Source: an uncultured Bacteroidia bacterium
GTDB taxonomy: Bacteria; Bacteroidota; Bacteroidia; Bacteroidales; Prolixibacteraceae
Direction: 5' to 3'
DNA: 64,000 nucleotides
NCBI GenBank assembly: GCA_903907075.1
Contig: CAIVMQ010000113.1
Location: 1 to 64,000, forward strand
The notes under the pieces: generated by a model
Databases searched by the model: none
Told to the model about the DNA's origin: nothing
What the model saw: only the letters and a program-made list of their open reading frames with translations
Program-made: the position numbers and the translations under genes
In this document: positions 1 through 64,000 of the stretch, piece after piece
Layout of the letters: each line of letters starts with the position of its first letter
Numbering within the stretch: the stretch's first letter is position 1

Positions 1-1
1 C

Positions 2-1549
2 GTGAGCAATGAACTGATTATTGATGTATCGCCCTCACATGTTGAAATTGCTTTACTCGAAAACAAAAAACTGGTAGAACTTAACAGGGAAAGCAGTGAC
101 CTCAAATTTTCGGTAGGAGATATTTACCTTGCAAAGGTAAAGAAGATTATGCCAGGATTGAACGCTGCTTTTGTTGATGTAGGCTACGAAAAAGATGCGT
201 TCCTCCATTATCTGGATTTAGGACCTCAATTTCAAACTTTAAACAAATTTCTTAAGCAGTCAAGTTCCAGGAAACTCAAGTTGACAACCGAATTGAGGAT
301 TCAACCGGAACCTGATATTCAGAAAGACGGCAAAATAACCGATATTCTTAAGAGTGGACAGACTATTCTTGTGCAAATTGCAAAAGAACCAATCTCTACT
401 AAAGGACCACGGCTCACTTCCGAAATCTCTGTTGCTGGCAGAAACATGGTGCTGATCCCCTTTGGTCACAAAATTTCAGTTTCTCAAAAAATCGAATCGG
501 CAGAGGAGAAGAGCCGTTTAAAAAAATTAGTTCAAAGCATCTGCCCCAAGAATTATGGGGTAATTGTGCGAACTGCCGCTGAAGGGAAACGTGTTGCGGA
601 GTTGGATCCGGAACTGCGTAGATTGGTCGCAAAGTTTGAAAATGCTGTCGCTAAACTTGAAAAGCAAGTAGCTCCTTCACTAATCTTAGGTGAACTCGAT
701 CGCACAATAGGTATGATCAGGGATTTATACAATCCCGATTTTTCGAATATTTTTGTGAATAACGAAGAGATAGCTGCTGAGATTAAGGAGTATGTAGGAA
801 CTATCGATCCGGAAAAGAAGAAAGTAGTGAAACACTACAATGGCAAAATGCCAATTCTTGAGTATTTTGGTATCGACAAACAAATAAAAGCATCTTTTGG
901 TAAAACCGTATCGTTTAGAAGCGGTGCCTATCTGATTATCGAGCACACTGAAGCTTTTCATGTCATTGATGTGAATAGCGGAAACAGGTCTAAGACCGGT
1001 GATCAGGAGACAAATGCCCTTGAGGTCAATCTCGCTGCTGCAGAAGAGGTTGCCAGTCAATTACGCCTTCGCGATATGGGAGGGATAATTGTTATCGATT
1101 TTATCGATATGCACGGTAATGAAAACCGGCAGAAAGTTTTCGAGAAGATGAAGGAAGCAATGGCTTCCGACAGAACAAAGCATAATATTCTACCATTAAG
1201 CAAATTTTGTTTGATGCAGATCACCCGTCAACGTGTGCGACAGGAGATGGCTATAGAAACGGCAGAAACATGCCCCGTTTGCAAAGGATCGGGTAAGGTT
1301 ACGCCAACACTGCTATTCATTGAAGAGATCGAACAAAAGGTTCGTACTATCTTTGAAGAGTTACACAAGCAAAAATTAACCATTAAGCTGCATCCTTTTG
1401 TTGGAGCCTTTCTAACCAGAGGTTTCCCTTCAAAAGCGTTAAAATGGAGATGGAAATATCACAAACGTGTAAGGATCGAAGAGATTAACGCTATGAGTTT
1501 CCTCGATTCAAAGTTCTATGATGAGAACGCCGAAGAAATTATCTTTTAA
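2..1549 (+). CDS. rng: Ribonuclease G/E family protein (Rne/Rng)
   Basis: 515-aa ORF with S1-like N-terminus (VGDIYLAKVKKIMPGLNAAFVDVGYEKDAFLHYLDLG), catalytic-domain motif GGIIVIDFIDM and Zn-link CPVCKGSGKV; GTG start at the window edge. Confidence 0.93.
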   Translation: MSNELIIDVSPSHVEIALLENKKLVELNRESSDLKFSVGDIYLAKVKKIMPGLNAAFVDVGYEKDAFLHYLDLGPQFQTLNKFLKQSSSRKLKLTTELRIQPEPDIQKDGKITDILKSGQTILVQIAKEPISTKGPRLTSEISVAGRNMVLIPFGHKISVSQKIESAEEKSRLKKLVQSICPKNYGVIVRTAAEGKRVAELDPELRRLVAKFENAVAKLEKQVAPSLILGELDRTIGMIRDLYNPDFSNIFVNNEEIAAEIKEYVGTIDPEKKKVVKHYNGKMPILEYFGIDKQIKASFGKTVSFRSGAYLIIEHTEAFHVIDVNSGNRSKTGDQETNALEVNLAAAEEVASQLRLRDMGGIIVIDFIDMHGNENRQKVFEKMKEAMASDRTKHNILPLSKFCLMQITRQRVRQEMAIETAETCPVCKGSGKVTPTLLFIEEIEQKVRTIFEELHKQKLTIKLHPFVGAFLTRGFPSKALKWRWKYHKRVRIEEINAMSFLDSKFYDENAEEIIF

Positions 1550-1556
1550 ACATTTA

Positions 1557-1587
1557 AAGCTCATGCCCTGAAAGCATGAGCTTTTTT
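1557..1587 (+). terminator. Intrinsic terminator of rng
   Basis: Perfect 10-bp stem AAGCTCATGC / GCATGAGCTT with 7-nt loop, followed by a T-tract. Confidence 0.9.
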
Positions 1588-1614
1588 GTAGTTTTGAATT
1601 TTGATGATTTTAAA

Positions 1615-3621
1615 ATGAATAAGAACCATTTTCTCCTTTTTGTTGTTGTAGTCGGCTTGAACCTGAGCTCTTTTGCCCAGATTATTAAGCCTGTAACCTG
1701 GATTCTCGATCAAAAGAAAACCGGAAATAACGAAATAGAATTAACTCTTAAAGCTTCAATAGCGCCAGGTTGGCACCTCTACAGTACTAATCTCCCGGAG
1801 GGCGGACCAATTAAAACTTCTTTTATCTTCACCGCGGATTCGCTGAATTATATTCCATTAGGGGAACTATTTGCCTTGACCATCCCCTCAAAAGAACATG
1901 ACCAAATATTTAATATGGACCTTGAGTTCTTTAGTAAAGAGGTTGTTTTTGTTCAGAAAATTAAATTGCTCTCTTCTAAACCGTTTGAATTAAAGGGAAC
2001 CATAGAGTATCAAACATGTAATAATGAGACGTGTACTCTTGACGAACACGACTTTTTATTTGAAATCGCAGACTCTGGCGAACCATTAGATACCGTTTCA
2101 GGTACTGCAATTCCTCCGGCTAAGGGATCTGTTCAACACGGGTTATGGTGGTTTTTACTCTTTAGCTTCATCGCTGGTCTAGCTGCGATACTTACTCCGT
2201 GCGTATTCCCCATGATCCCCATGACAGTCTCGTTTTTTATGAATAGCAATAAGTCGAAGATACAGGCTAGAATTCAGGCATTTGTTTATGGTGGATCGAT
2301 CATCTTAATTTATACCCTCGTCGGTACCTTAGTCGCTCTTACAATGGGAGCTGATTTTGCCAATTGGATAAGCACCCATTGGCTCCCTAATATCTTGTTT
2401 TTTATAGTTTTTGTTTTCTTCGCTTTTTCATTTTTTGGTGCTTTTGAGATTGTTTTACCCGGTAGCTGGGGAAATCAAACTGATCGGTTTGCTGATAAGG
2501 GTGGTGTAAGTGGTGCCTTTTTTATGGCGCTTACCTTGGTGCTTGTTTCGTTTAGCTGCACAGGTCCAATTGTAGGTGCTATCTTGGTTGAATCGGCTGG
2601 AGGCATGGTGCTGAAACCTATTATTGGAATGCTTGGGTTCTCGCTTGCATTTGCTCTCCCTTTTACCTTGTTTGCACTCTTCCCACAATGGCTTGTTAAT
2701 TTACCCAAATCAGGTGGTTGGCTTAATTCTGTAAAAGTAGTTCTTGGATTTATTGAGTTAGCTCTCGGCCTTAAATTCTTAAGTATCGCTGATCAAACAT
2801 ACCATTGGCATATTCTTGATCGGGAAGTATATCTCGCATTTTGGATCGTGATCTTTACCATGATGGGATTTTATCTGCTCGGCAAAATGAAATTTGCACA
2901 CGATAGTGATACCAAATATATTACTGTGCCCCGATTGATGATGGGTTTAGTAACGCTCACCTTCGTCGTTTATCTTATCCCTGGAATGTTTGGAGCACCT
3001 TTAAAGGCCATTTCGGGCTACTTGCCACCTATGACTTCTCACGATTTTGACCTGCATAAGATTGTCAGAGATGAGATTAAGCTGATTGATCGCCAGATTA
3101 GTAATAGTAACACTTCCAAATCCGATGTATCTCTTTGCGAGAAGCCTAAATTTGGTGAATTCCTTGAGTTGCCTCATGGTCTTGAAGGATATTTTGATTT
3201 TGAACAAGGTATGGCTTGCGCCAAAGCTCAGAACAAACCTGTCTTTATTGATTTTACTGGTCACGGTTGTGTCAATTGCCGGGAGATGGAGGCCAATGTA
3301 TGGTCTGATCCGCGCGTGCTTCAACGTCTTAAAAGCGAATTTGTGATTGTTGCTCTTTATGTTGATGATAAAACAGTTCTTCCTAAAGAGGAGTGGATTA
3401 CCTCAAGTTATGATCATAAAGTTAAAATGAGTATCGGCAAGAAATTTGCAGACCTCCAAATCTCAAAATTTGGAGTCAACGCACAACCTTATTATGTCTT
3501 ACTCGATCACGATGAAAAACTACTTGTTAATCCGACAGCCAGGGACTTAAATCCGGATCATTTTATTCAATTCCTTGATCAGGGAGTGGCAGAATTTAAA
3601 AAGAGACATCCCCAGAAATAG
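1615..3621 (+). CDS. dsbD: Thiol:disulfide interchange protein DsbD-like (cytochrome c biogenesis TM domain plus C-terminal thioredoxin fold)
   Basis: N-terminal DsbD alpha-like domain, multi-TM region with LTPCVFPMIP and SCTGPIVG, C-terminal GHGCVNCREME. Start moved to the internal ATG because the first 13 codons of the ORF overlap the rng terminator. Confidence 0.88.
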   Translation: MNKNHFLLFVVVVGLNLSSFAQIIKPVTWILDQKKTGNNEIELTLKASIAPGWHLYSTNLPEGGPIKTSFIFTADSLNYIPLGELFALTIPSKEHDQIFNMDLEFFSKEVVFVQKIKLLSSKPFELKGTIEYQTCNNETCTLDEHDFLFEIADSGEPLDTVSGTAIPPAKGSVQHGLWWFLLFSFIAGLAAILTPCVFPMIPMTVSFFMNSNKSKIQARIQAFVYGGSIILIYTLVGTLVALTMGADFANWISTHWLPNILFFIVFVFFAFSFFGAFEIVLPGSWGNQTDRFADKGGVSGAFFMALTLVLVSFSCTGPIVGAILVESAGGMVLKPIIGMLGFSLAFALPFTLFALFPQWLVNLPKSGGWLNSVKVVLGFIELALGLKFLSIADQTYHWHILDREVYLAFWIVIFTMMGFYLLGKMKFAHDSDTKYITVPRLMMGLVTLTFVVYLIPGMFGAPLKAISGYLPPMTSHDFDLHKIVRDEIKLIDRQISNSNTSKSDVSLCEKPKFGEFLELPHGLEGYFDFEQGMACAKAQNKPVFIDFTGHGCVNCREMEANVWSDPRVLQRLKSEFVIVALYVDDKTVLPKEEWITSSYDHKVKMSIGKKFADLQISKFGVNAQPYYVLLDHDEKLLVNPTARDLNPDHFIQFLDQGVAEFKKRHPQK

Positions 3622-3663
3622 CGTTGATATGCGGGGATGAATCTTATTTGCTATTTTGTTGAT

Positions 3664-4431
3664 TTAGTATTCATTTGAAACATCGGTGAGCACCTCATAT
3701 CCGGTATCTGTTACTAATACAGTATGCTCAAATTGGGCAGATAGCTTAAGATCGATCGTTCTGGCTGTCCACCCGTCTGTCTCATCGACCTTCACGCGAG
3801 GCCTCCCTTCGTTAATCATTGGCTCAATGGTAAATATCATTCCGGGCTTTAATAAGGGGCCACTATTTTTACGCGAAGCATGATCTACTTGAGGATCCTC
3901 ATGGAATTCAATCCCTACACCATGACCGCAAAATTCATAAACTACCGAAAATCCTTGAGATGTGGCATATTTGGAAATAGAATAGCCAATATTGCCCAGG
4001 TAATTTCCTGGCTTAACTTGTTCTATCCCTAGATCAAGACAGTGTTTGGTTGCTTTTACTAATTTAAGTGCGGTATCCGATGGTTCCCCAATAATATACA
4101 TCTTACTGGTATCTCCAAAATAGCCATCTAATATCGTTGTTACATCAATATTTAGGATATCCCCATTTTTCAGGATTATATCTTCAGAAGGGATCCCATG
4201 ACAAACAACCTCATTTAACGAAATACAACAAGACTTTGGAAAACCGCTGTAATTTAGCGTTGCTGGTATAGCATTATGCGCTATGGTATAATTATGAATC
4301 AATTGGTCAAGATAACCTGTGCTTATACCTTCTTTTACAAAATCAGAGATATAAATCAGTATTTCACCCGCTAGTTTAGAACTCTTTCTAATCCCCTTAA
4401 TTTGCTCCTCTGTTTTAATAATAATACTCAT
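3664..4431 (-). CDS. map: Type I methionine aminopeptidase
   Basis: 255-aa ORF; LNEVVCHGIPSEDIILKNGDILNIDVT, GHGVGIEFHEDP, GMIFTIEPM. Confidence 0.95.
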   Translation of the reverse strand: MSIIIKTEEQIKGIRKSSKLAGEILIYISDFVKEGISTGYLDQLIHNYTIAHNAIPATLNYSGFPKSCCISLNEVVCHGIPSEDIILKNGDILNIDVTTILDGYFGDTSKMYIIGEPSDTALKLVKATKHCLDLGIEQVKPGNYLGNIGYSISKYATSQGFSVVYEFCGHGVGIEFHEDPQVDHASRKNSGPLLKPGMIFTIEPMINEGRPRVKVDETDGWTARTIDLKLSAQFEHTVLVTDTGYEVLTDVSNEY

Positions 4432-4771
4432 TTATGACTAATTTAATATTTTATCCCGCATTGGCGGTATGATTATTTTTGGCTGTGTGTAGTGATCAAC
4501 ATTGCCTTCTTAGAATTCTTATCCCTTTTTAACCTTGCTGTATTATTCTCTTTAATCCTGTATTTAAAGCCAATGAAACCGATTTGTTTAGTTTTACTTA
4601 ATCTGAATTTATTTTTCGGAAATTATAGATGCTTTGGTGCTAATTTTTATCTCGCTGTATATCCTTTGAATCCAGGAGTTAACAGATCGATTCTACTAAT
4701 AAAGGCCAAATAAATAGCCTGAAAAAATTATTGGGCAAATTAGTTTATTTTTGGGTAATTAAAGTCTTAAA

Positions 4772-5353
4772 ATGAATTTAAAGCAATTTGCCATAGGTTT
4801 GTATCTTATCATTACTGGGATAGTTGGATCACCTCGTGAGGAGTGGATTCGGATTAAAAATTCCGATTATACTATTTGGCATATGATCTTATTCTATGTT
4901 GTGCCACTTTGTTTTATTACGATTTTAATCTCTTTTGTAGGATCTTATTTTTATCCGGATGAGCATTTTGACCTGCCTCGATTTCTGCTTATTTCCGCAT
5001 TATGCCCTATATTGGTTATTATCACCTCTTTGGCGGTGTCATTTAAAATTATTGGGTATCTTTTTTTAGCTTTTGAAAATTCTGCCACATCTAAAACGAT
5101 TGCTACGCTACTTTTTTTTGCCTTTACTCCAGTTTATGCGGCTATGGCACTATTTACCTTGTTGCCCTCCTATTTAGTGGCTTTTTTGCCCCTTCTTTAT
5201 ATTTTTTTTATCATGCGTAAAGGGGTTGATGTATTAACCAATATCTCTGTTGATCGGAAAACTGAATTTAGCAACCTCTGTTCATTAGTCGTTCTAACCA
5301 TTTTTCTCGCTCTTAATTTGGTCCTTTCCTCTTTCTTTGGTGCTATTCACTAA
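4772..5353 (+). CDS. Yip1-family multi-TM membrane protein
   Basis: 193-aa ORF with several hydrophobic helices and N-terminal ITGIVGSPREEWIRI typical of Yip1-domain proteins. Confidence 0.6.
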   Translation: MNLKQFAIGLYLIITGIVGSPREEWIRIKNSDYTIWHMILFYVVPLCFITILISFVGSYFYPDEHFDLPRFLLISALCPILVIITSLAVSFKIIGYLFLAFENSATSKTIATLLFFAFTPVYAAMALFTLLPSYLVAFLPLLYIFFIMRKGVDVLTNISVDRKTEFSNLCSLVVLTIFLALNLVLSSFFGAIH

Positions 5354-5382
5354 AGAAGTTAGTGAAAACTTGAGGGTTTTAT

Positions 5383-5390
5383 TAAATTTG
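5383..5390 (+). promoter_or_regulatory. Bacteroidetes-type -7 element for smpB
   Basis: TAAATTTG (TAnnTTTG) 26 nt upstream of the smpB ATG. Confidence 0.45.
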
Positions 5391-5415
5391 CACACTCTTT
5401 ACCTGGTGTAATACA

Positions 5416-5868
5416 ATGACTATTCAGCAACATATTAATATTAAAAATAAAAGGGCGAGCTTTGATTATGAGTTCATCGATAAATATGTAGCAGGCATTG
5501 TTCTGTTAGGTACTGAGATAAAATCGATCCGTCTAAGTAAAGTTAATATGAATGATGCGTATTGCCATTTCATCGGTAATGAGCTTTATATTAAAAATCT
5601 AAATATTTCGGAGTACGATTTTGGAACGTGCAATAACCATGAGGTGCGTCGAGAGCGTAAGTTACTCATGAGTAGGCGTGAACTCAATAAATTAGAACGT
5701 AAATTAAAAGAGTCGGGACTGACCATTGTTCCGTTGCGGATCTTTTTAACCGATAAGGGTTTAGCTAAGATTGAGATCGCATTGTCAAAAGGTAAGGCAA
5801 ATTACGATAAACGACAAAGCCTTAAATCAAAGGATGCTGAGCGTGAGATGGCACGGGTTCGTAAATAG
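5416..5868 (+). CDS. smpB: SsrA-binding protein SmpB
   Basis: 150-aa [57 protein letters not shown]. Confidence 0.95.
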
Positions 5869-5899
5869 AAAGAGATCAACTAAATTTTGATCTCTTTCT
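5867..5899 (+). terminator. Hairpin at the 3' end of smpB
   Basis: Perfect 13-bp inverted repeat AGAAAGAGATCAA / TTGATCTCTTTCT, 7-nt loop, overlapping the stop codon. Confidence 0.7.
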
Positions 5900-5928
5900 G
5901 ATTTGGACACACTTTAAACCCTAACGGT

Positions 5929-6453
5929 TCATTTTTTAGCTTGTTTATTCTCCGTTTCGATCTGCTTTCTACTGAATTTCTCAAAACTTTTAAGATCCTC
6001 TATCTTGAAAGTTCCATAAAAAGATACCATGCAACTAAAGTTCTCGTCCTCATTATTACCTATTATTACATGGCACTCTCTGACTATTTCTAATTCTTTA
6101 TCAATTCTAAACTCTATATGTTCATTTTTATTGCCTTCTGAAAATTCAATTTTTTTATAGTTTAGCTCATCGAATTTTTCACTTAAGCTCTTTCTTAACT
6201 TCTCTTTCTCCTGATTTTTCACCTCCGTTAAAATCAATATTCGGATCTCTTGTAGGTCTCCAGTGACTTTTTTATTTTCCTCATCGATATTTAAATTTAC
6301 GGCATCGATCATGGCCTTAGAGAATGAGAAATAGGTATAGCCATCCTTGTGGACGTATTGATCATAGATTTTGTTTGACCGGCTTTGAGCTGAAGCGAAA
6401 ACCGTTATGGCTAGGAGTGATACTGTGAATAAAATTAGTAATAGGATCTTCAT
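5929..6453 (-). CDS. Hypothetical secreted protein in the PspC operon
   Basis: 174-aa ORF with signal peptide; start overlaps the upstream ORF stop by 4 nt (ATGA). Confidence 0.6.
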   Translation of the reverse strand: MKILLLILFTVSLLAITVFASAQSRSNKIYDQYVHKDGYTYFSFSKAMIDAVNLNIDEENKKVTGDLQEIRILILTEVKNQEKEKLRKSLSEKFDELNYKKIEFSEGNKNEHIEFRIDKELEIVRECHVIIGNNEDENFSCMVSFYGTFKIEDLKSFEKFSRKQIETENKQAKK

Positions 6454-8036
6454 TTTTTTGTCTTTTTAGGTATTTCTACGCGTGCTATTTTGCGTTGCGT
6501 AATCTCTAATCCATTTGGTTTCATCGTCCAATAATGGGTTCCCATATCTCCATCCCACATATCCGAGGTGTTTTGAATGTCGTGCAGAATCTTTACCATC
6601 TCACCACTTAGATAGATTGTTTTATTCTCTGGAACTTTTAATGTGATTTCAATTTCTTGTTGACGCCATCCTGATTTTTCAGGCATCATAAACCAAGGCG
6701 AAAAGGTGATGATTGAATCTTGTAACTCATATTTGTAATTTATTTCACGCGCATTGTTTTGTGCTTTATCCAGATCTCGTCCTCGTGCTCGTGATTTAAT
6801 TATCAAACTAAAATCGTTGTTATCGCTCTTTATAATATCTAATGAAGGTGTCGTGAGCAGAAACTGTTTGCTATCAATTGAAGCAACCCTAAGACCCCCG
6901 AGATTAAAGTTAGAGTCCAGGTATTCGCTGAATTCATCTTTCCCGAGATTTACAAATAAGGTGTCTGATTTTGTTGTTATGGCCTCCTGCTTGGTTGTTG
7001 TTGATATGCTTTTAAAATCACTAAATGTTCTAACCGATATAAATATCAATAACAGTATTCCTACTACCCATAATGCGAAGGAACTAATTCCAACTCTTCC
7101 ATTGCTCGACTTGAATCGGAAAATAAGCTTTGTTCCTAAATAGGCGATTAAAAGTAGTGGCAATCCGATAACGATGCCAATGGCAATCCAGAACCAGAAA
7201 AAATTAGTGCCACTCATTAGTAAATCCAGATATTGTGGAAGACCTTGGCCTAATGGTGTAATGCCAATGAATTCTTTGGTTATTAATAACGATGTTACTA
7301 AGGCAATGATTGCAAATATCCCAATAGCAATAAGGAAGACACCAAATATCACTGCTGCAACTTTAAGTATAGCCTTTAATATGGAGGTGATTATGTTTCC
7401 TGCTTTGCTCATTCTCTCACGTCCTTTGCCGCTGGACTTGAATTTTTCGTAATTCTCTTTTACCTCCTGAATCTCCTCTTTAATGTTTTTTGAGATATTC
7501 GTGATGTTTACCTCTTCTCCTTTCATCTCAAGACGTTGTGCCGAGTTTGATGCTTTAGGTACTACAATCCATAATATGATGTAGATAATTAAACTTGAAC
7601 CGGCTCCCAAAAATATTAACAAGACGAATATTAATCGGATAATTACAGGGTCAAAATTGAAATAGGCCCCTAATCCACTGCAAACGCCACCTAGGACACG
7701 ATCATCTGGATCTCGGTAAAGCTTTCGCTGGCGTTGACGTGGAGCCTTGATCTTTTCTGGCTCCCCCTCTTTCGCATCATCAAACGCTTCAGGCATTCCC
7801 ATGATACGAATGATTTGCTCGACTTGCTCAATAGTAATTGCTTCATTCCTATCCCTTAAATGCTCCTGGAAAAGCTCTGAAATTCGTGACTCAATGTCCT
7901 CTACAATTTCTGTCGCTTCGGCATCAGATCCAAAATGACTATTTATCTTTAGAATATAGTTGTGTAGTTTTTCGTATGCATCATCATCAATATGAAAAAC
8001 TGTTCCACTAATGTTTATTGTAAATGTTTTTTTCAT
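6450..8036 (-). CDS. PspC-domain membrane protein
   Basis: PspC signature RKLYRDPDDRVLGGVCSGLGAYFNFDPVIIRLIFVLLIFLGAGSSLIIYIILWIVVPKA. Confidence 0.88.
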   Translation of the reverse strand: MKKTFTINISGTVFHIDDDAYEKLHNYILKINSHFGSDAEATEIVEDIESRISELFQEHLRDRNEAITIEQVEQIIRIMGMPEAFDDAKEGEPEKIKAPRQRQRKLYRDPDDRVLGGVCSGLGAYFNFDPVIIRLIFVLLIFLGAGSSLIIYIILWIVVPKASNSAQRLEMKGEEVNITNISKNIKEEIQEVKENYEKFKSSGKGRERMSKAGNIITSILKAILKVAAVIFGVFLIAIGIFAIIALVTSLLITKEFIGITPLGQGLPQYLDLLMSGTNFFWFWIAIGIVIGLPLLLIAYLGTKLIFRFKSSNGRVGISSFALWVVGILLLIFISVRTFSDFKSISTTTKQEAITTKSDTLFVNLGKDEFSEYLDSNFNLGGLRVASIDSKQFLLTTPSLDIIKSDNNDFSLIIKSRARGRDLDKAQNNAREINYKYELQDSIITFSPWFMMPEKSGWRQQEIEITLKVPENKTIYLSGEMVKILHDIQNTSDMWDGDMGTHYWTMKPNGLEITQRKIARVEIPKKTKK

Positions 8037-8050
8037 GGTCGTATATTTTA

Positions 8051-8383
8051 CTAAAGGTTATTATTTTTTATTTGATTAATCGCCTCAACAAGTTCTCCCC
8101 AAGCTTGATCCAGCTCATTAAGGAATAGCTTTCCCTGGGGCGTAAGCTCGTAATATTTACGCGGTGGTCCCTGTAGCGATTCCTCCCAGCGATAACTTAG
8201 ATATCCGTCGTTCTTTAAACGTGTTAGCAACGGATATAAGGTCCCTTCAACGACAATCATTTGCGCAACTTTCATCTCTGCAATGATATCTGAAGCATAG
8301 GATGGCTTCTTGGATAGGTTCAGCAGAATGCAATATTCCAGAATCCCTTTCCTCATTTGAGCTTTTGTGTTTTCGAGGTTCAT
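8051..8383 (-). CDS. PadR-family transcriptional regulator
   Basis: 110-aa ORF; MRKGILEYCILLNLSKKPSYASDIIAEM ... VVEGTLYPLLTRLKNDGYLSYRWEESLQGPPRKYYELTPQG. Confidence 0.92.
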   Translation of the reverse strand: MNLENTKAQMRKGILEYCILLNLSKKPSYASDIIAEMKVAQMIVVEGTLYPLLTRLKNDGYLSYRWEESLQGPPRKYYELTPQGKLFLNELDQAWGELVEAINQIKNNNL

Positions 8384-8450
8384 ATGTTTTTTAGTTGTAA
8401 ATAGTTAAAATTTTAAGCCTGTAATTTTGAATCATAGCCCTTCTGTTATT

Positions 8451-8762
8451 TTAAATCAAAGGAGCTTCCCTTAAGCTGCCTATCGTTATTGGTTTAGCTT
8501 TCAATTTAGTATCCACTTTGATAACTTTCTTGACCGTAATAACCTCTGTGTTTTTTTCATTCGAACGACTTAGTAAATAGTCAGATAGCTTTGTTTTTGA
8601 ATATCTGTTAACCGAATTGGCAACTGCAGGTAGGGCATGATAGATTACATTTATTCCGATAATTGTATTACCTGTTGAAACTGGTTTACTGCACGAGTTA
8701 AATAGTAGAAACCCTGTCAACCCTATTGCGATGTAAGATCTTCTAAATGTTGTTTTCATCAC
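8451..8762 (-). CDS. Small putative lipoprotein, first gene of the PadR/PspC operon
   Basis: 103-aa ORF with lipobox-like GFLLFNSCS. Confidence 0.5.
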   Translation of the reverse strand: MMKTTFRRSYIAIGLTGFLLFNSCSKPVSTGNTIIGINVIYHALPAVANSVNRYSKTKLSDYLLSRSNEKNTEVITVKKVIKVDTKLKAKPITIGSLREAPLI

Positions 8763-8807
8763 TTGTCGTTTTTTATAATACCATTTTATACCATGAAGTA
8801 TGTATTA

Positions 8808-8849
8808 CAAATATATGTCTTTAGGATGGTACTATGCAACACATAGTAC
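8808..8849 (-). promoter_or_regulatory. Promoter plus operator-like palindrome of the PadR/PspC operon
   Basis: Minus strand: TTGC (8836-8839), 20 nt, TATATTTG (8808-8815). Perfect 8-bp inverted repeat GTACTATG-CAACA-CATAGTAC (8829-8849) surrounds the -33 TTG. Confidence 0.6.
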
Positions 8850-9078
8850 TAAATATGCAAGATTATTCTTATATTTTTTTTATATATCTTAATTATAGGC
8901 TATTAGAGTAAGTGGATGGTGGTGTTTCTATCTGTATTTTGATTAATATTGTCCCTTTTAAGTGCTTAATACGGTTTAAAGTTGAATTTCAGATATGCCG
9001 AAAACGCGTGTTTTTATCATTTTTGGTGAAATTGCGACCTTAAGACATTCGGGGAATAGTACGAATGGTATTTAAAGA

Positions 9079-9119
9079 AGAAACCCTTAATTTACATATA
9101 ATGCAAATTAAGGGTTTCT
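9079..9119 (-). terminator. Terminator hairpin downstream of typA
   Basis: 15-bp perfect inverted repeat AGAAACCCTTAATTT / AAATTAAGGGTTTCT with 11-nt loop. Confidence 0.8.
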
Positions 9120-9141
9120 ATATATTAGGTGATTTTTTTCG

Positions 9142-10947
9142 TTAATCTGATTTTTTGGCTGATCTTTTTCGTTCACCTTCATTAAGGACAATTTTACGAA
9201 GTCGTATTGATTTAGGGGTGACTTCGACATATTCGTCTTTTTGAATATATTCCAATGCCTCTTCTAAACTAAACTTAATAGGCGGTGCAAGTCGTACCTT
9301 ATCATCAGAACCGGACGCTCTCATATTGGTAAGTTTCTTTGATTTTGTCATGTTCATTACAAGATCACCTTCGCGGCTACTCTCGCCAATAACCTGACCT
9401 TCATAAATTTCCTCTTGTGGATCGATAAAGTATTTGCCACGATCCTGAAGTTTATTGAGTGCATAGGCGAAGGCGGTTCCTGTTTCAAGAGCTATTAATG
9501 AGCCATTCATTCGTGTTTCGATTGGACCTTTGTAGCGATCATATTTTATAAAGCGATGTGCCATAACTGCTTCGCCTTGAGTAGCAGTCATCATTGTGGT
9601 ACGTAAGCCGATAATTCCGCGTGAAGGGATATGGAATTCAAGGTTTATACGTTCTCCTTTTTTCTCCATATTTAGCATTTCCCCTTTTCTGCGGGTAATA
9701 AGGTCGATAGCGGTGCCGCTAAGCTCTTCGGGAAGATCGACATGAAGCATTTCTATTGGTTCATGTTTTTCGCCGTTTATCTCTTTGAAAAGAACCTGAG
9801 GTTGTCCAACCTGAAGTTCATAACCTTCGCGTCGCATGGTTTCGATTAAAACCGAAAGATGGAGTACTCCACGACCATGAACATTCCATGCATCTGCTGA
9901 ATCGGTGGTTTCGACATGTAATGCAAGATTTTTTTCCAACTCACGAATAAGTCTATCATGGATATGACGACTAGTAACTAATTTCCCCTCTTTGCCATAA
10001 AATGGAGAGTTGTTAATCGTAAATAACATACTCATCGTGGGCTCGTCGATAGAGATTGGATCTAATGGTTCCGGATTTTCGAAATCACAAATTGTATCTC
10101 CGATCTCAAAACCTTCTATTCCTACAAGTGCACAAATATCTCCGTTTGTAGCGCTGGTTACTTTTTCTCGTGCTAATCCGGTAAATAGGTGAAGCTCTTT
10201 AATCTTGGTTCTTGACGTTGTTCCATCGCGTTTAACTAATGAAACGTTCATCCCCTCTCTGAGCTCTCCTCTATGAATCCTGCCAATGGCAATACGACCC
10301 ACATATTTTGAGTAATCCAATGAGGTTACTAGCATCTGTGGAGTTCCCGGATTCTCGGTAGGAGCGGGGATATGCTCGATAATGGCATCAAATAATTCAG
10401 AAATATTTTCGGTGCGTACTTTCCAGTCGTTACTCATCCAGTTCTGTTTGGCTGATCCATAAATCGTGGGGAAGTCTAGCTGCTCCTCGGTTGCATCTAG
10501 GCTGTACATCAATTCAAAAACCTGCTCGTGGACAATGTCTGGACGGCAATTGGGCTTATCTACTTTATTGATTACTACAATGGGTTTCAATCCAAGTTGA
10601 ATCGCTTTTTGCAGTACAAATCGTGTCTGTGGCATTGTCCCCTCAAAGGCATCAACGAGTAAAAGTACACCATCAGCCATGTTTAGTACACGCTCCACTT
10701 CACCACCAAAGTCCGCATGGCCTGGAGTATCTATGATGTTTATTTTTGTCCCATTATAAACGACCGAAACGTTTTTAGCCAAAATGGTAATTCCACGTTC
10801 ACGCTCCTGATCATTATTGTCAAGGATCAATTCTCCTGGATTTTGATTATTCCTGAAGATATTTGAATCCAGAATCATTTTGTCGACCAGTGTTGTTTTT
10901 CCGTGATCGACGTGGGCAATTATTGCTATGTTTCTAATGTTTTGCAT
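9142..10947 (-). CDS. typA: GTP-binding protein TypA/BipA
   Basis: 601-aa [51 protein letters not shown]. Confidence 0.96.
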
Positions 10948-10964
10948 CTATTTATTTTGAGCCG

Positions 10965-10972
10965 CAAAGGTA
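10965..10972 (-). promoter_or_regulatory. Bacteroidetes-type -7 element for typA
   Basis: TACCTTTG on the minus strand about 20 nt upstream of the typA start. Confidence 0.45.
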
Positions 10973-11475
10973 GTCAATTATTCGATGGTTTAACCTACCT
11001 ATCACTTATCTCACTAATCTATTCTATCAATGGCATTTATAAACTTTATTGCAATCTTAATATTATGTTAGGAATCAAACAGTGTGTGAGGTTAACATGT
11101 TGTTTTTAAATCGGATATATCCGATTGGGTTGTTTTAGGCTTGTCGTTATATCTCTCTTACTGTTAGCCTGATAGTCTATGAATTTTTGAAGATCAATCA
11201 TCATTGTTTCTTTCCTATTGTACGGATTGTGAGTTCTGATTTAGTTTTTAATACGCTACAGGAACTGCTATATTATTTTAATATTAATTAAAACTAATTT
11301 TTGCATCTTTAACGTGTCTGATCCACCTCTGTGGTCTGTTTTTGTATGACACGATTAATTTTTAAAGTGGGATTCAGGATTAATGATTATTCAGTTTTTA
11401 TTTGCCATATTTGCGTACCATTCTTGACAGGGATGTTTTTAATTTTTCTTCCATTTTGAACATAAATATTTTCGC

Positions 11476-12318
11476 ATGAAGTATATAGGTGCACATGTTA
11501 GTGCGGGTGGTGGCGTTGAAAATGCTCCGCTTAATGCCAAGGCAATCGGGGCTAAGGCGTTTGCCCTTTTTACAAAGAATCAAAAACAATGGAATGCTGC
11601 CCCTTTAACCGCGGCCAGTATCGCTGCCTTTAAACACAATTGCGATACGCATGGTTTTTTGCCTGAGATGATCCTTCCACACGATAGCTATTTGATAAAT
11701 CTTGGTCATCCAGAAGAGGAGGGGCTTAATAAATCAAGAGAGGCCTTCAATGATGAGATGTTACGTTGTGAGCAACTCGGATTGAAAATGTTAAATTTCC
11801 ATCCTGGAAGTCATCTAAATAAAATATCCCCCTCCGAATGTTTGTCTAGAATTGCCGAATCAATTAATATTGCGTTGCGGGCTACTCATGGTGTTTCTGC
11901 AGTAATTGAAAATACAGCAGGGCAGGGAACCAATATGGGATATGCATTTGAACATCTTGCTGAGATTATTAGCCAGGTTGATGATAAATCGCGCGTAGGG
12001 GTATGCCTCGATACCTGTCATACCTTTACCGCAGGCTATGACCTGCGGACAAAAGATGTTTTTGATCAGACATTTTCGAAATTTGATGAAGTAGTAGGCT
12101 TTAATTACCTGCGTGCTATTCACCTCAACGATTCCAAAAAAGAGTTAGCTACACGTGTCGATCGACACAACAGTATTGGACAAGGATTTATCGGAATGGA
12201 GCTTTTTGAGTTGATTATGAACGATTCCAATTTTGATCAAATGCCCATTATCCTCGAAACTCCCGATGATACGATTTGGGCAGAAGAGATACGATTATTA
12301 TATTCATTTATTAGATAG
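11476..12318 (+). CDS. nfo: Deoxyribonuclease IV (endonuclease IV)
   Basis: 280-aa [58 protein letters not shown]. Confidence 0.95.
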
Positions 12319-12521
12319 TTTTATTGGTTATTTTTTTTGTTTAATTAATCAATTAATTATATTTGTAAAGTATATGATACTAAATAAGTTCAGCCTCCGG
12401 ACTTTAATTCCATTCAGAAGTAATTTAACTGTTTATTGTTAAGGTTTAGGCCTGATTAGTATTGTGTGATTTCTAGCTTGTTTTTCCGATTTTCCAAGTC
12501 ATTTATTATAGCTAAATTTGT

Positions 12522-13049
12522 ATGGAAGATTATTTTTCTCCGGAAGAGATCCGAACTTTAATTAGTAGGTGTGACTCTGACCGTCAGCGAATTGTATTAT
12601 TCTTACTGTATAATTATGGATTATCAGTTGCAGAGGCTGCCGAATTAAAGGCAGGGCAATTTATGCTGAAACCCGATTATATACTCTTTAATTTTAACCG
12701 GAAAATTACCGGTAAAAGCCATACCTACAAGATACAATCTGAAAATTCCCGCCTGTTTTACAGAGTGCTTAGCAAGTTGCAACATCACGAACCTCTCTTG
12801 CACAAAGATAAAAACCTTCCGGTTTCAGAGTCAATAATTAAGAAAGACCTGTTTGACCTTGCCATAACAATGAATCGCAAGATTATAGATTCTCAGTTAT
12901 TTGAAAGTCATTTGTTTTGGTTGTTTCGTAAAGGTGTGAGTTTTGCTCAGGCTGTAGAAGAGTATGGGCTCGCTCTTTCGGGAAAACCATTTAAGATTTG
13001 GGAAAGTGCTATGCTTTCGGGACGACTATGGCCTGTTCTTTTGGATTAA
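12522..13049 (+). CDS. Degenerate tyrosine-recombinase-like protein (catalytic residues apparently lost)
   Basis: 175-aa ORF; LLYNYGLSVAEAAELKAGQF resembles the Xer box I region and SHLFWLFRKGVSFAQAVEEYGLA resembles the box II region, without the canonical Arg and HxxR. Confidence 0.5.
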   Translation: MEDYFSPEEIRTLISRCDSDRQRIVLFLLYNYGLSVAEAAELKAGQFMLKPDYILFNFNRKITGKSHTYKIQSENSRLFYRVLSKLQHHEPLLHKDKNLPVSESIIKKDLFDLAITMNRKIIDSQLFESHLFWLFRKGVSFAQAVEEYGLALSGKPFKIWESAMLSGRLWPVLLD

Positions 13050-13075
13050 CCATTTAATTTTGGACAATTATTAAT

Positions 13076-14503
13076 TTATTTAGTTATCCCCTTCCGAGAA
13101 TCTGTTCTAAAGGGATTAGCCGGTAGACCTTCACTGTTATATAGGTTTAGATCGTCGGGGTTATCTGCCCAGCCATACCTTATTTCAGCAGGGTGGTTAA
13201 CTTCATCACTAGAGATGCTTATCGTATTGCTCCCTGTGATAATAGCTTTGGCCCATTTGAATGGACCGTCTTTTGTTGCGATAGTAAATCCGGTGATATA
13301 ACCATATTTACTGTTTGCCTGCAGTCCTTTGCCAACATGATCGAATGTTACCTCGATATTGCTTTGGGTGACTTTCATCCCTTTGTAGGTTGGTCCGGTA
13401 TAGACCAGAGTTTCTCCATAGGCAACCTTTCTGGCAGCCAAGGAGAGTCGATATCCAACTGTTTGTTTATCGGTAGGATGAATATCAACCGCATCACCAA
13501 CATCGATAATCGTAGCCATTCCTGTATTTTCTAACTCAAGTGTTTGGGTCTGCGCTTCCCTTAATTCTGCCCACTCACTTTCTGAGGGCTCGGGAACACT
13601 CTTTTTGAAATTAGCCAATTGAACGAACAAGAAAGGGAAATTTCCTTCTCCCCATTTGGTTCGCCAGTCTTTGATCATATTTGGAAATACCCGCTTGTAT
13701 TGTTGAGCTCGAGAAGCATTCGATTCCCCCTGGTACCAAATAGCACCCTTGATTCCGTAAGGTATTATGGGATTTAGCATTCCATTATAAAGCAATGTGG
13801 GATAGCTGTTGGGATTTACTTTCCCACTACTCATATCAACACTTTTAAGTTTTTCTAACAAACTTGAAAAGTCAGGGTCTAAAGCGATCGCCTCAGGGCT
13901 CATCCATGTTTCTGCGACCGTTCCACCCCAGGAGGTATGAATAAGGCCAATCGGTACCTTTGCTTCTTCAGAGAGATTACGTCCAAAGAAATATCCTACA
14001 GCAGAGCACTCTGATACTGTCTGAGGTGAGCAGACAGCCCATTCTCCCTCCTCCAGATTCTCCTGAGGCTCCTTAGCGACTCTCTTTCCAACCGTAAAGA
14101 ATCTGATCGATGGATAGTTAGCCGCTGCAATTTCAGCGGCGGCATTTTTTGTAGAGGAGACTTTAAATTCCATATTCGATTGTCCTGAGCATACCCAAAC
14201 TTCTCCGATCAGAATATTAGAGATCGTTTTTATATCCTTGCCCTTAACACTCATCGTATATGGCCCTCCATAGTTCATCTTTGGAAGATCAATACGCCAT
14301 TTCCCATCCTTGCCTGCGCGCGTGCTTTTTACACTCTTGTCGATTGTTATTGTGATCTTTTCGTTTGGTGAGGCCCATCCCCAGACAGGAATAGCGATTC
14401 CCTGCTGAAGAACCATGTTATTACTGAAAAATGGGGGCAGTTTAATCTGTGAGAATCCTGCCATCGTTAACAAAAGCAGAAATAATACGAGTTTAGTTTT
14501 CAT
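13076..14503 (-). CDS. Sialate O-acetylesterase (SGNH/SASA family)
   Basis: 475-aa ORF with signal peptide; FSNNMVLQQGIAIPVWGWA, VWVCSGQSNMEFKV, GAIWYQGESNASRAQQY, DIHPTDK. Confidence 0.93.
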   Translation of the reverse strand: MKTKLVLFLLLLTMAGFSQIKLPPFFSNNMVLQQGIAIPVWGWASPNEKITITIDKSVKSTRAGKDGKWRIDLPKMNYGGPYTMSVKGKDIKTISNILIGEVWVCSGQSNMEFKVSSTKNAAAEIAAANYPSIRFFTVGKRVAKEPQENLEEGEWAVCSPQTVSECSAVGYFFGRNLSEEAKVPIGLIHTSWGGTVAETWMSPEAIALDPDFSSLLEKLKSVDMSSGKVNPNSYPTLLYNGMLNPIIPYGIKGAIWYQGESNASRAQQYKRVFPNMIKDWRTKWGEGNFPFLFVQLANFKKSVPEPSESEWAELREAQTQTLELENTGMATIIDVGDAVDIHPTDKQTVGYRLSLAARKVAYGETLVYTGPTYKGMKVTQSNIEVTFDHVGKGLQANSKYGYITGFTIATKDGPFKWAKAIITGSNTISISSDEVNHPAEIRYGWADNPDDLNLYNSEGLPANPFRTDSRKGITK

Positions 14504-14599
14504 TAGTGTTTCTTTTGTTGTGAGTGTTTAGTTTGATTAGTATAGTTTTATTTTTATTCTTTTTTAGTGAATAAGCAGCTCTAAATTAAAGACTTAAAT

Positions 14600-15388
14600 T
14601 TAATTAATTTTTATTGTTCCTGTTAAGTAAGTAGTTGCTTCACCTGATATTAATACGCGATCGTTGAGAAGCTCACATTCGAGTTTGCCACTTCTCGAGG
14701 AGAGCTGCTGAGCTTTAAATGTACTCTTTCCTAATCGAGCTGCCCAGAATGGAACCAAGGAGGTATGTGCAGATCCTGTTACAGGATCTTCGTTTATCCC
14801 AACAGCTGGTGCAAAGAATCGCGAAACAAAATCACAGTCTATTCCTGGCGCAGTAACTATTAGTCCACGCGCATCAATATTCTTTAAAATGCTGAAATCT
14901 GGGCTGAGTGATTCAATATCGCCCTGTGATGAAAAGTAAAGTAGGTAATCGGTTTTCCCTTTCCAAAGTTCTATTGGTGTTTTCCCCAATCCCTCAAAAA
15001 GATTCTCAGGGGCCACTGCAGGAGCAAGATGATCAGCAGGGAAATTTAAAGTAAGTACCGTTCCACTTCTTTTTACTTCAAGTATTCCGCTATGACGAGA
15101 TTTAAAGAGCAGCTGATCATCCACATAATTTAGATGATTAAAAAGGATGTGGGCTGCGGCTAAGGTTGCATGGCCGCATAAATCGACCTCTACAAGTGGG
15201 GTAAACCATCTAATCTCGTAATAATTCTCCCGTTTAACAAAAAAGGCCGTCTCTGAGAGATTATTTTCAGTCGCTATATTTTGAAGCAAATCATCCTCGA
15301 GCCAATTTTCCAGTGGAGATACCGCGGCTGGATTTCCCCTGAAGATTTTCTCCGCAAAGGCATCTACGGTATATATTGGAAGATTCAT
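14600..15388 (-). CDS. PhzF family phenazine biosynthesis-like isomerase
   Basis: 262-aa ORF; VDAFAEKIFRGNPAAV, NLSETAFF, RWFTPLVEVDLCGHATLA, EDPVTGSAHTSLVPFWA. Confidence 0.93.
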   Translation of the reverse strand: MNLPIYTVDAFAEKIFRGNPAAVSPLENWLEDDLLQNIATENNLSETAFFVKRENYYEIRWFTPLVEVDLCGHATLAAAHILFNHLNYVDDQLLFKSRHSGILEVKRSGTVLTLNFPADHLAPAVAPENLFEGLGKTPIELWKGKTDYLLYFSSQGDIESLSPDFSILKNIDARGLIVTAPGIDCDFVSRFFAPAVGINEDPVTGSAHTSLVPFWAARLGKSTFKAQQLSSRSGKLECELLNDRVLISGEATTYLTGTIKIN

Positions 15389-15514
15389 AGCGAAAACTTT
15401 TCTTTTTAAAGAAAGGGTGTTTATTTTTCAAAGGTAGCATATCAATTGTAAAATCACAATTCGTTCATTTTAGACTTAGTTTTATTATTTTAGGACTTTA
15501 ATTATATCCACTTA

Positions 15515-16282
15515 ATGCGAAACTATATTCTTTCAGAAACAAATTGGAAGGCAGTAAAACAGACAGACTTTCAGCTGGCTGTCTTACCATGGGGAGCCAC
15601 CGAGGCTCATAATTACCATCTTCCATATGGCACCGATACTATTATTGCAGGGCGTATCGCAGAGGCGGCGGCCCAATTAGCCTCTAATCGTGGTGGAAAG
15701 GTAATCGTCCTGCCCACAATTCCGTATGGAGTTAATACTGGTCAGCGTGACATAACACTCGATATGAATTTAAATCCGAGTACTCAACTGCTTATTCTTA
15801 AAGATTTAATTACAGTATTAGATCGGCAAGGAATATTTAAGTTGGTGATTCTAAATGCGCATGGGGGAAATGATTTTAAGCAGATGATTAGGGAACTAAA
15901 TCTTGAATTTCCACAAATGTTTATTTGTCAATGTGATTGGTTTAAAATTTCGGGGGCTTCAGATTATTTTGAAGATATGGGTGAGCATGCCGGTGAAGTT
16001 GAGACTAGTTTCATGCAGTATTTAACCCCTGAATTGGTGTTGCCACTTCATGAAGCCGGTGATGGTAAGGCAAAGGTATTTGCAGTTAATGCGCTAAATG
16101 AATCATGGGCATGGGCTGAACGAGAGTGGTCCAAGGTTACTAAGGATACTGGAATTGGCAATCCGGCTAAGGCGAATAAAGAGAAGGGGGAGGCATTTTT
16201 TACGTTTGTAGTTGCCAAAATTGGGGAATTTCTCTTTGAGTTAACTGTAATAGACTTATCAGCAATGTACCGCGACAAGTAA
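15515..16282 (+). CDS. Creatininase family protein
   Basis: 255-aa ORF; LPWGATEAHNYHLPYGTDTIIAGRIAE, LNAHGGNDFKQMIRE, DMGEHAGEVETS. Confidence 0.92.
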   Translation: MRNYILSETNWKAVKQTDFQLAVLPWGATEAHNYHLPYGTDTIIAGRIAEAAAQLASNRGGKVIVLPTIPYGVNTGQRDITLDMNLNPSTQLLILKDLITVLDRQGIFKLVILNAHGGNDFKQMIRELNLEFPQMFICQCDWFKISGASDYFEDMGEHAGEVETSFMQYLTPELVLPLHEAGDGKAKVFAVNALNESWAWAEREWSKVTKDTGIGNPAKANKEKGEAFFTFVVAKIGEFLFELTVIDLSAMYRDK

Positions 16283-16309
16283 AAGTTTTTAGGTATTGGC
16301 ATAAAACAC

Positions 16310-16343
16310 AAATGGGAACTACTCTTTCAAGTTGTTCCCATTT
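16310..16343 (-). terminator. Hairpin at the 3' end of the candidate ncRNA, shared with the convergent creatininase gene
   Basis: AAATGGGAAC / GTTCCCATTT 10-bp stem; minus strand continues GTGTTTTAT. Confidence 0.6.
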
Positions 16344-16850
16344 CGTCGCTGATAAATTGCTTTATCTGCGGCGTCAGACTACGGTTATCATGGTTGGCTG
16401 CTTTTTACCGCTTTCCTGCTTACGCATTACAGCGATTACTTTCGCAACCCATCGCTTTTGGATTCGGCTGTTTAGAACCTTACCCTCTTGCTGTTCCTTC
16501 GGTTCCCCTTGCGGTCGACCTTCCAGAACGGAGTGCCTCTAGATATGCAGGGTGGTTCATCTCTTTCGATCTGCCTTCTGCTGCATGAAACATATCGGCC
16601 TTACAGCCTCTTTGTTTCTCGGATTACCTTACAAAACTTTCGTTCCTTGTCTCCTCCGACCTTCGACTCAACCTTCTAATGAACGACTAGCGTTATTTCC
16701 GGCTGATTGTCCGATTGGATCACCTCCTCTCGTTCAACCTCTGACTCCTCTGATGCGCAAACCCTAAAGTTTGACCGATCCGGATCCTTACTCAACTAAG
16801 TGTCTCTCTCCGTCTCCACATCTTCAAAGTAACCTTTTATCGCTTATCTG
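16310..16850 (-). ncRNA. Candidate large structured non-coding RNA, family not identified
   Basis: No convincing protein in any frame. GC-enriched and purine-rich on the minus strand. GNRA-capped hairpins on that strand: GATAAA-GCAA-TTTATC (16351-16366), TGC-GTAA-GCA (16417-16426), AGCGA..TTGC-GAAA-GTAA-TCGCT (16431-16456), ACAA..AAC-GAAA-GTTTTGT (16631-16650). Promoter upstream and hairpin at the 3' end. Confidence 0.65.
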
Positions 16851-16856
16851 ATATTT

Positions 16857-16888
16857 CAAATATACTACAGATAGTACCCCGAATGCAA
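16857..16888 (-). promoter_or_regulatory. Bacteroidetes-type promoter for the candidate ncRNA
   Basis: Minus strand TTGC (16885-16888), 20 nt, TATATTTG (16857-16864). Confidence 0.6.
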
Positions 16889-17171
16889 CTATTTCATCAT
16901 TTTTGTATCAACAATGTATCAACCTTTAATTAACATAAATTATGAACAATTGTTTATACTGTAAATCCATTTAAGTATATGCAAATAAGGAGCTAACGAT
17001 TTTTTACTTCGGATTATTTTAATTGCTGCTTCTTTCTGGTATTGCAGATTTTAAAAATAACAGTAGATAAATAACAATCATCAGGAAGATTTGGATCTTT
17101 TAAAATGCGCAATAAACCATAAGCGACAAGATAACCGTACAACTGAATCTGAGATGAAACCTTGTGAATGC

Positions 17172-18347
17172 TTACTCAGTAGATATATTTCCTACCGGAG
17201 CATACATTCGAACTTCATCACGTGTTATTGATTTAGTACACAAAATAATTAACCGTTCAATTACATTGCGAAATTCTCTGATATTTCCCGGCCATTGATG
17301 GTTTTGTAATTCTTCAAGAGCTTCAGGTTCGATCTCTTTAGGGGGTTGGCCGTATTCGGAGCAGATCATCTCAATAAAGTGTTGTGCCAATAGGGGGATA
17401 TCTTCTTTTCTGCTTTCAAGCGAGGGGACTTTGATAAGGATTACACTTAGACGGTGGTACAAATCTTCGCGGAAATTACCATTGCGGATCTCTTGATTAA
17501 GATCTTTATTCGTGGCAGCAATGACCCTGACATTAACTTTAATGGGGCTATCGCTCCCTACCCGAGTTATGATATTTTCCTGCAGTGCACGTAATACTTT
17601 TGATTGTGCCGAATAACTCATGTCTCCTATTTCATCCAAGAAAAGTGTCCCGCCATCAGCTTGCTCAAATTTGCCTTTGCGTTGCCTGATTGCTGAGGTG
17701 AAGGCCCCTTTTTCGTGCCCAAATAATTCACTCTCAATTAATTCAGAAGGAATAGCCGCGCAGTTGACCTCTATAAATGGGGCCTCCGAACGTGCAGAGA
17801 GCTGATGCAGTCGACGCGCGACAAGCTCTTTCCCTGTGCCATTAGCACCCGTAATAAGAACTTTGGCATCCGTGGGGGCAACGCGATCGGTCATCTCAAT
17901 CACTTTTTTTATTGGCAGTGATTCCCCTATGATCTCATACTGTTTGTTGATTTTTTGTTTTAATACAAGGGTCTCTTTAACCAGCAGCGTTTTATTACCC
18001 GCATTTCGAATGGTAATTAATAATCGGTTTAAGTCAAGAGGTTTAACGATAAAATCGAATGCCCCCTTTTTAATTGCCTCTACGGCTGTGTCAATATTCC
18101 CATGCCCCGATATCATAACGACTGTTGTTTCTGGCTTGAGCTCGATGATCTTCTCAAGCACCTCTATCCCATCCATCTCAGGCATTTTAATGTCGCAAAG
18201 GATAATGTCATAATCTGTTGCTTTTGCCATCTCAAGTCCCAAAGCCCCATTCTCTGCAACCTCAACGGCATACCCTTCAAAGCCTAAGATCTCCTTTAAG
18301 GTATTTCGGATGCTCCGCTCATCATCGATAACCAATATCTTTACCAT
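17172..18347 (-). CDS. NtrC-type sigma54 response regulator (receiver plus AAA+), no evident C-terminal HTH
   Basis: 391-aa ORF; receiver DYDIILCDIKMPEMDG, GANGTGKELVARRLHQLSARS, GAFTSA, ESELFGHEKG; ORF ends shortly after NHQWPGNIREFRNVIERLIIL. Confidence 0.92.
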   Translation of the reverse strand: MVKILVIDDERSIRNTLKEILGFEGYAVEVAENGALGLEMAKATDYDIILCDIKMPEMDGIEVLEKIIELKPETTVVMISGHGNIDTAVEAIKKGAFDFIVKPLDLNRLLITIRNAGNKTLLVKETLVLKQKINKQYEIIGESLPIKKVIEMTDRVAPTDAKVLITGANGTGKELVARRLHQLSARSEAPFIEVNCAAIPSELIESELFGHEKGAFTSAIRQRKGKFEQADGGTLFLDEIGDMSYSAQSKVLRALQENIITRVGSDSPIKVNVRVIAATNKDLNQEIRNGNFREDLYHRLSVILIKVPSLESRKEDIPLLAQHFIEMICSEYGQPPKEIEPEALEELQNHQWPGNIREFRNVIERLIILCTKSITRDEVRMYAPVGNISTE

Positions 18348-18349
18348 CT

Positions 18350-19285
18350 TTAAATATTATATTTTTTACCAATTAGTTGATCCATAACTCCCTCTTTGAG
18401 TGAATTATGGGTGTGGATAAGTCTGTTGATCTGTAATTTCCCAAGTAAAAAGTTGGTGAAGATTGAAGCAATTACAATCATTTCGACACGCATAATCTCC
18501 ATCCCTTTAAGTGTACTTCGTGATTGATGATTTGAATCAATAAGCTTTTTGTGGATCACGCTATAGTCGGCCAGGGGAAGTTCTGATACGGTTCTTATTT
18601 TTCTGTCGGGCTCCTCTTGTTCATAAATATCCATAAATGTGTCAAAGGCACCCGAGCAACCTACGAGTGTTTGTGGCCGATGTTTATTGCTTACTTCCCA
18701 GAGCTCAGAGAGGTGGCTGTCGAACCAATTTTCAATAGCTGAAATTTCTGTTGACGTGGTTGGATCTGACATCGGGACTACTTCTAAAACTCGGGCTATA
18801 CCAATATTGACGCTTCGCTTCCAGATTATCGTGTCGTCCTCAGCTAGAATAAACTCAATGCTTCCACCTCCAATGTCAACGATAAGGTATTTACCGATTC
18901 GAGAAGGCAGTGCAAGGCGAACTCCTCTGAAAATTAGTAATGCCTCAGTCTCCCCATCGATGATTTCGATCTTCCATCCTAACTTATCGGAGCTCTTCTT
19001 TAGAAATTCATCTCTGTTTAAGGCTCCTCGCAGAGCCGATGTGCCAATCACGCGTAAAGGGATATCCCCGTATTTCTTTAAGGTAGTAGCATGTTGCTGA
19101 AGTGCTCCGATGCCACGTTCCATCGCATCTGGAAGTAATATCATGTTATTTATACCTCCACGACCAAGTTTAACCGGCAGCTTTTTATCGTATACCGTGC
19201 GGCATGAGCCGTCTGGCTCAAGATACGCTATTAGTAAGTTGCAGGTATTTGTCCCAAGATCTATTACCGCATAATGGTTCATCAC
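18350..19285 (-). CDS. Ppx/GppA phosphatase family protein
   Basis: 311-aa ORF; AVIDLGTNTCNLLIA, YLIVDIGGGSIEFILA, VGCSGAFDTFMDI. Confidence 0.9.
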   Translation of the reverse strand: MMNHYAVIDLGTNTCNLLIAYLEPDGSCRTVYDKKLPVKLGRGGINNMILLPDAMERGIGALQQHATTLKKYGDIPLRVIGTSALRGALNRDEFLKKSSDKLGWKIEIIDGETEALLIFRGVRLALPSRIGKYLIVDIGGGSIEFILAEDDTIIWKRSVNIGIARVLEVVPMSDPTTSTEISAIENWFDSHLSELWEVSNKHRPQTLVGCSGAFDTFMDIYEQEEPDRKIRTVSELPLADYSVIHKKLIDSNHQSRSTLKGMEIMRVEMIVIASIFTNFLLGKLQINRLIHTHNSLKEGVMDQLIGKKYNI

Positions 19286-19327
19286 ACTAAATTAGATTGG
19301 TGTAAAGGTAATTCATAACTTGTTTAT

Positions 19328-20611
19328 TTAGATTCTCACGAGGTAATTTTGCACGATATAGGTTATCGCTCCGGCAAAATAGCCTAGTGTGGCAATTAGC
19401 GATATTTTTCTGAGATACCAGAAGAAACTTATTTTCTCCATCCCCATAGCGGCAATACCTGCTGCAGATCCTATTATCAGTATGCTCCCTCCCGTGCCAA
19501 CACAGTATGCCAGAAACTCCCATAAATAATGGTCCGTAGGATAATTTGTAAGATTAAACATTCCTTGAGATACAGCAACTAATGGAACATTATCTATAAC
19601 TGCAGATATGAGTCCTAGTAATATAACAATCACATTCAGGTTGCCAATTTCGGTGCTCATCCATTGGGCTAATTCAGCGAGTATTCCTGAGGATTGCAGC
19701 GCTGCAACACTGATTAGAATGCCGAAGAAAAACAAGATGCTTGAGGTGTCTATTTTTCGCAGCGCCTGGGCTACGGAGAATCGGTGCCTGATGGACTCCT
19801 CTTTTTGTTGGTGAATGATCTCCGTAATTACCCAGACTATTCCCAACCCCGCCAAGATCCCTAAATAGGGTGGGAGGTGGGTAACCATTTTAAAGAGTGG
19901 GACTAACATTAAAATGAGCACTCCCGAGCTAAAAACGATTAGCTGGTGTTTTTTCGAAATCTCAACTTTTTCAGTCAATTCAGTTATTAAAGGTTTGGCA
20001 ATTAAACCTTTAAGTTTTACTGATACAACCAATAGCGGGACAATCAAGGCTATAAGACTCGGGAGGAATAGCTTAACCATAATATTTGTCGTAGTTATCT
20101 GCCCTCCAAGCCAAAGCATCGTCGTAGTTACGTCGCCAATTGGGGTCCAAGCACCCCCGGCATTTGCCGCTACAACAACAATTCCTGCGAAAAATAGACG
20201 GTCTTGCTGGTGTTTTATAAGCTTCTTGAGCAACGAAATAACTACGATTGTGGTTGTCAGATTGTCTAGTACCGCAGAGAGAAAAAAAGTGAGTAGTGCA
20301 ATAATCCAAATTAGCTTTCGTTTGTCGGTTTGTGTTATTCTACGCGTGATTAGGTCAAACCCGGCATGGGCATCAATTAATTCTACAATAGTCATAGCTC
20401 CCAGCAGGAAAAACAAGATTCCTGATAGTTCCCCGAGATGTTCTGTTAATTGGAGATTAACAAGTGTTTTGTCTGCAGAGAATAGGCTGTATATAGTCCA
20501 GCACAGGACGCCCGTAATCAGAGCAATGGCCGATTTATTAATTTTAATACCGCTTTCAAAGGCTATCAGGAGATACCCTAAACTAAAAACGATTATCACA
20601 AGAATTATCAT
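19328..20611 (-). CDS. nhaD: Na+/H+ antiporter NhaD family
   Basis: 427-aa multi-TM ORF; SAVLDNLTTTIVVISLLKK, NAGGAWTPIGDVTTTMLW, ISAVIDNVPLVAV. Confidence 0.9.
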   Translation of the reverse strand: MIILVIIVFSLGYLLIAFESGIKINKSAIALITGVLCWTIYSLFSADKTLVNLQLTEHLGELSGILFFLLGAMTIVELIDAHAGFDLITRRITQTDKRKLIWIIALLTFFLSAVLDNLTTTIVVISLLKKLIKHQQDRLFFAGIVVVAANAGGAWTPIGDVTTTMLWLGGQITTTNIMVKLFLPSLIALIVPLLVVSVKLKGLIAKPLITELTEKVEISKKHQLIVFSSGVLILMLVPLFKMVTHLPPYLGILAGLGIVWVITEIIHQQKEESIRHRFSVAQALRKIDTSSILFFFGILISVAALQSSGILAELAQWMSTEIGNLNVIVILLGLISAVIDNVPLVAVSQGMFNLTNYPTDHYLWEFLAYCVGTGGSILIIGSAAGIAAMGMEKISFFWYLRKISLIATLGYFAGAITYIVQNYLVRI

Positions 20612-20757
20612 TCAGTAGTTTTATATTTTAAAATTTAATAGGATGCATGAAAATTAAAAGATTAAATCTGCACTACGATTTAGATCTATTTAAGAGGGGT
20701 AAATTTACATATCTTATTTTCAAACCACACAATTCGTTCAGATAATCTTATTCGAAG

Positions 20758-20793
20758 AAAAAGGCAGGCGCCATGTGAGCTTCCTGCCTTTTT
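20758..20793 (-). terminator. Terminator downstream of the ABC permease gene
   Basis: AAAAAGGCAGG / CCTGCCTTTTT perfect 11-bp stem. Confidence 0.8.
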
Positions 20794-20831
20794 ATATTTA
20801 GGCATTCTCCTAAATATTCCTGGTAGATCTG

Positions 20832-22166
20832 TTATGATTTATACATCAGCCATTTTCCGAGTTCTTTCCAGGATGGTTTTTTGCCGTACATCAGTATTCC
20901 GGTGCGGTAAATTTTTGCCGTTATCCACACCATTGCCACAAAGGTTATTATGAGTAAAAACATTGAAAGAAGTAATTGCCAGATAGGTACGCCAAACGGT
21001 ATCCGAGCCATCATAACGATTGGAGAAGTGAATGGAATCATGCTGAACCAGAAGGCAATCGGGCCATCGGGGCTGCGTAAGGCACTTACCATTACCATGA
21101 TAGACACGATAATTGGAAGGGTGATGGGAAGCATGAACTGCTGGGCATCTTCCTGGACATCAATAGCCGAGCCGACAGCAGCAAACATAGAGCTATAGAG
21201 CAGATAACCTCCAATAAAGAAGAAGATAAAACAACCAATAATAAGTGGGAAGTTTATTGTTCCAACCATAGCCAGCAGATCCTGAATTTTATCAAGCTCA
21301 GGTCCTCCAGCCTGTTGCATGGAATCCTGCTGCTCGATTACATTTTGCATCTGGTGAGCTTGTGCTGGGCTGGGATAGAAGCTTTTTGATGCTGTGAGGA
21401 TTGCAATTCCAAGAATTACCCATAAAGCAAATTGGGTTAGTCCTACCAAGGCTATACCTACGATCTTACCCATCATCAGCTGAAAGGGCCTAACACTGGA
21501 TATTATAACCTCCACAATACGGCTTTGCTTTTCCTCCATAACCCCTTGCATCACCATTGTACCATAAATAAATATAAATAAATAGATCATAAACCCAAAA
21601 ATGTATCCCAAAACCATTCCAATCTCGGTAGAGCTTTTTTCTACCACGCCTCCATCGCCTACCTTAATGGTGTCTAGATTGATATGGGTTTTTGTCGCTG
21701 CAAGTTTCTTCTCCAGATCCGGTATTGCTGTTTGCCGAACCACCTCAGCCATCTTATCTTTTTCAATTACCCCTTGTATCTTATCCTTAATTTGTGATTT
21801 AAGATCAAAAGCGATGTTGTTTGCAGACAAAACCTGAACAGTTTTGGTTATGAGAAAATTGGGTTCAATATCTACAAGGGCATAATAGTTTGAATTCTTA
21901 ATGTCGCTTTTTGAACTCACAAATTCATCACGTGGAATAAACTGGAATTTTGTGAACTCTGAGTTTTCAAGTCTTCCCAGAAAAACTGCAGACCCATCAT
22001 ATACTCCGATAGTTCGCGTTTGTTCATCACCCATAGAGGCAAAATAGGCGGGTAAAATAATTAATGCAGCCATTATTACCGGCATCAGCAAGGTTAGAAA
22101 AATAAATGATTTTTTCTGAACACGTGTGGTGTATTCCCTTTTTAATATCAATAGAATTTTATGCAT
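20832..22166 (-). CDS. ABC-2 type transporter permease (NatB-like)
   Basis: 444-aa ORF; N-terminal LILKREYTTRVQKKSFIFLTLLMP, VMEEKQSRIVEVIISSVRPFQLMMGKI. Confidence 0.9.
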   Translation of the reverse strand: MHKILLILKREYTTRVQKKSFIFLTLLMPVIMAALIILPAYFASMGDEQTRTIGVYDGSAVFLGRLENSEFTKFQFIPRDEFVSSKSDIKNSNYYALVDIEPNFLITKTVQVLSANNIAFDLKSQIKDKIQGVIEKDKMAEVVRQTAIPDLEKKLAATKTHINLDTIKVGDGGVVEKSSTEIGMVLGYIFGFMIYLFIFIYGTMVMQGVMEEKQSRIVEVIISSVRPFQLMMGKIVGIALVGLTQFALWVILGIAILTASKSFYPSPAQAHQMQNVIEQQDSMQQAGGPELDKIQDLLAMVGTINFPLIIGCFIFFFIGGYLLYSSMFAAVGSAIDVQEDAQQFMLPITLPIIVSIMVMVSALRSPDGPIAFWFSMIPFTSPIVMMARIPFGVPIWQLLLSMFLLIITFVAMVWITAKIYRTGILMYGKKPSWKELGKWLMYKS

Positions 22167-22178
22167 GAGATGTATGTT

Positions 22179-23096
22179 TTAGGAATTTTGTTTGACAACT
22201 TTAATAAATACTTCGTTCATACTTGGGATTACTTCATTAAACGAAATAAGCTCAACTTGCTCAACGAGATCTTTGATAAGTTCTCGTGAGCTGCTGCCAT
22301 CTGGGTACTGAATACTAAGCCTATTTCCGTGGCCATTCTGTTCGTGTTTTATTATATTGTATTTATTTGCAAGATCATGACTTTTCAGATCGAAAGAGCC
22401 CCGGTAGGCGATGTCATATATATTCGACTTGTATTTCTCCCTGATTTCCTGCGTAGGGCCATCGAGGATCTTTTTAGATTTGTCTATTAGTGCAATATGA
22501 TCGCAAAGTTGTTCTACTGATTCCATGTTATGGGTTGAGAAGATAATGGTGGCACCATCTTTTTTCAGCTGCAGGATCTCGCGTGTTATTAGATCTGTAT
22601 TGATGGGATCAAATCCACTGAAAGGCTCATCGAAGATCAGAAGTCGTGGTTTGTGAAGTACAGTACATATGAACTGTACTTTTTGCTGCATCCCTTTGGA
22701 GAGCTCCATAACTTTCTTATCCCACCACGAGGTGATCTCAAATTTCTCAAACCAAATCTTTAATTCTTTCATCGCATCATGGCGCGACAACCCCTTTAGT
22801 TGTCCTAAATACAATGCCTGCTCTCCCACCTTCATCTTCTTGTAAAGCCCCCTTTCCTCAGGAAGATAGCCGATTTGACTAATATCGCCGGGCTTTAGTG
22901 GTCGGCCATCAAGCCATACTGAGCCACTGTCAGGCGCTGTTATCTGATTAATAATTCGGATAAGGGTGGTTTTACCAGCTCCGTTTGGACCCAATAAACC
23001 AAAAATCGTCCCTTCCTCAACCGAGACGGAGACATTCGTTAAGGCCTGCTGACTCGAGTAGGTCTTAGAGACTTCTTTTGCAGAAAATAATTCCAT
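22179..23096 (-). CDS. ABC transporter ATP-binding protein (NatA-like)
   Basis: Walker A GLLGPNGAGKTTLIRI, signature LSKGMQQKVQF, Walker B LLIFDEPFSGFDP. Confidence 0.94.
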   Translation of the reverse strand: MELFSAKEVSKTYSSQQALTNVSVSVEEGTIFGLLGPNGAGKTTLIRIINQITAPDSGSVWLDGRPLKPGDISQIGYLPEERGLYKKMKVGEQALYLGQLKGLSRHDAMKELKIWFEKFEITSWWDKKVMELSKGMQQKVQFICTVLHKPRLLIFDEPFSGFDPINTDLITREILQLKKDGATIIFSTHNMESVEQLCDHIALIDKSKKILDGPTQEIREKYKSNIYDIAYRGSFDLKSHDLANKYNIIKHEQNGHGNRLSIQYPDGSSSRELIKDLVEQVELISFNEVIPSMNEVFIKVVKQNS

Positions 23097-23116
23097 AGCT
23101 CTAAATGGTTTAATAA

Positions 23117-24100
23117 TTATTTGTAATCCTCATCCTCATACTCGTCTTCAACGTATATAGCCAAATCATCGGTTATCGGATAGTTCACTTTAAAGAATAG
23201 ATAAGTCCATCGTGGCCATTTAAATTTCTGTCGGGTAATATAGAGAAACAATAGTGACATACTAATAAGTGCAACAATATTTAGTTTTGGGTTTAAACGA
23301 GTAATTTGGAATAATGCGGACATGTGAACCTCGCTGGAATCCTCAATAAAGAAAAGAGAAAAATATATAGTGTTAATAGCATGCACTCCAAGGGCCATTT
23401 CAAGCCCTTCGTCCATAAGGGTGATAATTCCAAAAAAAATCCCATACCAGATATATTGAGGCAGTGTATTGAATGGTTCAATAACGTGTTGTTCCAGATT
23501 TGTAATTTGGATGGCTCCAGAAATTAGAGCGGTCACTAACAAAGTTAACCATTTAAATTTAATTATTTGTGAAAATCCTTGCATCAAATATCCTCTGAAA
23601 AATACCTCCTGAAATGCTATTTGAAGTGGGATAAGTGCAAGCAAATAAAGTGCTAAAGTAAAGAAATACAGTAAGTTGAATTGAATTTTATTTTCTTGGA
23701 TACCTATAAAGGAGATAAATAGTGTGTAAGAGGCAAGGAGCATCAACCATAATCGGGCACCCCAGAAGAAATTTTTCCAGCGAAATGAGGAATAGCTTGT
23801 TAATACAGATAATGGTGTTCGTTCGTGAATGGACTTAATTAAAAGCAGCAGGGTAATTAACCCAACGATATAAGGTATGCTTGACAATAATAGAGCTTCG
23901 AATACTGAGATATTAAAGGGTGAGAGATCCAGCGCGTTTTCAGGATTTAGCTCAATATCGGGATTTTCCTCAAGCTTTAAAAAAGTAAAAATTCTAATCG
24001 GCAGATAGCCTATGATTTGAAATACGGTTGCAACTATTAAAACCAATGCGATCCATCGTCCAATCTCGTTTCTCCCTTGTGTCCCTTGCTCCAAAAACAT
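23117..24100 (-). CDS. CPBP-family intramembrane metalloprotease-like protein
   Basis: 327-aa multi-TM ORF; IAFQEVFFRGYLMQG, GITTLMDEGLE-like second motif. Confidence 0.75.
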   Translation of the reverse strand: MFLEQGTQGRNEIGRWIALVLIVATVFQIIGYLPIRIFTFLKLEENPDIELNPENALDLSPFNISVFEALLLSSIPYIVGLITLLLLIKSIHERTPLSVLTSYSSFRWKNFFWGARLWLMLLASYTLFISFIGIQENKIQFNLLYFFTLALYLLALIPLQIAFQEVFFRGYLMQGFSQIIKFKWLTLLVTALISGAIQITNLEQHVIEPFNTLPQYIWYGIFFGIITLMDEGLEMALGVHAINTIYFSLFFIEDSSEVHMSALFQITRLNPKLNIVALISMSLLFLYITRQKFKWPRWTYLFFKVNYPITDDLAIYVEDEYEDEDYK

Positions 24101-24159
24101 GTAGCATTATTTTTATTAAGTAAACTACTAAATTTACACTAATTCTGGAGAAACGTGTA

Positions 24160-24648
24160 TTAATCGTCTGCTTTTTTAGTATTTAGGTTTAGACCAAATT
24201 TCTCAAGTAACTTTTGCTCCCGATAAATAAATATCTCCTCGAGTTTTGCGCCAATAATCACCTTGTTTGCCAAGGCTCCTAATATTCCAAAGGGAGGTTG
24301 GTAGTCAATAATATCGGTCATTAGAACTCCCCCTTCCACGGGTTCAATCAGATGTTGGTGGTGCCACATCGTATAGGGACCATAGCGCTGTTCATCGACA
24401 AAATATTTCTGATCGGTTACCTGTGTGATCTCTGTCACCCAGGTAGTTCGGATGCCCAGTAAAGGCTTTACATGATAGGCAATGATCATTCCCGCGTACA
24501 TTTTTTCGGGAAGATCGGCAGTGATCACGTCAAATCCCATATACGGAGGGGTGATCAATTTTAAATTGCGGGGAGATGAGATGAAATCCCAAACCTCTTC
24601 AACTGAAGCCGCAATGAATTGTGTTTTACGAAAGGTGTAAACCGGCAT
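24160..24648 (-). CDS. SRPBCC-family ligand-binding protein
   Basis: 162-aa ORF; FIAASVEEVWDFISSPRNLKLITPPYMGF, GPYTMWHHQHLIEPVEGGVLMTDIIDYQPPFG. Confidence 0.87.
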   Translation of the reverse strand: MPVYTFRKTQFIAASVEEVWDFISSPRNLKLITPPYMGFDVITADLPEKMYAGMIIAYHVKPLLGIRTTWVTEITQVTDQKYFVDEQRYGPYTMWHHQHLIEPVEGGVLMTDIIDYQPPFGILGALANKVIIGAKLEEIFIYREQKLLEKFGLNLNTKKADD

Positions 24649-24667
24649 ATAATTATGTTTTAGTAGA

Positions 24668-25144
24668 TTAATTTAAAAACCAGATATATCCGTTAAGTAC
24701 TGAAGCAAAAGTTACCCACAGCAGGTATGGGATCTGAAGATAGGCTGCAGTTTGATTAACTCTTCTAAAAATAAGTATCATACATACTATACTTAGCCAT
24801 ATTAGGATAATTTCAATAAAGGCAATACCCAGGAGATTGAATTTAAAAAAGAGAAAGCTCCAGAGGAAGTTAAGGGAAATCTGAATGGTGAAAATTACCA
24901 GGGAGTTGGTGCGCTCTTTTCCCGGTTCTGCTCTCCAGATTAGAAAAAGCGATATTCCCATCAGCAAATACAGGAATGTCCATACCGGACCGAAAAGATA
25001 ATTAGGTGGATTGAAGGATGGTTTTATTAAATTCAGGTACCACGATTTAATTCCTGCTGCAGTGGCATATCCAGATACCCCTCCTATAATCAGCGGAAGA
25101 AGTAGGCATATTAAGAGGATGAGAATTGTTTTTATCGTCTTCAT
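24668..25144 (-). CDS. TspO/MBR family protein
   Basis: 158-aa ORF; WYLNLIKPSFNPPNYLFGPVWTFLYLLMGISLFLIW, ISLNFLWSFLFFK. Confidence 0.93.
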   Translation of the reverse strand: MKTIKTILILLICLLLPLIIGGVSGYATAAGIKSWYLNLIKPSFNPPNYLFGPVWTFLYLLMGISLFLIWRAEPGKERTNSLVIFTIQISLNFLWSFLFFKFNLLGIAFIEIILIWLSIVCMILIFRRVNQTAAYLQIPYLLWVTFASVLNGYIWFLN

Positions 25145-25171
25145 AATTTAAAATTGCACGAATAATGGAGG

Positions 25172-26608
25172 TTATTTATCCGAATTGGCAATTGCTTTGA
25201 TCATACCTTTAAAGATATAACCATGAAATGGCAAGACCGAATACCAATAGAGCCGTCCCCAGATTCCGAGCGGTCTAAATGTTGCTGTTTGAATTAATTC
25301 GTTGTCATTCTGAATTTTAAATTCGAGCCAAGCCTCTCCAGGAAGTTTCATCTCGGCGTAAAGCAATAGGCGTTTCTCACTCTTATTTGCCAATAAGACT
25401 CGCCAGAAATCGAGCGATTCACCTGCCGATATCTCTGATGGGTTTTTCCTTCCGCGCCGAATACCAACGCCTCCTGAAATTCGGTCCAAAGCACCTCTGA
25501 TCTCCCACAGCCAATTGGCATGATACCATCCCCGTGTTCCTCCAATTGACCATATATTTTGCAATACCTGATCCACGGACTTCGTAATTTTAATCTTTCG
25601 CTTGTCGATAAAGCATCCAAATTTAGGTACTTGTATATGAGAGGATATTCCGTTGAGTAGAATTGAACTGGTAAGGGCGTCTTTCCAGCTCGAGACCACT
25701 TGATTTTGCTCTATCTTACCAAAGGCGAGCTGAATAGCCTTATTATATCCGATAAGTTGAATGCCGCCAATGAGTTCATTGAGATTATTCTCCTTGCAAA
25801 TAATCTCTACCTTCATGCTATTTACAAGGTGGCTTGCCAAGGAGTAGGAGGTTGAGGTGACAAAATAGAGCCAGTAGGAGGATAGTCGTGGTGTCATTAC
25901 AGGTACAACCCATATCATTCGCTTTAATCCACGGACCCTTGCAAACCGAAGAAGCATCTCCTTATAGGTAAGTACCTTAGTCCCTCCAATATCATAGCTT
26001 TTATTAAAAGTCGGCTTATTATTCAGTACCCCAACTAAATATTGAAGTACATTTCTTATTGCGATGGGTTGTGATCGGGTGTTAAGCCAGCTGGGGGCTA
26101 CAATAATTGGTAATTTCTCTACCAGATCACGGATAATTTCGAATGAGGCACTCCCTGATCCAATAATTATACCGGCTTTTAATGTTGTCAGGGCGTATTT
26201 TTTTGATTGGAGGATCTCCTCTACATTCTTACGTGAAATAAGATGTTTGGAGAGTTTTGCCGTATTGGTAATTCCACTTAGGTAGATTACCTGGGTGGCG
26301 TTAGTCTGCTCTATTCTGGCTCTGAAGTTGCGTGCCGAAACACCCTCTAATTGAGCAAAGTCACCTAATCTGGTGGCCATCGAGTGGATCAGGTAATAGG
26401 CAGCGTCAATATCGGCAGGTATTTTCTGAAGGCTCTTCGCTTCCAGGAAATTAACCTGTATAACTTCAATGTTAACCGAATTATAACGCTCATGATTAAA
26501 TCGCGAAATGTCGCGAACGCAACAAACCACCTGATGACCATTTTCCAATAATACAGGGAGGAGACGCTGAGCAATATATCCGGTAGCTCCGGTAAGGAGA
26601 ATCTTCAT
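25172..26608 (-). CDS. SDR-family NAD(P)-binding protein with C-terminal DUF2867
   Basis: 478-aa ORF; ILLTGATGYIAQRLLPVLLENGHQVVCCVRD, C-terminal FRPLGIWGRLYWYSVLPFHGYIFKGMIKAI. Confidence 0.88.
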   Translation of the reverse strand: MKILLTGATGYIAQRLLPVLLENGHQVVCCVRDISRFNHERYNSVNIEVIQVNFLEAKSLQKIPADIDAAYYLIHSMATRLGDFAQLEGVSARNFRARIEQTNATQVIYLSGITNTAKLSKHLISRKNVEEILQSKKYALTTLKAGIIIGSGSASFEIIRDLVEKLPIIVAPSWLNTRSQPIAIRNVLQYLVGVLNNKPTFNKSYDIGGTKVLTYKEMLLRFARVRGLKRMIWVVPVMTPRLSSYWLYFVTSTSYSLASHLVNSMKVEIICKENNLNELIGGIQLIGYNKAIQLAFGKIEQNQVVSSWKDALTSSILLNGISSHIQVPKFGCFIDKRKIKITKSVDQVLQNIWSIGGTRGWYHANWLWEIRGALDRISGGVGIRRGRKNPSEISAGESLDFWRVLLANKSEKRLLLYAEMKLPGEAWLEFKIQNDNELIQTATFRPLGIWGRLYWYSVLPFHGYIFKGMIKAIANSDK

Positions 26609-26690
26609 GATGGATTAGTTGAAATCGAAATGCAAAGTACTCAATTTTTCACGCAACACTATTTGCCATCCATATTAAATAGACTACTGG

Positions 26691-29600
26691 TTACTTGTAT
26701 TCGTTCCAGGCTTTAATCGAGATATTTTCCAGATCAAGCTTACAGATTGAATAAATAAATGCGCTGGCTACTCGAGCATTTGTAATTAACGGAATGTTAA
26801 AATCGATAGCATTTCTTCGGATATTATACCCATTTGATATTTCGCGGGTAGTATGATCTTTAGGAATGTTAATTACCATCTCAACTTTTCTGTTTTTGAT
26901 AAGATCTAAGGTGTTAGGTTGTTTATCATTCTCGTCGGGCCAGAATACCTGTTCGGTCTCTATTCCGTTTTCCTGAAAGAAATGATGTGTTCCACCTGTG
27001 GCGTAGATTGTAAACCCGCGCTCTTTTAACATTCGGGCACTCTCGAGCAGTTCTATCTTACCTCGTGTTGGCCCCGAAGAGATAAGTATTGTTTTCTTGG
27101 GTATCCGGTAGCCCACAGAGAGCATTGATTTAAGTAATGCTTCATAAAAATTCTCCCCAATACACGCCACCTCACCTGTCGAAGCCATGTCTACGCCGGT
27201 TACTGGATCGGCATTTAAGAGCCGGTGAAAGGAGAATTGAGGAGCCTTAACGCCTACATAATCAAGCTCAAAGAGTGATTTGTCAGGCTTTTCAAAGGGA
27301 ACATCTAGCATTGCCTTAGTGGCGATCTCAATAAGGTTAGTCCGCAACACCTTAGAAACAAAAGGGAAGGAGCGCGAAGCACGTAGATTACACTCAATAA
27401 CTTTTATGTCATTGTCTTTGGCAAGATATTGAATATTAAATGGCCCTGTGATCTCAAGAGCCTCAGCTATCTTACGTGATATCTTTTTTATCCTTCGTAT
27501 AGTTTCGATATAGAGTTTTTGGGGTGGAAATACGATCGTGGCATCTCCCGAGTGGACACCTGCAAATTCGACGTGCTCGGAGATGGCATAAGCAACAATT
27601 TCACCATTTTTCGCTACTGCATCAACCTCGATCTCTTTGGCATTCTCAATAAATTCAGAGACTACAACTGGATGCTCCTTCGAGACATGGGCCGCAAGGG
27701 TAAGGAAATGGTGTAGCTGATCTTTGTTCGAAACAACATTCATCGCAGCTCCGGAGAGGACGTAGGATGGCCTGATCAATACTGGAAATCCAACTTCATC
27801 GACAAAGCGATTAATATCCTCTATTGTTGTTAGTTGACTCCATCGTGGCTGATCTACATCGAGCCTGTCAAGCATGGCCGAAAACTTATTGCGGTCTTCG
27901 GCATTGTCAATTTTTTCTGCCGTTGTTCCAAGTATTGGGACACCTTGCTTATGAAGCCTCATTGCCAGATTATTTGGAATCTGTCCTCCCATCGAGAGGA
28001 CTGTTCCCAAAGGCTGTTCCAGATCACAGATGTCAAGTACTCGCTCCAGAGTTAGCTCATCAAAATAGAGCCTGTCGCACGTGTCATAGTCTGTAGATAC
28101 CGTTTCTGGATTATAGTTAATCATAATGGAGCGGAAACCCTCTTTGCGTATTGTATTTACAGCATTAACAGAGCACCAGTCAAATTCTACAGACGAACCG
28201 ATGCGGTATGCACCTGAACCCAACACGATCACCGATTTGTTATCGTGCTGAAAAGTTACATCATGCTCTGATCCATTATAGGTGACGTAAAGGTAATTTG
28301 TTAAGGCAGGATATTCACCCGCTAATGTATCTATCTGTTTGATTACCGGGACTATTCCGAGGCTTTTCCGATGTGCCCTAACCTTTAATAAATCAGCCTG
28401 AATTGAGGTATCAGGATTTTTAAGTACCAATCGGGCAATCTGAAAGTCTGAATATCCTTGTTTTTTGGAAAGTAATAATAAATCTACAGGTAACTCGGCG
28501 AGGGTATTAAATGGCGTAAGTTTATTTTTAAGTTCGTAAATATTGTGAAGCTTCTGAAGAAACCATTTGTCAATACGGGTGATCTCCCAAATTTTTTCTA
28601 CTGAATATCCTTTTTCCATCGCCTCTGCAATAGCAAAAATACGCCTGTCTGTAGGATTATGTAACTCACCCTCGATGTCGGTAATCTCCATCTCTGCTTT
28701 GTTGCCTACGAATCCGTGCATACCACCGCCAACCATTCGAATCCCTTTTTGAATAGCCTCTTCGAATGAGCGACCAATGGCCATAATCTCACCCACCGAT
28801 TTCATACTTGAACCGAGTGTTTTTGATACCCCTTCAAATTTATTTAAGTCCCAGCGCGGAATCTTTACCACCACATAGTCAAGCGCTGGTTCGAAACAAG
28901 CAGTGGTGACTTTTGTGACTGAGTTTTTAAGTTCATGAAGGCCATAACCTAGTCCAAGCTTTGCCGCCACAAAAGCGAGTGGATAACCTGTCGCTTTAGA
29001 GGCTAATGCTGATGAACGCGATAGACGTGCATTGACTTCGATAACCCGGTAGTCTTCGGAGTTTGGGTCGAGAGCAAACTGCACGTTGCACTCACCAATT
29101 ACACCAATTTTCCGGATAATCTTGATCGATAAGGACCTTAATTTATGGTATTCAGCATTCGATAAGGTTTGAGAAGGGGCAACAACGATTGACTCACCGG
29201 TATGTATTCCGAGTGGGTCAAAATTCTCCATGTTGCAAACGGTGATACAGTTGTCGTAAACATCGCGTACAACCTCGTATTCAACCTCTTTCCATCCTTT
29301 AATCGACTCTTCTACAAGTATTTGAGGGGAGTAGCTGAACGCATTTTCGGCCAATTTATTTAGCTCTTCTTCATTGGAACAGAATCCTGATCCTAATCCG
29401 CCAAGGGTATATGCTGCTCTGATAATTAACGGGAAACCAAGTTTTTTAGCAGCTTCGCGTGCTTTTTCTATCGAATCACACGCTACACTGCGCGGAGTAA
29501 GCACATCGATCTCGTGAAGAATATCAGAAAATATCTGTCGGTCTTCGGTATTTATTATCGACTGTACTGGTGTGCCGACTACTTTGATATTGTGTTTTTC

Positions 29601-29921
29601 AAGAATTCCCAGTCTAAAAAGATCTACGCCACAGTTAAGAGCCGTTTGTCCGCCAAAAGCAAGCAGGATCCCATCCGGTTTCTCCTTTTCAATAACTTTT
29701 TCAACAAATGTTGCAGTTACAGGGAGAAAGTAGATCTTATCGGCAATCTCTTCAGATGTTTGTATCGTTGCTATATTAGGATTGATAAGGATGGTATAGA
29801 CACCCTCTTCCTTTAACGCCTTCAGCGCCTGCGATCCGGAATAGTCAAATTCTCCGGCTTCACCGATCTTCAAGGCCCCTGAGCCCAGGACAATTACTTT
29901 CTTTATGTCTGTGTTAATCAT
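26691..29921 (-). CDS. carB: Carbamoyl-phosphate synthase large subunit
   Basis: 1076-aa ORF; duplicated ATP-grasp, VLGSGALKIGEAGEFDYSG, ISSGPTRGKIELLESA MGS-like domain. Confidence 0.97.
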   Translation of the reverse strand: MINTDIKKVIVLGSGALKIGEAGEFDYSGSQALKALKEEGVYTILINPNIATIQTSEEIADKIYFLPVTATFVEKVIEKEKPDGILLAFGGQTALNCGVDLFRLGILEKHNIKVVGTPVQSIINTEDRQIFSDILHEIDVLTPRSVACDSIEKAREAAKKLGFPLIIRAAYTLGGLGSGFCSNEEELNKLAENAFSYSPQILVEESIKGWKEVEYEVVRDVYDNCITVCNMENFDPLGIHTGESIVVAPSQTLSNAEYHKLRSLSIKIIRKIGVIGECNVQFALDPNSEDYRVIEVNARLSRSSALASKATGYPLAFVAAKLGLGYGLHELKNSVTKVTTACFEPALDYVVVKIPRWDLNKFEGVSKTLGSSMKSVGEIMAIGRSFEEAIQKGIRMVGGGMHGFVGNKAEMEITDIEGELHNPTDRRIFAIAEAMEKGYSVEKIWEITRIDKWFLQKLHNIYELKNKLTPFNTLAELPVDLLLLSKKQGYSDFQIARLVLKNPDTSIQADLLKVRAHRKSLGIVPVIKQIDTLAGEYPALTNYLYVTYNGSEHDVTFQHDNKSVIVLGSGAYRIGSSVEFDWCSVNAVNTIRKEGFRSIMINYNPETVSTDYDTCDRLYFDELTLERVLDICDLEQPLGTVLSMGGQIPNNLAMRLHKQGVPILGTTAEKIDNAEDRNKFSAMLDRLDVDQPRWSQLTTIEDINRFVDEVGFPVLIRPSYVLSGAAMNVVSNKDQLHHFLTLAAHVSKEHPVVVSEFIENAKEIEVDAVAKNGEIVAYAISEHVEFAGVHSGDATIVFPPQKLYIETIRRIKKISRKIAEALEITGPFNIQYLAKDNDIKVIECNLRASRSFPFVSKVLRTNLIEIATKAMLDVPFEKPDKSLFELDYVGVKAPQFSFHRLLNADPVTGVDMASTGEVACIGENFYEALLKSMLSVGYRIPKKTILISSGPTRGKIELLESARMLKERGFTIYATGGTHHFFQENGIETEQVFWPDENDKQPNTLDLIKNRKVEMVINIPKDHTTREISNGYNIRRNAIDFNIPLITNARVASAFIYSICKLDLENISIKAWNEYK

Positions 29922-30997
29922 TTACCTGACTTATTTTTTTTTACACTTTCAATAAAATCATCAAACAGGAACTCTGTATCTGTTGGTCCTGATGAGGCTT
30001 CTGGATGGAATTGAGTAGAGAAAAAAGGTTTCGAAGTATGTCTAATCCCCTCATTGGTATTGTCGTTAACATTTACAAACAGTGATTCCCACCCTTCTGA
30101 AAGTGTCTCGTCTGCAATAGCAAAGCCGTGGTTTTGTGAGGTTATAAAGCATCTGTTAGATCCTTTAAGAAGTACCGGCTGGTTATGGCTGCGATGACCA
30201 TATTTTAATTTGTAGGTAGAGGCACCCGCTGCAAGTCCAAGCAACTGATTTCCCAAGCAGATTCCCATGATTGGCTTCTCCTGAGCAATCGCTGTTTTAA
30301 TATGCTTCACCGTGATCGTACAAATCGCGGGATCACCCGGTCCATTGGTGAGAAAGAGTCCGTCGTATTCGAGTGTCGTAAAGTCATAATCCCATGGAAC
30401 GCGAATCACCGTAGCATTACGATTTATTAGGCAACGGATAATATTGTTTTTTACTCCGCAGTCAACCATTACAATTTTATATGCTCCCTCACCATAAGTC
30501 TCAACAGTGTCGGTACTGGCTATGGCTACCAGATTTAAAAGGTTTGGATCAACGAAGTCGATCTTTTGATCCTCAAATTCAATTTTCCCAAGTAAGGAAC
30601 CTTTTTCACGAAGTATCTTTGTTAACAGACGCGTGTCGATATCATAAAGACCAGGTATCTGCTGAGATTTAAGCCAGTCACCTAGGCTCATCATCGCATT
30701 CCAATGACTAAATCCAACAGAATAGTCAGAAACGATTAATCCGGTTATATGAATTTTATCTGATTCATAATGCTTATGTATTCCATTTTCTGTGTGATCT
30801 GCAGGAACACCATAGTTCCCAATTAAGGGGTAGGTCGAGACTAATATTTGACCCGTATAAGAGGGATCTGTAAGACTTTCGGGATAACCGGTCATCGCAG
30901 TATAAAATACTACTTCTCCGGCAACCGATTTTTCATAACCGAATGATTTTCCTTCCAATACTGTTCCATCCTCAAGAATCAGTTTTACTTTTCGCAT
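29918..30997 (-). CDS. carA: Carbamoyl-phosphate synthase small subunit
   Basis: 359-aa ORF; FYTAMTGYPESLTDPSYTGQI, GPGDPAICT, MGICLGNQLLGLAAGA, FHPEASSGPTDTEFLFD; 4-nt overlap with carB. Confidence 0.97.
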   Translation of the reverse strand: MRKVKLILEDGTVLEGKSFGYEKSVAGEVVFYTAMTGYPESLTDPSYTGQILVSTYPLIGNYGVPADHTENGIHKHYESDKIHITGLIVSDYSVGFSHWNAMMSLGDWLKSQQIPGLYDIDTRLLTKILREKGSLLGKIEFEDQKIDFVDPNLLNLVAIASTDTVETYGEGAYKIVMVDCGVKNNIIRCLINRNATVIRVPWDYDFTTLEYDGLFLTNGPGDPAICTITVKHIKTAIAQEKPIMGICLGNQLLGLAAGASTYKLKYGHRSHNQPVLLKGSNRCFITSQNHGFAIADETLSEGWESLFVNVNDNTNEGIRHTSKPFFSTQFHPEASSGPTDTEFLFDDFIESVKKNKSGK

Positions 30998-31047
30998 TAC
31001 TAGGCTAATTTATCGCGGGTTAACTAACTATTAAACATTTAATTTTC

Positions 31048-31098
31048 AAAAAAAATGCGTTTTCACTACCTTTTATTCAGTAGTAAAAACGCATTTTT
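31048..31098 (-). terminator. Terminator-like hairpin in the carA 5' leader (candidate attenuator)
   Basis: Minus strand AAAAATGCGTTTT (5' arm) / AAAACGCATTTTT with a further 5 bp above one mismatch and an 8-nt T-run; sits between the carA promoter and carA. Confidence 0.65.
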
Positions 31099-31113
31099 CG
31101 GCGTCCTGTTCAT
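31066..31113 (-). CDS. Candidate carA leader peptide MNRTPKNAFLLLNKR
   Basis: ATG-15 codons-TAG on the minus strand, about 24 nt after the predicted start site, running through the 5' arm and loop of the hairpin. Confidence 0.4.
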   Translation of the reverse strand: MNRTPKNAFLLLNKR

Positions 31114-31143
31114 CGATATTCTTTAAGTGATGTCGCACGGCTG

Positions 31144-31175
31144 CAAATGTAATTTATTTCTTCCGAACTCGCAAA
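31144..31175 (-). promoter_or_regulatory. Promoter for carAB
   Basis: Minus strand TTTG (31172-31175), 20 nt, TACATTTG (31144-31151). Confidence 0.65.
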
Positions 31176-31187
31176 GCTATTCGTTGA

Positions 31188-31205
31188 TATTTATAAATAT
31201 TCATA
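31188..31205. promoter_or_regulatory. ARG-box-like site upstream of the carA -33 element
   Basis: TATTTATAAATATTCATA, 16/18 to the E. coli-style consensus WNTGAATWWWWATTCANW. Confidence 0.4.
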
Positions 31206-31291
31206 TAAATTTTATAAATCAACCAAAAATTAAATAAATATGCGTAATTTGCCTTTTTATTCATTTTTTTTGCATAAAATTGCACTCTTTA

Positions 31292-31309
31292 ATAGAATAA
31301 ATATTCATT
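31292..31309. promoter_or_regulatory. ARG-box-like site upstream of argR
   Basis: ATAGAATAAATATTCATT, 17/18 to WNTGAATWWWWATTCANW, 13 nt before the argR ATG. Confidence 0.5.
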
Positions 31310-31322
31310 GATGTTTTGATCT

Positions 31323-31808
31323 ATGAAAAACAGGTCCCAAAGAATTGTGTTGATCAGGAAGATTATTTCGGATGAAGTAATCGGCAGTCAGGATGAGTTG
31401 CAAATTAGATTACAAGAGTTGGGGTGTGAAGTAACACAAGCCACACTCTCGCGCGATTTAAAATCGATGCATGTAACTAAGGCTAGTGACGATCAAAACG
31501 GATATGTTTATCGTCTTGCCGGAAATGAACAAGTATCTGGAGAATCTGCATCAGCTCTGCTGCAGCGTGATTATATGGCAGATGGAGTTGCGGGGATCGA
31601 ATTTTCATCAAACCTGGGTGTGGTAAAAACACTTCCGGGTTATGCCAATAGTGTTGCCATTTTGATTGATAAGGTTAATCCCTATGAGATTCTGGGCACG
31701 GTTGCCGGTGATGATACGATTCTGCTCATTATGCGGGAAGGGATCGGGCGCAGTGATGTGATTCAAGTTCTTAAATCGATCATGCCAAAACTGGAAAATA
31801 AAATTTAG
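31323..31808 (+). CDS. argR: Arginine repressor ArgR
   Basis: 161-aa ORF; IVLIRKIISDEVIGSQDELQIRLQELGCEVTQATLSRDLKSMHV, VLGTVAGDDTILLIMR-type C-terminal. Confidence 0.94.
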   Translation: MKNRSQRIVLIRKIISDEVIGSQDELQIRLQELGCEVTQATLSRDLKSMHVTKASDDQNGYVYRLAGNEQVSGESASALLQRDYMADGVAGIEFSSNLGVVKTLPGYANSVAILIDKVNPYEILGTVAGDDTILLIMREGIGRSDVIQVLKSIMPKLENKI

Positions 31809-31830
31809 TAATTGTCGAATTTGTAAAGCT

Positions 31831-32520
31831 ATGATATTTAACAAAAAGGGAACTGAACCTGAAAAACCAACTATTCGGGTTGAGATTGCAAATGAGAATC
31901 ATTTGCGTTATGTTGATCAGATTAACGATACCATTGAGAAAGCCTCTCTTGAGCGCGGAACAGGTATTGCTCGACGAAGTCATGAATATATTGCATCAAA
32001 GATATCTGAAGGGAAAGCTATTATAGCCATTGATGGAGAAACCTTTGCCGGTTTTTGCTATATTGAAACCTGGAATGATGCTAAATATGTCGCGAATTCG
32101 GGACTGATTGTTCATTGGGATTATCGGGGTCACGGACTGGCTCGCAGGATTAAGCTCAAAGCATTTGAACTCTCACGGCTGAAGTACCCGAATGCTAAAC
32201 TCTTTGGACTCACTACGGGGTTGGCAGTAATGAAAATTAACTCTGAATTGGGCTATCGACCCGTAACCTTCTCTGAACTAACTGATGATGAGCAGTTCTG
32301 GAAGGGCTGCCAGAGTTGCGTGAACTACGATATTCTGTTGCGCATGAATAAAACGAAATGCCTGTGCACAGGGATGATTTATGATCCGGCATGGGAAGCC
32401 AAGAAGCAGAAGCCAAAGACTCCGTTTAAAATTTACAAGGAGTGGCTCGAGAAACGGAAGAATGAGAAATTGTCCTTTTCGGCTATTGACTGGAAAAAGA
32501 TGATCATTTTAGGGCGTTAA
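31831..32520 (+). CDS. GNAT-family N-acyltransferase, candidate N-acyl-glutamate synthase
   Basis: 229-aa ORF with GNAT core (IVHWDYRGHGLARRIKLKAFELSR) between argR and argG. Confidence 0.8.
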   Translation: MIFNKKGTEPEKPTIRVEIANENHLRYVDQINDTIEKASLERGTGIARRSHEYIASKISEGKAIIAIDGETFAGFCYIETWNDAKYVANSGLIVHWDYRGHGLARRIKLKAFELSRLKYPNAKLFGLTTGLAVMKINSELGYRPVTFSELTDDEQFWKGCQSCVNYDILLRMNKTKCLCTGMIYDPAWEAKKQKPKTPFKIYKEWLEKRKNEKLSFSAIDWKKMIILGR

Positions 32521-32580
32521 CAGATACAACACTCTTAATAACGGTGTCACAATAAATTAAACATTAAAAAAATATTTTTC

Positions 32581-33771
32581 ATGAAGGAAAAGGTTGTTCT
32601 GGCATTTAGCGGTGGATTGGATACCTCGTTTTGTGCAATATATCTCTCTGTAGAAAAGGGGATGGAGGTACATACCGCAATTGCAAATACCGGCGGATTT
32701 TCGAAAGAGGAGTTGGCTCTAATTGAGAAAAAGGCCTATTCATTGGGAGTTAAGTCGCATGTTACGATTGATGTTACGTCGGAGTATTACCAAAAAGGGA
32801 TCAGGTATATGGTGTATGGCAATGTGCTTCGCAATAATACCTATCCGATTTCGGTAAGTTCGGAACGGATATTTCAGGCACTCGCAGTGATCGAATATGC
32901 CAAGAGCATCGGTGCCACTCATGTAGCTCATGGAAGTACAGGAGCCGGAAATGACCAGATTCGGTTCGATCTTGCGTTCGAAGTTTTGGCTCCTGAGATA
33001 AAAATACTTACCCCAACACGTGATCTTGAGTTGTCGCGCGATGCTGAGATTAACTATTTGCGTGAGCATGGCGTGGTGGATAATTTTGAAAAAATGGCCT
33101 ATTCTGTTAACAAAGGACTTTGGGGAACCAGCATTGGTGGCAAGGAGACCTTACAGAGTGATAAAACACTTCCTGAAGAGGCTTATCCAACCCATTTGCA
33201 AAAAGAGGGAGAGGAAACCATAACCCTGGAGTTTTTAAAAGGAGAAGTTAGTGGTGTTAACGGTAAAAAATATAACGATCCGGTTCAGGCGATCAATGAA
33301 CTTGAACGACTAGGCTCTGCCTGGGCTATTGGCCGGGATATGCACATCGGTGATACCATTATCGGTATTAAAGGTCGTGTGGGTTTTGAGGCTGCTGCCC
33401 CAATGTTGATCATTAAGGCCCATCAGATGCTTGAAAAACATACCCTTACCAAATGGCAACAGTATTGGAAAGAGCAGCTCGGTAACTGGTACGGCATGTT
33501 CCTGCACGAGGCCATGTATCTTGAACCAGTGATGCGCGACATCGAAAAATTCCTTGAAAACAGTCAGGAAAATGTCACTGGCAGTGTGATCATAAACCTT
33601 AGGCCCTACCATTTTCAGCTTGTTGGTATAGTATCGGATCATGATCTGATGAAATCTGAATTCGGACAATATGGAGAGATGAATAAAGGGTGGACCGCAG
33701 ATGACGCAAAAGGATTCACCAAGATTCTGGCGAATCAAATTAAGATCTATCATTCTGTAAATCAAAAATAA
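32581..33771 (+). CDS. argG: Argininosuccinate synthase
   Basis: 396-aa ORF; VVLAFSGGLDTSFCAIYL, AHGSTGAGNDQIRFDLAF, YSVNKGLWGTSIGG. Confidence 0.95.
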   Translation: MKEKVVLAFSGGLDTSFCAIYLSVEKGMEVHTAIANTGGFSKEELALIEKKAYSLGVKSHVTIDVTSEYYQKGIRYMVYGNVLRNNTYPISVSSERIFQALAVIEYAKSIGATHVAHGSTGAGNDQIRFDLAFEVLAPEIKILTPTRDLELSRDAEINYLREHGVVDNFEKMAYSVNKGLWGTSIGGKETLQSDKTLPEEAYPTHLQKEGEETITLEFLKGEVSGVNGKKYNDPVQAINELERLGSAWAIGRDMHIGDTIIGIKGRVGFEAAAPMLIIKAHQMLEKHTLTKWQQYWKEQLGNWYGMFLHEAMYLEPVMRDIEKFLENSQENVTGSVIINLRPYHFQLVGIVSDHDLMKSEFGQYGEMNKGWTADDAKGFTKILANQIKIYHSVNQK

Positions 33772-34751
33772 TGGGTGTCTCAGGAAAAATAAAGGTCGGA
33801 ATTGTTGGTGGTGCAGGATATACTGCGGGTGAACTAATCCGTATTCTCTTGTATCATCCGGAGGTTGTATTGAAATATGTTCAGAGTGGAAGTAACAACG
33901 GAAAGGCACTCTCTTCGATTCATACAGACTTGCTTGGAGAGTGCTCGATGATCTTTACCGATATTGTACTCGAAGATACAGATCTCTTGTTTTTATGCTC
34001 CGGTCACGGTAAATCGATCGAATATCTAAAGAGCCAGATTATTCCCAGACATGTTAAAATTATTGATTTAAGTCATGACTTTAGATTAAAGCGGTCCGGC
34101 AACGACTTTATATATGGATTACCAGAGTTAAATCGGGACCAGATCATCAGTGCATCACGTATTGCGAATCCAGGTTGTTTTGCTACGGCAATTCAATTGG
34201 CGCTTTTACCATTGGCTGCTTCCCATTTATTGGTTAACGAGGTGCATATTAATGCAATCACTGGCTCCACCGGAGCTGGTCAGGCACCTACCAAGACTTC
34301 CCATTTTAGCTGGAGAGATAATAACCTCTCAGTTTATAAAGCCTTTGAACATCAGCATCTTGGTGAGATTGGTGAGAGCCTTTTACAGGCTCAGCCGGGT
34401 TTTGATAAAGCGGTAAATTTTATTCCCGTTCGCGGTAATCATACCCGTGGCATATTTATGTCTGGTTATACAACGTACAATGGATCATTGGATGAAGCGA
34501 ATGAACTTTTCACCTCCTATTATGACACCCATCCGTTTGTAAATATGGCTCCCGCGAATCCAGATCTGAAACAGGTTGTTAATACCAATAAAGCAATTCT
34601 TTATCTTGAGAAGCATGGAGATAAACTGATGATAATATCCTGTATCGATAACTTACTGAAGGGAGCTTCGGGGCAGGCGGTTCAAAATATGAATCTGATG
34701 TATGGACTCGACGAACGGTGTGGACTAAATCTCAAGTCGATTGGATTTTAA
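33771..34751 (+). CDS. argC: N-acetyl-gamma-glutamyl-phosphate reductase
   Basis: 326-aa ORF; VGIVGGAGYTAGELIRILLYHPEV, IANPGCFATAIQLALLPL, GSTGAGQAPT. Confidence 0.95.
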   Translation: MGVSGKIKVGIVGGAGYTAGELIRILLYHPEVVLKYVQSGSNNGKALSSIHTDLLGECSMIFTDIVLEDTDLLFLCSGHGKSIEYLKSQIIPRHVKIIDLSHDFRLKRSGNDFIYGLPELNRDQIISASRIANPGCFATAIQLALLPLAASHLLVNEVHINAITGSTGAGQAPTKTSHFSWRDNNLSVYKAFEHQHLGEIGESLLQAQPGFDKAVNFIPVRGNHTRGIFMSGYTTYNGSLDEANELFTSYYDTHPFVNMAPANPDLKQVVNTNKAILYLEKHGDKLMIISCIDNLLKGASGQAVQNMNLMYGLDERCGLNLKSIGF

Positions 34752-34776
34752 TTAAACAAATGAAATAAGATTTAGA

Positions 34777-34811
34777 CGATAAGAAAATTGAGTTTCTTAA
34801 TTTTCTTATCG
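34777..34811 (+). terminator. Hairpin downstream of argC
   Basis: CGATAAGAAAATT / AATTTTCTTATCG perfect 13-bp stem, 9-nt loop, followed by CGTTTTATT. Confidence 0.75.
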
Positions 34812-34941
34812 CGTTTTATTACTTGATAATTTAATTTTTTAATACAAATAAACAGGTTCAATTTGATCGGTTTTAATTATACGTAATTTCAATAAAATAG
34901 CTCTTTAAATTTATTTACTTGGAGCAAAAATATATTCGCAC

Positions 34942-36066
34942 ATGAAACTATTCGATGTATATCCCCTTTTTGATATTAATCCAGTCAAGGCAAAGGATTG
35001 CTATATTACAGATGAGCACGGGATTGAGTACCTTGATCTGTACGGAGGTCATGCTGTAATCTCTGTAGGGCATACTCATCCCTACTATGTACGGAAGATT
35101 TCGGATCAGCTTGAGAAAATTGGTTTTTATTCCAATTCAGTTCAGAATCCGATGCAGGAGGAGCTTGCCCTAAAATTGGGCGAGTTATCGGGCTATACTG
35201 ATTATTCTTTTTTCTTCTGTAATTCTGGTGCCGAAGCGAATGAGAATGCTCTTAAGCTTGCTTCTTTTCATACTGGGAAAGATCGGATTATTACCTTTGA
35301 AAAGGCTTTTCACGGTAGAACATCCGCAGCTGTAGCAATAACTGATAATCCCAAGATTATCGCACCAATTAATGATACGGTAAAGCGGACTTTTTTGCCT
35401 TTAAACGATCGTGTTCAATTGGAGAATGCTTTAAAAATAGGAGATGTTGCTGCTGTGATTGTTGAGGGGATACAAGGAGTAGGGGGATGTTGCGTCCCTG
35501 ATCCTTCGTTTCTTCAGGCTGCATCTGAATTATGCAAACACTATGGTGCATTGCTAATCCTCGATGAGATACAATCGGGATATGGTCGGAGTGGTAAATT
35601 TTTTGCACACCAATATGCACCTATTAAACCTGATATTATCTCTGTTGCTAAGGGGATGGGAAACGGATTTCCTATTGGTGGTATCTTAATAAGTCCAGAA
35701 CTTAAGCCGTGGTCGGGTATGCTTGGTACCACATTTGGCGGTAATTACTTGGCATGTGCTGCCGGGATTGCAGTATTGGATATTCTGAAAGAGGAACATC
35801 TGATAGAAAATGCTTTTGAAGTGGGTAATTACCTTTTTTTAAGACTCTCAAAAATCACTCAGATTAAGGAACTTCGTGGTAAAGGATTGATGATTGGAAT
35901 GGAGTTTGATTTTCCAATTGCAACCCTGCGTAAACAGCTCTTGTTTGAGGAGAAAATATTTACCGGTGTTACTGGTACACATGTTATTCGGATTCTTCCA
36001 CCGCTTACTTTAACCAAAGATCAGTGTGATCTTTTTGTTCAAGCACTGGAAAAGCTGCTGAATTAA
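34942..36066 (+). CDS. argD: Acetylornithine/succinylornithine aminotransferase (PLP)
   Basis: 374-aa ORF; LDLYGGHAVISVGHTHP, FFCNSGAEANENALKLA, LLILDEIQSGYGRSGKFFA, SVAKGMGNGFPIGGIL. Confidence 0.94.
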   Translation: MKLFDVYPLFDINPVKAKDCYITDEHGIEYLDLYGGHAVISVGHTHPYYVRKISDQLEKIGFYSNSVQNPMQEELALKLGELSGYTDYSFFFCNSGAEANENALKLASFHTGKDRIITFEKAFHGRTSAAVAITDNPKIIAPINDTVKRTFLPLNDRVQLENALKIGDVAAVIVEGIQGVGGCCVPDPSFLQAASELCKHYGALLILDEIQSGYGRSGKFFAHQYAPIKPDIISVAKGMGNGFPIGGILISPELKPWSGMLGTTFGGNYLACAAGIAVLDILKEEHLIENAFEVGNYLFLRLSKITQIKELRGKGLMIGMEFDFPIATLRKQLLFEEKIFTGVTGTHVIRILPPLTLTKDQCDLFVQALEKLLN

Positions 36067-36107
36067 TTGTAAATTGCATTTTACTATAACAGGCAAATTG
36101 ATATTTC

Positions 36108-36911
36108 ATGGAAATTAAGGATTTAAAAATTGCGATCGTTGGAGGGGGTAACCTGGGTCGATCAGTGGCTGACGGTTTTCTAAAAGCGGGCATTGCGGCC
36201 CCTCAACTTACAGTGACACGGCGTCGTGTTCAGCTATTGGATGATCTGGCAGAAAAAGGTGTTCGTATTATTAAAGATAATAATGCTGCTGTGGCTCAAG
36301 CCGATTTGATTATTATTGCTGTAAAACCATACCAGGCTGTTGAGGTGATTTCCGAAATCAAATCAACCCTTAAAGCGGGTCAATTAGTTGCCTCGCTGAT
36401 GACAGGTATAAGTATTGCCCAAATGAAAGAGCTGCTCCCCAATGGTGTTATCCCGTTACGGGTGATGCCAAATACAGCTGTAGCGCTGCAAGAATCGATG
36501 ACGTTAATTGCTGCACCCGACTGCTCCCCGCAAGAGATAGCTCTTGTCCAGGAACTTTTTGAATATTTGGGTAAAGTGATAATCATTAACGAAGAGCTGA
36601 TGGCTGCAGCGACTGTTTTGGGAGCTTGCGGTATTGCCTTCGCACTGCGATTTATCCGCGCGGCCATTCAGGGTGGTGTGGAGATAGGTTTTGGTGCGGA
36701 TGTGGCTCAGCAAATTGTGGCACAGACTGTGAAAGGGGCTTCTGAACTTATTTTGCAAACAGGCCATCATCCGGAACAGGAGATCGATAAAGTTACTACC
36801 CCCAAAGGGATTACCATATCTGGACTTAACGAGATGGAGCATCAGGGTTTTTCATCATCCTTAATCCGTGGACTTCTGGTATCGTACAATAAAATAAATA
36901 ATTCAAAATAG
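36108..36911 (+). CDS. proC: Pyrroline-5-carboxylate reductase
   Basis: 267-aa ORF; IAIVGGGNLGRSVADGFLKAG, RVMPNTAVALQESMT. Confidence 0.92.
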   Translation: MEIKDLKIAIVGGGNLGRSVADGFLKAGIAAPQLTVTRRRVQLLDDLAEKGVRIIKDNNAAVAQADLIIIAVKPYQAVEVISEIKSTLKAGQLVASLMTGISIAQMKELLPNGVIPLRVMPNTAVALQESMTLIAAPDCSPQEIALVQELFEYLGKVIIINEELMAAATVLGACGIAFALRFIRAAIQGGVEIGFGADVAQQIVAQTVKGASELILQTGHHPEQEIDKVTTPKGITISGLNEMEHQGFSSSLIRGLLVSYNKINNSK

Positions 36912-36977
36912 GGTTGTTTGCTGTTTATTGCTTTTAGTTCAACTTCATCCGTTTTCTATTCAGGATAATTTTAATAA

Positions 36978-37024
36978 TCAGAAAGTTAGTATATTAATTT
37001 TACGCTTTCTGAAATATTTTTTTT
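36978..37024 (+). terminator. Terminator-like hairpin between proC and proB
   Basis: TCAGAAAG (36978-36985) / CTTTCTGA (37005-37012), then AATA and T8 (37017-37024) directly before the proB ATG. Confidence 0.5.
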
Positions 37025-38107
37025 ATGTCATTATTATACACAAAAATAGTTGTTAAAGTTGGAAGTAACGTGCTTACCAGTGAGGATGGAATGCTCAACA
37101 TTCGCCGGATGGCTCATATTGTTGATCAATTGGCAACCTTACGCAAAGCCGGTCTACAGGTGATTCTAGTCACCTCTGGTGCTGTAGCTGCCGGGCGGGC
37201 AGAGGTTGATTTACAACGTAAACTTGATCCCGTTTCGAGTCGTCAGCTTTGGTCCGCAGTGGGTCAGGTTAAGCTGATCAATCAATATGCCGATCTGTTT
37301 CGTGCCAATGGAATGATCTGTGCTCAGGTTCTTACTACAAAGGAGAATTTTAGTGATCGTCTGCATTATCTCAATATGCGTAATTGCATGACCACCTTAC
37401 TCGAAAATGATGTGATACCCGTTGTTAATGAGAATGATACAATTTCGGTGACCGAATTAATGTTTACTGACAATGATGAACTTTCAGGTTTGATTGCTTC
37501 AATGATGGATATGGAGGCACTTGTTCTGTTAACCAATGTTGATGGTGTTTTTACCGGTTCGCCTGATGATCCGCAGAGTCGATTAATCGCTTCGATAACC
37601 CATGGCGAGACTTTGGATATAGAGGCTATTTCAGGAAAGAGATCCAACTTCGGCAGAGGAGGGATGCTTACTAAATATCATATTGCCACTAAACTTGCGG
37701 GGCAAGGGGTTTCTGTTCATATTGCAAATGGATTAAAAGATAATACGTTATTTAATATATTGACTGACACGAATGCCGTGCAGACTCATTTTAAACCTTC
37801 AAAAAAAAGATCTACCGGGGTGCGCAAATGGTTATCTCATTCGGATGATTTTGCTAAAGGTGAGGTGGTAATTAATAAGGGAGCTGCAGAGGCACTCTTA
37901 TCTGATGATGCTATTAGCCTGTTGCTTATTGGTGTTGTTGGAGTTACCGGTTATTTCAAAGAGGGAGATATTGTTCGTGTAAAAGATTTAAACGGCGAAT
38001 TAATAGGACTTGGAAAGGCTTCCTATGCCTCGGAGGAGGTTGTAAAGGAGATGGGTGGTAAGATGTCGAAACCATTTATACATTATGATTATTTATATCT
38101 GATCTAA
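37025..38107 (+). CDS. proB: Glutamate 5-kinase
   Basis: 360-aa ORF; IVVKVGSNVLT, VTSGAVAAGRAEV, NENDTISVTELMFTDNDELSGLIA, FGRGGMLTKYHIA, C-terminal PUA domain. Confidence 0.95.
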   Translation: MSLLYTKIVVKVGSNVLTSEDGMLNIRRMAHIVDQLATLRKAGLQVILVTSGAVAAGRAEVDLQRKLDPVSSRQLWSAVGQVKLINQYADLFRANGMICAQVLTTKENFSDRLHYLNMRNCMTTLLENDVIPVVNENDTISVTELMFTDNDELSGLIASMMDMEALVLLTNVDGVFTGSPDDPQSRLIASITHGETLDIEAISGKRSNFGRGGMLTKYHIATKLAGQGVSVHIANGLKDNTLFNILTDTNAVQTHFKPSKKRSTGVRKWLSHSDDFAKGEVVINKGAAEALLSDDAISLLLIGVVGVTGYFKEGDIVRVKDLNGELIGLGKASYASEEVVKEMGGKMSKPFIHYDYLYLI

Positions 38108-38119
38108 AAATTAACTAGT

Positions 38120-39367
38120 ATGAATTTTAATCAGCAATTCGAAAAAACATTAATTGCCAGCAGAGAGTTAAATCTTTTGGGCATCAGTAAAATAAATGAG
38201 GTTCTTTTAAAAATCGCCGATGCGGCAGAGAAGAGTACTGCGTTTATTTTACGTGAGAATCAGAAAGATTTAGCCAGGATGGAAGACTCTGATCCGAAGT
38301 ACGACAGATTAAAGCTTTCGGCAGATCGGATAAAAAATATTGCTGATGACATCCGTAATGTTGCCTTTTTACCCTCACCCGTAGGTAGAGTACTCTCTGA
38401 AACCTTGCGTCCAAACGGATTAAAAATATCAAAGGTGTCGGTTCCATTTGGTGTAATTGGAATTATTTATGAAGCACGCCCTAATGTTACCTTTGATGTC
38501 TTTGCCCTCTGTCTGAAATCAGGAAATGCCTGTGTATTAAAAGGGGGAAGTGATGCGTTTAATTCGAATCAAGCAATTGTGAGCGTTATTCATAATATAT
38601 TGAAAATTAATAGTATAAATGAAAACATACTCACTTTCCTCCCTGCAGGAAGAGAGGCAACTTCAGAATTGCTTAATGCCAGAGGATTTGTCGATTTAAT
38701 TATTCCACGAGGTAGTCAGGGGTTAATTGATTATGTTCGTCAGCATGCCAGTATTCCAGTTATAGAGACCGGTGCAGGAATTTGCCATACTTATTTTGAT
38801 GAATTTGGTAATCTTGCCAAAGGGATTGAAATTATCAACAATGCTAAGACTCGTCGCGTAAGTGTTTGCAATGCCCTCGACTGTCTGGTTATTCATGAAT
38901 CGCGCTTGTCACATCTGAAGGATATCACTGAAATTCTAAGTAAGAGTGATGTTGAGATATATGCTGATAAGGCTGCTTTTGATACCCTTGATGGGATCTA
39001 TCCTGAACATTTATTACACCCTGCCACCGAAGACTCCTTTGGTACAGAATTTTTATCCTATAAGATGTCAATAAAGACTGTACCTTCTATTGATGAAGCG
39101 ATTGTACATATTGCCAAATATAGTTCCAAGCACAGCGAAGCCATAGTTTCCGAAAACCGCGAAAACTGTGAGCTGTTTCTTAAGGTTGTCGATGCAGCGG
39201 CCGTATTTGTTAATGCAAGTACGGCTTTTACCGATGGTGCTCAGTTTGGCTTAGGTGCTGAGATTGGCATTAGTACACAAAAGCTTCATGCCAGAGGTCC
39301 AATGGCTCTCGAAGAACTTACAAGTTACAAATGGTTGGTTGAGGGTGACGGACAGATACGCTCCTAG
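38120..39367 (+). CDS. proA: Glutamate-5-semialdehyde dehydrogenase
   Basis: 415-aa [56 protein letters not shown]. Confidence 0.95.
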
Positions 39368-39405
39368 ATTAGTGTCACCAAGATTTACGATTAAAAATAT
39401 TATTA

Positions 39406-40356
39406 GTGATTATGCGACATTTTACTTCAGTTTATGATCTTCCTAATTTGCCCGATGCTATAAAAGCAGCGCAGGAGATAAAGAGTAATCCTTACGGTTT
39501 TCAACATCTGGGAAAGAATAAAACCATGGTTTTGATCTTTTTTAATTCTAGCTTACGGACTCGCTTGAGTACCCAAAAGGCAGCAATGAATCTTGGCATG
39601 AATACGATGATATTAAATGTTAATCAGGATGGATGGCGCATGGAGAGCGAGCTTGGCGTGGTGATGGATGGTGATAAGCCAGAGCACATGCTTGAAGCAA
39701 TACCTGTTATCGGGAGGTTTTGTGATATGATCGGTGTACGTGCCTTTGCCGGCTTTGAGAATAAAGATGATGATTATTCGGAGAAAATTCTGAATCAATT
39801 TATAAAATATGCCGGGGTGCCAATCATAAGTATGGAAGCCGCAACCCGTCATCCATTGCAAAGTTTTGCCGATCATATGACAATCGAAGAGTATAAAACA
39901 AAGCCTAGGCCTAAGGTTGTACTTTCATGGGCACCTCATCCTAAGGTACTTCCGCAGGCAGTTCCGAACTCTTTTGTAGAATGGATGCGGCAGACTGATT
40001 ATGAGCTTGTGGTAACTCATCCTAAAGGGTATGAGCTGGAAAAATCCTTTATAGGTAATGTTAAGGTCGAATATGATCAAAATAAAGCCTTTGAAGGTGC
40101 AGATTTTATTTATGCCAAAAACTGGTCCTCCTATGCTGAATATGGCGAGATTTTATCGATGGATAAATCATGGACTATAACCACAGAAAAGATGGGGTTA
40201 ACCAACGATGCAAAGTTTATGCACTGCCTTCCTGTTCGTCGAAATATGATTGTTTCTGATGAAGTTCTTGATAGTCCATCATCAATTGTTGTTGATGAAG
40301 CAGAAAATCGCGTATATTCGGCACAGACAATATTAAAACTGATTTTGGAAGGGTAG
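39406..40356 (+). CDS. N-acetyl/N-succinyl-ornithine carbamoyltransferase (ArgF' type)
   Basis: 316-aa ORF; LIFFNSSLRTRLSTQKAAMNLG in place of the STRTR of classical ornithine carbamoyltransferase, FMHCLPVRRNMIVSDEVLD. Confidence 0.9.
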   Translation: MIMRHFTSVYDLPNLPDAIKAAQEIKSNPYGFQHLGKNKTMVLIFFNSSLRTRLSTQKAAMNLGMNTMILNVNQDGWRMESELGVVMDGDKPEHMLEAIPVIGRFCDMIGVRAFAGFENKDDDYSEKILNQFIKYAGVPIISMEAATRHPLQSFADHMTIEEYKTKPRPKVVLSWAPHPKVLPQAVPNSFVEWMRQTDYELVVTHPKGYELEKSFIGNVKVEYDQNKAFEGADFIYAKNWSSYAEYGEILSMDKSWTITTEKMGLTNDAKFMHCLPVRRNMIVSDEVLDSPSSIVVDEAENRVYSAQTILKLILEG

Positions 40357-40357
40357 T

Positions 40358-41134
40358 ATGAGAGAACATCTGATAATCATTAAAGTAGGAGGGCAGATCG
40401 TTGAGGAGGAAACCTCCCTGCGAACGCTACTGAAGGACTTTTCACGCATTGCAGGGGGTAAGATTCTTGTCCATGGTGGTGGAAAGGGCGCTACTGCTCT
40501 GGCTGAAAAGCTTGGAATTGAAACAAAATTAGTCGAGGGACGTCGCATTACCGATGCAGAAACCCTCAAGGTGGCTACAATGGTCTATGCAGGACTTGTA
40601 AATAAAAATATTGTGGCAGGATTGCAGGCATTTGGGAATAATGCTATCGGAATAACAGGTGCTGATCTGGATATTATCCGCGCAGTAAAACGTCCGGTTG
40701 GTGCTATCGATTATGGCTTTGTCGGCGATATAAGCTGGGTAAATGCGCAGGCTTTAGTCGACTTGATCGGCAACGGTGCAGTTCCCGTTATTGCCCCTCT
40801 TACCCATGACGGAAAAGGATCCTTATTAAATACCAATGCAGATACGATTGCGTCTGAATTGGCTACTACATTATGCTCAAGATATGAATTACGGTTGATC
40901 TACTGTTTTGAAAAACCGGGTGTTCTTATGAACCAAGCTGATGATAAAACTGTAATACCTGAAATTAATCCTCAATTATTTGAAGAGTTAAAGGCCCAAG
41001 GTGTAATTTCTGATGGTATGATACCTAAGCTTGAGAGTGGATTTAATGCACTCCGTCATGGTGTTACTGCAGTTGTTATTACCAATGCACAAGGTATCTC
41101 GGGAGGATTAAAAGGGACCAGATTAGTACTTTAA
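40358..41134 (+). CDS. argB: N-acetylglutamate (or N-succinylglutamate) kinase
   Basis: 258-aa amino-acid kinase; IIKVGGQIVEEE, LVHGGGKGATALAEKLGIETKLVEGRRITDAETLKV. Confidence 0.9.
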   Translation: MREHLIIIKVGGQIVEEETSLRTLLKDFSRIAGGKILVHGGGKGATALAEKLGIETKLVEGRRITDAETLKVATMVYAGLVNKNIVAGLQAFGNNAIGITGADLDIIRAVKRPVGAIDYGFVGDISWVNAQALVDLIGNGAVPVIAPLTHDGKGSLLNTNADTIASELATTLCSRYELRLIYCFEKPGVLMNQADDKTVIPEINPQLFEELKAQGVISDGMIPKLESGFNALRHGVTAVVITNAQGISGGLKGTRLVL

Positions 41135-41138
41135 ACCT

Positions 41139-42203
41139 ATGAATAAAGACCAAATCATTTCAGAAAGTGTAGCGCTTTTAAAAGCGATGATTGAGATTCC
41201 TTCGTTGAGTCGCGAAGAGAAATTGGTCTGCGATTATCTCGAAGAAAAATTAACTTCTTGGGGATTAGCTATTAATAGAAGCGAAAATAATATCTGGATA
41301 CGCAACGCCAATTGGTCGGACGGTAAACCGGTGATCCTATTTAATTCTCATGTGGATACCGTTCATGCCGGAAAAGGGTGGACCTACGAGCCTTTTAAAG
41401 CTTCCGTAGAGGGTGACAGAATTACTGGTCTTGGCAGTAACGATGCCGGTGCATCTGTAGTGGCTCTGCTTGGGGCGTTTCGCTATTTTTACGATTTCGA
41501 AAATCTTCCGTTTAATCTAATTTATTGCGCCAGTGCTGAAGAGGAGATCTCGGGAGACCATGGAGTCTCTTCGGTAATCGATCAGTTTGGAGATATCGAT
41601 CTTGCAATCGTGGGTGAACCTACTCAGATGCATTTAGCGATAGCAGAAAAAGGGTTGATGGTTTTAGATTGCGAAGCTAAAGGAAGGGCAGGTCATGCTG
41701 CTCGAAACGAGGGGGATAATGCTATTTATAAAGCTATTCATGATATTCAGATTCTTGAAAACTATAAATTCCCATTGGAATCCCCAGTTTTGGGACCGGT
41801 AAAAATGACTGTCACACAAATTGATGCAGGGCATCAGCATAATGTAGTGCCTGATTCTTGCCGTTTTGTGGTTGATGTGCGTACCAATGAGTTTTACTCG
41901 AATGAAGAGACATTCCGCGTTATTGTCGGATTAATTCATTCTGATGTGCATCCACGCTCATTTAAATTAAACTCTTCCGGAATAAATCCTGATCACCCTT
42001 TGGTAATTCGAGGAAAGGAAATGGGGCTCGAGACCTATGGCTCACCGACAACTTCCGATCAGGCTGTTATCCCTTTCCCTTCGATAAAAATTGGTCCGGG
42101 CGATTCGGCCAGATCCCATACCGCTAACGAATATATTATGATCTCGGAACTAGAAAAGGGTATTAACACATATATCACCCTGTTGGAAGGGTTGAGAATT
42201 TGA
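41139..42203 (+). CDS. argE: M20-family deacylase (ArgE-like)
   Basis: 354-aa ORF; LFNSHVDTVHAGKGWTYEPF, GLGSNDAGASVVAL, SAEEEISG, GEPTQMHLAIAEKGLMVLD. Confidence 0.9.
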   Translation: MNKDQIISESVALLKAMIEIPSLSREEKLVCDYLEEKLTSWGLAINRSENNIWIRNANWSDGKPVILFNSHVDTVHAGKGWTYEPFKASVEGDRITGLGSNDAGASVVALLGAFRYFYDFENLPFNLIYCASAEEEISGDHGVSSVIDQFGDIDLAIVGEPTQMHLAIAEKGLMVLDCEAKGRAGHAARNEGDNAIYKAIHDIQILENYKFPLESPVLGPVKMTVTQIDAGHQHNVVPDSCRFVVDVRTNEFYSNEETFRVIVGLIHSDVHPRSFKLNSSGINPDHPLVIRGKEMGLETYGSPTTSDQAVIPFPSIKIGPGDSARSHTANEYIMISELEKGINTYITLLEGLRI

Positions 42204-42255
42204 GTTTTTTGATCAGATAATTAATTAAAATTTAATATTTCGTGAGCGTATTTTA

Positions 42256-42285
42256 TTGATTTTATCTGATTTTTAAGTAATATTG
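42256..42285 (+). promoter_or_regulatory. Promoter of the his operon
   Basis: TTG (42256-42258), 19 nt, TAATATTG (42278-42285); predicted start about 10 nt before the leader peptide. Confidence 0.55.
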
Positions 42286-42301
42286 CAAGATCAATATAAT
42301 T

Positions 42302-42349
42302 ATGACAATAATAAGTATTCATACCGGCCATCATCATCACTTACCTTAA
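42302..42349 (+). CDS. his operon leader peptide MTIISIHTGHHHHLP
   Basis: 15-codon ORF with five His codons including CAT CAT CAT CAC at 42329-42340, stop TAA at 42347-42349, followed by mutually exclusive hairpins. Confidence 0.9.
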   Translation: MTIISIHTGHHHHLP

Positions 42350-42393
42350 GGTGAGCTTGCGTTGGTGCGTCCAGAATCATATGACCAAAACTC

Positions 42394-42426
42394 AGGCTTA
42401 CCTTTTTAACCAGGTGGGCCTTTTTT
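42394..42426 (+). terminator. his attenuator terminator
   Basis: AGGCTTACCT (42394-42403) / AGGTGGGCCT (42412-42421), 10 bp including two G-U pairs, 8-nt loop, T-tract 42421-42426. Confidence 0.88.
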
Positions 42427-42438
42427 AATTTTAAAAGA

Positions 42439-43299
42439 ATGAATTCAATTTTAAGAATTGCTGTACAAACTAAGGGGCGTTTAAATGAAGATTCGATGTC
42501 GTTACTTACTGAAACAGGGATTAAACTGATATCCAGTAATCGAAGGCTGATCTCTGCTGCAAAAAATTTCCCTCTTGAAGCATTATTTCTGCGTGATGAT
42601 GATATTCCACAGTGTGTAGCCGATGGTGTTGCAGATATTGGCATTGTTGGCAAAAATGAGGTCATGGAACAGCAACAAAATGTAAATATCATCAAACACT
42701 TGGGATTTAGTAAGTGCAGACTCTCTATGGCTATTCCTAAGGATATAGATTATAAAGGATTAGAGTGGTTTTCTGGAAAAAAAATTGCGACCTCGTATCC
42801 ACGGATACTCAAAAAATTTCTGGATGAAAATAAGATAGAAGCGAATATCCATTTTATCGCCGGATCGGTAGAGATCGCTCCTGGTATTGGACTGGCAGAT
42901 GCCATTTTTGATATCGTTAGTTCCGGAAGTACGTTGGTGAGCAATCGTCTGAAAGAGGTCTGTACAGTAATGGAATCCGAAGCAGTGGTTGTAGCAACAC
43001 CAAATCTGTCGATTGAGAAGCAGGCAATTCTTGACGAATTGATTTTCCGTATCGAATCAGTCGAGAAGGGGAGAGGTAAGAAATATATTTTACTTAATGC
43101 TCCTAATGATAAACTTGATCAGATCATTAAAGTTTTACCAGGAATGACTTCTCCAACCATTATGCCATTAGCCAGATCGGGCTGGAGCTCACTACATTCT
43201 GTAATCAATGAAAGTGAATTCTGGGTGGTTATTGGCAATCTTAAGAAAAATGGTGCCGAAGGAATTTTAGTCCTACCTATCGAGAAAATGATATTCTAA
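42439..43299 (+). CDS. hisG: ATP phosphoribosyltransferase
   Basis: 286-aa ORF; LRIAVQTKGRLNEDSMSLLTETGI, DDIPQCVADGVADIGIVGKNE, VEIAPGIGLADAIFDIVSSGSTL. Confidence 0.96.
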   Translation: MNSILRIAVQTKGRLNEDSMSLLTETGIKLISSNRRLISAAKNFPLEALFLRDDDIPQCVADGVADIGIVGKNEVMEQQQNVNIIKHLGFSKCRLSMAIPKDIDYKGLEWFSGKKIATSYPRILKKFLDENKIEANIHFIAGSVEIAPGIGLADAIFDIVSSGSTLVSNRLKEVCTVMESEAVVVATPNLSIEKQAILDELIFRIESVEKGRGKKYILLNAPNDKLDQIIKVLPGMTSPTIMPLARSGWSSLHSVINESEFWVVIGNLKKNGAEGILVLPIEKMIF

Positions 43300-43313
43300 A
43301 AATTTAAATCATC

Positions 43314-44591
43314 ATGCAAATCTACCGTTATCCCCTGTTTAATTCGTGGCCGGATATTACCAAACGTCCTTCAGCTGATTTCTCAGATAAACTAGAGACG
43401 GTTCGCAATGTGATGTCTAAGATTCGCGCTGAGGGAGATGCTGCAATTCGGAAGTTCACCTTGCAATTTGATCATGCAACGATTACTGATTTTAAGGTCT
43501 CTGCCGCTGAAATTGAAGAAGCTGAATTGTCCCTTTGCCTTGAATTAAAAAATGCGATTCAAACTGCAGCACAAAATATTGATATTTTTCATGTAGCTCA
43601 AAAATTCTCACCCAAAGTTATTGAAACAATGCCTGGTGTGAAGTGCTGGCAGAAAGCTGTTCCCATTGAACGGGTCGGATTGTATATTCCCGGAGGGTCA
43701 GCACCATTATTCTCAACAGTTTTAATGCTGGGTATTCCTGCTATGATTGCCGGATGTCGGAATGTTGTTTTATGCACGCCACCTGGCCGTGATGGGAAAG
43801 TTCATCCTGCCATACTTTTTGCTGCTTCCTTGTGTAAGATCTCTGAAATTTATAAAATTGGTGGTATGCAAGCTATTGGGGCTATGGCCTACGGATCAGA
43901 ATCTGTTCCTAAGGTGGATAAAATATTTGGTCCGGGTAATTCATGGGTTACAGCAGCAAAACAATTTATTGCAAATACAGAATGCGCCATTGATATGCCC
44001 GCTGGACCATCAGAGGTCGCTGTGATGGCTGATAGTACTGCGAATCCTGCCTTCGTTGCTGCCGATTTATTATCTCAAGCTGAACATGGTCCTGATAGTC
44101 AGGTAATTCTTGTTACTACAGAAGAGCAATTGATTAAAGATGTGGTAAAAGTTATGGGAAAGCAACTGAAAGCTCTTCCGAGGGCCGAAATTGCCGCTAA
44201 AGCATTAGAAAATAGTCGGGCTATTCTTGTTCGGGATGTAGAAGAAATGGTGGCTCTGATAAATTTCTATGCCCCAGAACATTTAATTATAGCAACCAAA
44301 GATGCCGGAGAACTCGCAGAACAGATCACGAATGCCGGCTCTGTATTTATTGGGAATTACACCCCTGAATGTGCAGGAGATTATGCCTCAGGGACTAATC
44401 ATACCTTGCCTACAAATGGTTGGGCAAAATCATTTAGCGGTATCGGATTGGATAGTTTTTGTAAGAAAATAACCTTTCAGGAGATTACCAAAGATGGAAT
44501 GGCCCTTTTGGGTCCTGTCATTGAGGTGATGGCTGAAGCAGAACAACTTTTTGCCCATAAAAATGCTGCAACTTTAAGGATGAAAAATTAG
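43314..44591 (+). CDS. hisD: Histidinol dehydrogenase
   Basis: 425-aa ORF; PIERVGLYIPGGSAPLFSTVLMLGIPA, DKIFGPGNSWVTAAKQ, DMPAGPSEVAVMAD. Confidence 0.96.
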   Translation: MQIYRYPLFNSWPDITKRPSADFSDKLETVRNVMSKIRAEGDAAIRKFTLQFDHATITDFKVSAAEIEEAELSLCLELKNAIQTAAQNIDIFHVAQKFSPKVIETMPGVKCWQKAVPIERVGLYIPGGSAPLFSTVLMLGIPAMIAGCRNVVLCTPPGRDGKVHPAILFAASLCKISEIYKIGGMQAIGAMAYGSESVPKVDKIFGPGNSWVTAAKQFIANTECAIDMPAGPSEVAVMADSTANPAFVAADLLSQAEHGPDSQVILVTTEEQLIKDVVKVMGKQLKALPRAEIAAKALENSRAILVRDVEEMVALINFYAPEHLIIATKDAGELAEQITNAGSVFIGNYTPECAGDYASGTNHTLPTNGWAKSFSGIGLDSFCKKITFQEITKDGMALLGPVIEVMAEAEQLFAHKNAATLRMKN

Positions 44592-44636
44592 TTAACTACT
44601 GTTGCCAGGAAGTGCATTTAATCGAAATATGAATCA

Positions 44637-45674
44637 ATGAGTATAGATATTACCTTATTATTACGCGAAAATATTCGTAACCTAAAACCTTATTCCAGTG
44701 CACGGGATGAGTTTTCTGGTGATGCGGCAGTATTTCTTGATGCCAATGAGAATCCATTTAACACTCCGTGGAATCGTTATCCAGATCCTCATCATCGTCA
44801 ATTAAAGGAGCGGGTTTCTCAAATTAAGAAGGTGTTGGTTTCAAAAATATTCCTTGGTAATGGGAGTGACGAACCGATAGATTTACTTTTTCGTGCCTTT
44901 TGCGAACCGGGTAAAGACAACGTAGTATCTATTAATCCAACTTATGGAATGTACCGTGTTGCCGCTGATACGAATAATATCGAGGTGATCAATGTTCCCT
45001 TGGGTATTGACTATCTCCTCGATACCGAAGCTGTTCTTAAGGCTGTTAACTCAGATACCAAGATCATTTTTTTGTGCTCCCCCAATAATCCTACTGGTAA
45101 TGCTTTGGATCATAAGTCTATGATGCATATTATCACTGAGTTTAAGGGTTTAGTTGTTGTCGATGAGGCCTATATCGATTTTTGCCCTGAAAAATCTCTC
45201 CTTCCGTTACTTGATCATCATAGTAACCTGGTTATTCTTCAGACTTTCTCCAAAGCATGGGGCATGGCAGGACTCAGACTTGGAATGGCATTTGGTTCAC
45301 CTGAAATTATAGAGGTCCTCAGCCGAATTAAATATCCGTATAATCTGAATATTTTAACACAACATAAAGCTCTTGAGCTTTTGGCTAACGAACAGATTAA
45401 ATCAAAGTGGGTAACTACGATACTTAAAGAGCGTGACAAAATGGTCAAAAACTTATTAACCCTTCCTTTTGTCATAAAAGTATATAATTCGGATGCTAAT
45501 TTTATACTTGTAAAAATGGATGATCCACGCGGTATCTATAATTATCTTGTAGAAGAGAAAATTATTGTCAGAGATCGCTCTTCGATTGCACTCTGTAAAG
45601 GGTGCCTGAGAATTAGTATCGGTTCGCCTGAAGAAAATGCAACACTAATTGAGGTGCTCGAGCAATTGGTATGA
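44637..45674 (+). CDS. hisC: Histidinol-phosphate aminotransferase
   Basis: 345-aa ORF; FLDANENPFNTPWNRYPDP, LCSPNNPTGNALD, LQTFSKAWGMAGLRLGMAFG. Confidence 0.95.
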   Translation: MSIDITLLLRENIRNLKPYSSARDEFSGDAAVFLDANENPFNTPWNRYPDPHHRQLKERVSQIKKVLVSKIFLGNGSDEPIDLLFRAFCEPGKDNVVSINPTYGMYRVAADTNNIEVINVPLGIDYLLDTEAVLKAVNSDTKIIFLCSPNNPTGNALDHKSMMHIITEFKGLVVVDEAYIDFCPEKSLLPLLDHHSNLVILQTFSKAWGMAGLRLGMAFGSPEIIEVLSRIKYPYNLNILTQHKALELLANEQIKSKWVTTILKERDKMVKNLLTLPFVIKVYNSDANFILVKMDDPRGIYNYLVEEKIIVRDRSSIALCKGCLRISIGSPEENATLIEVLEQLV

Positions 45675-45827
45675 TTAAAGTACTGTTGATTAGTTTGTTT
45701 TTAATATTTTTAAGTGTTTTTAAATTAGTTTTATAATACGATTTTTCTGGTGGCGATTTCTTATCTTTAAAAGACTGAGATTTTATAGTCCCCCTGATTT
45801 TATGTTAAAGAGAAATATCAGTTAAAG

Positions 45828-46952
45828 ATGAAGAAGTTACTTTTTATTGATCGCGATGGAACATTGATCGTTGAGCCAATCTCGAATATGCAGGTTGATT
45901 CACTAGAGAAACTCGAATATATTCCCGGTGTTTTTCGGAACTTATATAATATTCAAAAATATCTTGATTTTGAATTGGTGATAGTTACCAATCAAGATGG
46001 ATTAGGAACTCCTATATTTCCCGAAGATAGTTTCTGGCCTGCACATAATGCAATGCTTAGAGCCTTTGAAAATGAAGGTATTAGCTTTACTAAAATCCAT
46101 ATCGACGAAAATTTTCCGGAAGCTAACTCACCTAATCGCAAACCGGGTACAGGAATGTTGACTGAATATTTTTCATCGGATTACGATCTAGCTAACTCTT
46201 TTGTTATTGGTGATCGATTGACAGATGTCGAATTAGCTAAGAATTTGGGATCTAAAGGTATTTATTTTATCGCTGAAGAAAATGCGAGTAAATTAGTAGA
46301 CAATGGACTTGAAGACCATTGCGCCATAATTACTGATAGCTGGGATGTGGTTTTCAATTATTTGGTTATGCGTGAGCGAACAGCTACGATAAACAGAAAA
46401 ACTTCTGAAACAGATATCTTTATTGAGTTAAAGCTAGATGGAACAGGTAAATGTGATATTCATACCGGGTTATCATTTTTTGATCATATGCTTGATCAGA
46501 TCGGACGCCATTCGGGATGCGATCTAACCATTAAAGTGAATGGAGATCTGGCTGTAGACGAGCATCATACTATCGAAGATACCGGAATCGCTTTAGGTGA
46601 GGCAATCCGTAAAGCACTCGGTGATAAGCGAGGAATTGAACGCTATGGCTATTGTTTACCTATGGATGACTGTTTAGCTCAGGTGGCGCTTGATTTTGGA
46701 GGAAGGCCATGGATCGTTTGGGATGCGGAATTTAAACGTGATAAAGTTGGAGATATGCCTACCGAGATGTTTTTCCATTTTTTTAAATCGTTGTCTGATT
46801 CATCGCTCGCTAATTTGAATATTCAAGCCCAAGGAAATAACGAACATCATAAAATTGAGGGCATCTTTAAAGCATTTGCCCGTGCCATGAAAATGGCGAT
46901 ACGAAAAGATCCTTTCGTACAATCACTTCCAAGTACCAAAGGGGTACTCTAA
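45828..46952 (+). CDS. hisB: Bifunctional histidinol-phosphatase / imidazoleglycerol-phosphate dehydratase
   Basis: 374-aa ORF; HAD N-terminus [18 protein letters not shown] half [43 protein letters not shown]. Confidence 0.96.
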
Positions 46953-46987
46953 ATTTAAGTTAGACTTTCAACATATTATTTGAGAAA

Positions 46988-47872
46988 ATGCAATCGATAC
47001 ATACCAATACAGGAGTTACTAATACTGCTATTTTACTCATTTATTGTCAGGATAAACAGGGTATTTTGGCTTCTGTGACTGAGTTTCTAAATGAAAATCA
47101 TGGTAATATTATTTATCTAGATCAACATGTCGATCATGAAGAGGGTTTGTTTTATATGCGCGTTGAATGGGAATTGGATAAATTTGCAATTCCTCGGGAG
47201 AAAATATCAGACTATTTTGAAACACTAATTGCCCGTAAGTTTGGGATTAAATTCGCACTCCATTTCTCAGATAAAAAACCTAGAATGGCACTCTTCGTAT
47301 CTAAAATGTCGCACTGTCTCTTTGATATCTTATCGCGATATATCGGTGGTGACTGGGAAACAGAGATCCCCTTGATTATTAGTAATCATGAGACCCTTAG
47401 ACCTATCGCAGCCCGTTTTGGAATTGATTTTCATCTGATTCAAAAGAACGAAAAAAATAAGGCTGATCAAGAACAGCTCGAACTTGATCTACTTAATGAA
47501 TACGCAATTGATTTTGTAGTTCTTGCTCGTTATATGCAAGTACTCTCTGATCAGTTTGTTTCTAATTATCCGAATAGAATTATCAATATCCACCACTCTT
47601 TTTTACCGGCGTTTGCAGGTGCAAAACCCTATCATGCGGCACATCAACGCGGGGTTAAGATTATTGGAGCTACAAGTCATTATGTAACCGCAGATCTTGA
47701 TGCTGGTCCTATAATTGCCCAGGATGTTGTCAGAATCTCGCACATCGATTCTGTCGAGAGTTTGGTCCGCAAAGGGCGCGATCTGGAGAAGATTGTACTT
47801 AGCGAAGCTGTATATAAACATCTTCAGAGAAAAATCCTGGTTTATAATAATAGAACGGTGGTTTTTAATTAA
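46988..47872 (+). CDS. purU: Formyltetrahydrofolate deformylase
   Basis: 294-aa ORF; ACT-like N-terminus ILLIYCQDKQGILASVTEFL, VVLARYMQVLS, NIHHSFLPAFAGAKPYHAAHQRGVKIIGATSHYVTADLDAGPII. Confidence 0.94.
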   Translation: MQSIHTNTGVTNTAILLIYCQDKQGILASVTEFLNENHGNIIYLDQHVDHEEGLFYMRVEWELDKFAIPREKISDYFETLIARKFGIKFALHFSDKKPRMALFVSKMSHCLFDILSRYIGGDWETEIPLIISNHETLRPIAARFGIDFHLIQKNEKNKADQEQLELDLLNEYAIDFVVLARYMQVLSDQFVSNYPNRIINIHHSFLPAFAGAKPYHAAHQRGVKIIGATSHYVTADLDAGPIIAQDVVRISHIDSVESLVRKGRDLEKIVLSEAVYKHLQRKILVYNNRTVVFN

Positions 47873-47883
47873 AAATAAAATGT

Positions 47884-48447
47884 ATGAAAAGCCTTTTACG
47901 AAATCATGCGTTGGCCGGTTTCCTGGGAGTACTGCTTTTTACAAACCTTTTTGCACAATCGTCGGTGGAAATTCCAAAACAGGAAATTCCTCAGGAATAT
48001 GAGTTTACTGCTAAAATTGGAGATGAAATACCGGAATTTACTCTTACCCTATCTAATGGTAAGAAAGTCTCCTCAAATGAATGGAGAGGCAAAGTAGTTA
48101 TGCTTCAGTTTACAGCTAGCTGGTGCGGTATTTGTCGAAAGGAAATTCCTTTTATACAAAGAGATATCTGGGCGAAATTTAAACGAAATACTGGTTTCTT
48201 ACTCTTCGGCGTAGACAGAGATGAGCCTCTCGAGAAAGTTAAAAACTATCAGAAAGAGATGAATATCGATTATCCTTTGGCTGTGGATCAAAATGCAGAA
48301 GTTTTTTCTCTTTTTGCTGATAAAAAAGCCGGGGTAACTAGAAATATTCTTATTAATAGGGAAGGGAAAATAGTTTATATGACCCGACTGTTTAAAGAGA
48401 ATGAATTTAGGGAGATGGTTGAAATGATCGGACTACTGTTGAAATAA
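47884..48447 (+). CDS. TlpA/ResA-like thioredoxin-fold protein
   Basis: 187-aa ORF with signal peptide; VVMLQFTASWCGICRKEIPFIQRD. Confidence 0.88.
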   Translation: MKSLLRNHALAGFLGVLLFTNLFAQSSVEIPKQEIPQEYEFTAKIGDEIPEFTLTLSNGKKVSSNEWRGKVVMLQFTASWCGICRKEIPFIQRDIWAKFKRNTGFLLFGVDRDEPLEKVKNYQKEMNIDYPLAVDQNAEVFSLFADKKAGVTRNILINREGKIVYMTRLFKENEFREMVEMIGLLLK

Positions 48448-48485
48448 TTCCAGTATCCTGATAAATGGGTAAACAACAAATTTAA

Positions 48486-49085
48486 ATGAAGATTGTAATT
48501 ATAAAATACAACGCCGGAAATATCCGGTCGGTAGACTTTGCGCTGCAACGATTAGGTGTTTCTGCACTTATATCTGATAATGCTCAGGAGATAAGAAGTG
48601 CCGATCGGGTTATTTTCCCAGGAGTGGGAGAAGCTTCAACGACTATGGAATTTCTTATTCATCATAAACTAGATACCCTGATCCGTGATTTAAAACAACC
48701 TGTCTTAGGGATTTGTCTGGGACTTCAATTGATGTGTACCCATTCCGAAGAGGGAGACACATCGTGCCTGGGTATCTTTCCGGAAAAAGTTAAAAAATTT
48801 GTTAGTCTCCCTAATCAATTATCTGAATTGAAAATACCACATATGGGATGGAATAACCTAAAGGAATTAAAATCTCCTCTTTTTAAAGCTATTAACGAGG
48901 AAGATTACTTCTATTTTGTTCACTCTTTTTACGCCACAACCGGTGTTGATACAGCTGCTATTTGTGACTATCTAATCCCTTTCAGTGCAGCGCTGCAGCG
49001 TGATAATTTCTATGCTACACAGTTTCATCCCGAGAAAAGTGGTAAGACAGGTGCAAAAATTCTTGAAAATTTCATAAACTTATAA
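48486..49085 (+). CDS. hisH: Imidazole glycerol phosphate synthase subunit HisH
   Basis: 199-aa [57 protein letters not shown]. Confidence 0.95.
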
Positions 49086-49099
49086 AGCTGATATTTAAG

Positions 49100-49825
49100 A
49101 TGATCGAGATTATTCCCGCTATAGATATCATTGATGGAAAGTGTGTTCGACTGAGCCAGGGTGACTACGAGCAGAAAATTATTTACAATGAAAATCCGTT
49201 AGAAGTAGCCAAGATGTTTGAAGATGCTGGTCTTAAACGATTACACCTTGTCGATCTCGATGGAGCAAAAGCTCATCATATTGTTAATCAGGATGTTTTG
49301 CATTTGATTGCCACAAAAACAAACCTGATTATTGATTTTGGCGGTGGACTAAAATCTGATGAGGATTTAAAAATTGCATTCGAATCAGGAGCAACGATGG
49401 TTACAGGAGGTAGCATTGCCGTAAAATCTCCTGAAGTTTTTATGCGATGGATCGAAAAGTATGGAGCAGATCAAATAATCTTAGGAGCCGATGCCAAAAA
49501 TGAGATGATCGCTGTCTCAGGATGGCAAGAGTCGACAGGAACTGACATTTTTACTTTTATAAATGAATGGCATTCCAGAGGAATATCGAAGATTATTAGC
49601 ACCGACATTAACCGCGATGGAATGTTACAAGGGGCGTCCACAGAATTATACATTAAGATTTTAAGTGCTTTTCCGGATACTTATCTTATTGCCAGTGGAG
49701 GAGTAAGTTCTATGATAGATATTGTGGAGCTTCAGAATGCAGGAATACCTGCTGTAATAACAGGAAAGGCAATCTATGAAGGTCGGATATCAATGACAGA
49801 AATAGAAAATTTTATCCGCGGGTAG
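49100..49825 (+). CDS. hisA: ProFAR isomerase HisA
   Basis: 241-aa [53 protein letters not shown]. Confidence 0.96.
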
Positions 49826-49909
49826 AAGAGATGAAAAAGGTTTTACGATTGTTCAACTTTTTTAATGATGAAAGCCTACCGGCTTCTTACTTATTTATTC
49901 TTTCTTAAT

Positions 49910-50662
49910 ATGCTTGCAAAACGTATAATACCATGCCTTGATATCCGAGACGGCCAGACGGTTAAAGGGGTTAACTTTGTGAATATTATTAATGTGGGGG
50001 ATCCTGTTGAGCTTGGAAAGCTATACGCGGAACAGGGAGCCGATGAATTGGTCTTTCTCGATATCACAGCAACTCACGAGGGTAGAAAAACTTTTGTGGA
50101 ACTGGTGAAGCGCATAGCTCTTAATTTAGATATTCCTTTCACTGTAGGCGGCGGTATCAGCGAGATTCGTGATGCTGAGGCTCTCTTGGCTGCAGGTGCT
50201 GATAAAATCTCGATTAACTCCTCTGCTGTGCGGAATCCTCAATTGATCGATGATCTTGCCCGTAATTTTGGTAGTCAGTTCGTTGTTGTGGCTATTGATG
50301 CTCTTGAGACTGATAGTCATTGGACTGTAACTGTTAATGGTGGGCGTATACCTACCGACAAAGAACTTTTCTCATGGGCAAAGGAGGCCGAAAATAGAGG
50401 AGCCGGTGAAATTCTGTTTACCTCAATGAACCACGACGGCACGAAAAATGGTTTTGCCAATGAGGAATTAGCTCTCCTGTCCGAAAACTTGACAATTCCT
50501 CTCATTGCTTCTGGTGGGGCTGGAAGTATGGAACATTTTGCAGAGGTGTTTACCTTAGGAAAAGCGGATGCTGGTTTAGCAGCTAGTATTTTCCATTTTC
50601 ATGAAATTGCCATTCCCGATCTAAAGCATTACCTTCGCGATCGCGGAATTTGTGTGAGATAA
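49910..50662 (+). CDS. hisF: Imidazole glycerol phosphate synthase subunit HisF
   Basis: [52 protein letters not shown]; start placed at the internal ATG that gives the canonical N-terminus. Confidence 0.95.
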
Positions 50663-50849
50663 GATACTCAATCCCGAATAAAGTCTGCTCTACCATCCTG
50701 TGTTAGGGGTTGCAGACAGGGCCGAAGATTTCAATGGCGATATGTTAGCTCTTAATCTGGAGCATACTGGTTTCGCTAAAGAGGTTTTATAAGTTATTAA
50801 ATGATAATTTAAATCATTACCCCTGGTAATTAAAAATACGATTAACGAT

Positions 50850-51449
50850 ATGGAACTTAATTTCAATAAACTGACAGGCGATCTTCTTCCTGCTGTTATT
50901 CAGGATAATACAACAGGCAAAGTTTTGATGCTTGGGTTTATGAATCGCGAAGCTTACGATAAAACGGTAGCTACGAACTTAGTTACCTTCTTTAGTAGGA
51001 CAAAAAATCGGCTTTGGACAAAGGGTGAGGAATCTGGTAATTTTCTAAACGTTGTTTCTATTCAGTCAGATTGTGATCAAGATACTCTTTTAATCAAGGT
51101 TAATCCCGTAGGTCAGGTTTGCCATACTGGTACAGATACTTGTTGGGGCGAAGTGAATAAAGGAGAGGATATTTTATTTCTTAAACAACTTCAGGATTTT
51201 ATCGATCAGCGTAAGCGTGAAATGCCTAAAGGTTCCTATACAACCTCACTTTTTGAAGATGGGATATCAAGAATGGCTCAGAAAGTTGGTGAAGAGGCTG
51301 TCGAGACAGTTATTGAAGCGATGGCAAATAATGATGAGCGTTTGCTTTACGAAGCCTCCGACCTTGTTTACCATCTCATTGTGCTTTTGTCTCACAAAGG
51401 GTATCGGATTGAAGATTTAGCTCGTGAGCTAAAGAAAAGACATAAATAA
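50850..51449 (+). CDS. hisIE: Bifunctional phosphoribosyl-AMP cyclohydrolase / phosphoribosyl-ATP pyrophosphatase
   Basis: 199-aa ORF; MLGFMNREAYDKTVATNLVTFFSRTKNRLWTKGEESGNFL, SYTTSLFEDGISRMAQKVGEEAVETVIEA. Confidence 0.96.
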   Translation: MELNFNKLTGDLLPAVIQDNTTGKVLMLGFMNREAYDKTVATNLVTFFSRTKNRLWTKGEESGNFLNVVSIQSDCDQDTLLIKVNPVGQVCHTGTDTCWGEVNKGEDILFLKQLQDFIDQRKREMPKGSYTTSLFEDGISRMAQKVGEEAVETVIEAMANNDERLLYEASDLVYHLIVLLSHKGYRIEDLARELKKRHK

Positions 51450-51544
51450 ACGTCGACTTCAATTCGCAATTCAATAGGTTTTCTAAAACCTTTTTGTCTT
51501 GATCTTTATGGATTCAACTTTTACCAGTAATCCCACTATTTAGT

Positions 51545-52408
51545 ATGATTAAATTTAGACTTTTTGTAAATCTGGGAGTGGCGGTCTCCATAGTCCTATT
51601 CCTATCTGCTTCTGATTTAATAGCTAGTGTTCGTATCACCGATAACGATAAATCGTTACTTCAGGATAAACTGAATAGATTTTCAGCTAAGGGAACCCTT
51701 CCAACAGCTGCTCTATTCCTTGCTGTAGGTCTTGATTTTATTGGGACTCCCTATGTGGGTAAAACGCTCGATCGCACTATGGAAGAGAATCTTGTGGTTA
51801 ATCTGCAGGAATTCGATTGTACAACTTTTGTTGAGAGTACTCTTGCAATCACACTTGCACTTAAGAGTGGCCACCCCACATTGGAAAATTTTCTGGAACA
51901 ACTGCAGAAGATTAGGTATCGTAGTGGTTCACTTAATGGCTATACTAGCCGTTTGCACTACTTTAGCGAATGGATGACCGACAATCAAGGCAAAGGTTTA
52001 GTAAAGGATGTTTCTTCACTTCTGGGTGGAGTTAACATTCCGATTTCTCTTAACTTCATGGGTAATCATCCCGATTTCTATCCGCAGTTAAAAGATAACC
52101 CAACACTTATAAGTCAAATTAAATTGATTGAGAAGAATATCTCTTCTCATAATTATTCGTTTATTCCGAAGGAGCAGTTAAGTTTTTATGAGGATAAGCT
52201 ATTAGACGGAGATATTGTAGCATTAACAACTCGTATTTCGGGATTAGATGTGTCTCATCTTGGAATCATTTTTAAGAAAGACGGGAAAACATTTCTTCTA
52301 AATGCCTCCTCAGTTTTGGGGAGTGTGTCAATAACCCCAAAATCTCTTGGTGAATACCTGAATGGCTCTAAAAATGTTACCGGAATATTCGTCGTTAGGG
52401 TCAACTAA
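51545..52408 (+). CDS. DUF1460 / N-acetylmuramoyl-L-alanine amidase-like protein
   Basis: 287-aa ORF with signal peptide; FIGTPYVGKTLDRTMEENLVVNLQEFDCTTFVESTLAIT, DVSHLGIIFK. Confidence 0.85.
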   Translation: MIKFRLFVNLGVAVSIVLFLSASDLIASVRITDNDKSLLQDKLNRFSAKGTLPTAALFLAVGLDFIGTPYVGKTLDRTMEENLVVNLQEFDCTTFVESTLAITLALKSGHPTLENFLEQLQKIRYRSGSLNGYTSRLHYFSEWMTDNQGKGLVKDVSSLLGGVNIPISLNFMGNHPDFYPQLKDNPTLISQIKLIEKNISSHNYSFIPKEQLSFYEDKLLDGDIVALTTRISGLDVSHLGIIFKKDGKTFLLNASSVLGSVSITPKSLGEYLNGSKNVTGIFVVRVN

Positions 52409-52531
52409 ATATGGGGGTTTATTTGAACAGTCCATTTTAATTAACTTTTATTTAATATACATTTCAAAACTATTTTTAACGATACGTGTAGTTAGATTAG
52501 TTATTAATTTAAAAATCAAAAAAAAGATCAC

Positions 52532-53161
52532 ATGGATATTATTTCTCGTTTGAATACTCGTTATGCAACGAAAGCTTTCGATGCTTCTAAAAAAGTTCCT
52601 GCGGCTGAGATGGATCAGCTTTTGGAGGCTATCCGTCTCTCTGCCTCATCTTACGGCTTACAACCCTATAAAGTGTTGTTGGTAGAAAATCCTGAAATCA
52701 GAGCTGAGCTGCGTAGTGCTGCTTATGGTCAGTCACAGATTACTGATTCTTCTGCAGTGCTTGTATTTGCTGCCAATACAGCTATTAACGTAGAGACCAT
52801 AGATCAATTTGTCAATATGGTTTCTGAAATTCGCAATGTACCTAAGGAAGCTCTATCTTCTTTTGGTGATATGATGAAAGGTTCTCTGCAAAATATGAGT
52901 GAGGATCAGATTGAAATATGGGTTTCTAAACAAGCCTATATTGCCCTTGGTTACGGACTTGTTTCTGCCGCTGTTCTTGGAATCGATACTTGCCCAATGG
53001 AAGGCTTTAATGGCCCTGAATTCGATCGGATTCTGGGTCTTGAAAAACTAGGACTTAAATCTAAAGTTGTCCTTGCTGTTGGTTACCGCTCAGCAGAAGA
53101 TCAGTATCAGCATCTGGCTAAGGTAAGGTATAAAAAAGAGGATTTATTCCTTAAGTTTTAA
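52532..53161 (+). CDS. Nitroreductase family NAD(P)H-dependent oxidoreductase
   Basis: 209-aa ORF; MDIISRLNTRYATKAFDASKKVP, LEAIRLSASSYGLQPYKVLLVE, GIDTCPMEGF. Confidence 0.93.
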   Translation: MDIISRLNTRYATKAFDASKKVPAAEMDQLLEAIRLSASSYGLQPYKVLLVENPEIRAELRSAAYGQSQITDSSAVLVFAANTAINVETIDQFVNMVSEIRNVPKEALSSFGDMMKGSLQNMSEDQIEIWVSKQAYIALGYGLVSAAVLGIDTCPMEGFNGPEFDRILGLEKLGLKSKVVLAVGYRSAEDQYQHLAKVRYKKEDLFLKF

Positions 53162-53162
53162 C

Positions 53163-53196
53163 AAAAAAGGACCGGTCAGCTGACCGGTCCTTTTTT
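53163..53196. terminator. Bidirectional terminator between nitroreductase and gltD
   Basis: AAAAAAGGACCGGTCAG / CTGACCGGTCCTTTTTT, a perfect 34-nt palindrome between convergent genes. Confidence 0.92.
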
Positions 53197-53221
53197 ATAT
53201 ACCTTATACTAGTTTTACGTT

Positions 53222-54637
53222 CTATTGCATTACATAGCTGTGAATCCGTTTTGCCGCATCACGTCCAGAACGAATAGCCCAAACTACAAGACTAGCTCCT
53301 CTTGTGGCATCACCTCCAACAAATATCTTATCCAAGTTAGTTGCATTATCGATCGCTTTTACATTGCCACGCTCATCGTATTCAACTCCCAGGCTGTCCA
53401 GAAGACCGCTGTGAATAGGCGATAGGAAACCCATTGATAACAATACGAGGTCTGCTTCGATGATCTTAATGGTACCGGGAAGCTCTTTCATAATCATCCG
53501 GCCGTTTTCACGGATCCACTCAACCTCTACAACTTCAACACCTGTAATCACGCCATCTTTTCCGATAAAACGCTTTGTAGCCAAGTTCCATTTGCGTTCG
53601 CAACCTTCAAGATGAGAACTTGATGTTCGCAGTGTGTTAGGCCAGTACGGCCATGGGTTATCATCGTTTCTTTTAAGTGTTGGTTTTGAAAGAATCTCAA
53701 TCTGTGTTACAGAGGCAGCCTTCTGTCGGATTGATGTCCCTACACAATCAGATCCGGTATCTCCTCCTCCAATAACTAATACTTTTTTGTCTTTAGCAGA
53801 AAGACGTATCTCTTCGGAGATTTCCTGACCGCTGATCACTTTGTTCTGTTGGCGAAGGAATTCCATTGCAAAATGGATCCCCTTAATTTCACGCCCCTCT
53901 GCGGGTAAATCACGCGGCTCCATCGCGCCACAAGCAAGGCAGATTGCATCAAAATCTTTCATCAGCTTATCTGCAGAGATGTCAATCCCTACCTTTGTAT
54001 TTACTTTGAAGTTAATCCCTTCTTTGATGAATAAGTTTATTCTACGGTCAATGACCGCTTTATTAAGCTTGAAATCTGGAATTCCATAACGCAATAAACC
54101 CCCAACCTTATCATCCTGTTCAAAAACTGTCACAGTATGGCCGGCTTTGTTAAGCATATCTGCTGTTGAAAGGCCTGCCGGTCCAGAACCGATAATCGCT
54201 ATTTTTTTTCCTGTTCGGTGAGTGGGTATTTGCTCAACAACATGGCCTAAGTCAAAGGCTTTTTCAACAATCGAACATTCATTCTCACGAATAGTTACCG
54301 CTTCGTCATGGATAGCTAGTACGCATGATTTTTCGCATGGTGCAGGGCACACCCTGCCGGTGAATTCAGGAAATGAATTTGTTGCTGCGAGTAGATCATA
54401 AGCCTCATCCCATTTGCCACGATATACAGCATCTTGCCATTCAGGAATGTTACTCTCAACTGGGCACGAGCTATGGCAGAATGGTATCCCGCAATCCATA
54501 CACCTTGAAGCCTGATCCTTGCGGTCAGTCTCATTTAAGGTCTGCTCTACTTCACCGTAATCAAAAATACGCTCGGCTGCGGGGCGGTAACCACCCTCTT
54601 TGCGCTCTATCTCTATAAAACCTTTTGGATTTCCCAT
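53222..54637 (-). CDS. gltD: Glutamate synthase small subunit
   Basis: 471-aa ORF; CMDCGIPFCHSSCPVESNIPEWQDAVYRGKWDEA, IGSGPAGLSTADMLNKAGHTVTVFEQDDKVGGLLRYGIPDFKL. Confidence 0.95.
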   Translation of the reverse strand: MGNPKGFIEIERKEGGYRPAAERIFDYGEVEQTLNETDRKDQASRCMDCGIPFCHSSCPVESNIPEWQDAVYRGKWDEAYDLLAATNSFPEFTGRVCPAPCEKSCVLAIHDEAVTIRENECSIVEKAFDLGHVVEQIPTHRTGKKIAIIGSGPAGLSTADMLNKAGHTVTVFEQDDKVGGLLRYGIPDFKLNKAVIDRRINLFIKEGINFKVNTKVGIDISADKLMKDFDAICLACGAMEPRDLPAEGREIKGIHFAMEFLRQQNKVISGQEISEEIRLSAKDKKVLVIGGGDTGSDCVGTSIRQKAASVTQIEILSKPTLKRNDDNPWPYWPNTLRTSSSHLEGCERKWNLATKRFIGKDGVITGVEVVEVEWIRENGRMIMKELPGTIKIIEADLVLLSMGFLSPIHSGLLDSLGVEYDERGNVKAIDNATNLDKIFVGGDATRGASLVVWAIRSGRDAAKRIHSYVMQ

Positions 54638-54688
54638 CTTATTATCTTTAATCGTTGTTCGCGTTAAACGTTTTTTTGCATTGGTAAG

Positions 54689-57600
54689 TTACTCCCGTCT
54701 ATCTGGAGCATCTTCGGCCAATTCAAGTTTACGTTTTACCTCTTTTAATTTTAATTCGTTTAACACTTTCTTATATTCCAACGGAATAACTTTGACAAAT
54801 TTTGGAAGATATTCTTCCCAGTTTGTTAATACTTTACTTGCTAACGGACTTTGAGTATGAAGGAGATGTTTGCCTATTAAATCCTGTAATTCTGAGATGT
54901 CAGCTTTATCCTCAACTGGTCCTAATTCGACAAGTCCGGTATTGCAATAATATTCAAAATCGCCATTCAAATCGAGTACATAGGCTATTCCACCTGACAT
55001 ACCTGCAGCAAAATTTCTACCCGTGGTCCCTAATACAACGGTACGACCGCCTGTCATATATTCACAACAATGGTCTCCGGCACCTTCTACAACAGCCCGC
55101 GCTCCTGAATTACGGACACAGAACCGTTCTCCGGCAACTCCTTGGATATAAACATCACCACTAGTGGCTCCGTAAAGGGTGGTATTTCCAACAATGATAT
55201 TATTCTCTGGTGCAAATGTAGATCCCGTAGGTGGAAGCACAATAATCTTGCCCCCTGAGAGCCCTTTCCCAAGGTAGTCATTCGAATCACCTTCAAGTCT
55301 AAAGGTTACCCCCTTGACTAAAAATGCTCCGAAACTCTGCCCTGCTGTTCCAGTAAATTTGCAGTTAATGGTATCTTTAGGAAGTCCCTCTTCGCCATAT
55401 CGTTTTGATATTTGTCCTGAAAGCATCGCCCCAACAGTACGCATCGCATTATGTATCGTATATGAAAGCCAAACTTTTTCACCACTCTTAATCGCTTTGT
55501 TGGCATCCCGAATCAACGTTTTGTCAATAACATCATCCAGGTTCTTCGTGTTCGGATGGGTATTGCGAATTGGATTAAGTTTTGCCTCCTCAGGAAGATT
55601 AAGAAATTTGGATAAGTCGACATTCTTCATCTTCCAGTTTGTCACCTCATGGTTCTGCTCAAGTAAATCAACACGTCCAACTAAATCATCAAAAGTACGT
55701 ACTCCAATTTCAGCCATATATTCACGAATCTCTTCGGCAATAAAGGTGAAATAGTTGATTACAAATTGAGAGCGTCCCAAGAAACGCTTTCTAAGATTCT
55801 TGTTTTGGGTTGCAATACCTGCCGGACAGGTATTCAGATGGCATTTACGCATCATGATACATCCCAGGGAGATTAATGCGCCGGTAGCAAATCCGAACTC
55901 TTCAGCTCCAAGCATACCCATGATCACAACATCACGACCGGTCTTCAACTGACCATCTACCTGAAGTTTAACCCTGCCACGAAGATTATTCATCACCAGA
56001 GTCTGCTGTGTTTCAGCAATTCCAAATTCTGCGGGTAACCCTGCATGTTTGATTGAGCTCGCAGGCGATGCGCCTGTTCCCCCTTCACAACCACTGATTA
56101 TAATAATATCTGAAAATCCTTTTGCCACACCTGCCGCAATAGTCCCTACGCCAGATTCGGCAACCAGTTTTACTGAAACTTTAGCATCTGGATTGACATT
56201 TTTCAAGTCGAAAATTAACTGCGCCAAATCCTCAATAGAATATATATCGTGGTGAGGAGGTGGTGAAATCAAGGTAATTCCCGGTGTTGAATGCCTAAGT
56301 TTTGCAATAATTTTATTGATCTTAAACCCGGGTAGTTGTCCGCCCTCGCCAGGCTTAGCCCCTTGCGCAATCTTTATCTGAAGTTCCTGGGCGTTAATTA
56401 GGTAGTTATTTGTAACCCCAAAACGACCGGATGCAATTTGTTTGATCTTTGAGTTTTTATCGGTGCCGAAACGACCGGCATCTTCACCACCCTCGCCAGT
56501 ATTACTTCTTCCTCCGATCATATTCATCGCAACAGCGATCGCTTCGTGCGCCTCTTTCGAAATTGAGCCGTATGACATGGCACCAGTAACAAACCTTTTA
56601 AGGATCGATTCCGCAGACTCAACCTGATCGAGAGGTATCGGATTCTTCTTCCATTTTAATACTCCGCGAATAAACGCCGGCTGAGCATTCTGATCATCAA
56701 CGAGTTTACTGAACTTTTTATAAACGGTATAGTCATCCGATCTTGTTGCCCATTGTAATAGCGCAATACTTTGTGGATTCCAGGCATGGAACTCCCCATT
56801 GTTACGATAATGATATTCTCCAACGGTGGAGAATGTAACTTTTTTCTCGGGATTCTTGAAAGCATCGTGATGAAACATCATAGCCTCTTTGAAGATCTCC
56901 TCATAGCCAACACCACCAATACGCGAAGGTGTTCCTTTAAAGTAGTTTTCAATTAATTCATCACTAACCCCAACTGCTTCAAAGAGCTGCGATCCATGAT
57001 ACGAACGAAGTGTCGAAATTCCCATTTTAGAAAGCACTTTAAGTAACCCTTTATCAATAGACTTGATATAGTTTTTACGAGCCTCCTCATAAGGTAGTTT
57101 AATTTCTCCTTCATTAACTAAGTAGTCAATTGCCGCAAAAGCAAGATATGGATTTACCACACTGGCGCCATAACCAAGAAGTAGGGCAAAATGCATAATC
57201 TCGCGTGGCTCGGCACTTTCAACAATAATGCCAACCTGCATCCTCTTTTTAGTCTTGATCAAGTGGTGATGAACGGCAGCAACACAGAGTAACGACGGTA
57301 TTGGAGCCATATCCTCTGATACCTCACGATCGGTAAGAATAATAAAGTTTTTATGCTCGTCTACCGCCCTTTCGGCACTGTCGAGCATCGCTTTGAACGC
57401 TTTTTTAAACCCTTCTACACCATCCTTAACCGGGAACAACATCGAAATCGTCTCGTGCGTGAAGGTTTCATGTTTTAGATCCTTTATCTTCCCCAAATCA
57501 GTATTGGTAATAATAGGACTCTCAAACTTAATCAGATTGCAATGGTCAGGTATCTCATCAAGGATATTACTGCTTACCGATCCGATGTAGTTGGTTAATG

Positions 57601-59224
57601 ACATCACAAGCCCTTCTCGGATTGGATCTATAGGTGGATTGGTTACCTGAGCAAAAAGCTGACGGAAATAGTTGAAAAAACGTTTTGGTTTATCAGAAAA
57701 CACCGCTAATGGAGTATCGTTACCCATTGAACTGGTTGGTTCCTGAGCAGTCTCAGCCATCTCCTTGATGATGATCATCATCTCTTCCTTGCTGTATCCA
57801 AATACTTTGGAATATGGACCAAACTGATCCCCCATATTGGAAGAAACCCGCTGTTTTACTTTTATCTCTTCAAGTTCTAGCCTGTTTTCTTTTAGCCAGT
57901 TAATATAGGGGTTCTGACGACTTAATTCAGCTTTTACCTCTTTATCAGGAATTATAATTCCTAATTGAGTATCTACCAATAATAATTTACCTGGTCTTAA
58001 TCTCCCTTTTTCTTTAATGTCGGCTGCAGGAAAGACCTGAACACCAACTTCAGAACCCATTACAATGAGATCATTTTTAGTGATCACATAACGCGAAGGA
58101 CGCAGTCCACTGCGGTCGAGGGTTCCACCAATATAACGCCCATCTGAGAAAACCATTGAAGCTGGACCGTCCCACGGTTCCATAATGGTTGAATGGTATT
58201 CGTAAAAAGCTTTTAAACTCTCAGGTATCGGATTTTTCTCATTAAAAGATTCCGGAATCATCATACACAGCGAATGAGGCATCGTTCTGCCTGTCATATG
58301 AAGAAACTCTAAGGTGTTGTCAAATGATGCGGAGTCAGATTTTCCGGGCTCGATGATCGGATAAAGTTTCTCAAGCTCATCTCCAAAAAGATCAGATTCG
58401 AGTAACGATTCACGTGCATGCATCCATTGACGGTTCCCATTGATAGTATTGATCTCCCCATTATGGGCAATCATCCGAAAAGGCTGAGCAAGACTCCAGG
58501 TTGGGAACGTATTGGTGCTAAAGCGAGAGTGAACTAACGCTATCGCACTCGACATTGCCGGATTGGTGAGATCTTTGAAGTAGTCGCGTAATTGGCCAGG
58601 AGTAAACATCCCCTTGTAAATCATTATCTTACTAGAGAAACTAGGAAGATAAAATGCATCTTTTTCAGACAACTGAGATTCTCTGATAATCCGTTCCGCC
58701 TGTTTGCGTGCAAGATATAGTTTACGTTCGAGAATGTCTTGCTCGTAATCTCCCTTTACAAATATTTGACGGATCTGCGGTTCAGACTTTTTTGCTATCT
58801 CCCCAATTACAGAATTGTCAACAGGAACCTCTCGCCAACAGATTACTTGAAGACCTTCGGATTCAACATATCTGTTTAGTACCTCGGTGCAATAAGCTGC
58901 CTCCTCCTCATTTTCAGGAAGGAAAACTAAGCCTGTTCCATATTTTCCGGATTGGGGAACAGCAATCTTTAACGATACAAAAAAATCATGTGGCAACTGC
59001 ATTAATATTCCTGCACCATCTCCGGTTTTATTGTCAGAGCTCGTTGCACCCCGATGATCCATATTTAATAATACGGTAAGTCCACGTTCAATAATGTCAT
59101 GCGACTTTTGTCCCTTAATATGAGCCACAAATCCGATACCACAGGCATCGTGTTCATTGTTAGGATCATACAGCCCTTGAGCTTTTGGAAAACTATTTGG
59201 TTCCATGTGATAAAAAATTAGCAA
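54689..59224 (-). CDS. gltB: Glutamate synthase large subunit
   Basis: 1511-aa ORF; DACGIGFVAHIKGQKSHDIIERGL, GGRSNTGEGGEDAGRF, SGCEGGTGASPASSIKHAGLP, GG-rich C-terminal helix. Confidence 0.96.
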   Translation of the reverse strand: MLIFYHMEPNSFPKAQGLYDPNNEHDACGIGFVAHIKGQKSHDIIERGLTVLLNMDHRGATSSDNKTGDGAGILMQLPHDFFVSLKIAVPQSGKYGTGLVFLPENEEEAAYCTEVLNRYVESEGLQVICWREVPVDNSVIGEIAKKSEPQIRQIFVKGDYEQDILERKLYLARKQAERIIRESQLSEKDAFYLPSFSSKIMIYKGMFTPGQLRDYFKDLTNPAMSSAIALVHSRFSTNTFPTWSLAQPFRMIAHNGEINTINGNRQWMHARESLLESDLFGDELEKLYPIIEPGKSDSASFDNTLEFLHMTGRTMPHSLCMMIPESFNEKNPIPESLKAFYEYHSTIMEPWDGPASMVFSDGRYIGGTLDRSGLRPSRYVITKNDLIVMGSEVGVQVFPAADIKEKGRLRPGKLLLVDTQLGIIIPDKEVKAELSRQNPYINWLKENRLELEEIKVKQRVSSNMGDQFGPYSKVFGYSKEEMMIIIKEMAETAQEPTSSMGNDTPLAVFSDKPKRFFNYFRQLFAQVTNPPIDPIREGLVMSLTNYIGSVSSNILDEIPDHCNLIKFESPIITNTDLGKIKDLKHETFTHETISMLFPVKDGVEGFKKAFKAMLDSAERAVDEHKNFIILTDREVSEDMAPIPSLLCVAAVHHHLIKTKKRMQVGIIVESAEPREIMHFALLLGYGASVVNPYLAFAAIDYLVNEGEIKLPYEEARKNYIKSIDKGLLKVLSKMGISTLRSYHGSQLFEAVGVSDELIENYFKGTPSRIGGVGYEEIFKEAMMFHHDAFKNPEKKVTFSTVGEYHYRNNGEFHAWNPQSIALLQWATRSDDYTVYKKFSKLVDDQNAQPAFIRGVLKWKKNPIPLDQVESAESILKRFVTGAMSYGSISKEAHEAIAVAMNMIGGRSNTGEGGEDAGRFGTDKNSKIKQIASGRFGVTNNYLINAQELQIKIAQGAKPGEGGQLPGFKINKIIAKLRHSTPGITLISPPPHHDIYSIEDLAQLIFDLKNVNPDAKVSVKLVAESGVGTIAAGVAKGFSDIIIISGCEGGTGASPASSIKHAGLPAEFGIAETQQTLVMNNLRGRVKLQVDGQLKTGRDVVIMGMLGAEEFGFATGALISLGCIMMRKCHLNTCPAGIATQNKNLRKRFLGRSQFVINYFTFIAEEIREYMAEIGVRTFDDLVGRVDLLEQNHEVTNWKMKNVDLSKFLNLPEEAKLNPIRNTHPNTKNLDDVIDKTLIRDANKAIKSGEKVWLSYTIHNAMRTVGAMLSGQISKRYGEEGLPKDTINCKFTGTAGQSFGAFLVKGVTFRLEGDSNDYLGKGLSGGKIIVLPPTGSTFAPENNIIVGNTTLYGATSGDVYIQGVAGERFCVRNSGARAVVEGAGDHCCEYMTGGRTVVLGTTGRNFAAGMSGGIAYVLDLNGDFEYYCNTGLVELGPVEDKADISELQDLIGKHLLHTQSPLASKVLTNWEEYLPKFVKVIPLEYKKVLNELKLKEVKRKLELAEDAPDRRE

Positions 59225-59601
59225 AACTCCGTATCTTCAATCAGACAGGAAGTATTTATTATGATCTGTTGGTAAATATGCGATAAAAAGCCATAATCTG
59301 TAACAAAATGAAAGTAAATCACAGCTATTGCTTAAAAACTAAAATCAAAAGTACAATTTTTGCTTTAAATATAACTATTCATTTGGCTCTTAAATCAGTT
59401 TTATTTTCTCATAACCAGCAGTAGTGGTTAAATATGGGGTAAAATGAATTGATAATCAACCGTGTAGTTATAGATATTAAATAATCATTAAATATCTATA
59501 AGTAACATATAATAGTTTATTCTCGACAAAATGAATCTAATTTAACTAGATTAATGTTTGTTTTGCTTATTTAATCTCGTAAATATAATCTATTTAGTAT
59601 T

Positions 59602-60942
59602 TTAAATCTTTCCGTTTAAAAGATTCTCAATTGCACCCTTTGCCTGTTTAAAGTTGAAACTGGTAATAATCTGCTCCATCCTCTGCTTCACCTGGGGATG
59701 ACAAAGATTTCCAATACTTCCCTGATGGGTGTGGTTAATCTTTTTATTGGGATGAAAAGTGGCGGAATTAATCGATTCTCCAATCTTTCGATAAGCCTCT
59801 CTAAAAGGAACACCTTGAAGTACCAATGTGTTCACCTCCTCTACACTATATATATTCTCATACCGTATATCCTCCATGATCTTCTCGTTAACCTTTAGGT
59901 GGCTAATTGCAAATGATGTTATTGATAAACAGTTTTTTAGATCGTGAAATGATGGAACAAAGGCCTCCTTGATTAGTTGAAGATCTCGAAAATAACCGCT
60001 TGGTAAATTATTGGTCATTACTAATATCTGATTTGGAAGCGACTGAATCCGGTTGCAATGCGATCTGAGTAACTCAAATACATCGGGGTTCTTTTTGTGC
60101 GGCATAATACTCGAGCCAGTTGTTAACTCTTCGGGTAACGCAATAAAATTAAAATTTTGGCTCATGAAAAGACAAACATCATAGGCCAGTTTTGATAGGG
60201 TTGAGGCAATGGAAGCAAGGGCAAAGGCGATTATTTTCTCGATCTTTCCTCTTCCCATTTGAGCGTAAATGACATTGTAATTCATCGATTCAAAGCCCAG
60301 TAGATCAGTGGTCATCTGTCGGTCTAATGGAAACGATGAGCCATATCCGGCTCCTGAACCGAGTGGATTTTGATCGGTAATGCGATATGCAGCCTGGAGT
60401 AACAAAAGGTCGTCCGCCAGACTCTCCGCATATGCGCCAAACCAAAGTCCGAAAGATGATGGCATGGCAACTTGAAGATGGGTGTAACCGGGCATCAGGA
60501 TATCTTTATTTTTTTCGCTTTGTGTAAGAAGGATATTAAAGAGGTCGTTGACTTGTTCGACTATTGCTCTGATTTCTTCTCTTGCAAAGAGTTTGAGGTC
60601 AAGCAGTACTTGATCATTTCGGGATCGTCCGCTGTGGATCTTTTTACCGGTGTCACCAAGTTTGCGGGTGAGCATAAGTTCGATCTGAGAGTGAACATCT
60701 TCACTTCCAGCTTCAATGGTGAAGCTTCCCCCTTTGATCTCAATGTAAATCAACCTTAACTCCTTGGTTAACGAATTAAGCTCTTCCTTTGATAGTAACC
60801 CTATTGATTTCAACATCTGTATATGAGCCAAAGAGCCAAGCACATCGTATTGAGCCAGGAAATAATCCATCTCAGTATCCCGTCCAATGGTAAATGTTTC
60901 AATAAGCTTATTTATTTCGGTCCCTTTGTCCCAGAGCTTCAT
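59602..60942 (-). CDS. argH: Argininosuccinate lyase
   Basis: 446-aa ORF; IHSGRSRNDQVLLDLKLFAREE, GYTHLQVAMPSSFGLWFGAYAE, LTTGSSIMPHKKNPDVFELLR. Confidence 0.95.
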   Translation of the reverse strand: MKLWDKGTEINKLIETFTIGRDTEMDYFLAQYDVLGSLAHIQMLKSIGLLSKEELNSLTKELRLIYIEIKGGSFTIEAGSEDVHSQIELMLTRKLGDTGKKIHSGRSRNDQVLLDLKLFAREEIRAIVEQVNDLFNILLTQSEKNKDILMPGYTHLQVAMPSSFGLWFGAYAESLADDLLLLQAAYRITDQNPLGSGAGYGSSFPLDRQMTTDLLGFESMNYNVIYAQMGRGKIEKIIAFALASIASTLSKLAYDVCLFMSQNFNFIALPEELTTGSSIMPHKKNPDVFELLRSHCNRIQSLPNQILVMTNNLPSGYFRDLQLIKEAFVPSFHDLKNCLSITSFAISHLKVNEKIMEDIRYENIYSVEEVNTLVLQGVPFREAYRKIGESINSATFHPNKKINHTHQGSIGNLCHPQVKQRMEQIITSFNFKQAKGAIENLLNGKI

Positions 60943-61182
60943 GATCGTAATCGTTAAAATTTAGTGTAAAATTATTATATTCCCATTAAAAATCGATATC
61001 CTGCGATCGTTCTTCTGTTAAAATCATGAAAAATATGTTGTCTGTAAACCAATTTTACAATTTTTAAACCCAATACTTCTAATGTCAGGCTAGTAGGTTT
61101 ATCGTTTAATTGAATTTGTTTTTTCTTCGTGTTTGAGCAGATTAGATTTTTTGACCGCTCTGCAGAACAATTTAAAGAGGTT

Positions 61183-62562
61183 TTATTCCTTGCTTTTTTC
61201 CCAAGCTCTCATTTCGAGTCTGTACTTTTCGATTTCACTCTTGGAGCTCTTTCGGATAAAATTCCCTGTAGGCATAAGAAATTTGCTTTCGTTTGGAGGT
61301 GCGTATTGTGTTATAATATTATTACCTAAGTGGTCTTTGTGTATTGTAAACCGATCGAAATTATCTCCTTGTGAGGTGTATGCTCCAAATTGGATAGAGT
61401 CATTGTATACATCAAACAATTGAAACATCGCAGTATTTGATGCCAATTTATCCATTTTGTCAGAAAAATTAATGTCGTATAGCTTTGGACTTGCATGACT
61501 TACGATATAGACAGGACCTTGTTTGTGATTCTGCTCGGTGGTGGGTATATGAATGGCCCGCCCATACGAATGATCATGCCCGGCCAGCACTAGATCGACA
61601 TGGTATTGGTCAAATAATGACTTAAATAATGTGCGTAAATAAAAGTAGTCTCTTCCTCTGCTGGTCGAATACAAAGGGTGATGCATAAAAACTACAATCC
61701 ATTTTTGGTGTGTCTGCTCCAGGACCGACTTAAGCCAATTGCGTTGTTCCAATGCTGAAGGGATCGATTGAATTCCGTTAGAATCAATGCTTATAAATCG
61801 TGTTTGTTTGAAATCCCAATAACATGACCGTCCCAGAAAGTTTGGTGGGCCATTTTGAGGTAAGGTAAGGTGGGATGTCCATCTTGGATCAAGCTTTTGG
61901 ATAATTCCCTTGTAGTATTCATGATTACCCGGTGTCGCAATCACAGGGATTGTCCTGAAAAGTGTGCCTCCCGATCGAAACCATTCACCCCAATAGGCAT
62001 CGTGCGGACGTTCGATCATATCGCCTACATAAAGGACGAATGAAGCATTGGGGCGCGATAATGAAGCCTCTTGAAGTAAATTCCCCGCTATCCCATTGAT
62101 TGAATCCTGAACGTCGCCAAGGAATATAAAGGAGAAGGTGCTGTCAGCTTTATTTGCGATTTTAAAATCAGACCATTCAGACCATCGGTTGTCATTGGCG
62201 ACACGATAACTGTAGGTTTGATCTGAACGGAGATTTTCAATTCTGATTCTGAAAAAGGCAGATGCCCCCCCCGAGGTTCTAATGATATTTGGCTTTGAGG
62301 TGAATCCAGTCGTGTCGCTTTGGAATGACTTACCTGCCAGCTGGAGTATGCCCTGTTTCGTTAAGGTATCCCCTTCCCAGGTTATATCACGAGAGTCAGA
62401 AAGGTTTCCGGAACATGTTAATAGGATACGTGATGGATTGATAGAGGCTTGAAAATGGGGTTCTGCCGGATTGTAAAACCAATTGTCCCATTTTAACCAA
62501 AGTACTAGGATGATCACGAGGGTAATTCCTGCCCAGATCGTTTTTTTTGTCGTGCGTTTCAT
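61183..62562 (-). CDS. Metallophosphoesterase (purple acid phosphatase-like)
   Basis: 459-aa ORF; FIFLGDVQD, VLYVGDMIERPHDAYWGEW, ATPGNHEYYKG, VVFMHHPLYSTSRGRD, VLAGHDHSYGR. Confidence 0.9.
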   Translation of the reverse strand: MKRTTKKTIWAGITLVIILVLWLKWDNWFYNPAEPHFQASINPSRILLTCSGNLSDSRDITWEGDTLTKQGILQLAGKSFQSDTTGFTSKPNIIRTSGGASAFFRIRIENLRSDQTYSYRVANDNRWSEWSDFKIANKADSTFSFIFLGDVQDSINGIAGNLLQEASLSRPNASFVLYVGDMIERPHDAYWGEWFRSGGTLFRTIPVIATPGNHEYYKGIIQKLDPRWTSHLTLPQNGPPNFLGRSCYWDFKQTRFISIDSNGIQSIPSALEQRNWLKSVLEQTHQKWIVVFMHHPLYSTSRGRDYFYLRTLFKSLFDQYHVDLVLAGHDHSYGRAIHIPTTEQNHKQGPVYIVSHASPKLYDINFSDKMDKLASNTAMFQLFDVYNDSIQFGAYTSQGDNFDRFTIHKDHLGNNIITQYAPPNESKFLMPTGNFIRKSSKSEIEKYRLEMRAWEKSKE

Positions 62563-63006
62563 TGTTGTGGACCTTTCCCCAAATTTAAACTTTATTCTTA
62601 GTATACAGATCTTCCTCGAGTATTGTTTATTATTCTTTTTTATTTATCGATTTCTCCAGAATCAAAAAGACAAATATATTTGCATTAAAATATCAAAAAG
62701 ATAAAATTTATATTAAAATAAATCATAAAGTTATATAAATGGCTAAATATAGTTCAATACGCTCAAAATCTAACGATTAGCATGTTTTTGTTTCATTTAA
62801 ACAGGGGTTGATTGTTAAATTAATGTTATTTTAATTAGATATTGATAAAAATATGGGGGTATGATTCTTATAAAACATAGATTTGTGTAGAAAATGATGT
62901 AAAAATTGGGGTTAAATTTAAAAATACATAAAAATTTAATTTTCAAGTAAAGAATAATTTAAGTCAAAATAGAAATAAGTATTGTTAATTTTAAAATCAA
63001 ATCATT

Positions 63007-63669
63007 ATGAAAAAAGTTTATTTAATTTTAATTGCAGCCTTCTTAATTGCCGGAACCTATTCAGGTTATTCTCAAGAGTCAAAAGGTGCCTGGACAACCG
63101 GAGCCGATTTTTACAACCGTTACAATTGGAGAGGGAGTGATTTTGGTAACTCACCCGCAATTCAACCAACTATTAAATATGTTGACGGCGGTTTTTCATT
63201 GGGTGCTTGGGGTAGTTATTCGTTATCGGGTGTCACAACTGCAACTGAAGCTGATTTATTTATGACCTATGCTTTTAAAAGTGGATTTAGCTTAACTCTG
63301 ACAGATTATTATTTTCCTGTTGAACCTGGGAGTGTAGGTAACTATACGACATATAAGGCACCCCATATGTTTGAAATATCTCCGGGCTTTACCGCCGGAA
63401 AATTTAGCATCGTTGGGAACTATGCGTTTGCAAATGTGAATAACGATATTTATGTCGAAACTGCCTTAGCACTTAAAACTTGTAGCTTGTTTGTTGGTGC
63501 CGGAAATGAGCAGTACTCTAGTGATAAAAAGTTTAATGTTGTTAACATTGGTATTTCAACAACAAAAACAATCACTATTTCTGATAAATTTACATTGCCC
63601 TTAACAGGTAAAGTTATTTTGAATCCAAATAAGGATCAAATATTCTTTGTGTTTGGGTTTACTATATAA
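63007..63669 (+). CDS. Outer-membrane beta-barrel protein, TorF-family putative porin
   Basis: 220-aa ORF with signal peptide; ADFYNRYNWRGSDFGNSPAIQPTIKYVDGGFSLGAWGSYSL. Confidence 0.65.
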   Translation: MKKVYLILIAAFLIAGTYSGYSQESKGAWTTGADFYNRYNWRGSDFGNSPAIQPTIKYVDGGFSLGAWGSYSLSGVTTATEADLFMTYAFKSGFSLTLTDYYFPVEPGSVGNYTTYKAPHMFEISPGFTAGKFSIVGNYAFANVNNDIYVETALALKTCSLFVGAGNEQYSSDKKFNVVNIGISTTKTITISDKFTLPLTGKVILNPNKDQIFFVFGFTI

Positions 63670-63691
63670 TTTACACTTAAATTATCAAATC

Positions 63692-64000
63692 ATGAAAAAA
63701 ATTGAAGCTATTGTTCGCAAAACTAAATTCGATATTGTTAGAAAAGCTTTGCATGAGGCAGATATCGATTTTCTCTCCTGGTGGGAAGTAAAAGGGCAGG
63801 GTACTGCTAAACAAGGTTTGATCTTTAGAGGTGTAGCCTATGATGTCAATACAATCGATAGGGTCTATATCTCATTTGTAGTGCGTGATATCAATGTCGA
63901 AAAATCCATTAACGCGATTCTCAAATCAGCCTACACAGGCGAGAGTGGAGATGGACGAATATTTGTCACTCAGATTGAACAATCTGTCCGAATTAGAACC
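63692..64000 (+). CDS. P-II family nitrogen regulator, truncated at the window edge
   Basis: Read directly: MKKIEAIVRKTKFDIVRKALHEADIDFLSWWEVKGQGTAKQGLIFRGVAYDV...TGESGDGRIFVTQIEQSVRIRT; open to the right edge, absent from the supplied ORF list. Confidence 0.92.
   Translation, partial: MKKIEAIVRKTKFDIVRKALHEADIDFLSWWEVKGQGTAKQGLIFRGVAYDVNTIDRVYISFVVRDINVEKSINAILKSAYTGESGDGRIFVTQIEQSVRIRT

Follow-up and report, generated by a model that had tools for sequence, protein, structure and literature searches.

Large structured RNAs in bacteria and their relation to the locus

Large structured RNAs of unknown function are rare in bacteria, and those that have been solved brought unexpected biology. 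Among the described examples, ROOL (659 nt) and GOLLD (>800 nt) are heavily folded noncoding RNAs of unknown function, whose genes lie in phages and prophages close to tRNA islands (PMC12286853). OLE RNA is about 600 nt long, has a complex fold and an unknown biochemical role, and is present across many species of a group; it occurs mainly in Bacillota, binds known proteins and is localised to the membrane (PMC9723947, PMC12265935). The raiA motif RNA, or ModT, was found in Bacillota and other phyla (PMC11706538). For the Bacteroidales, Bacteroidales-1 (RF01693) has been described as a noncoding RNA candidate of about 180 nt (Weinberg 2010, PMC2864571).

We analyzed a locus in a 64,000-nt stretch of DNA from an uncultured member of the Prolixibacteraceae; this whole stretch is called the window in the following. 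The RNA predicted there resembles ROOL and GOLLD in being large, heavily folded and of unknown function, and GOLLD also has one constant and one variable region. In contrast to both, it is chromosomal in Bacteroidia and absent from viral contigs, no tRNA was found within the 64-kb window, and neither sequence nor covariance-model matches connect it to either family. With OLE it shares the size, the complex fold, the unknown role and the wide presence in a group, but it does not match the OLE Rfam model and has no known partner. The raiA/ModT RNAs are likewise a widely conserved structured noncoding RNA class, but show no Rfam match to the window RNA. Bacteroidales-1 is a noncoding RNA candidate of the Bacteroidales as well; it measures, however, only about 180 nt and does not match the window RNA. 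The window RNA falls into a loose, function-poor category of large structured RNAs. When "large structured trans-acting noncoding RNAs" is taken as the working category, the RNA shows a covarying multi-helix structure over hundreds of nucleotides, and it has a promoter and terminator of its own, both as predicted signals, in a variable gene context.

Searches of Rfam 15 with the window and its homologues returned no family at the gathering threshold, and lax thresholds gave only chance matches to miRNA, snoRNA and similar models. Membership in a known Rfam family was rejected for the window and 34 related loci at both the gathering and the E-value thresholds, and low-scoring matches to animal and plant RNAs were ascribed to chance. 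RNase P RNA (RF00010) was rejected, since RNase P sits at C26:18594-18977 (E 5e-79). For a group II intron there was no Rfam match and no reverse transcriptase among the adjacent genes. Bacteroidales-1 was rejected because its model matches C95:29130-29310 and not the window or the homologous loci. This match in the same genome (G000:C95:29130-29310) is itself below threshold, with 45 bits at a cut-off of 60, and probably represents a divergent Bacteroidales-1 member. As no known family matches, we call the RNA class new. A text search of the literature found no description of the window RNA, the supplementary lists of motif surveys being outside its scope, and the main texts of three published surveys (PMC2864571, PMC11109978, PMC8632094) gave no sign of a comparable large RNA.

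Extent and noncoding character of the RNA gene

The RNA locus is flanked by a creatininase gene (15515-16282, plus strand) and a gene for a sigma54-dependent response regulator (17172-18347, minus strand).

16304-16852, minus strand: large structured noncoding RNA gene (predicted transcript, ~550 nt), based on homologues of the same extent in genus and family and on covariation

The ends (~16304 and ~16852) were inferred from the positions of the promoter and the terminator. An earlier reading of the window, made from the sequence alone, had placed an RNA of ~540 nt in the interval 16310-16888. The proposal was confirmed, with its extent corrected to ~16304-16852.

The same reading had seen no plausible protein, and we come to the same result with the homologues. 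When the longest closed ORF of each copy is taken, the median is 33 aa on the RNA strand and 42 aa on the other strand, and only 45 of 365 gaps relative to the window are multiples of three. Neither ORF lengths nor this frame test of the gaps revealed a coding signal across homologues. A protein gene or pseudogene was rejected on the basis of the frame-breaking gaps and the short ORFs. The shift in composition was also recovered, the GC skew of about -0.34 over 16550-16849 corresponding to a purine-rich minus strand. The assignment to the minus strand was re-examined by counting GNRA-capped hairpins with stems of at least 4 pairs, with dinucleotide shuffles as a control. Five such hairpins lie on the minus strand of the RNA region in the window and none on the plus strand, in keeping with the original call. 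In 61 homologues the mean was 2.34 on the RNA strand versus 0.10 on the other strand (shuffles 0.51). Folding compared with shuffled sequences gave a z of -4.15 on the minus strand and of -2.74 on the plus strand.

The sequence-only reading had named what would refute an unassigned structured RNA of ~540 nt on the minus strand: a known Rfam class, missing homologues or covariation, or descent from a decayed gene or mobile element. Those of these points that were checked all came out favourably. There was no Rfam match at any sensible threshold, homologues are abundant and covary strongly, and nothing indicated a decayed gene or a mobile element. We therefore regard it as practically certain that the locus represents a real class of structured RNA, a judgement that is made on sequence evidence with expression untested.

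Conserved structure and covariation

The consensus structure consists of three domains that are closed by a long-range helix, P1.

16740-16853, minus strand: 5' domain, a multi-helix junction covered by covariance model R1 (R1 match E 3e-25)
16535-16739, minus strand: middle domain, whose sequence and length vary between genera in the alignments
16372-16534, minus strand: 3' domain covered by covariance model R2, with several covarying hairpins that carry GNRA or UUCG loops
16841-16851, minus strand: 5' strand of P1, UCAGAUAAGCG, followed by the near-invariant loop GAUAAAAGG (consensus structure; kept as far as another order)
16374-16386, minus strand: 3' strand of P1, AACCGUAGUCUGA, pairing with 16841-16851 in the 61-sequence alignment (kept as far as another order)
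16351-16366, minus strand: hairpin GATAAA-GCAA-TTTATC between P1 and the terminator, covarying (alignment columns 525-540, z 4-7)

In P1, the consensus UCAGRU-N-AGC pairs with GUARYCUGA. An asymmetric internal loop adjoins the helix, with GAUAAAA opposite AYAAUAAC, and is near-invariant. At its base P1 has near-invariant strands, GAGCGAUAAAAGG opposite CAYAAUAACNGUA.

The main covariation alignment contains 61 sequences with a mean identity of 52%, and its consensus has 120 predicted pairs. At these pairs 88.6% of the alignment cells are canonical, compared with 30-45% when the partners are slid by 1-3 columns. Changes on both sides were observed in 78 of the 120 pairs. G-U combinations (689) exceed A-C combinations (191), and this identifies the minus strand of the window as that of the RNA. 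Mutual information calculated from the same alignment without a structure gave its highest ranks to nested canonical pairs. For the 5' domain, an independent alignment had 24 of 26 pairs changed on both sides, and none of 500 shuffles reached any of five measures. Because P1 varies little, its outer pairs rest partly on conservation. Covariation did not reveal convincing non-nested pairs that would indicate pseudoknots or intermolecular contacts; the candidates resemble clade effects.

The local hairpins noticed in the sequence-only reading are present, although the TTGC-GAAA-GTAA hairpin is a local detail that is not common to the family. The longer GATATG/CATATC pairing (16542-16596) was not borne out as conserved, and the alignments support GAAAC/GUUUC and UGCAG/CUGCA there instead.

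Promoter, terminator and upstream repeat

The following signals delimit the gene.

16857-16864, minus strand: -7 promoter element TATATTTG (Bacteroidota consensus TAnnTTTG)
16884-16891, minus strand: -33 promoter element TAGTTGCA (alignment of copies)
16906-16923, minus strand: direct repeat GTTGATA-N4-GTTGATA upstream of the promoter, a possible regulator site
16301-16343, minus strand: terminator hairpin AAATGGGAAC...GTTCCCATTT followed by GTGTTTT (alignments; in nearly all distant loci examined)

A promoter directly upstream had been proposed before, and the -7 and -33 elements agree with it. Among 83 distinct copies, TAnnTTTG lies directly upstream in 67 and TAnnTTT in 73. The -7 element takes one of two adjacent distances in these copies, and TTG is found within the -33 region in 74 of the 83. 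The 10-bp hairpin that had been placed just downstream exists as well (16310-16343), but it is the transcript's own terminator and hence part of the gene. Generic sigma-70 and terminator scanners gave no hits at the RNA locus. These programs assume an E. coli-type consensus and a T-run directly after the stem, so their blanks are not evidence against a promoter or terminator of the Bacteroidota type. The RNA gene thus has its own Bacteroidota-type promoter and intrinsic terminator as far as such signals, and not transcription, can tell.

The direct repeat upstream of the promoter is the sole match in the window (0.01 expected), and elsewhere in the genome there is one further match, which lies within an ORF. 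Of 88 copies, 29 have a similar repeat at about -72 (GTTNATA-N4-GTTNATA, 11-base period), compared with 0.18 in shuffles. The half-sites of the repeat in the window (GTTGATACATTGTTGATA, 16906-16923, 11-bp period) are slightly DnaA-box-like (TGTKNATA).

Distribution among Bacteroidia

Within the genus, 15 of 18 genomes have copies that BLAST recovers at 70-80% identity. They are mostly full length, and several stand in tandem, for example on G001:C133 at 38711, 39654 and 40552 and on G008:C92 at 33265, 34292 and 35226. Copies in these genomes are often located at contig ends, where repeats break assemblies. A profile of the genus copies reaches other genera across the whole length of the RNA. 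We also scanned 85,488 species genomes with a 23-base motif from the 5' end and obtained 62 loci. The rest of the RNA is present in 60 of them, all in Bacteroidota, and the named taxa include Draconibacterium orientale, Mariniphaga, Prolixibacter, Mangrovibacterium, Tangfeifania, Gaoshiqia and Sunxiuqinia. Two loci in Calothrix carry the motif by chance, the rest of the RNA being absent.

Of 141 genomes of the Prolixibacteraceae, the R1 model matched 117, among them 90 of the 104 of high quality; 17 of the 23 genera are represented. In one genus of the family, g12, none of the four genomes (G028, G496, G497, G498) matches, two of them being single-contig; the RNA may have been lost or may have diverged there. 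Across the order, R1 was found in 31 of 395 sampled genomes, so that most of them are without a match. In other families of the order R1 gave weak matches, which the independent R2 model confirms by matching downstream on the same strand. As a specificity control, a sample of 398 genomes from the phylum was searched, and only the window's own genome matched. A degenerate pattern of the 5' core was found in 38 of 390 genomes of the order and in two genomes of another order of the same class; these two also carry the 3' core and the terminator. Phage and plasmid records contained no similar DNA beyond chance hits. Two pattern hits in viral contigs were rejected, as they lack the promoter and the 3' core, and viral contigs hold no genuine copy.

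Gene neighbourhood

Neighbouring genes were named by sequence recognition, and only those of the window were checked against Pfam. In the genus, the sigma54 regulator gene usually adjoins the RNA. In a group of uncultured Bacteroidales (L066, L069, L071, L075, L076, L079, L083, L098, L108) the RNA tends to lie downstream of rplQ and an enolase gene and/or upstream of a UbiD-like gene, and in Draconibacterium and Mariniphaga genes for a spermidine-type decarboxylase or a fucosidase adjoin it. Comparison of the lineages did not identify a neighbour universal to the RNA copies. That neighbours differ between lineages favours action in trans.

Proposed function and alternative explanations

Taken together, a new class of trans-acting large RNA with a scaffold role like OLE, ROOL or GOLLD is the best explanation and in our judgement a probable one, its function being inferred without expression data or a known partner. 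The class itself is well supported by the analysis, whereas the scaffold mechanism is a leading guess, with oligomerisation and partners untested. Acting in trans, the RNA would scaffold a ribonucleoprotein or an RNA-only particle. A shared partner would bind, or an active core would form, at the near-invariant strands of the P1 base; the lineage-specific interior, stabilised by its GNRA and UUCG hairpins, would form the body of the particle; and tandem copies would give a higher dosage. The likeness to OLE, ROOL and GOLLD lies in the size, the many tetraloops of the fold, the division into a constant core and a variable body, and the extra copies. As covariation gave no sign of a pseudoknot or intermolecular contact, the step to a particle or oligomer rests on analogy alone. 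A more specific proposal remains tentative, and we lean slightly against holding it: an undescribed RNA machine of the Bacteroidia, whose universal core would lie at the closing helix and would carry exchangeable bodies of ~210 to ~1030 nt, the near-invariant internal loop of this core serving either catalysis or the binding of a conserved partner. In one lineage of another order a ~107-nt module is present up to four times, as would be expected of a modular scaffold or self-assembling particle.

The RNA might instead regulate in trans, either as a 6S-like regulator of RNA polymerase or as a base-pairing sRNA whose folded body would be of unusual size. A separate promoter and terminator would suit such a role, as would the regulator-like direct repeat upstream of a third of the copies, and target-specific parts could reside in the lineage-specific interiors. 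However, it is the structure and the P1 base that are conserved, and not a single-stranded, exposed seed; an antisense sRNA is not usually this long or this close to universal; and Bacteroidales-1, a noncoding RNA family of ~180 nt, is matched separately in the genome. We consider a regulatory RNA unlikely, but worth keeping in mind. A ribozyme, with the conserved internal loop of P1 as active site and peripheral domains stabilising the core, strikes us as rather improbable. The near-invariant loop (5' GAUAAAA / 3' AYAAUAAC) and the exchangeable GNRA-rich periphery do resemble large ribozymes, but the RNA does not match intron, RNase P or self-cleaving families, stands free between unrelated genes, and no reverse transcriptase, endonuclease or exon-like flanks were seen.

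There is very little room for a cis-acting leader or trailer. It could be read from the usual adjacency of the sigma54 regulator in the genus and from the often same-strand upstream gene elsewhere; against this stand the separate promoter and terminator, the tandem copies and neighbours that are wholly different between genera. Finally, a decayed protein gene, a mobile-element remnant or a chance structure can be given almost no credence. Open frames do occur in the window, but covariation refutes a decayed gene or chance structure, and the fixed promoter spacing and frame-breaking gaps speak against them too. As to a mobile-element remnant, phage, plasmid and viral collections contain no similar DNA beyond chance hits.

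The RNA is near-universal across a family of which some members (Draconibacterium, Mariniphaga, Prolixibacter, Mangrovibacterium) are in culture. Its location is chromosomal, its ends are clear, its near-invariant core carries an exchangeable body, and its alignment is deep enough for structure work. Cultured hosts, clear ends, the deep alignment and the layout of core and body make partner and function directly testable.

Length of the variable interior

The distance from the 5' to the 3' core ranges from 211 to 578 nt across 83 copies. One outlier (L057, G020:C51:147800-150300) has a core-to-core distance of ~1030 nt, about twice the usual, with both ends and the terminator conserved. In the two genomes of another order (G726 and G606) the core-to-core span is ~540 nt. 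Their loci, L178 (1490-2050) and L179 (1490-2050), contain an internal module, TTTGAGACGGGYAACCGCAGAARTRC. This module is repeated four times in the interior of L178 with spacings of 108, 112 and 102 nt (~107 nt apart), and three copies of a related module were found in the interior of L179.

Follow-up and report, generated by a model that had tools for sequence, protein, structure and literature searches.

The 64,000-nt stretch of DNA analysed here (the window) carries, between argE and hisG, what is very probably a histidine-sensing, ribosome-mediated transcription attenuator controlling the hisGDCB-(purU-tlpA)-HAF-IE operon, as judged from comparative sequence analysis and modelled RNA folding. 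Our analysis establishes coding constraint on a short leader open reading frame (ORF), its amino-acid specificity, a set of conserved and covarying helices, the order of the RNA segments and a computed folding switch. Premature termination in the leader and a response to histidine are predicted. Classical leader-peptide attenuation of this operon had been proposed in a preliminary description of the sequence, and the comparison with relatives strongly supports it, through the His ORF, the terminator, the helices and the computed switch.

The window comes from a Prolixibacteraceae-like Bacteroidota genome whose nearest named relatives are Mariniphaga and Prolixibacteraceae MAGs, followed by Sunxiuqinia. 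argE ends at position 42203, 190 nt upstream of the terminator stem, and the hisG ATG is at 42439. The interval between them holds a promoter-like element, a 15-codon ORF and four segments that can form three overlapping helices; these elements and the his operon genes are on the + strand. The promoter-like element (42256–42285) is of the Bacteroidota −33/−7 type and consists of TTG (42256–42258), a 19-nt spacer and TAATATTG (42278–42285). It probably serves as the promoter; 83 of 148 leaders have TANNNTTGC/TANNTTTGC no more than 45 nt ahead of their start, compared with 1.1% of shuffles. hisG (42439–43299; TIGR00070 and HisG_C-term, above cut-off) is the first gene of the putatively regulated operon, and the remainder (43314–51449) comprises hisD, hisC, hisB (bifunctional), purU, a gene for a TlpA/ResA-like protein, hisH, hisA, hisF and hisIE. 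Shared strand and spacing suggest that hisG to hisIE are co-transcribed. purU (formyltetrahydrofolate deformylase) and the TlpA/ResA-like gene sit between hisB and hisH (46988–48447) and, lying within the his operon, would come under the same histidine control.

The leader ORF (42302–42349) encodes MTIISIHTGHHHHLP, with five His codons in 15 and a TAA stop; its coordinates and translation agree with those first reported. We aligned 17 sequences from the window's genus plus one sister genus (alignment A1). The ATG, the frame and the TAA are kept in all 17 leaders. Two indels fall inside the ORF, each of 3 nt, and those downstream are 1 to 5 nt long and mostly not multiples of 3. Codons at the end of the ORF vary synonymously (His CAT/CAC, Leu TTA/TTG, Pro CCT/CCA). 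The frame-preserving indels and synonymous changes point to coding constraint on a short ORF rich in codons of the operon's own amino acid, as is characteristic of ribosome-mediated attenuators. Other short ORFs with amino-acid runs before genes in the window amount to one weak proline ORF.

The three helices of the preliminary description (1:2, 2:3 and 3:4) were confirmed in sequence and position. Segment 1 (CTTACC, 42340–42345) pairs with 42350–42355 to form protector 1:2, which spans the end of the leader ORF, according to pairing in the family alignment and RNAalifold. Segment 2 (AAGGTGAGCTTG, 42348–42359) is the 5' arm of the antiterminator and pairs in the family alignment with segment 3 (CAGGCTTACCTT, 42393–42404), which is common to antiterminator and terminator. 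In the stem of terminator 3:4, AGGCTTACCT (42394–42403) pairs with segment 4 (AGGTGGGCCT, 42412–42421); segment 4 and the T6 U-tract (42421–42426) complete an intrinsic terminator detected by both terminator scan and pairing. This terminator is the top terminator-like site in the 17 kb scanned, the 140-nt leader has a folding z of −2.2, and RNAalifold applied to A1 returns 1:2 plus 3:4 unprompted. A possible inner antiterminator helix, TTGGT/ACCAA (42362–42388), is visible to the eye in a portion of the genus alignment.

No base pair in the A1 genus alignment shows a double change, so the covariation rests on a family-level alignment of 22 sequences (A2). Helix 1:2 is paired in 98.5% of A2 cells, and seven sequences show a UA to CG double change in it; helix 2:3 is paired in 89.5%, with 10 double-changed cells, a value as high being seen in 0 of 500 shuffles; and helix 3:4 is paired in 96.8%, with two double-changed cells. 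Pairing falls to 16–66% when the partners are slid by one to three columns. Covariation in relatives, which had been suggested as a check on the helices, is thus found as conservation with compensatory changes in all three.

Across the phylum, a terminator follows the leader in 123 of 149 leaders (2.6% of shuffles), and so lies, as in known attenuators, between the leader and the first structural gene. In 83 of 123 leaders its 5' arm pairs with an upstream segment, close to where the leader ends, better than in shuffles (p ≤ 0.05). Of the 85 cases counted as significant, 83 have this segment overlapping the surroundings of the leader stop codon, and its median starting point lies 14 nt (interquartile 9–17) beyond the first base of the last His codon. 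The helix letters differ by order while the plan is kept, with AGGCTTACC/GGTAGGCC in Bacteroidales and ACCCGTTTGAG/CTCAAGCGA in Flavobacteriales. The TAA stop codon gives segment 2 its first two bases in the window's genus; in many other lineages segment 2 lies within the leader ORF, as where the peptide ends in TGRP (from GGTAGGCCG) or SQAK (from TCTCAAGCGA). The leader peptides have conserved C-terminal tails (GRP, QAR/QAK/QAMC) whose positions match that of the antiterminator segment in L045, L048, L145, L147, L200–L208 and other loci; these tails are best read as RNA constraint because segment 2 lies inside the ORF there.

The position of the terminator allows another outcome for the same His-codon sensing, in which helix 3:4 acts mainly on translation by blocking ribosome loading on hisG, instead of or in addition to halting RNA polymerase. 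In the window, 17 nt separate the end of the stem from the hisG AUG; over the whole set this distance has a 5th percentile of 14 and a median of 31 nt, and attenuators that sequester the ribosome-binding site do exist (PMC9413887). Such a switch needs no U-tract, yet the U-tract follows the stem in the 123 leaders counted above and is near-invariant within the genus; moreover, the distance from stem to hisG varies widely among other lineages. We consider a mainly translational effect improbable and retain transcription attenuation as the preferred reading.

We computed the effect of ribosome position on folding by holding the nucleotides under the ribosome single-stranded, with the footprint edge set at 9–11 nt. 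For the window RNA, the computed terminator probability is 0.01–0.02 with the A site on any of His codons 1–4 and 0.998 with the A site on the stop codon; with a 13-nt footprint, a stall at the last His codon would give termination. The free full-length window RNA favours 2:3 at equilibrium (terminator probability 0.03), so termination on an untranslated leader would need 1:2 to form first during transcription. At equilibrium, the full-length RNA of most other lineages folds preferentially into the terminator whatever the ribosome state, and the switch there would therefore depend on the order of folding during transcription. We accordingly folded the transcript as it stands before segment 4 is made. 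Over 123 leaders, the mean antiterminator probability is 0.89 for a ribosome at the first His codon versus 0.32 for one at the stop codon, and for the window 0.999 versus 0.13. The contrast vanishes when the stretch from the His run to the terminator is shuffled (0.45 versus 0.40), and the difference exceeds 0.6 in 55% of leaders versus 6% of shuffles. In these computations the position of the ribosome decides whether the antiterminator forms at the expense of the terminator, as expected of an attenuator.

The mechanism we propose is as follows. Transcription would start approximately 10–15 nt upstream of the leader ORF. With ample His-tRNA, the ribosome would reach the stop codon and cover segment 2, leaving segment 3 to pair with segment 4; once 3:4 had formed, RNA polymerase would halt ahead of hisG, at the U-tract near 42426. 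A shortage of charged His-tRNA would make the ribosome stall on the His codons and mask segment 1; segments 2 and 3 would then pair before segment 4 had been transcribed, no terminator would form and hisG would be transcribed. Helix 1:2 would take the protector role on a leader that is untranslated or from which the ribosome has already been released, a fallback enabling the terminator without a ribosome. The preliminary description had assigned antitermination to a ribosome stalled on the His codons and termination to one at the stop, and both assignments are borne out by the computed folds. Its account of how the terminator is freed is refined here: because segment 2 starts inside the stop codon, a terminating ribosome would mask segment 2 directly, and 1:2 is not the sole way to free the terminator.

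Conservation of the His-run peptide in relatives, also suggested beforehand as a check, is seen in the 17 aligned leaders and, counting regions with four or more His in an 8-codon stretch of a short ORF, in 149 of the 220 distinct regions upstream of hisG that were sampled across the phylum (0.23% of shuffles). At least three His occur in 170 of the 220 regions (3.7% of shuffles) and at least five in 91 (0 of 4,400 shuffles), and none of the other 19 amino acids is comparably enriched in short ORFs of these regions. Leader-bearing named genera include Sunxiuqinia, Dysgonomonas, Phocaeicola, Myroides, Sediminibacterium, Christiangramia and Muricauda. The 71 regions without a His leader include the sampled Prevotella-like and Muribaculaceae loci (L077, L083–L097, L109–L110), and the most diverged hisG group likewise carries none. 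Within the genus, a His-rich short ORF stands at a nearly fixed distance before hisG in all usable genomes, and a family covariance model finds exactly one copy in each genome where hisG was found, always at hisG. hisS, which concerns the same amino acid outside the biosynthetic operon, has a His leader in 0 of 29 relatives. By these sequence comparisons the attenuator is not confined to this genome and is found across the phylum, and the His leader tracks hisG rather than the upstream gene, which is argE-like in only 7 of 80 leader-bearing loci.

That synteny also bears on the idea that the hairpin simply terminates transcription of argB-argE upstream, with the His-rich ORF a product of chance. 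Although the end of argE 190 nt before the hairpin stem would fit such an arrangement, we reject it as highly improbable on account of the rarity of argE at leader-bearing loci, the recurrence of the His ORF far above chance and the covariation of antiterminator helix 2:3. Equally improbable is a leader peptide acting in trans (for example, in metal binding or regulation) with the RNA structure secondary: trans-acting leader peptides exist, as peTrpL of Sinorhizobium does (PMC7298713), but here the peptide outside the His run is not conserved across families, and the conserved GRP and QAR/QAK tails, encoded by segment 2 in several lineages, look like RNA constraint.

The closest known counterpart of the proposed attenuator is that of the enterobacterial his operon (hisL; RF00514), with which it shares the His-run peptide, the mutually exclusive 1:2/2:3/3:4 helices and the terminator before hisG. 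The gene order hisGDCBHAF-IE is also shared, and the hisNB fusion is common to both. The leader and helix sequences, the phylum and the promoter type differ, as does the presence of purU and a TlpA-like gene in the operon. The RF00514 His_leader model gives no match at the gathering score nor at E ≤ 10 with permissive filters; we therefore do not claim membership of the enterobacterial sequence family, only that the leader would work like it. Rfam scans of the window and 12 related leaders matched no family, the permissive scan gave only chance-level matches (e.g. Thr_leader, E = 1.8), and the T-box model had no match upstream of the his genes in the Rfam scan of the window. Transfer of the his operon has been proposed, and the two attenuators may be related by descent or may have arisen separately. 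In the passages retrieved, a 2021 survey of his genes in the superphylum mentions attenuation only for the enterobacterial operon.

Leader peptides had been known in Proteobacteria and Actinobacteria only, until Naville and Gautheret 2010 (PMC2965389) added the Firmicutes, whose leaders they argued to be independent of those in Proteobacteria from the absence of sequence similarity. The Firmicutes His leaders (Bacillus cereus group, Peptostreptococcaceae, Erysipelotrichales; PMC9413887, PMC2965389) share the His-run peptide and an alternative terminator and antiterminator ahead of his genes; they belong to a different phylum, and we liken them to the window leader by description, not sequence. 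A transcriptome study of Flavobacterium psychrophilum reported a structured element upstream of hisG, also in other Flavobacteriaceae and with no Rfam match, and its authors described strong clues that leader-peptide attenuation operates ahead of operons for amino-acid biosynthesis (PMC9723704); among the papers found on attenuation in Bacteroidetes, this study alone mentions hisG in the phylum. The element precedes the same gene in the same phylum, and the flavobacterial hisG leaders in our set (e.g. L104–L108) share the anatomy described here. Lopatovskaya et al. in 2010 (cited in PMC4833913) reportedly surveyed attenuation in many bacteria, and that survey may hold an earlier prediction for his operons of Bacteroidetes. 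Regulators of this kind are thus already known, with earlier hints of their presence in the phylum; their breadth, anatomy and helices have apparently not been described in the papers surveyed.

Weaker matches of the covariance model led to leaders of trpE, tyrA/DAHP synthase and ilvD. By direct count, Ile/Leu/Val-rich leaders precede ilvD in 26 of 27 relatives and Trp-rich leaders precede trpE in 24 of 28. The window's own genome has one before ilvD (L366, G000:C12:47700-48400), where the Ile/Leu/Val-rich leader MKNISTYTLLLVVILILVAAG is followed by a hairpin and T8. Among the trpE loci of relatives (L243–L267), 18 were examined and 17 have two Trp-rich leader ORFs in series, such as MHTFKSIWLWWGNTFLC then MKQNSQNILVWRWQEYYLQT, each followed by an intrinsic terminator of its own; at L248, for example, the region concerned is −325 to −1 of trpE. 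Five of these tandem loci were scanned against Rfam with no match. A Phe/Tyr-rich leader, MKLFNNNSFYYWFYYFGSEIGIDW, and a terminator precede prephenate dehydrogenase and DAHP synthase/chorismate mutase (L334:428-502), and Phe-rich ORFs also occur in some pheA upstream regions of relatives. Weinberg et al. 2010 (PMC2864571) list Bacteroid-trp, RF01692, as a cis-regulatory RNA candidate of Bacteroidetes. That model matches neither the window nor the five trp leader loci scanned. To judge from its name, Bacteroid-trp is a likely trp counterpart of the his leader, differing in amino acid. On sequence grounds, the ilv, trp and phe/tyr operons of relatives appear to carry the same kind of leader. 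It seems reasonably likely that leader-peptide attenuation is a general control of Bacteroidota amino-acid operons (his, ilv, trp, phe/tyr), with his leaders recurrent in Bacteroidales, Flavobacteriales and Chitinophagales.

We conclude that the his leader is a real and widespread regulator of a familiar kind, barely documented in this phylum. A ribosome-sensing switch of the enterobacterial textbook type, built from unrelated sequence and lying outside the Rfam models, very probably controls the his operons of a large phylum, and the leaders can serve in practice to predict histidine regulation in gut and environmental Bacteroidota. If attenuation is indeed phylum-wide, its repertoire would include two complete trp attenuators in series. 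Bacteroidota are largely without Shine-Dalgarno initiation, and leader-peptide attenuation requires a ribosome close behind RNA polymerase. Phylum-wide attenuation would thus imply close coupling of transcription and translation despite the scarcity of Shine-Dalgarno initiation, and, since attenuation needs that close-following ribosome, the leaders would be ready-made reporters for the tightness of transcription-translation coupling in Bacteroidota.
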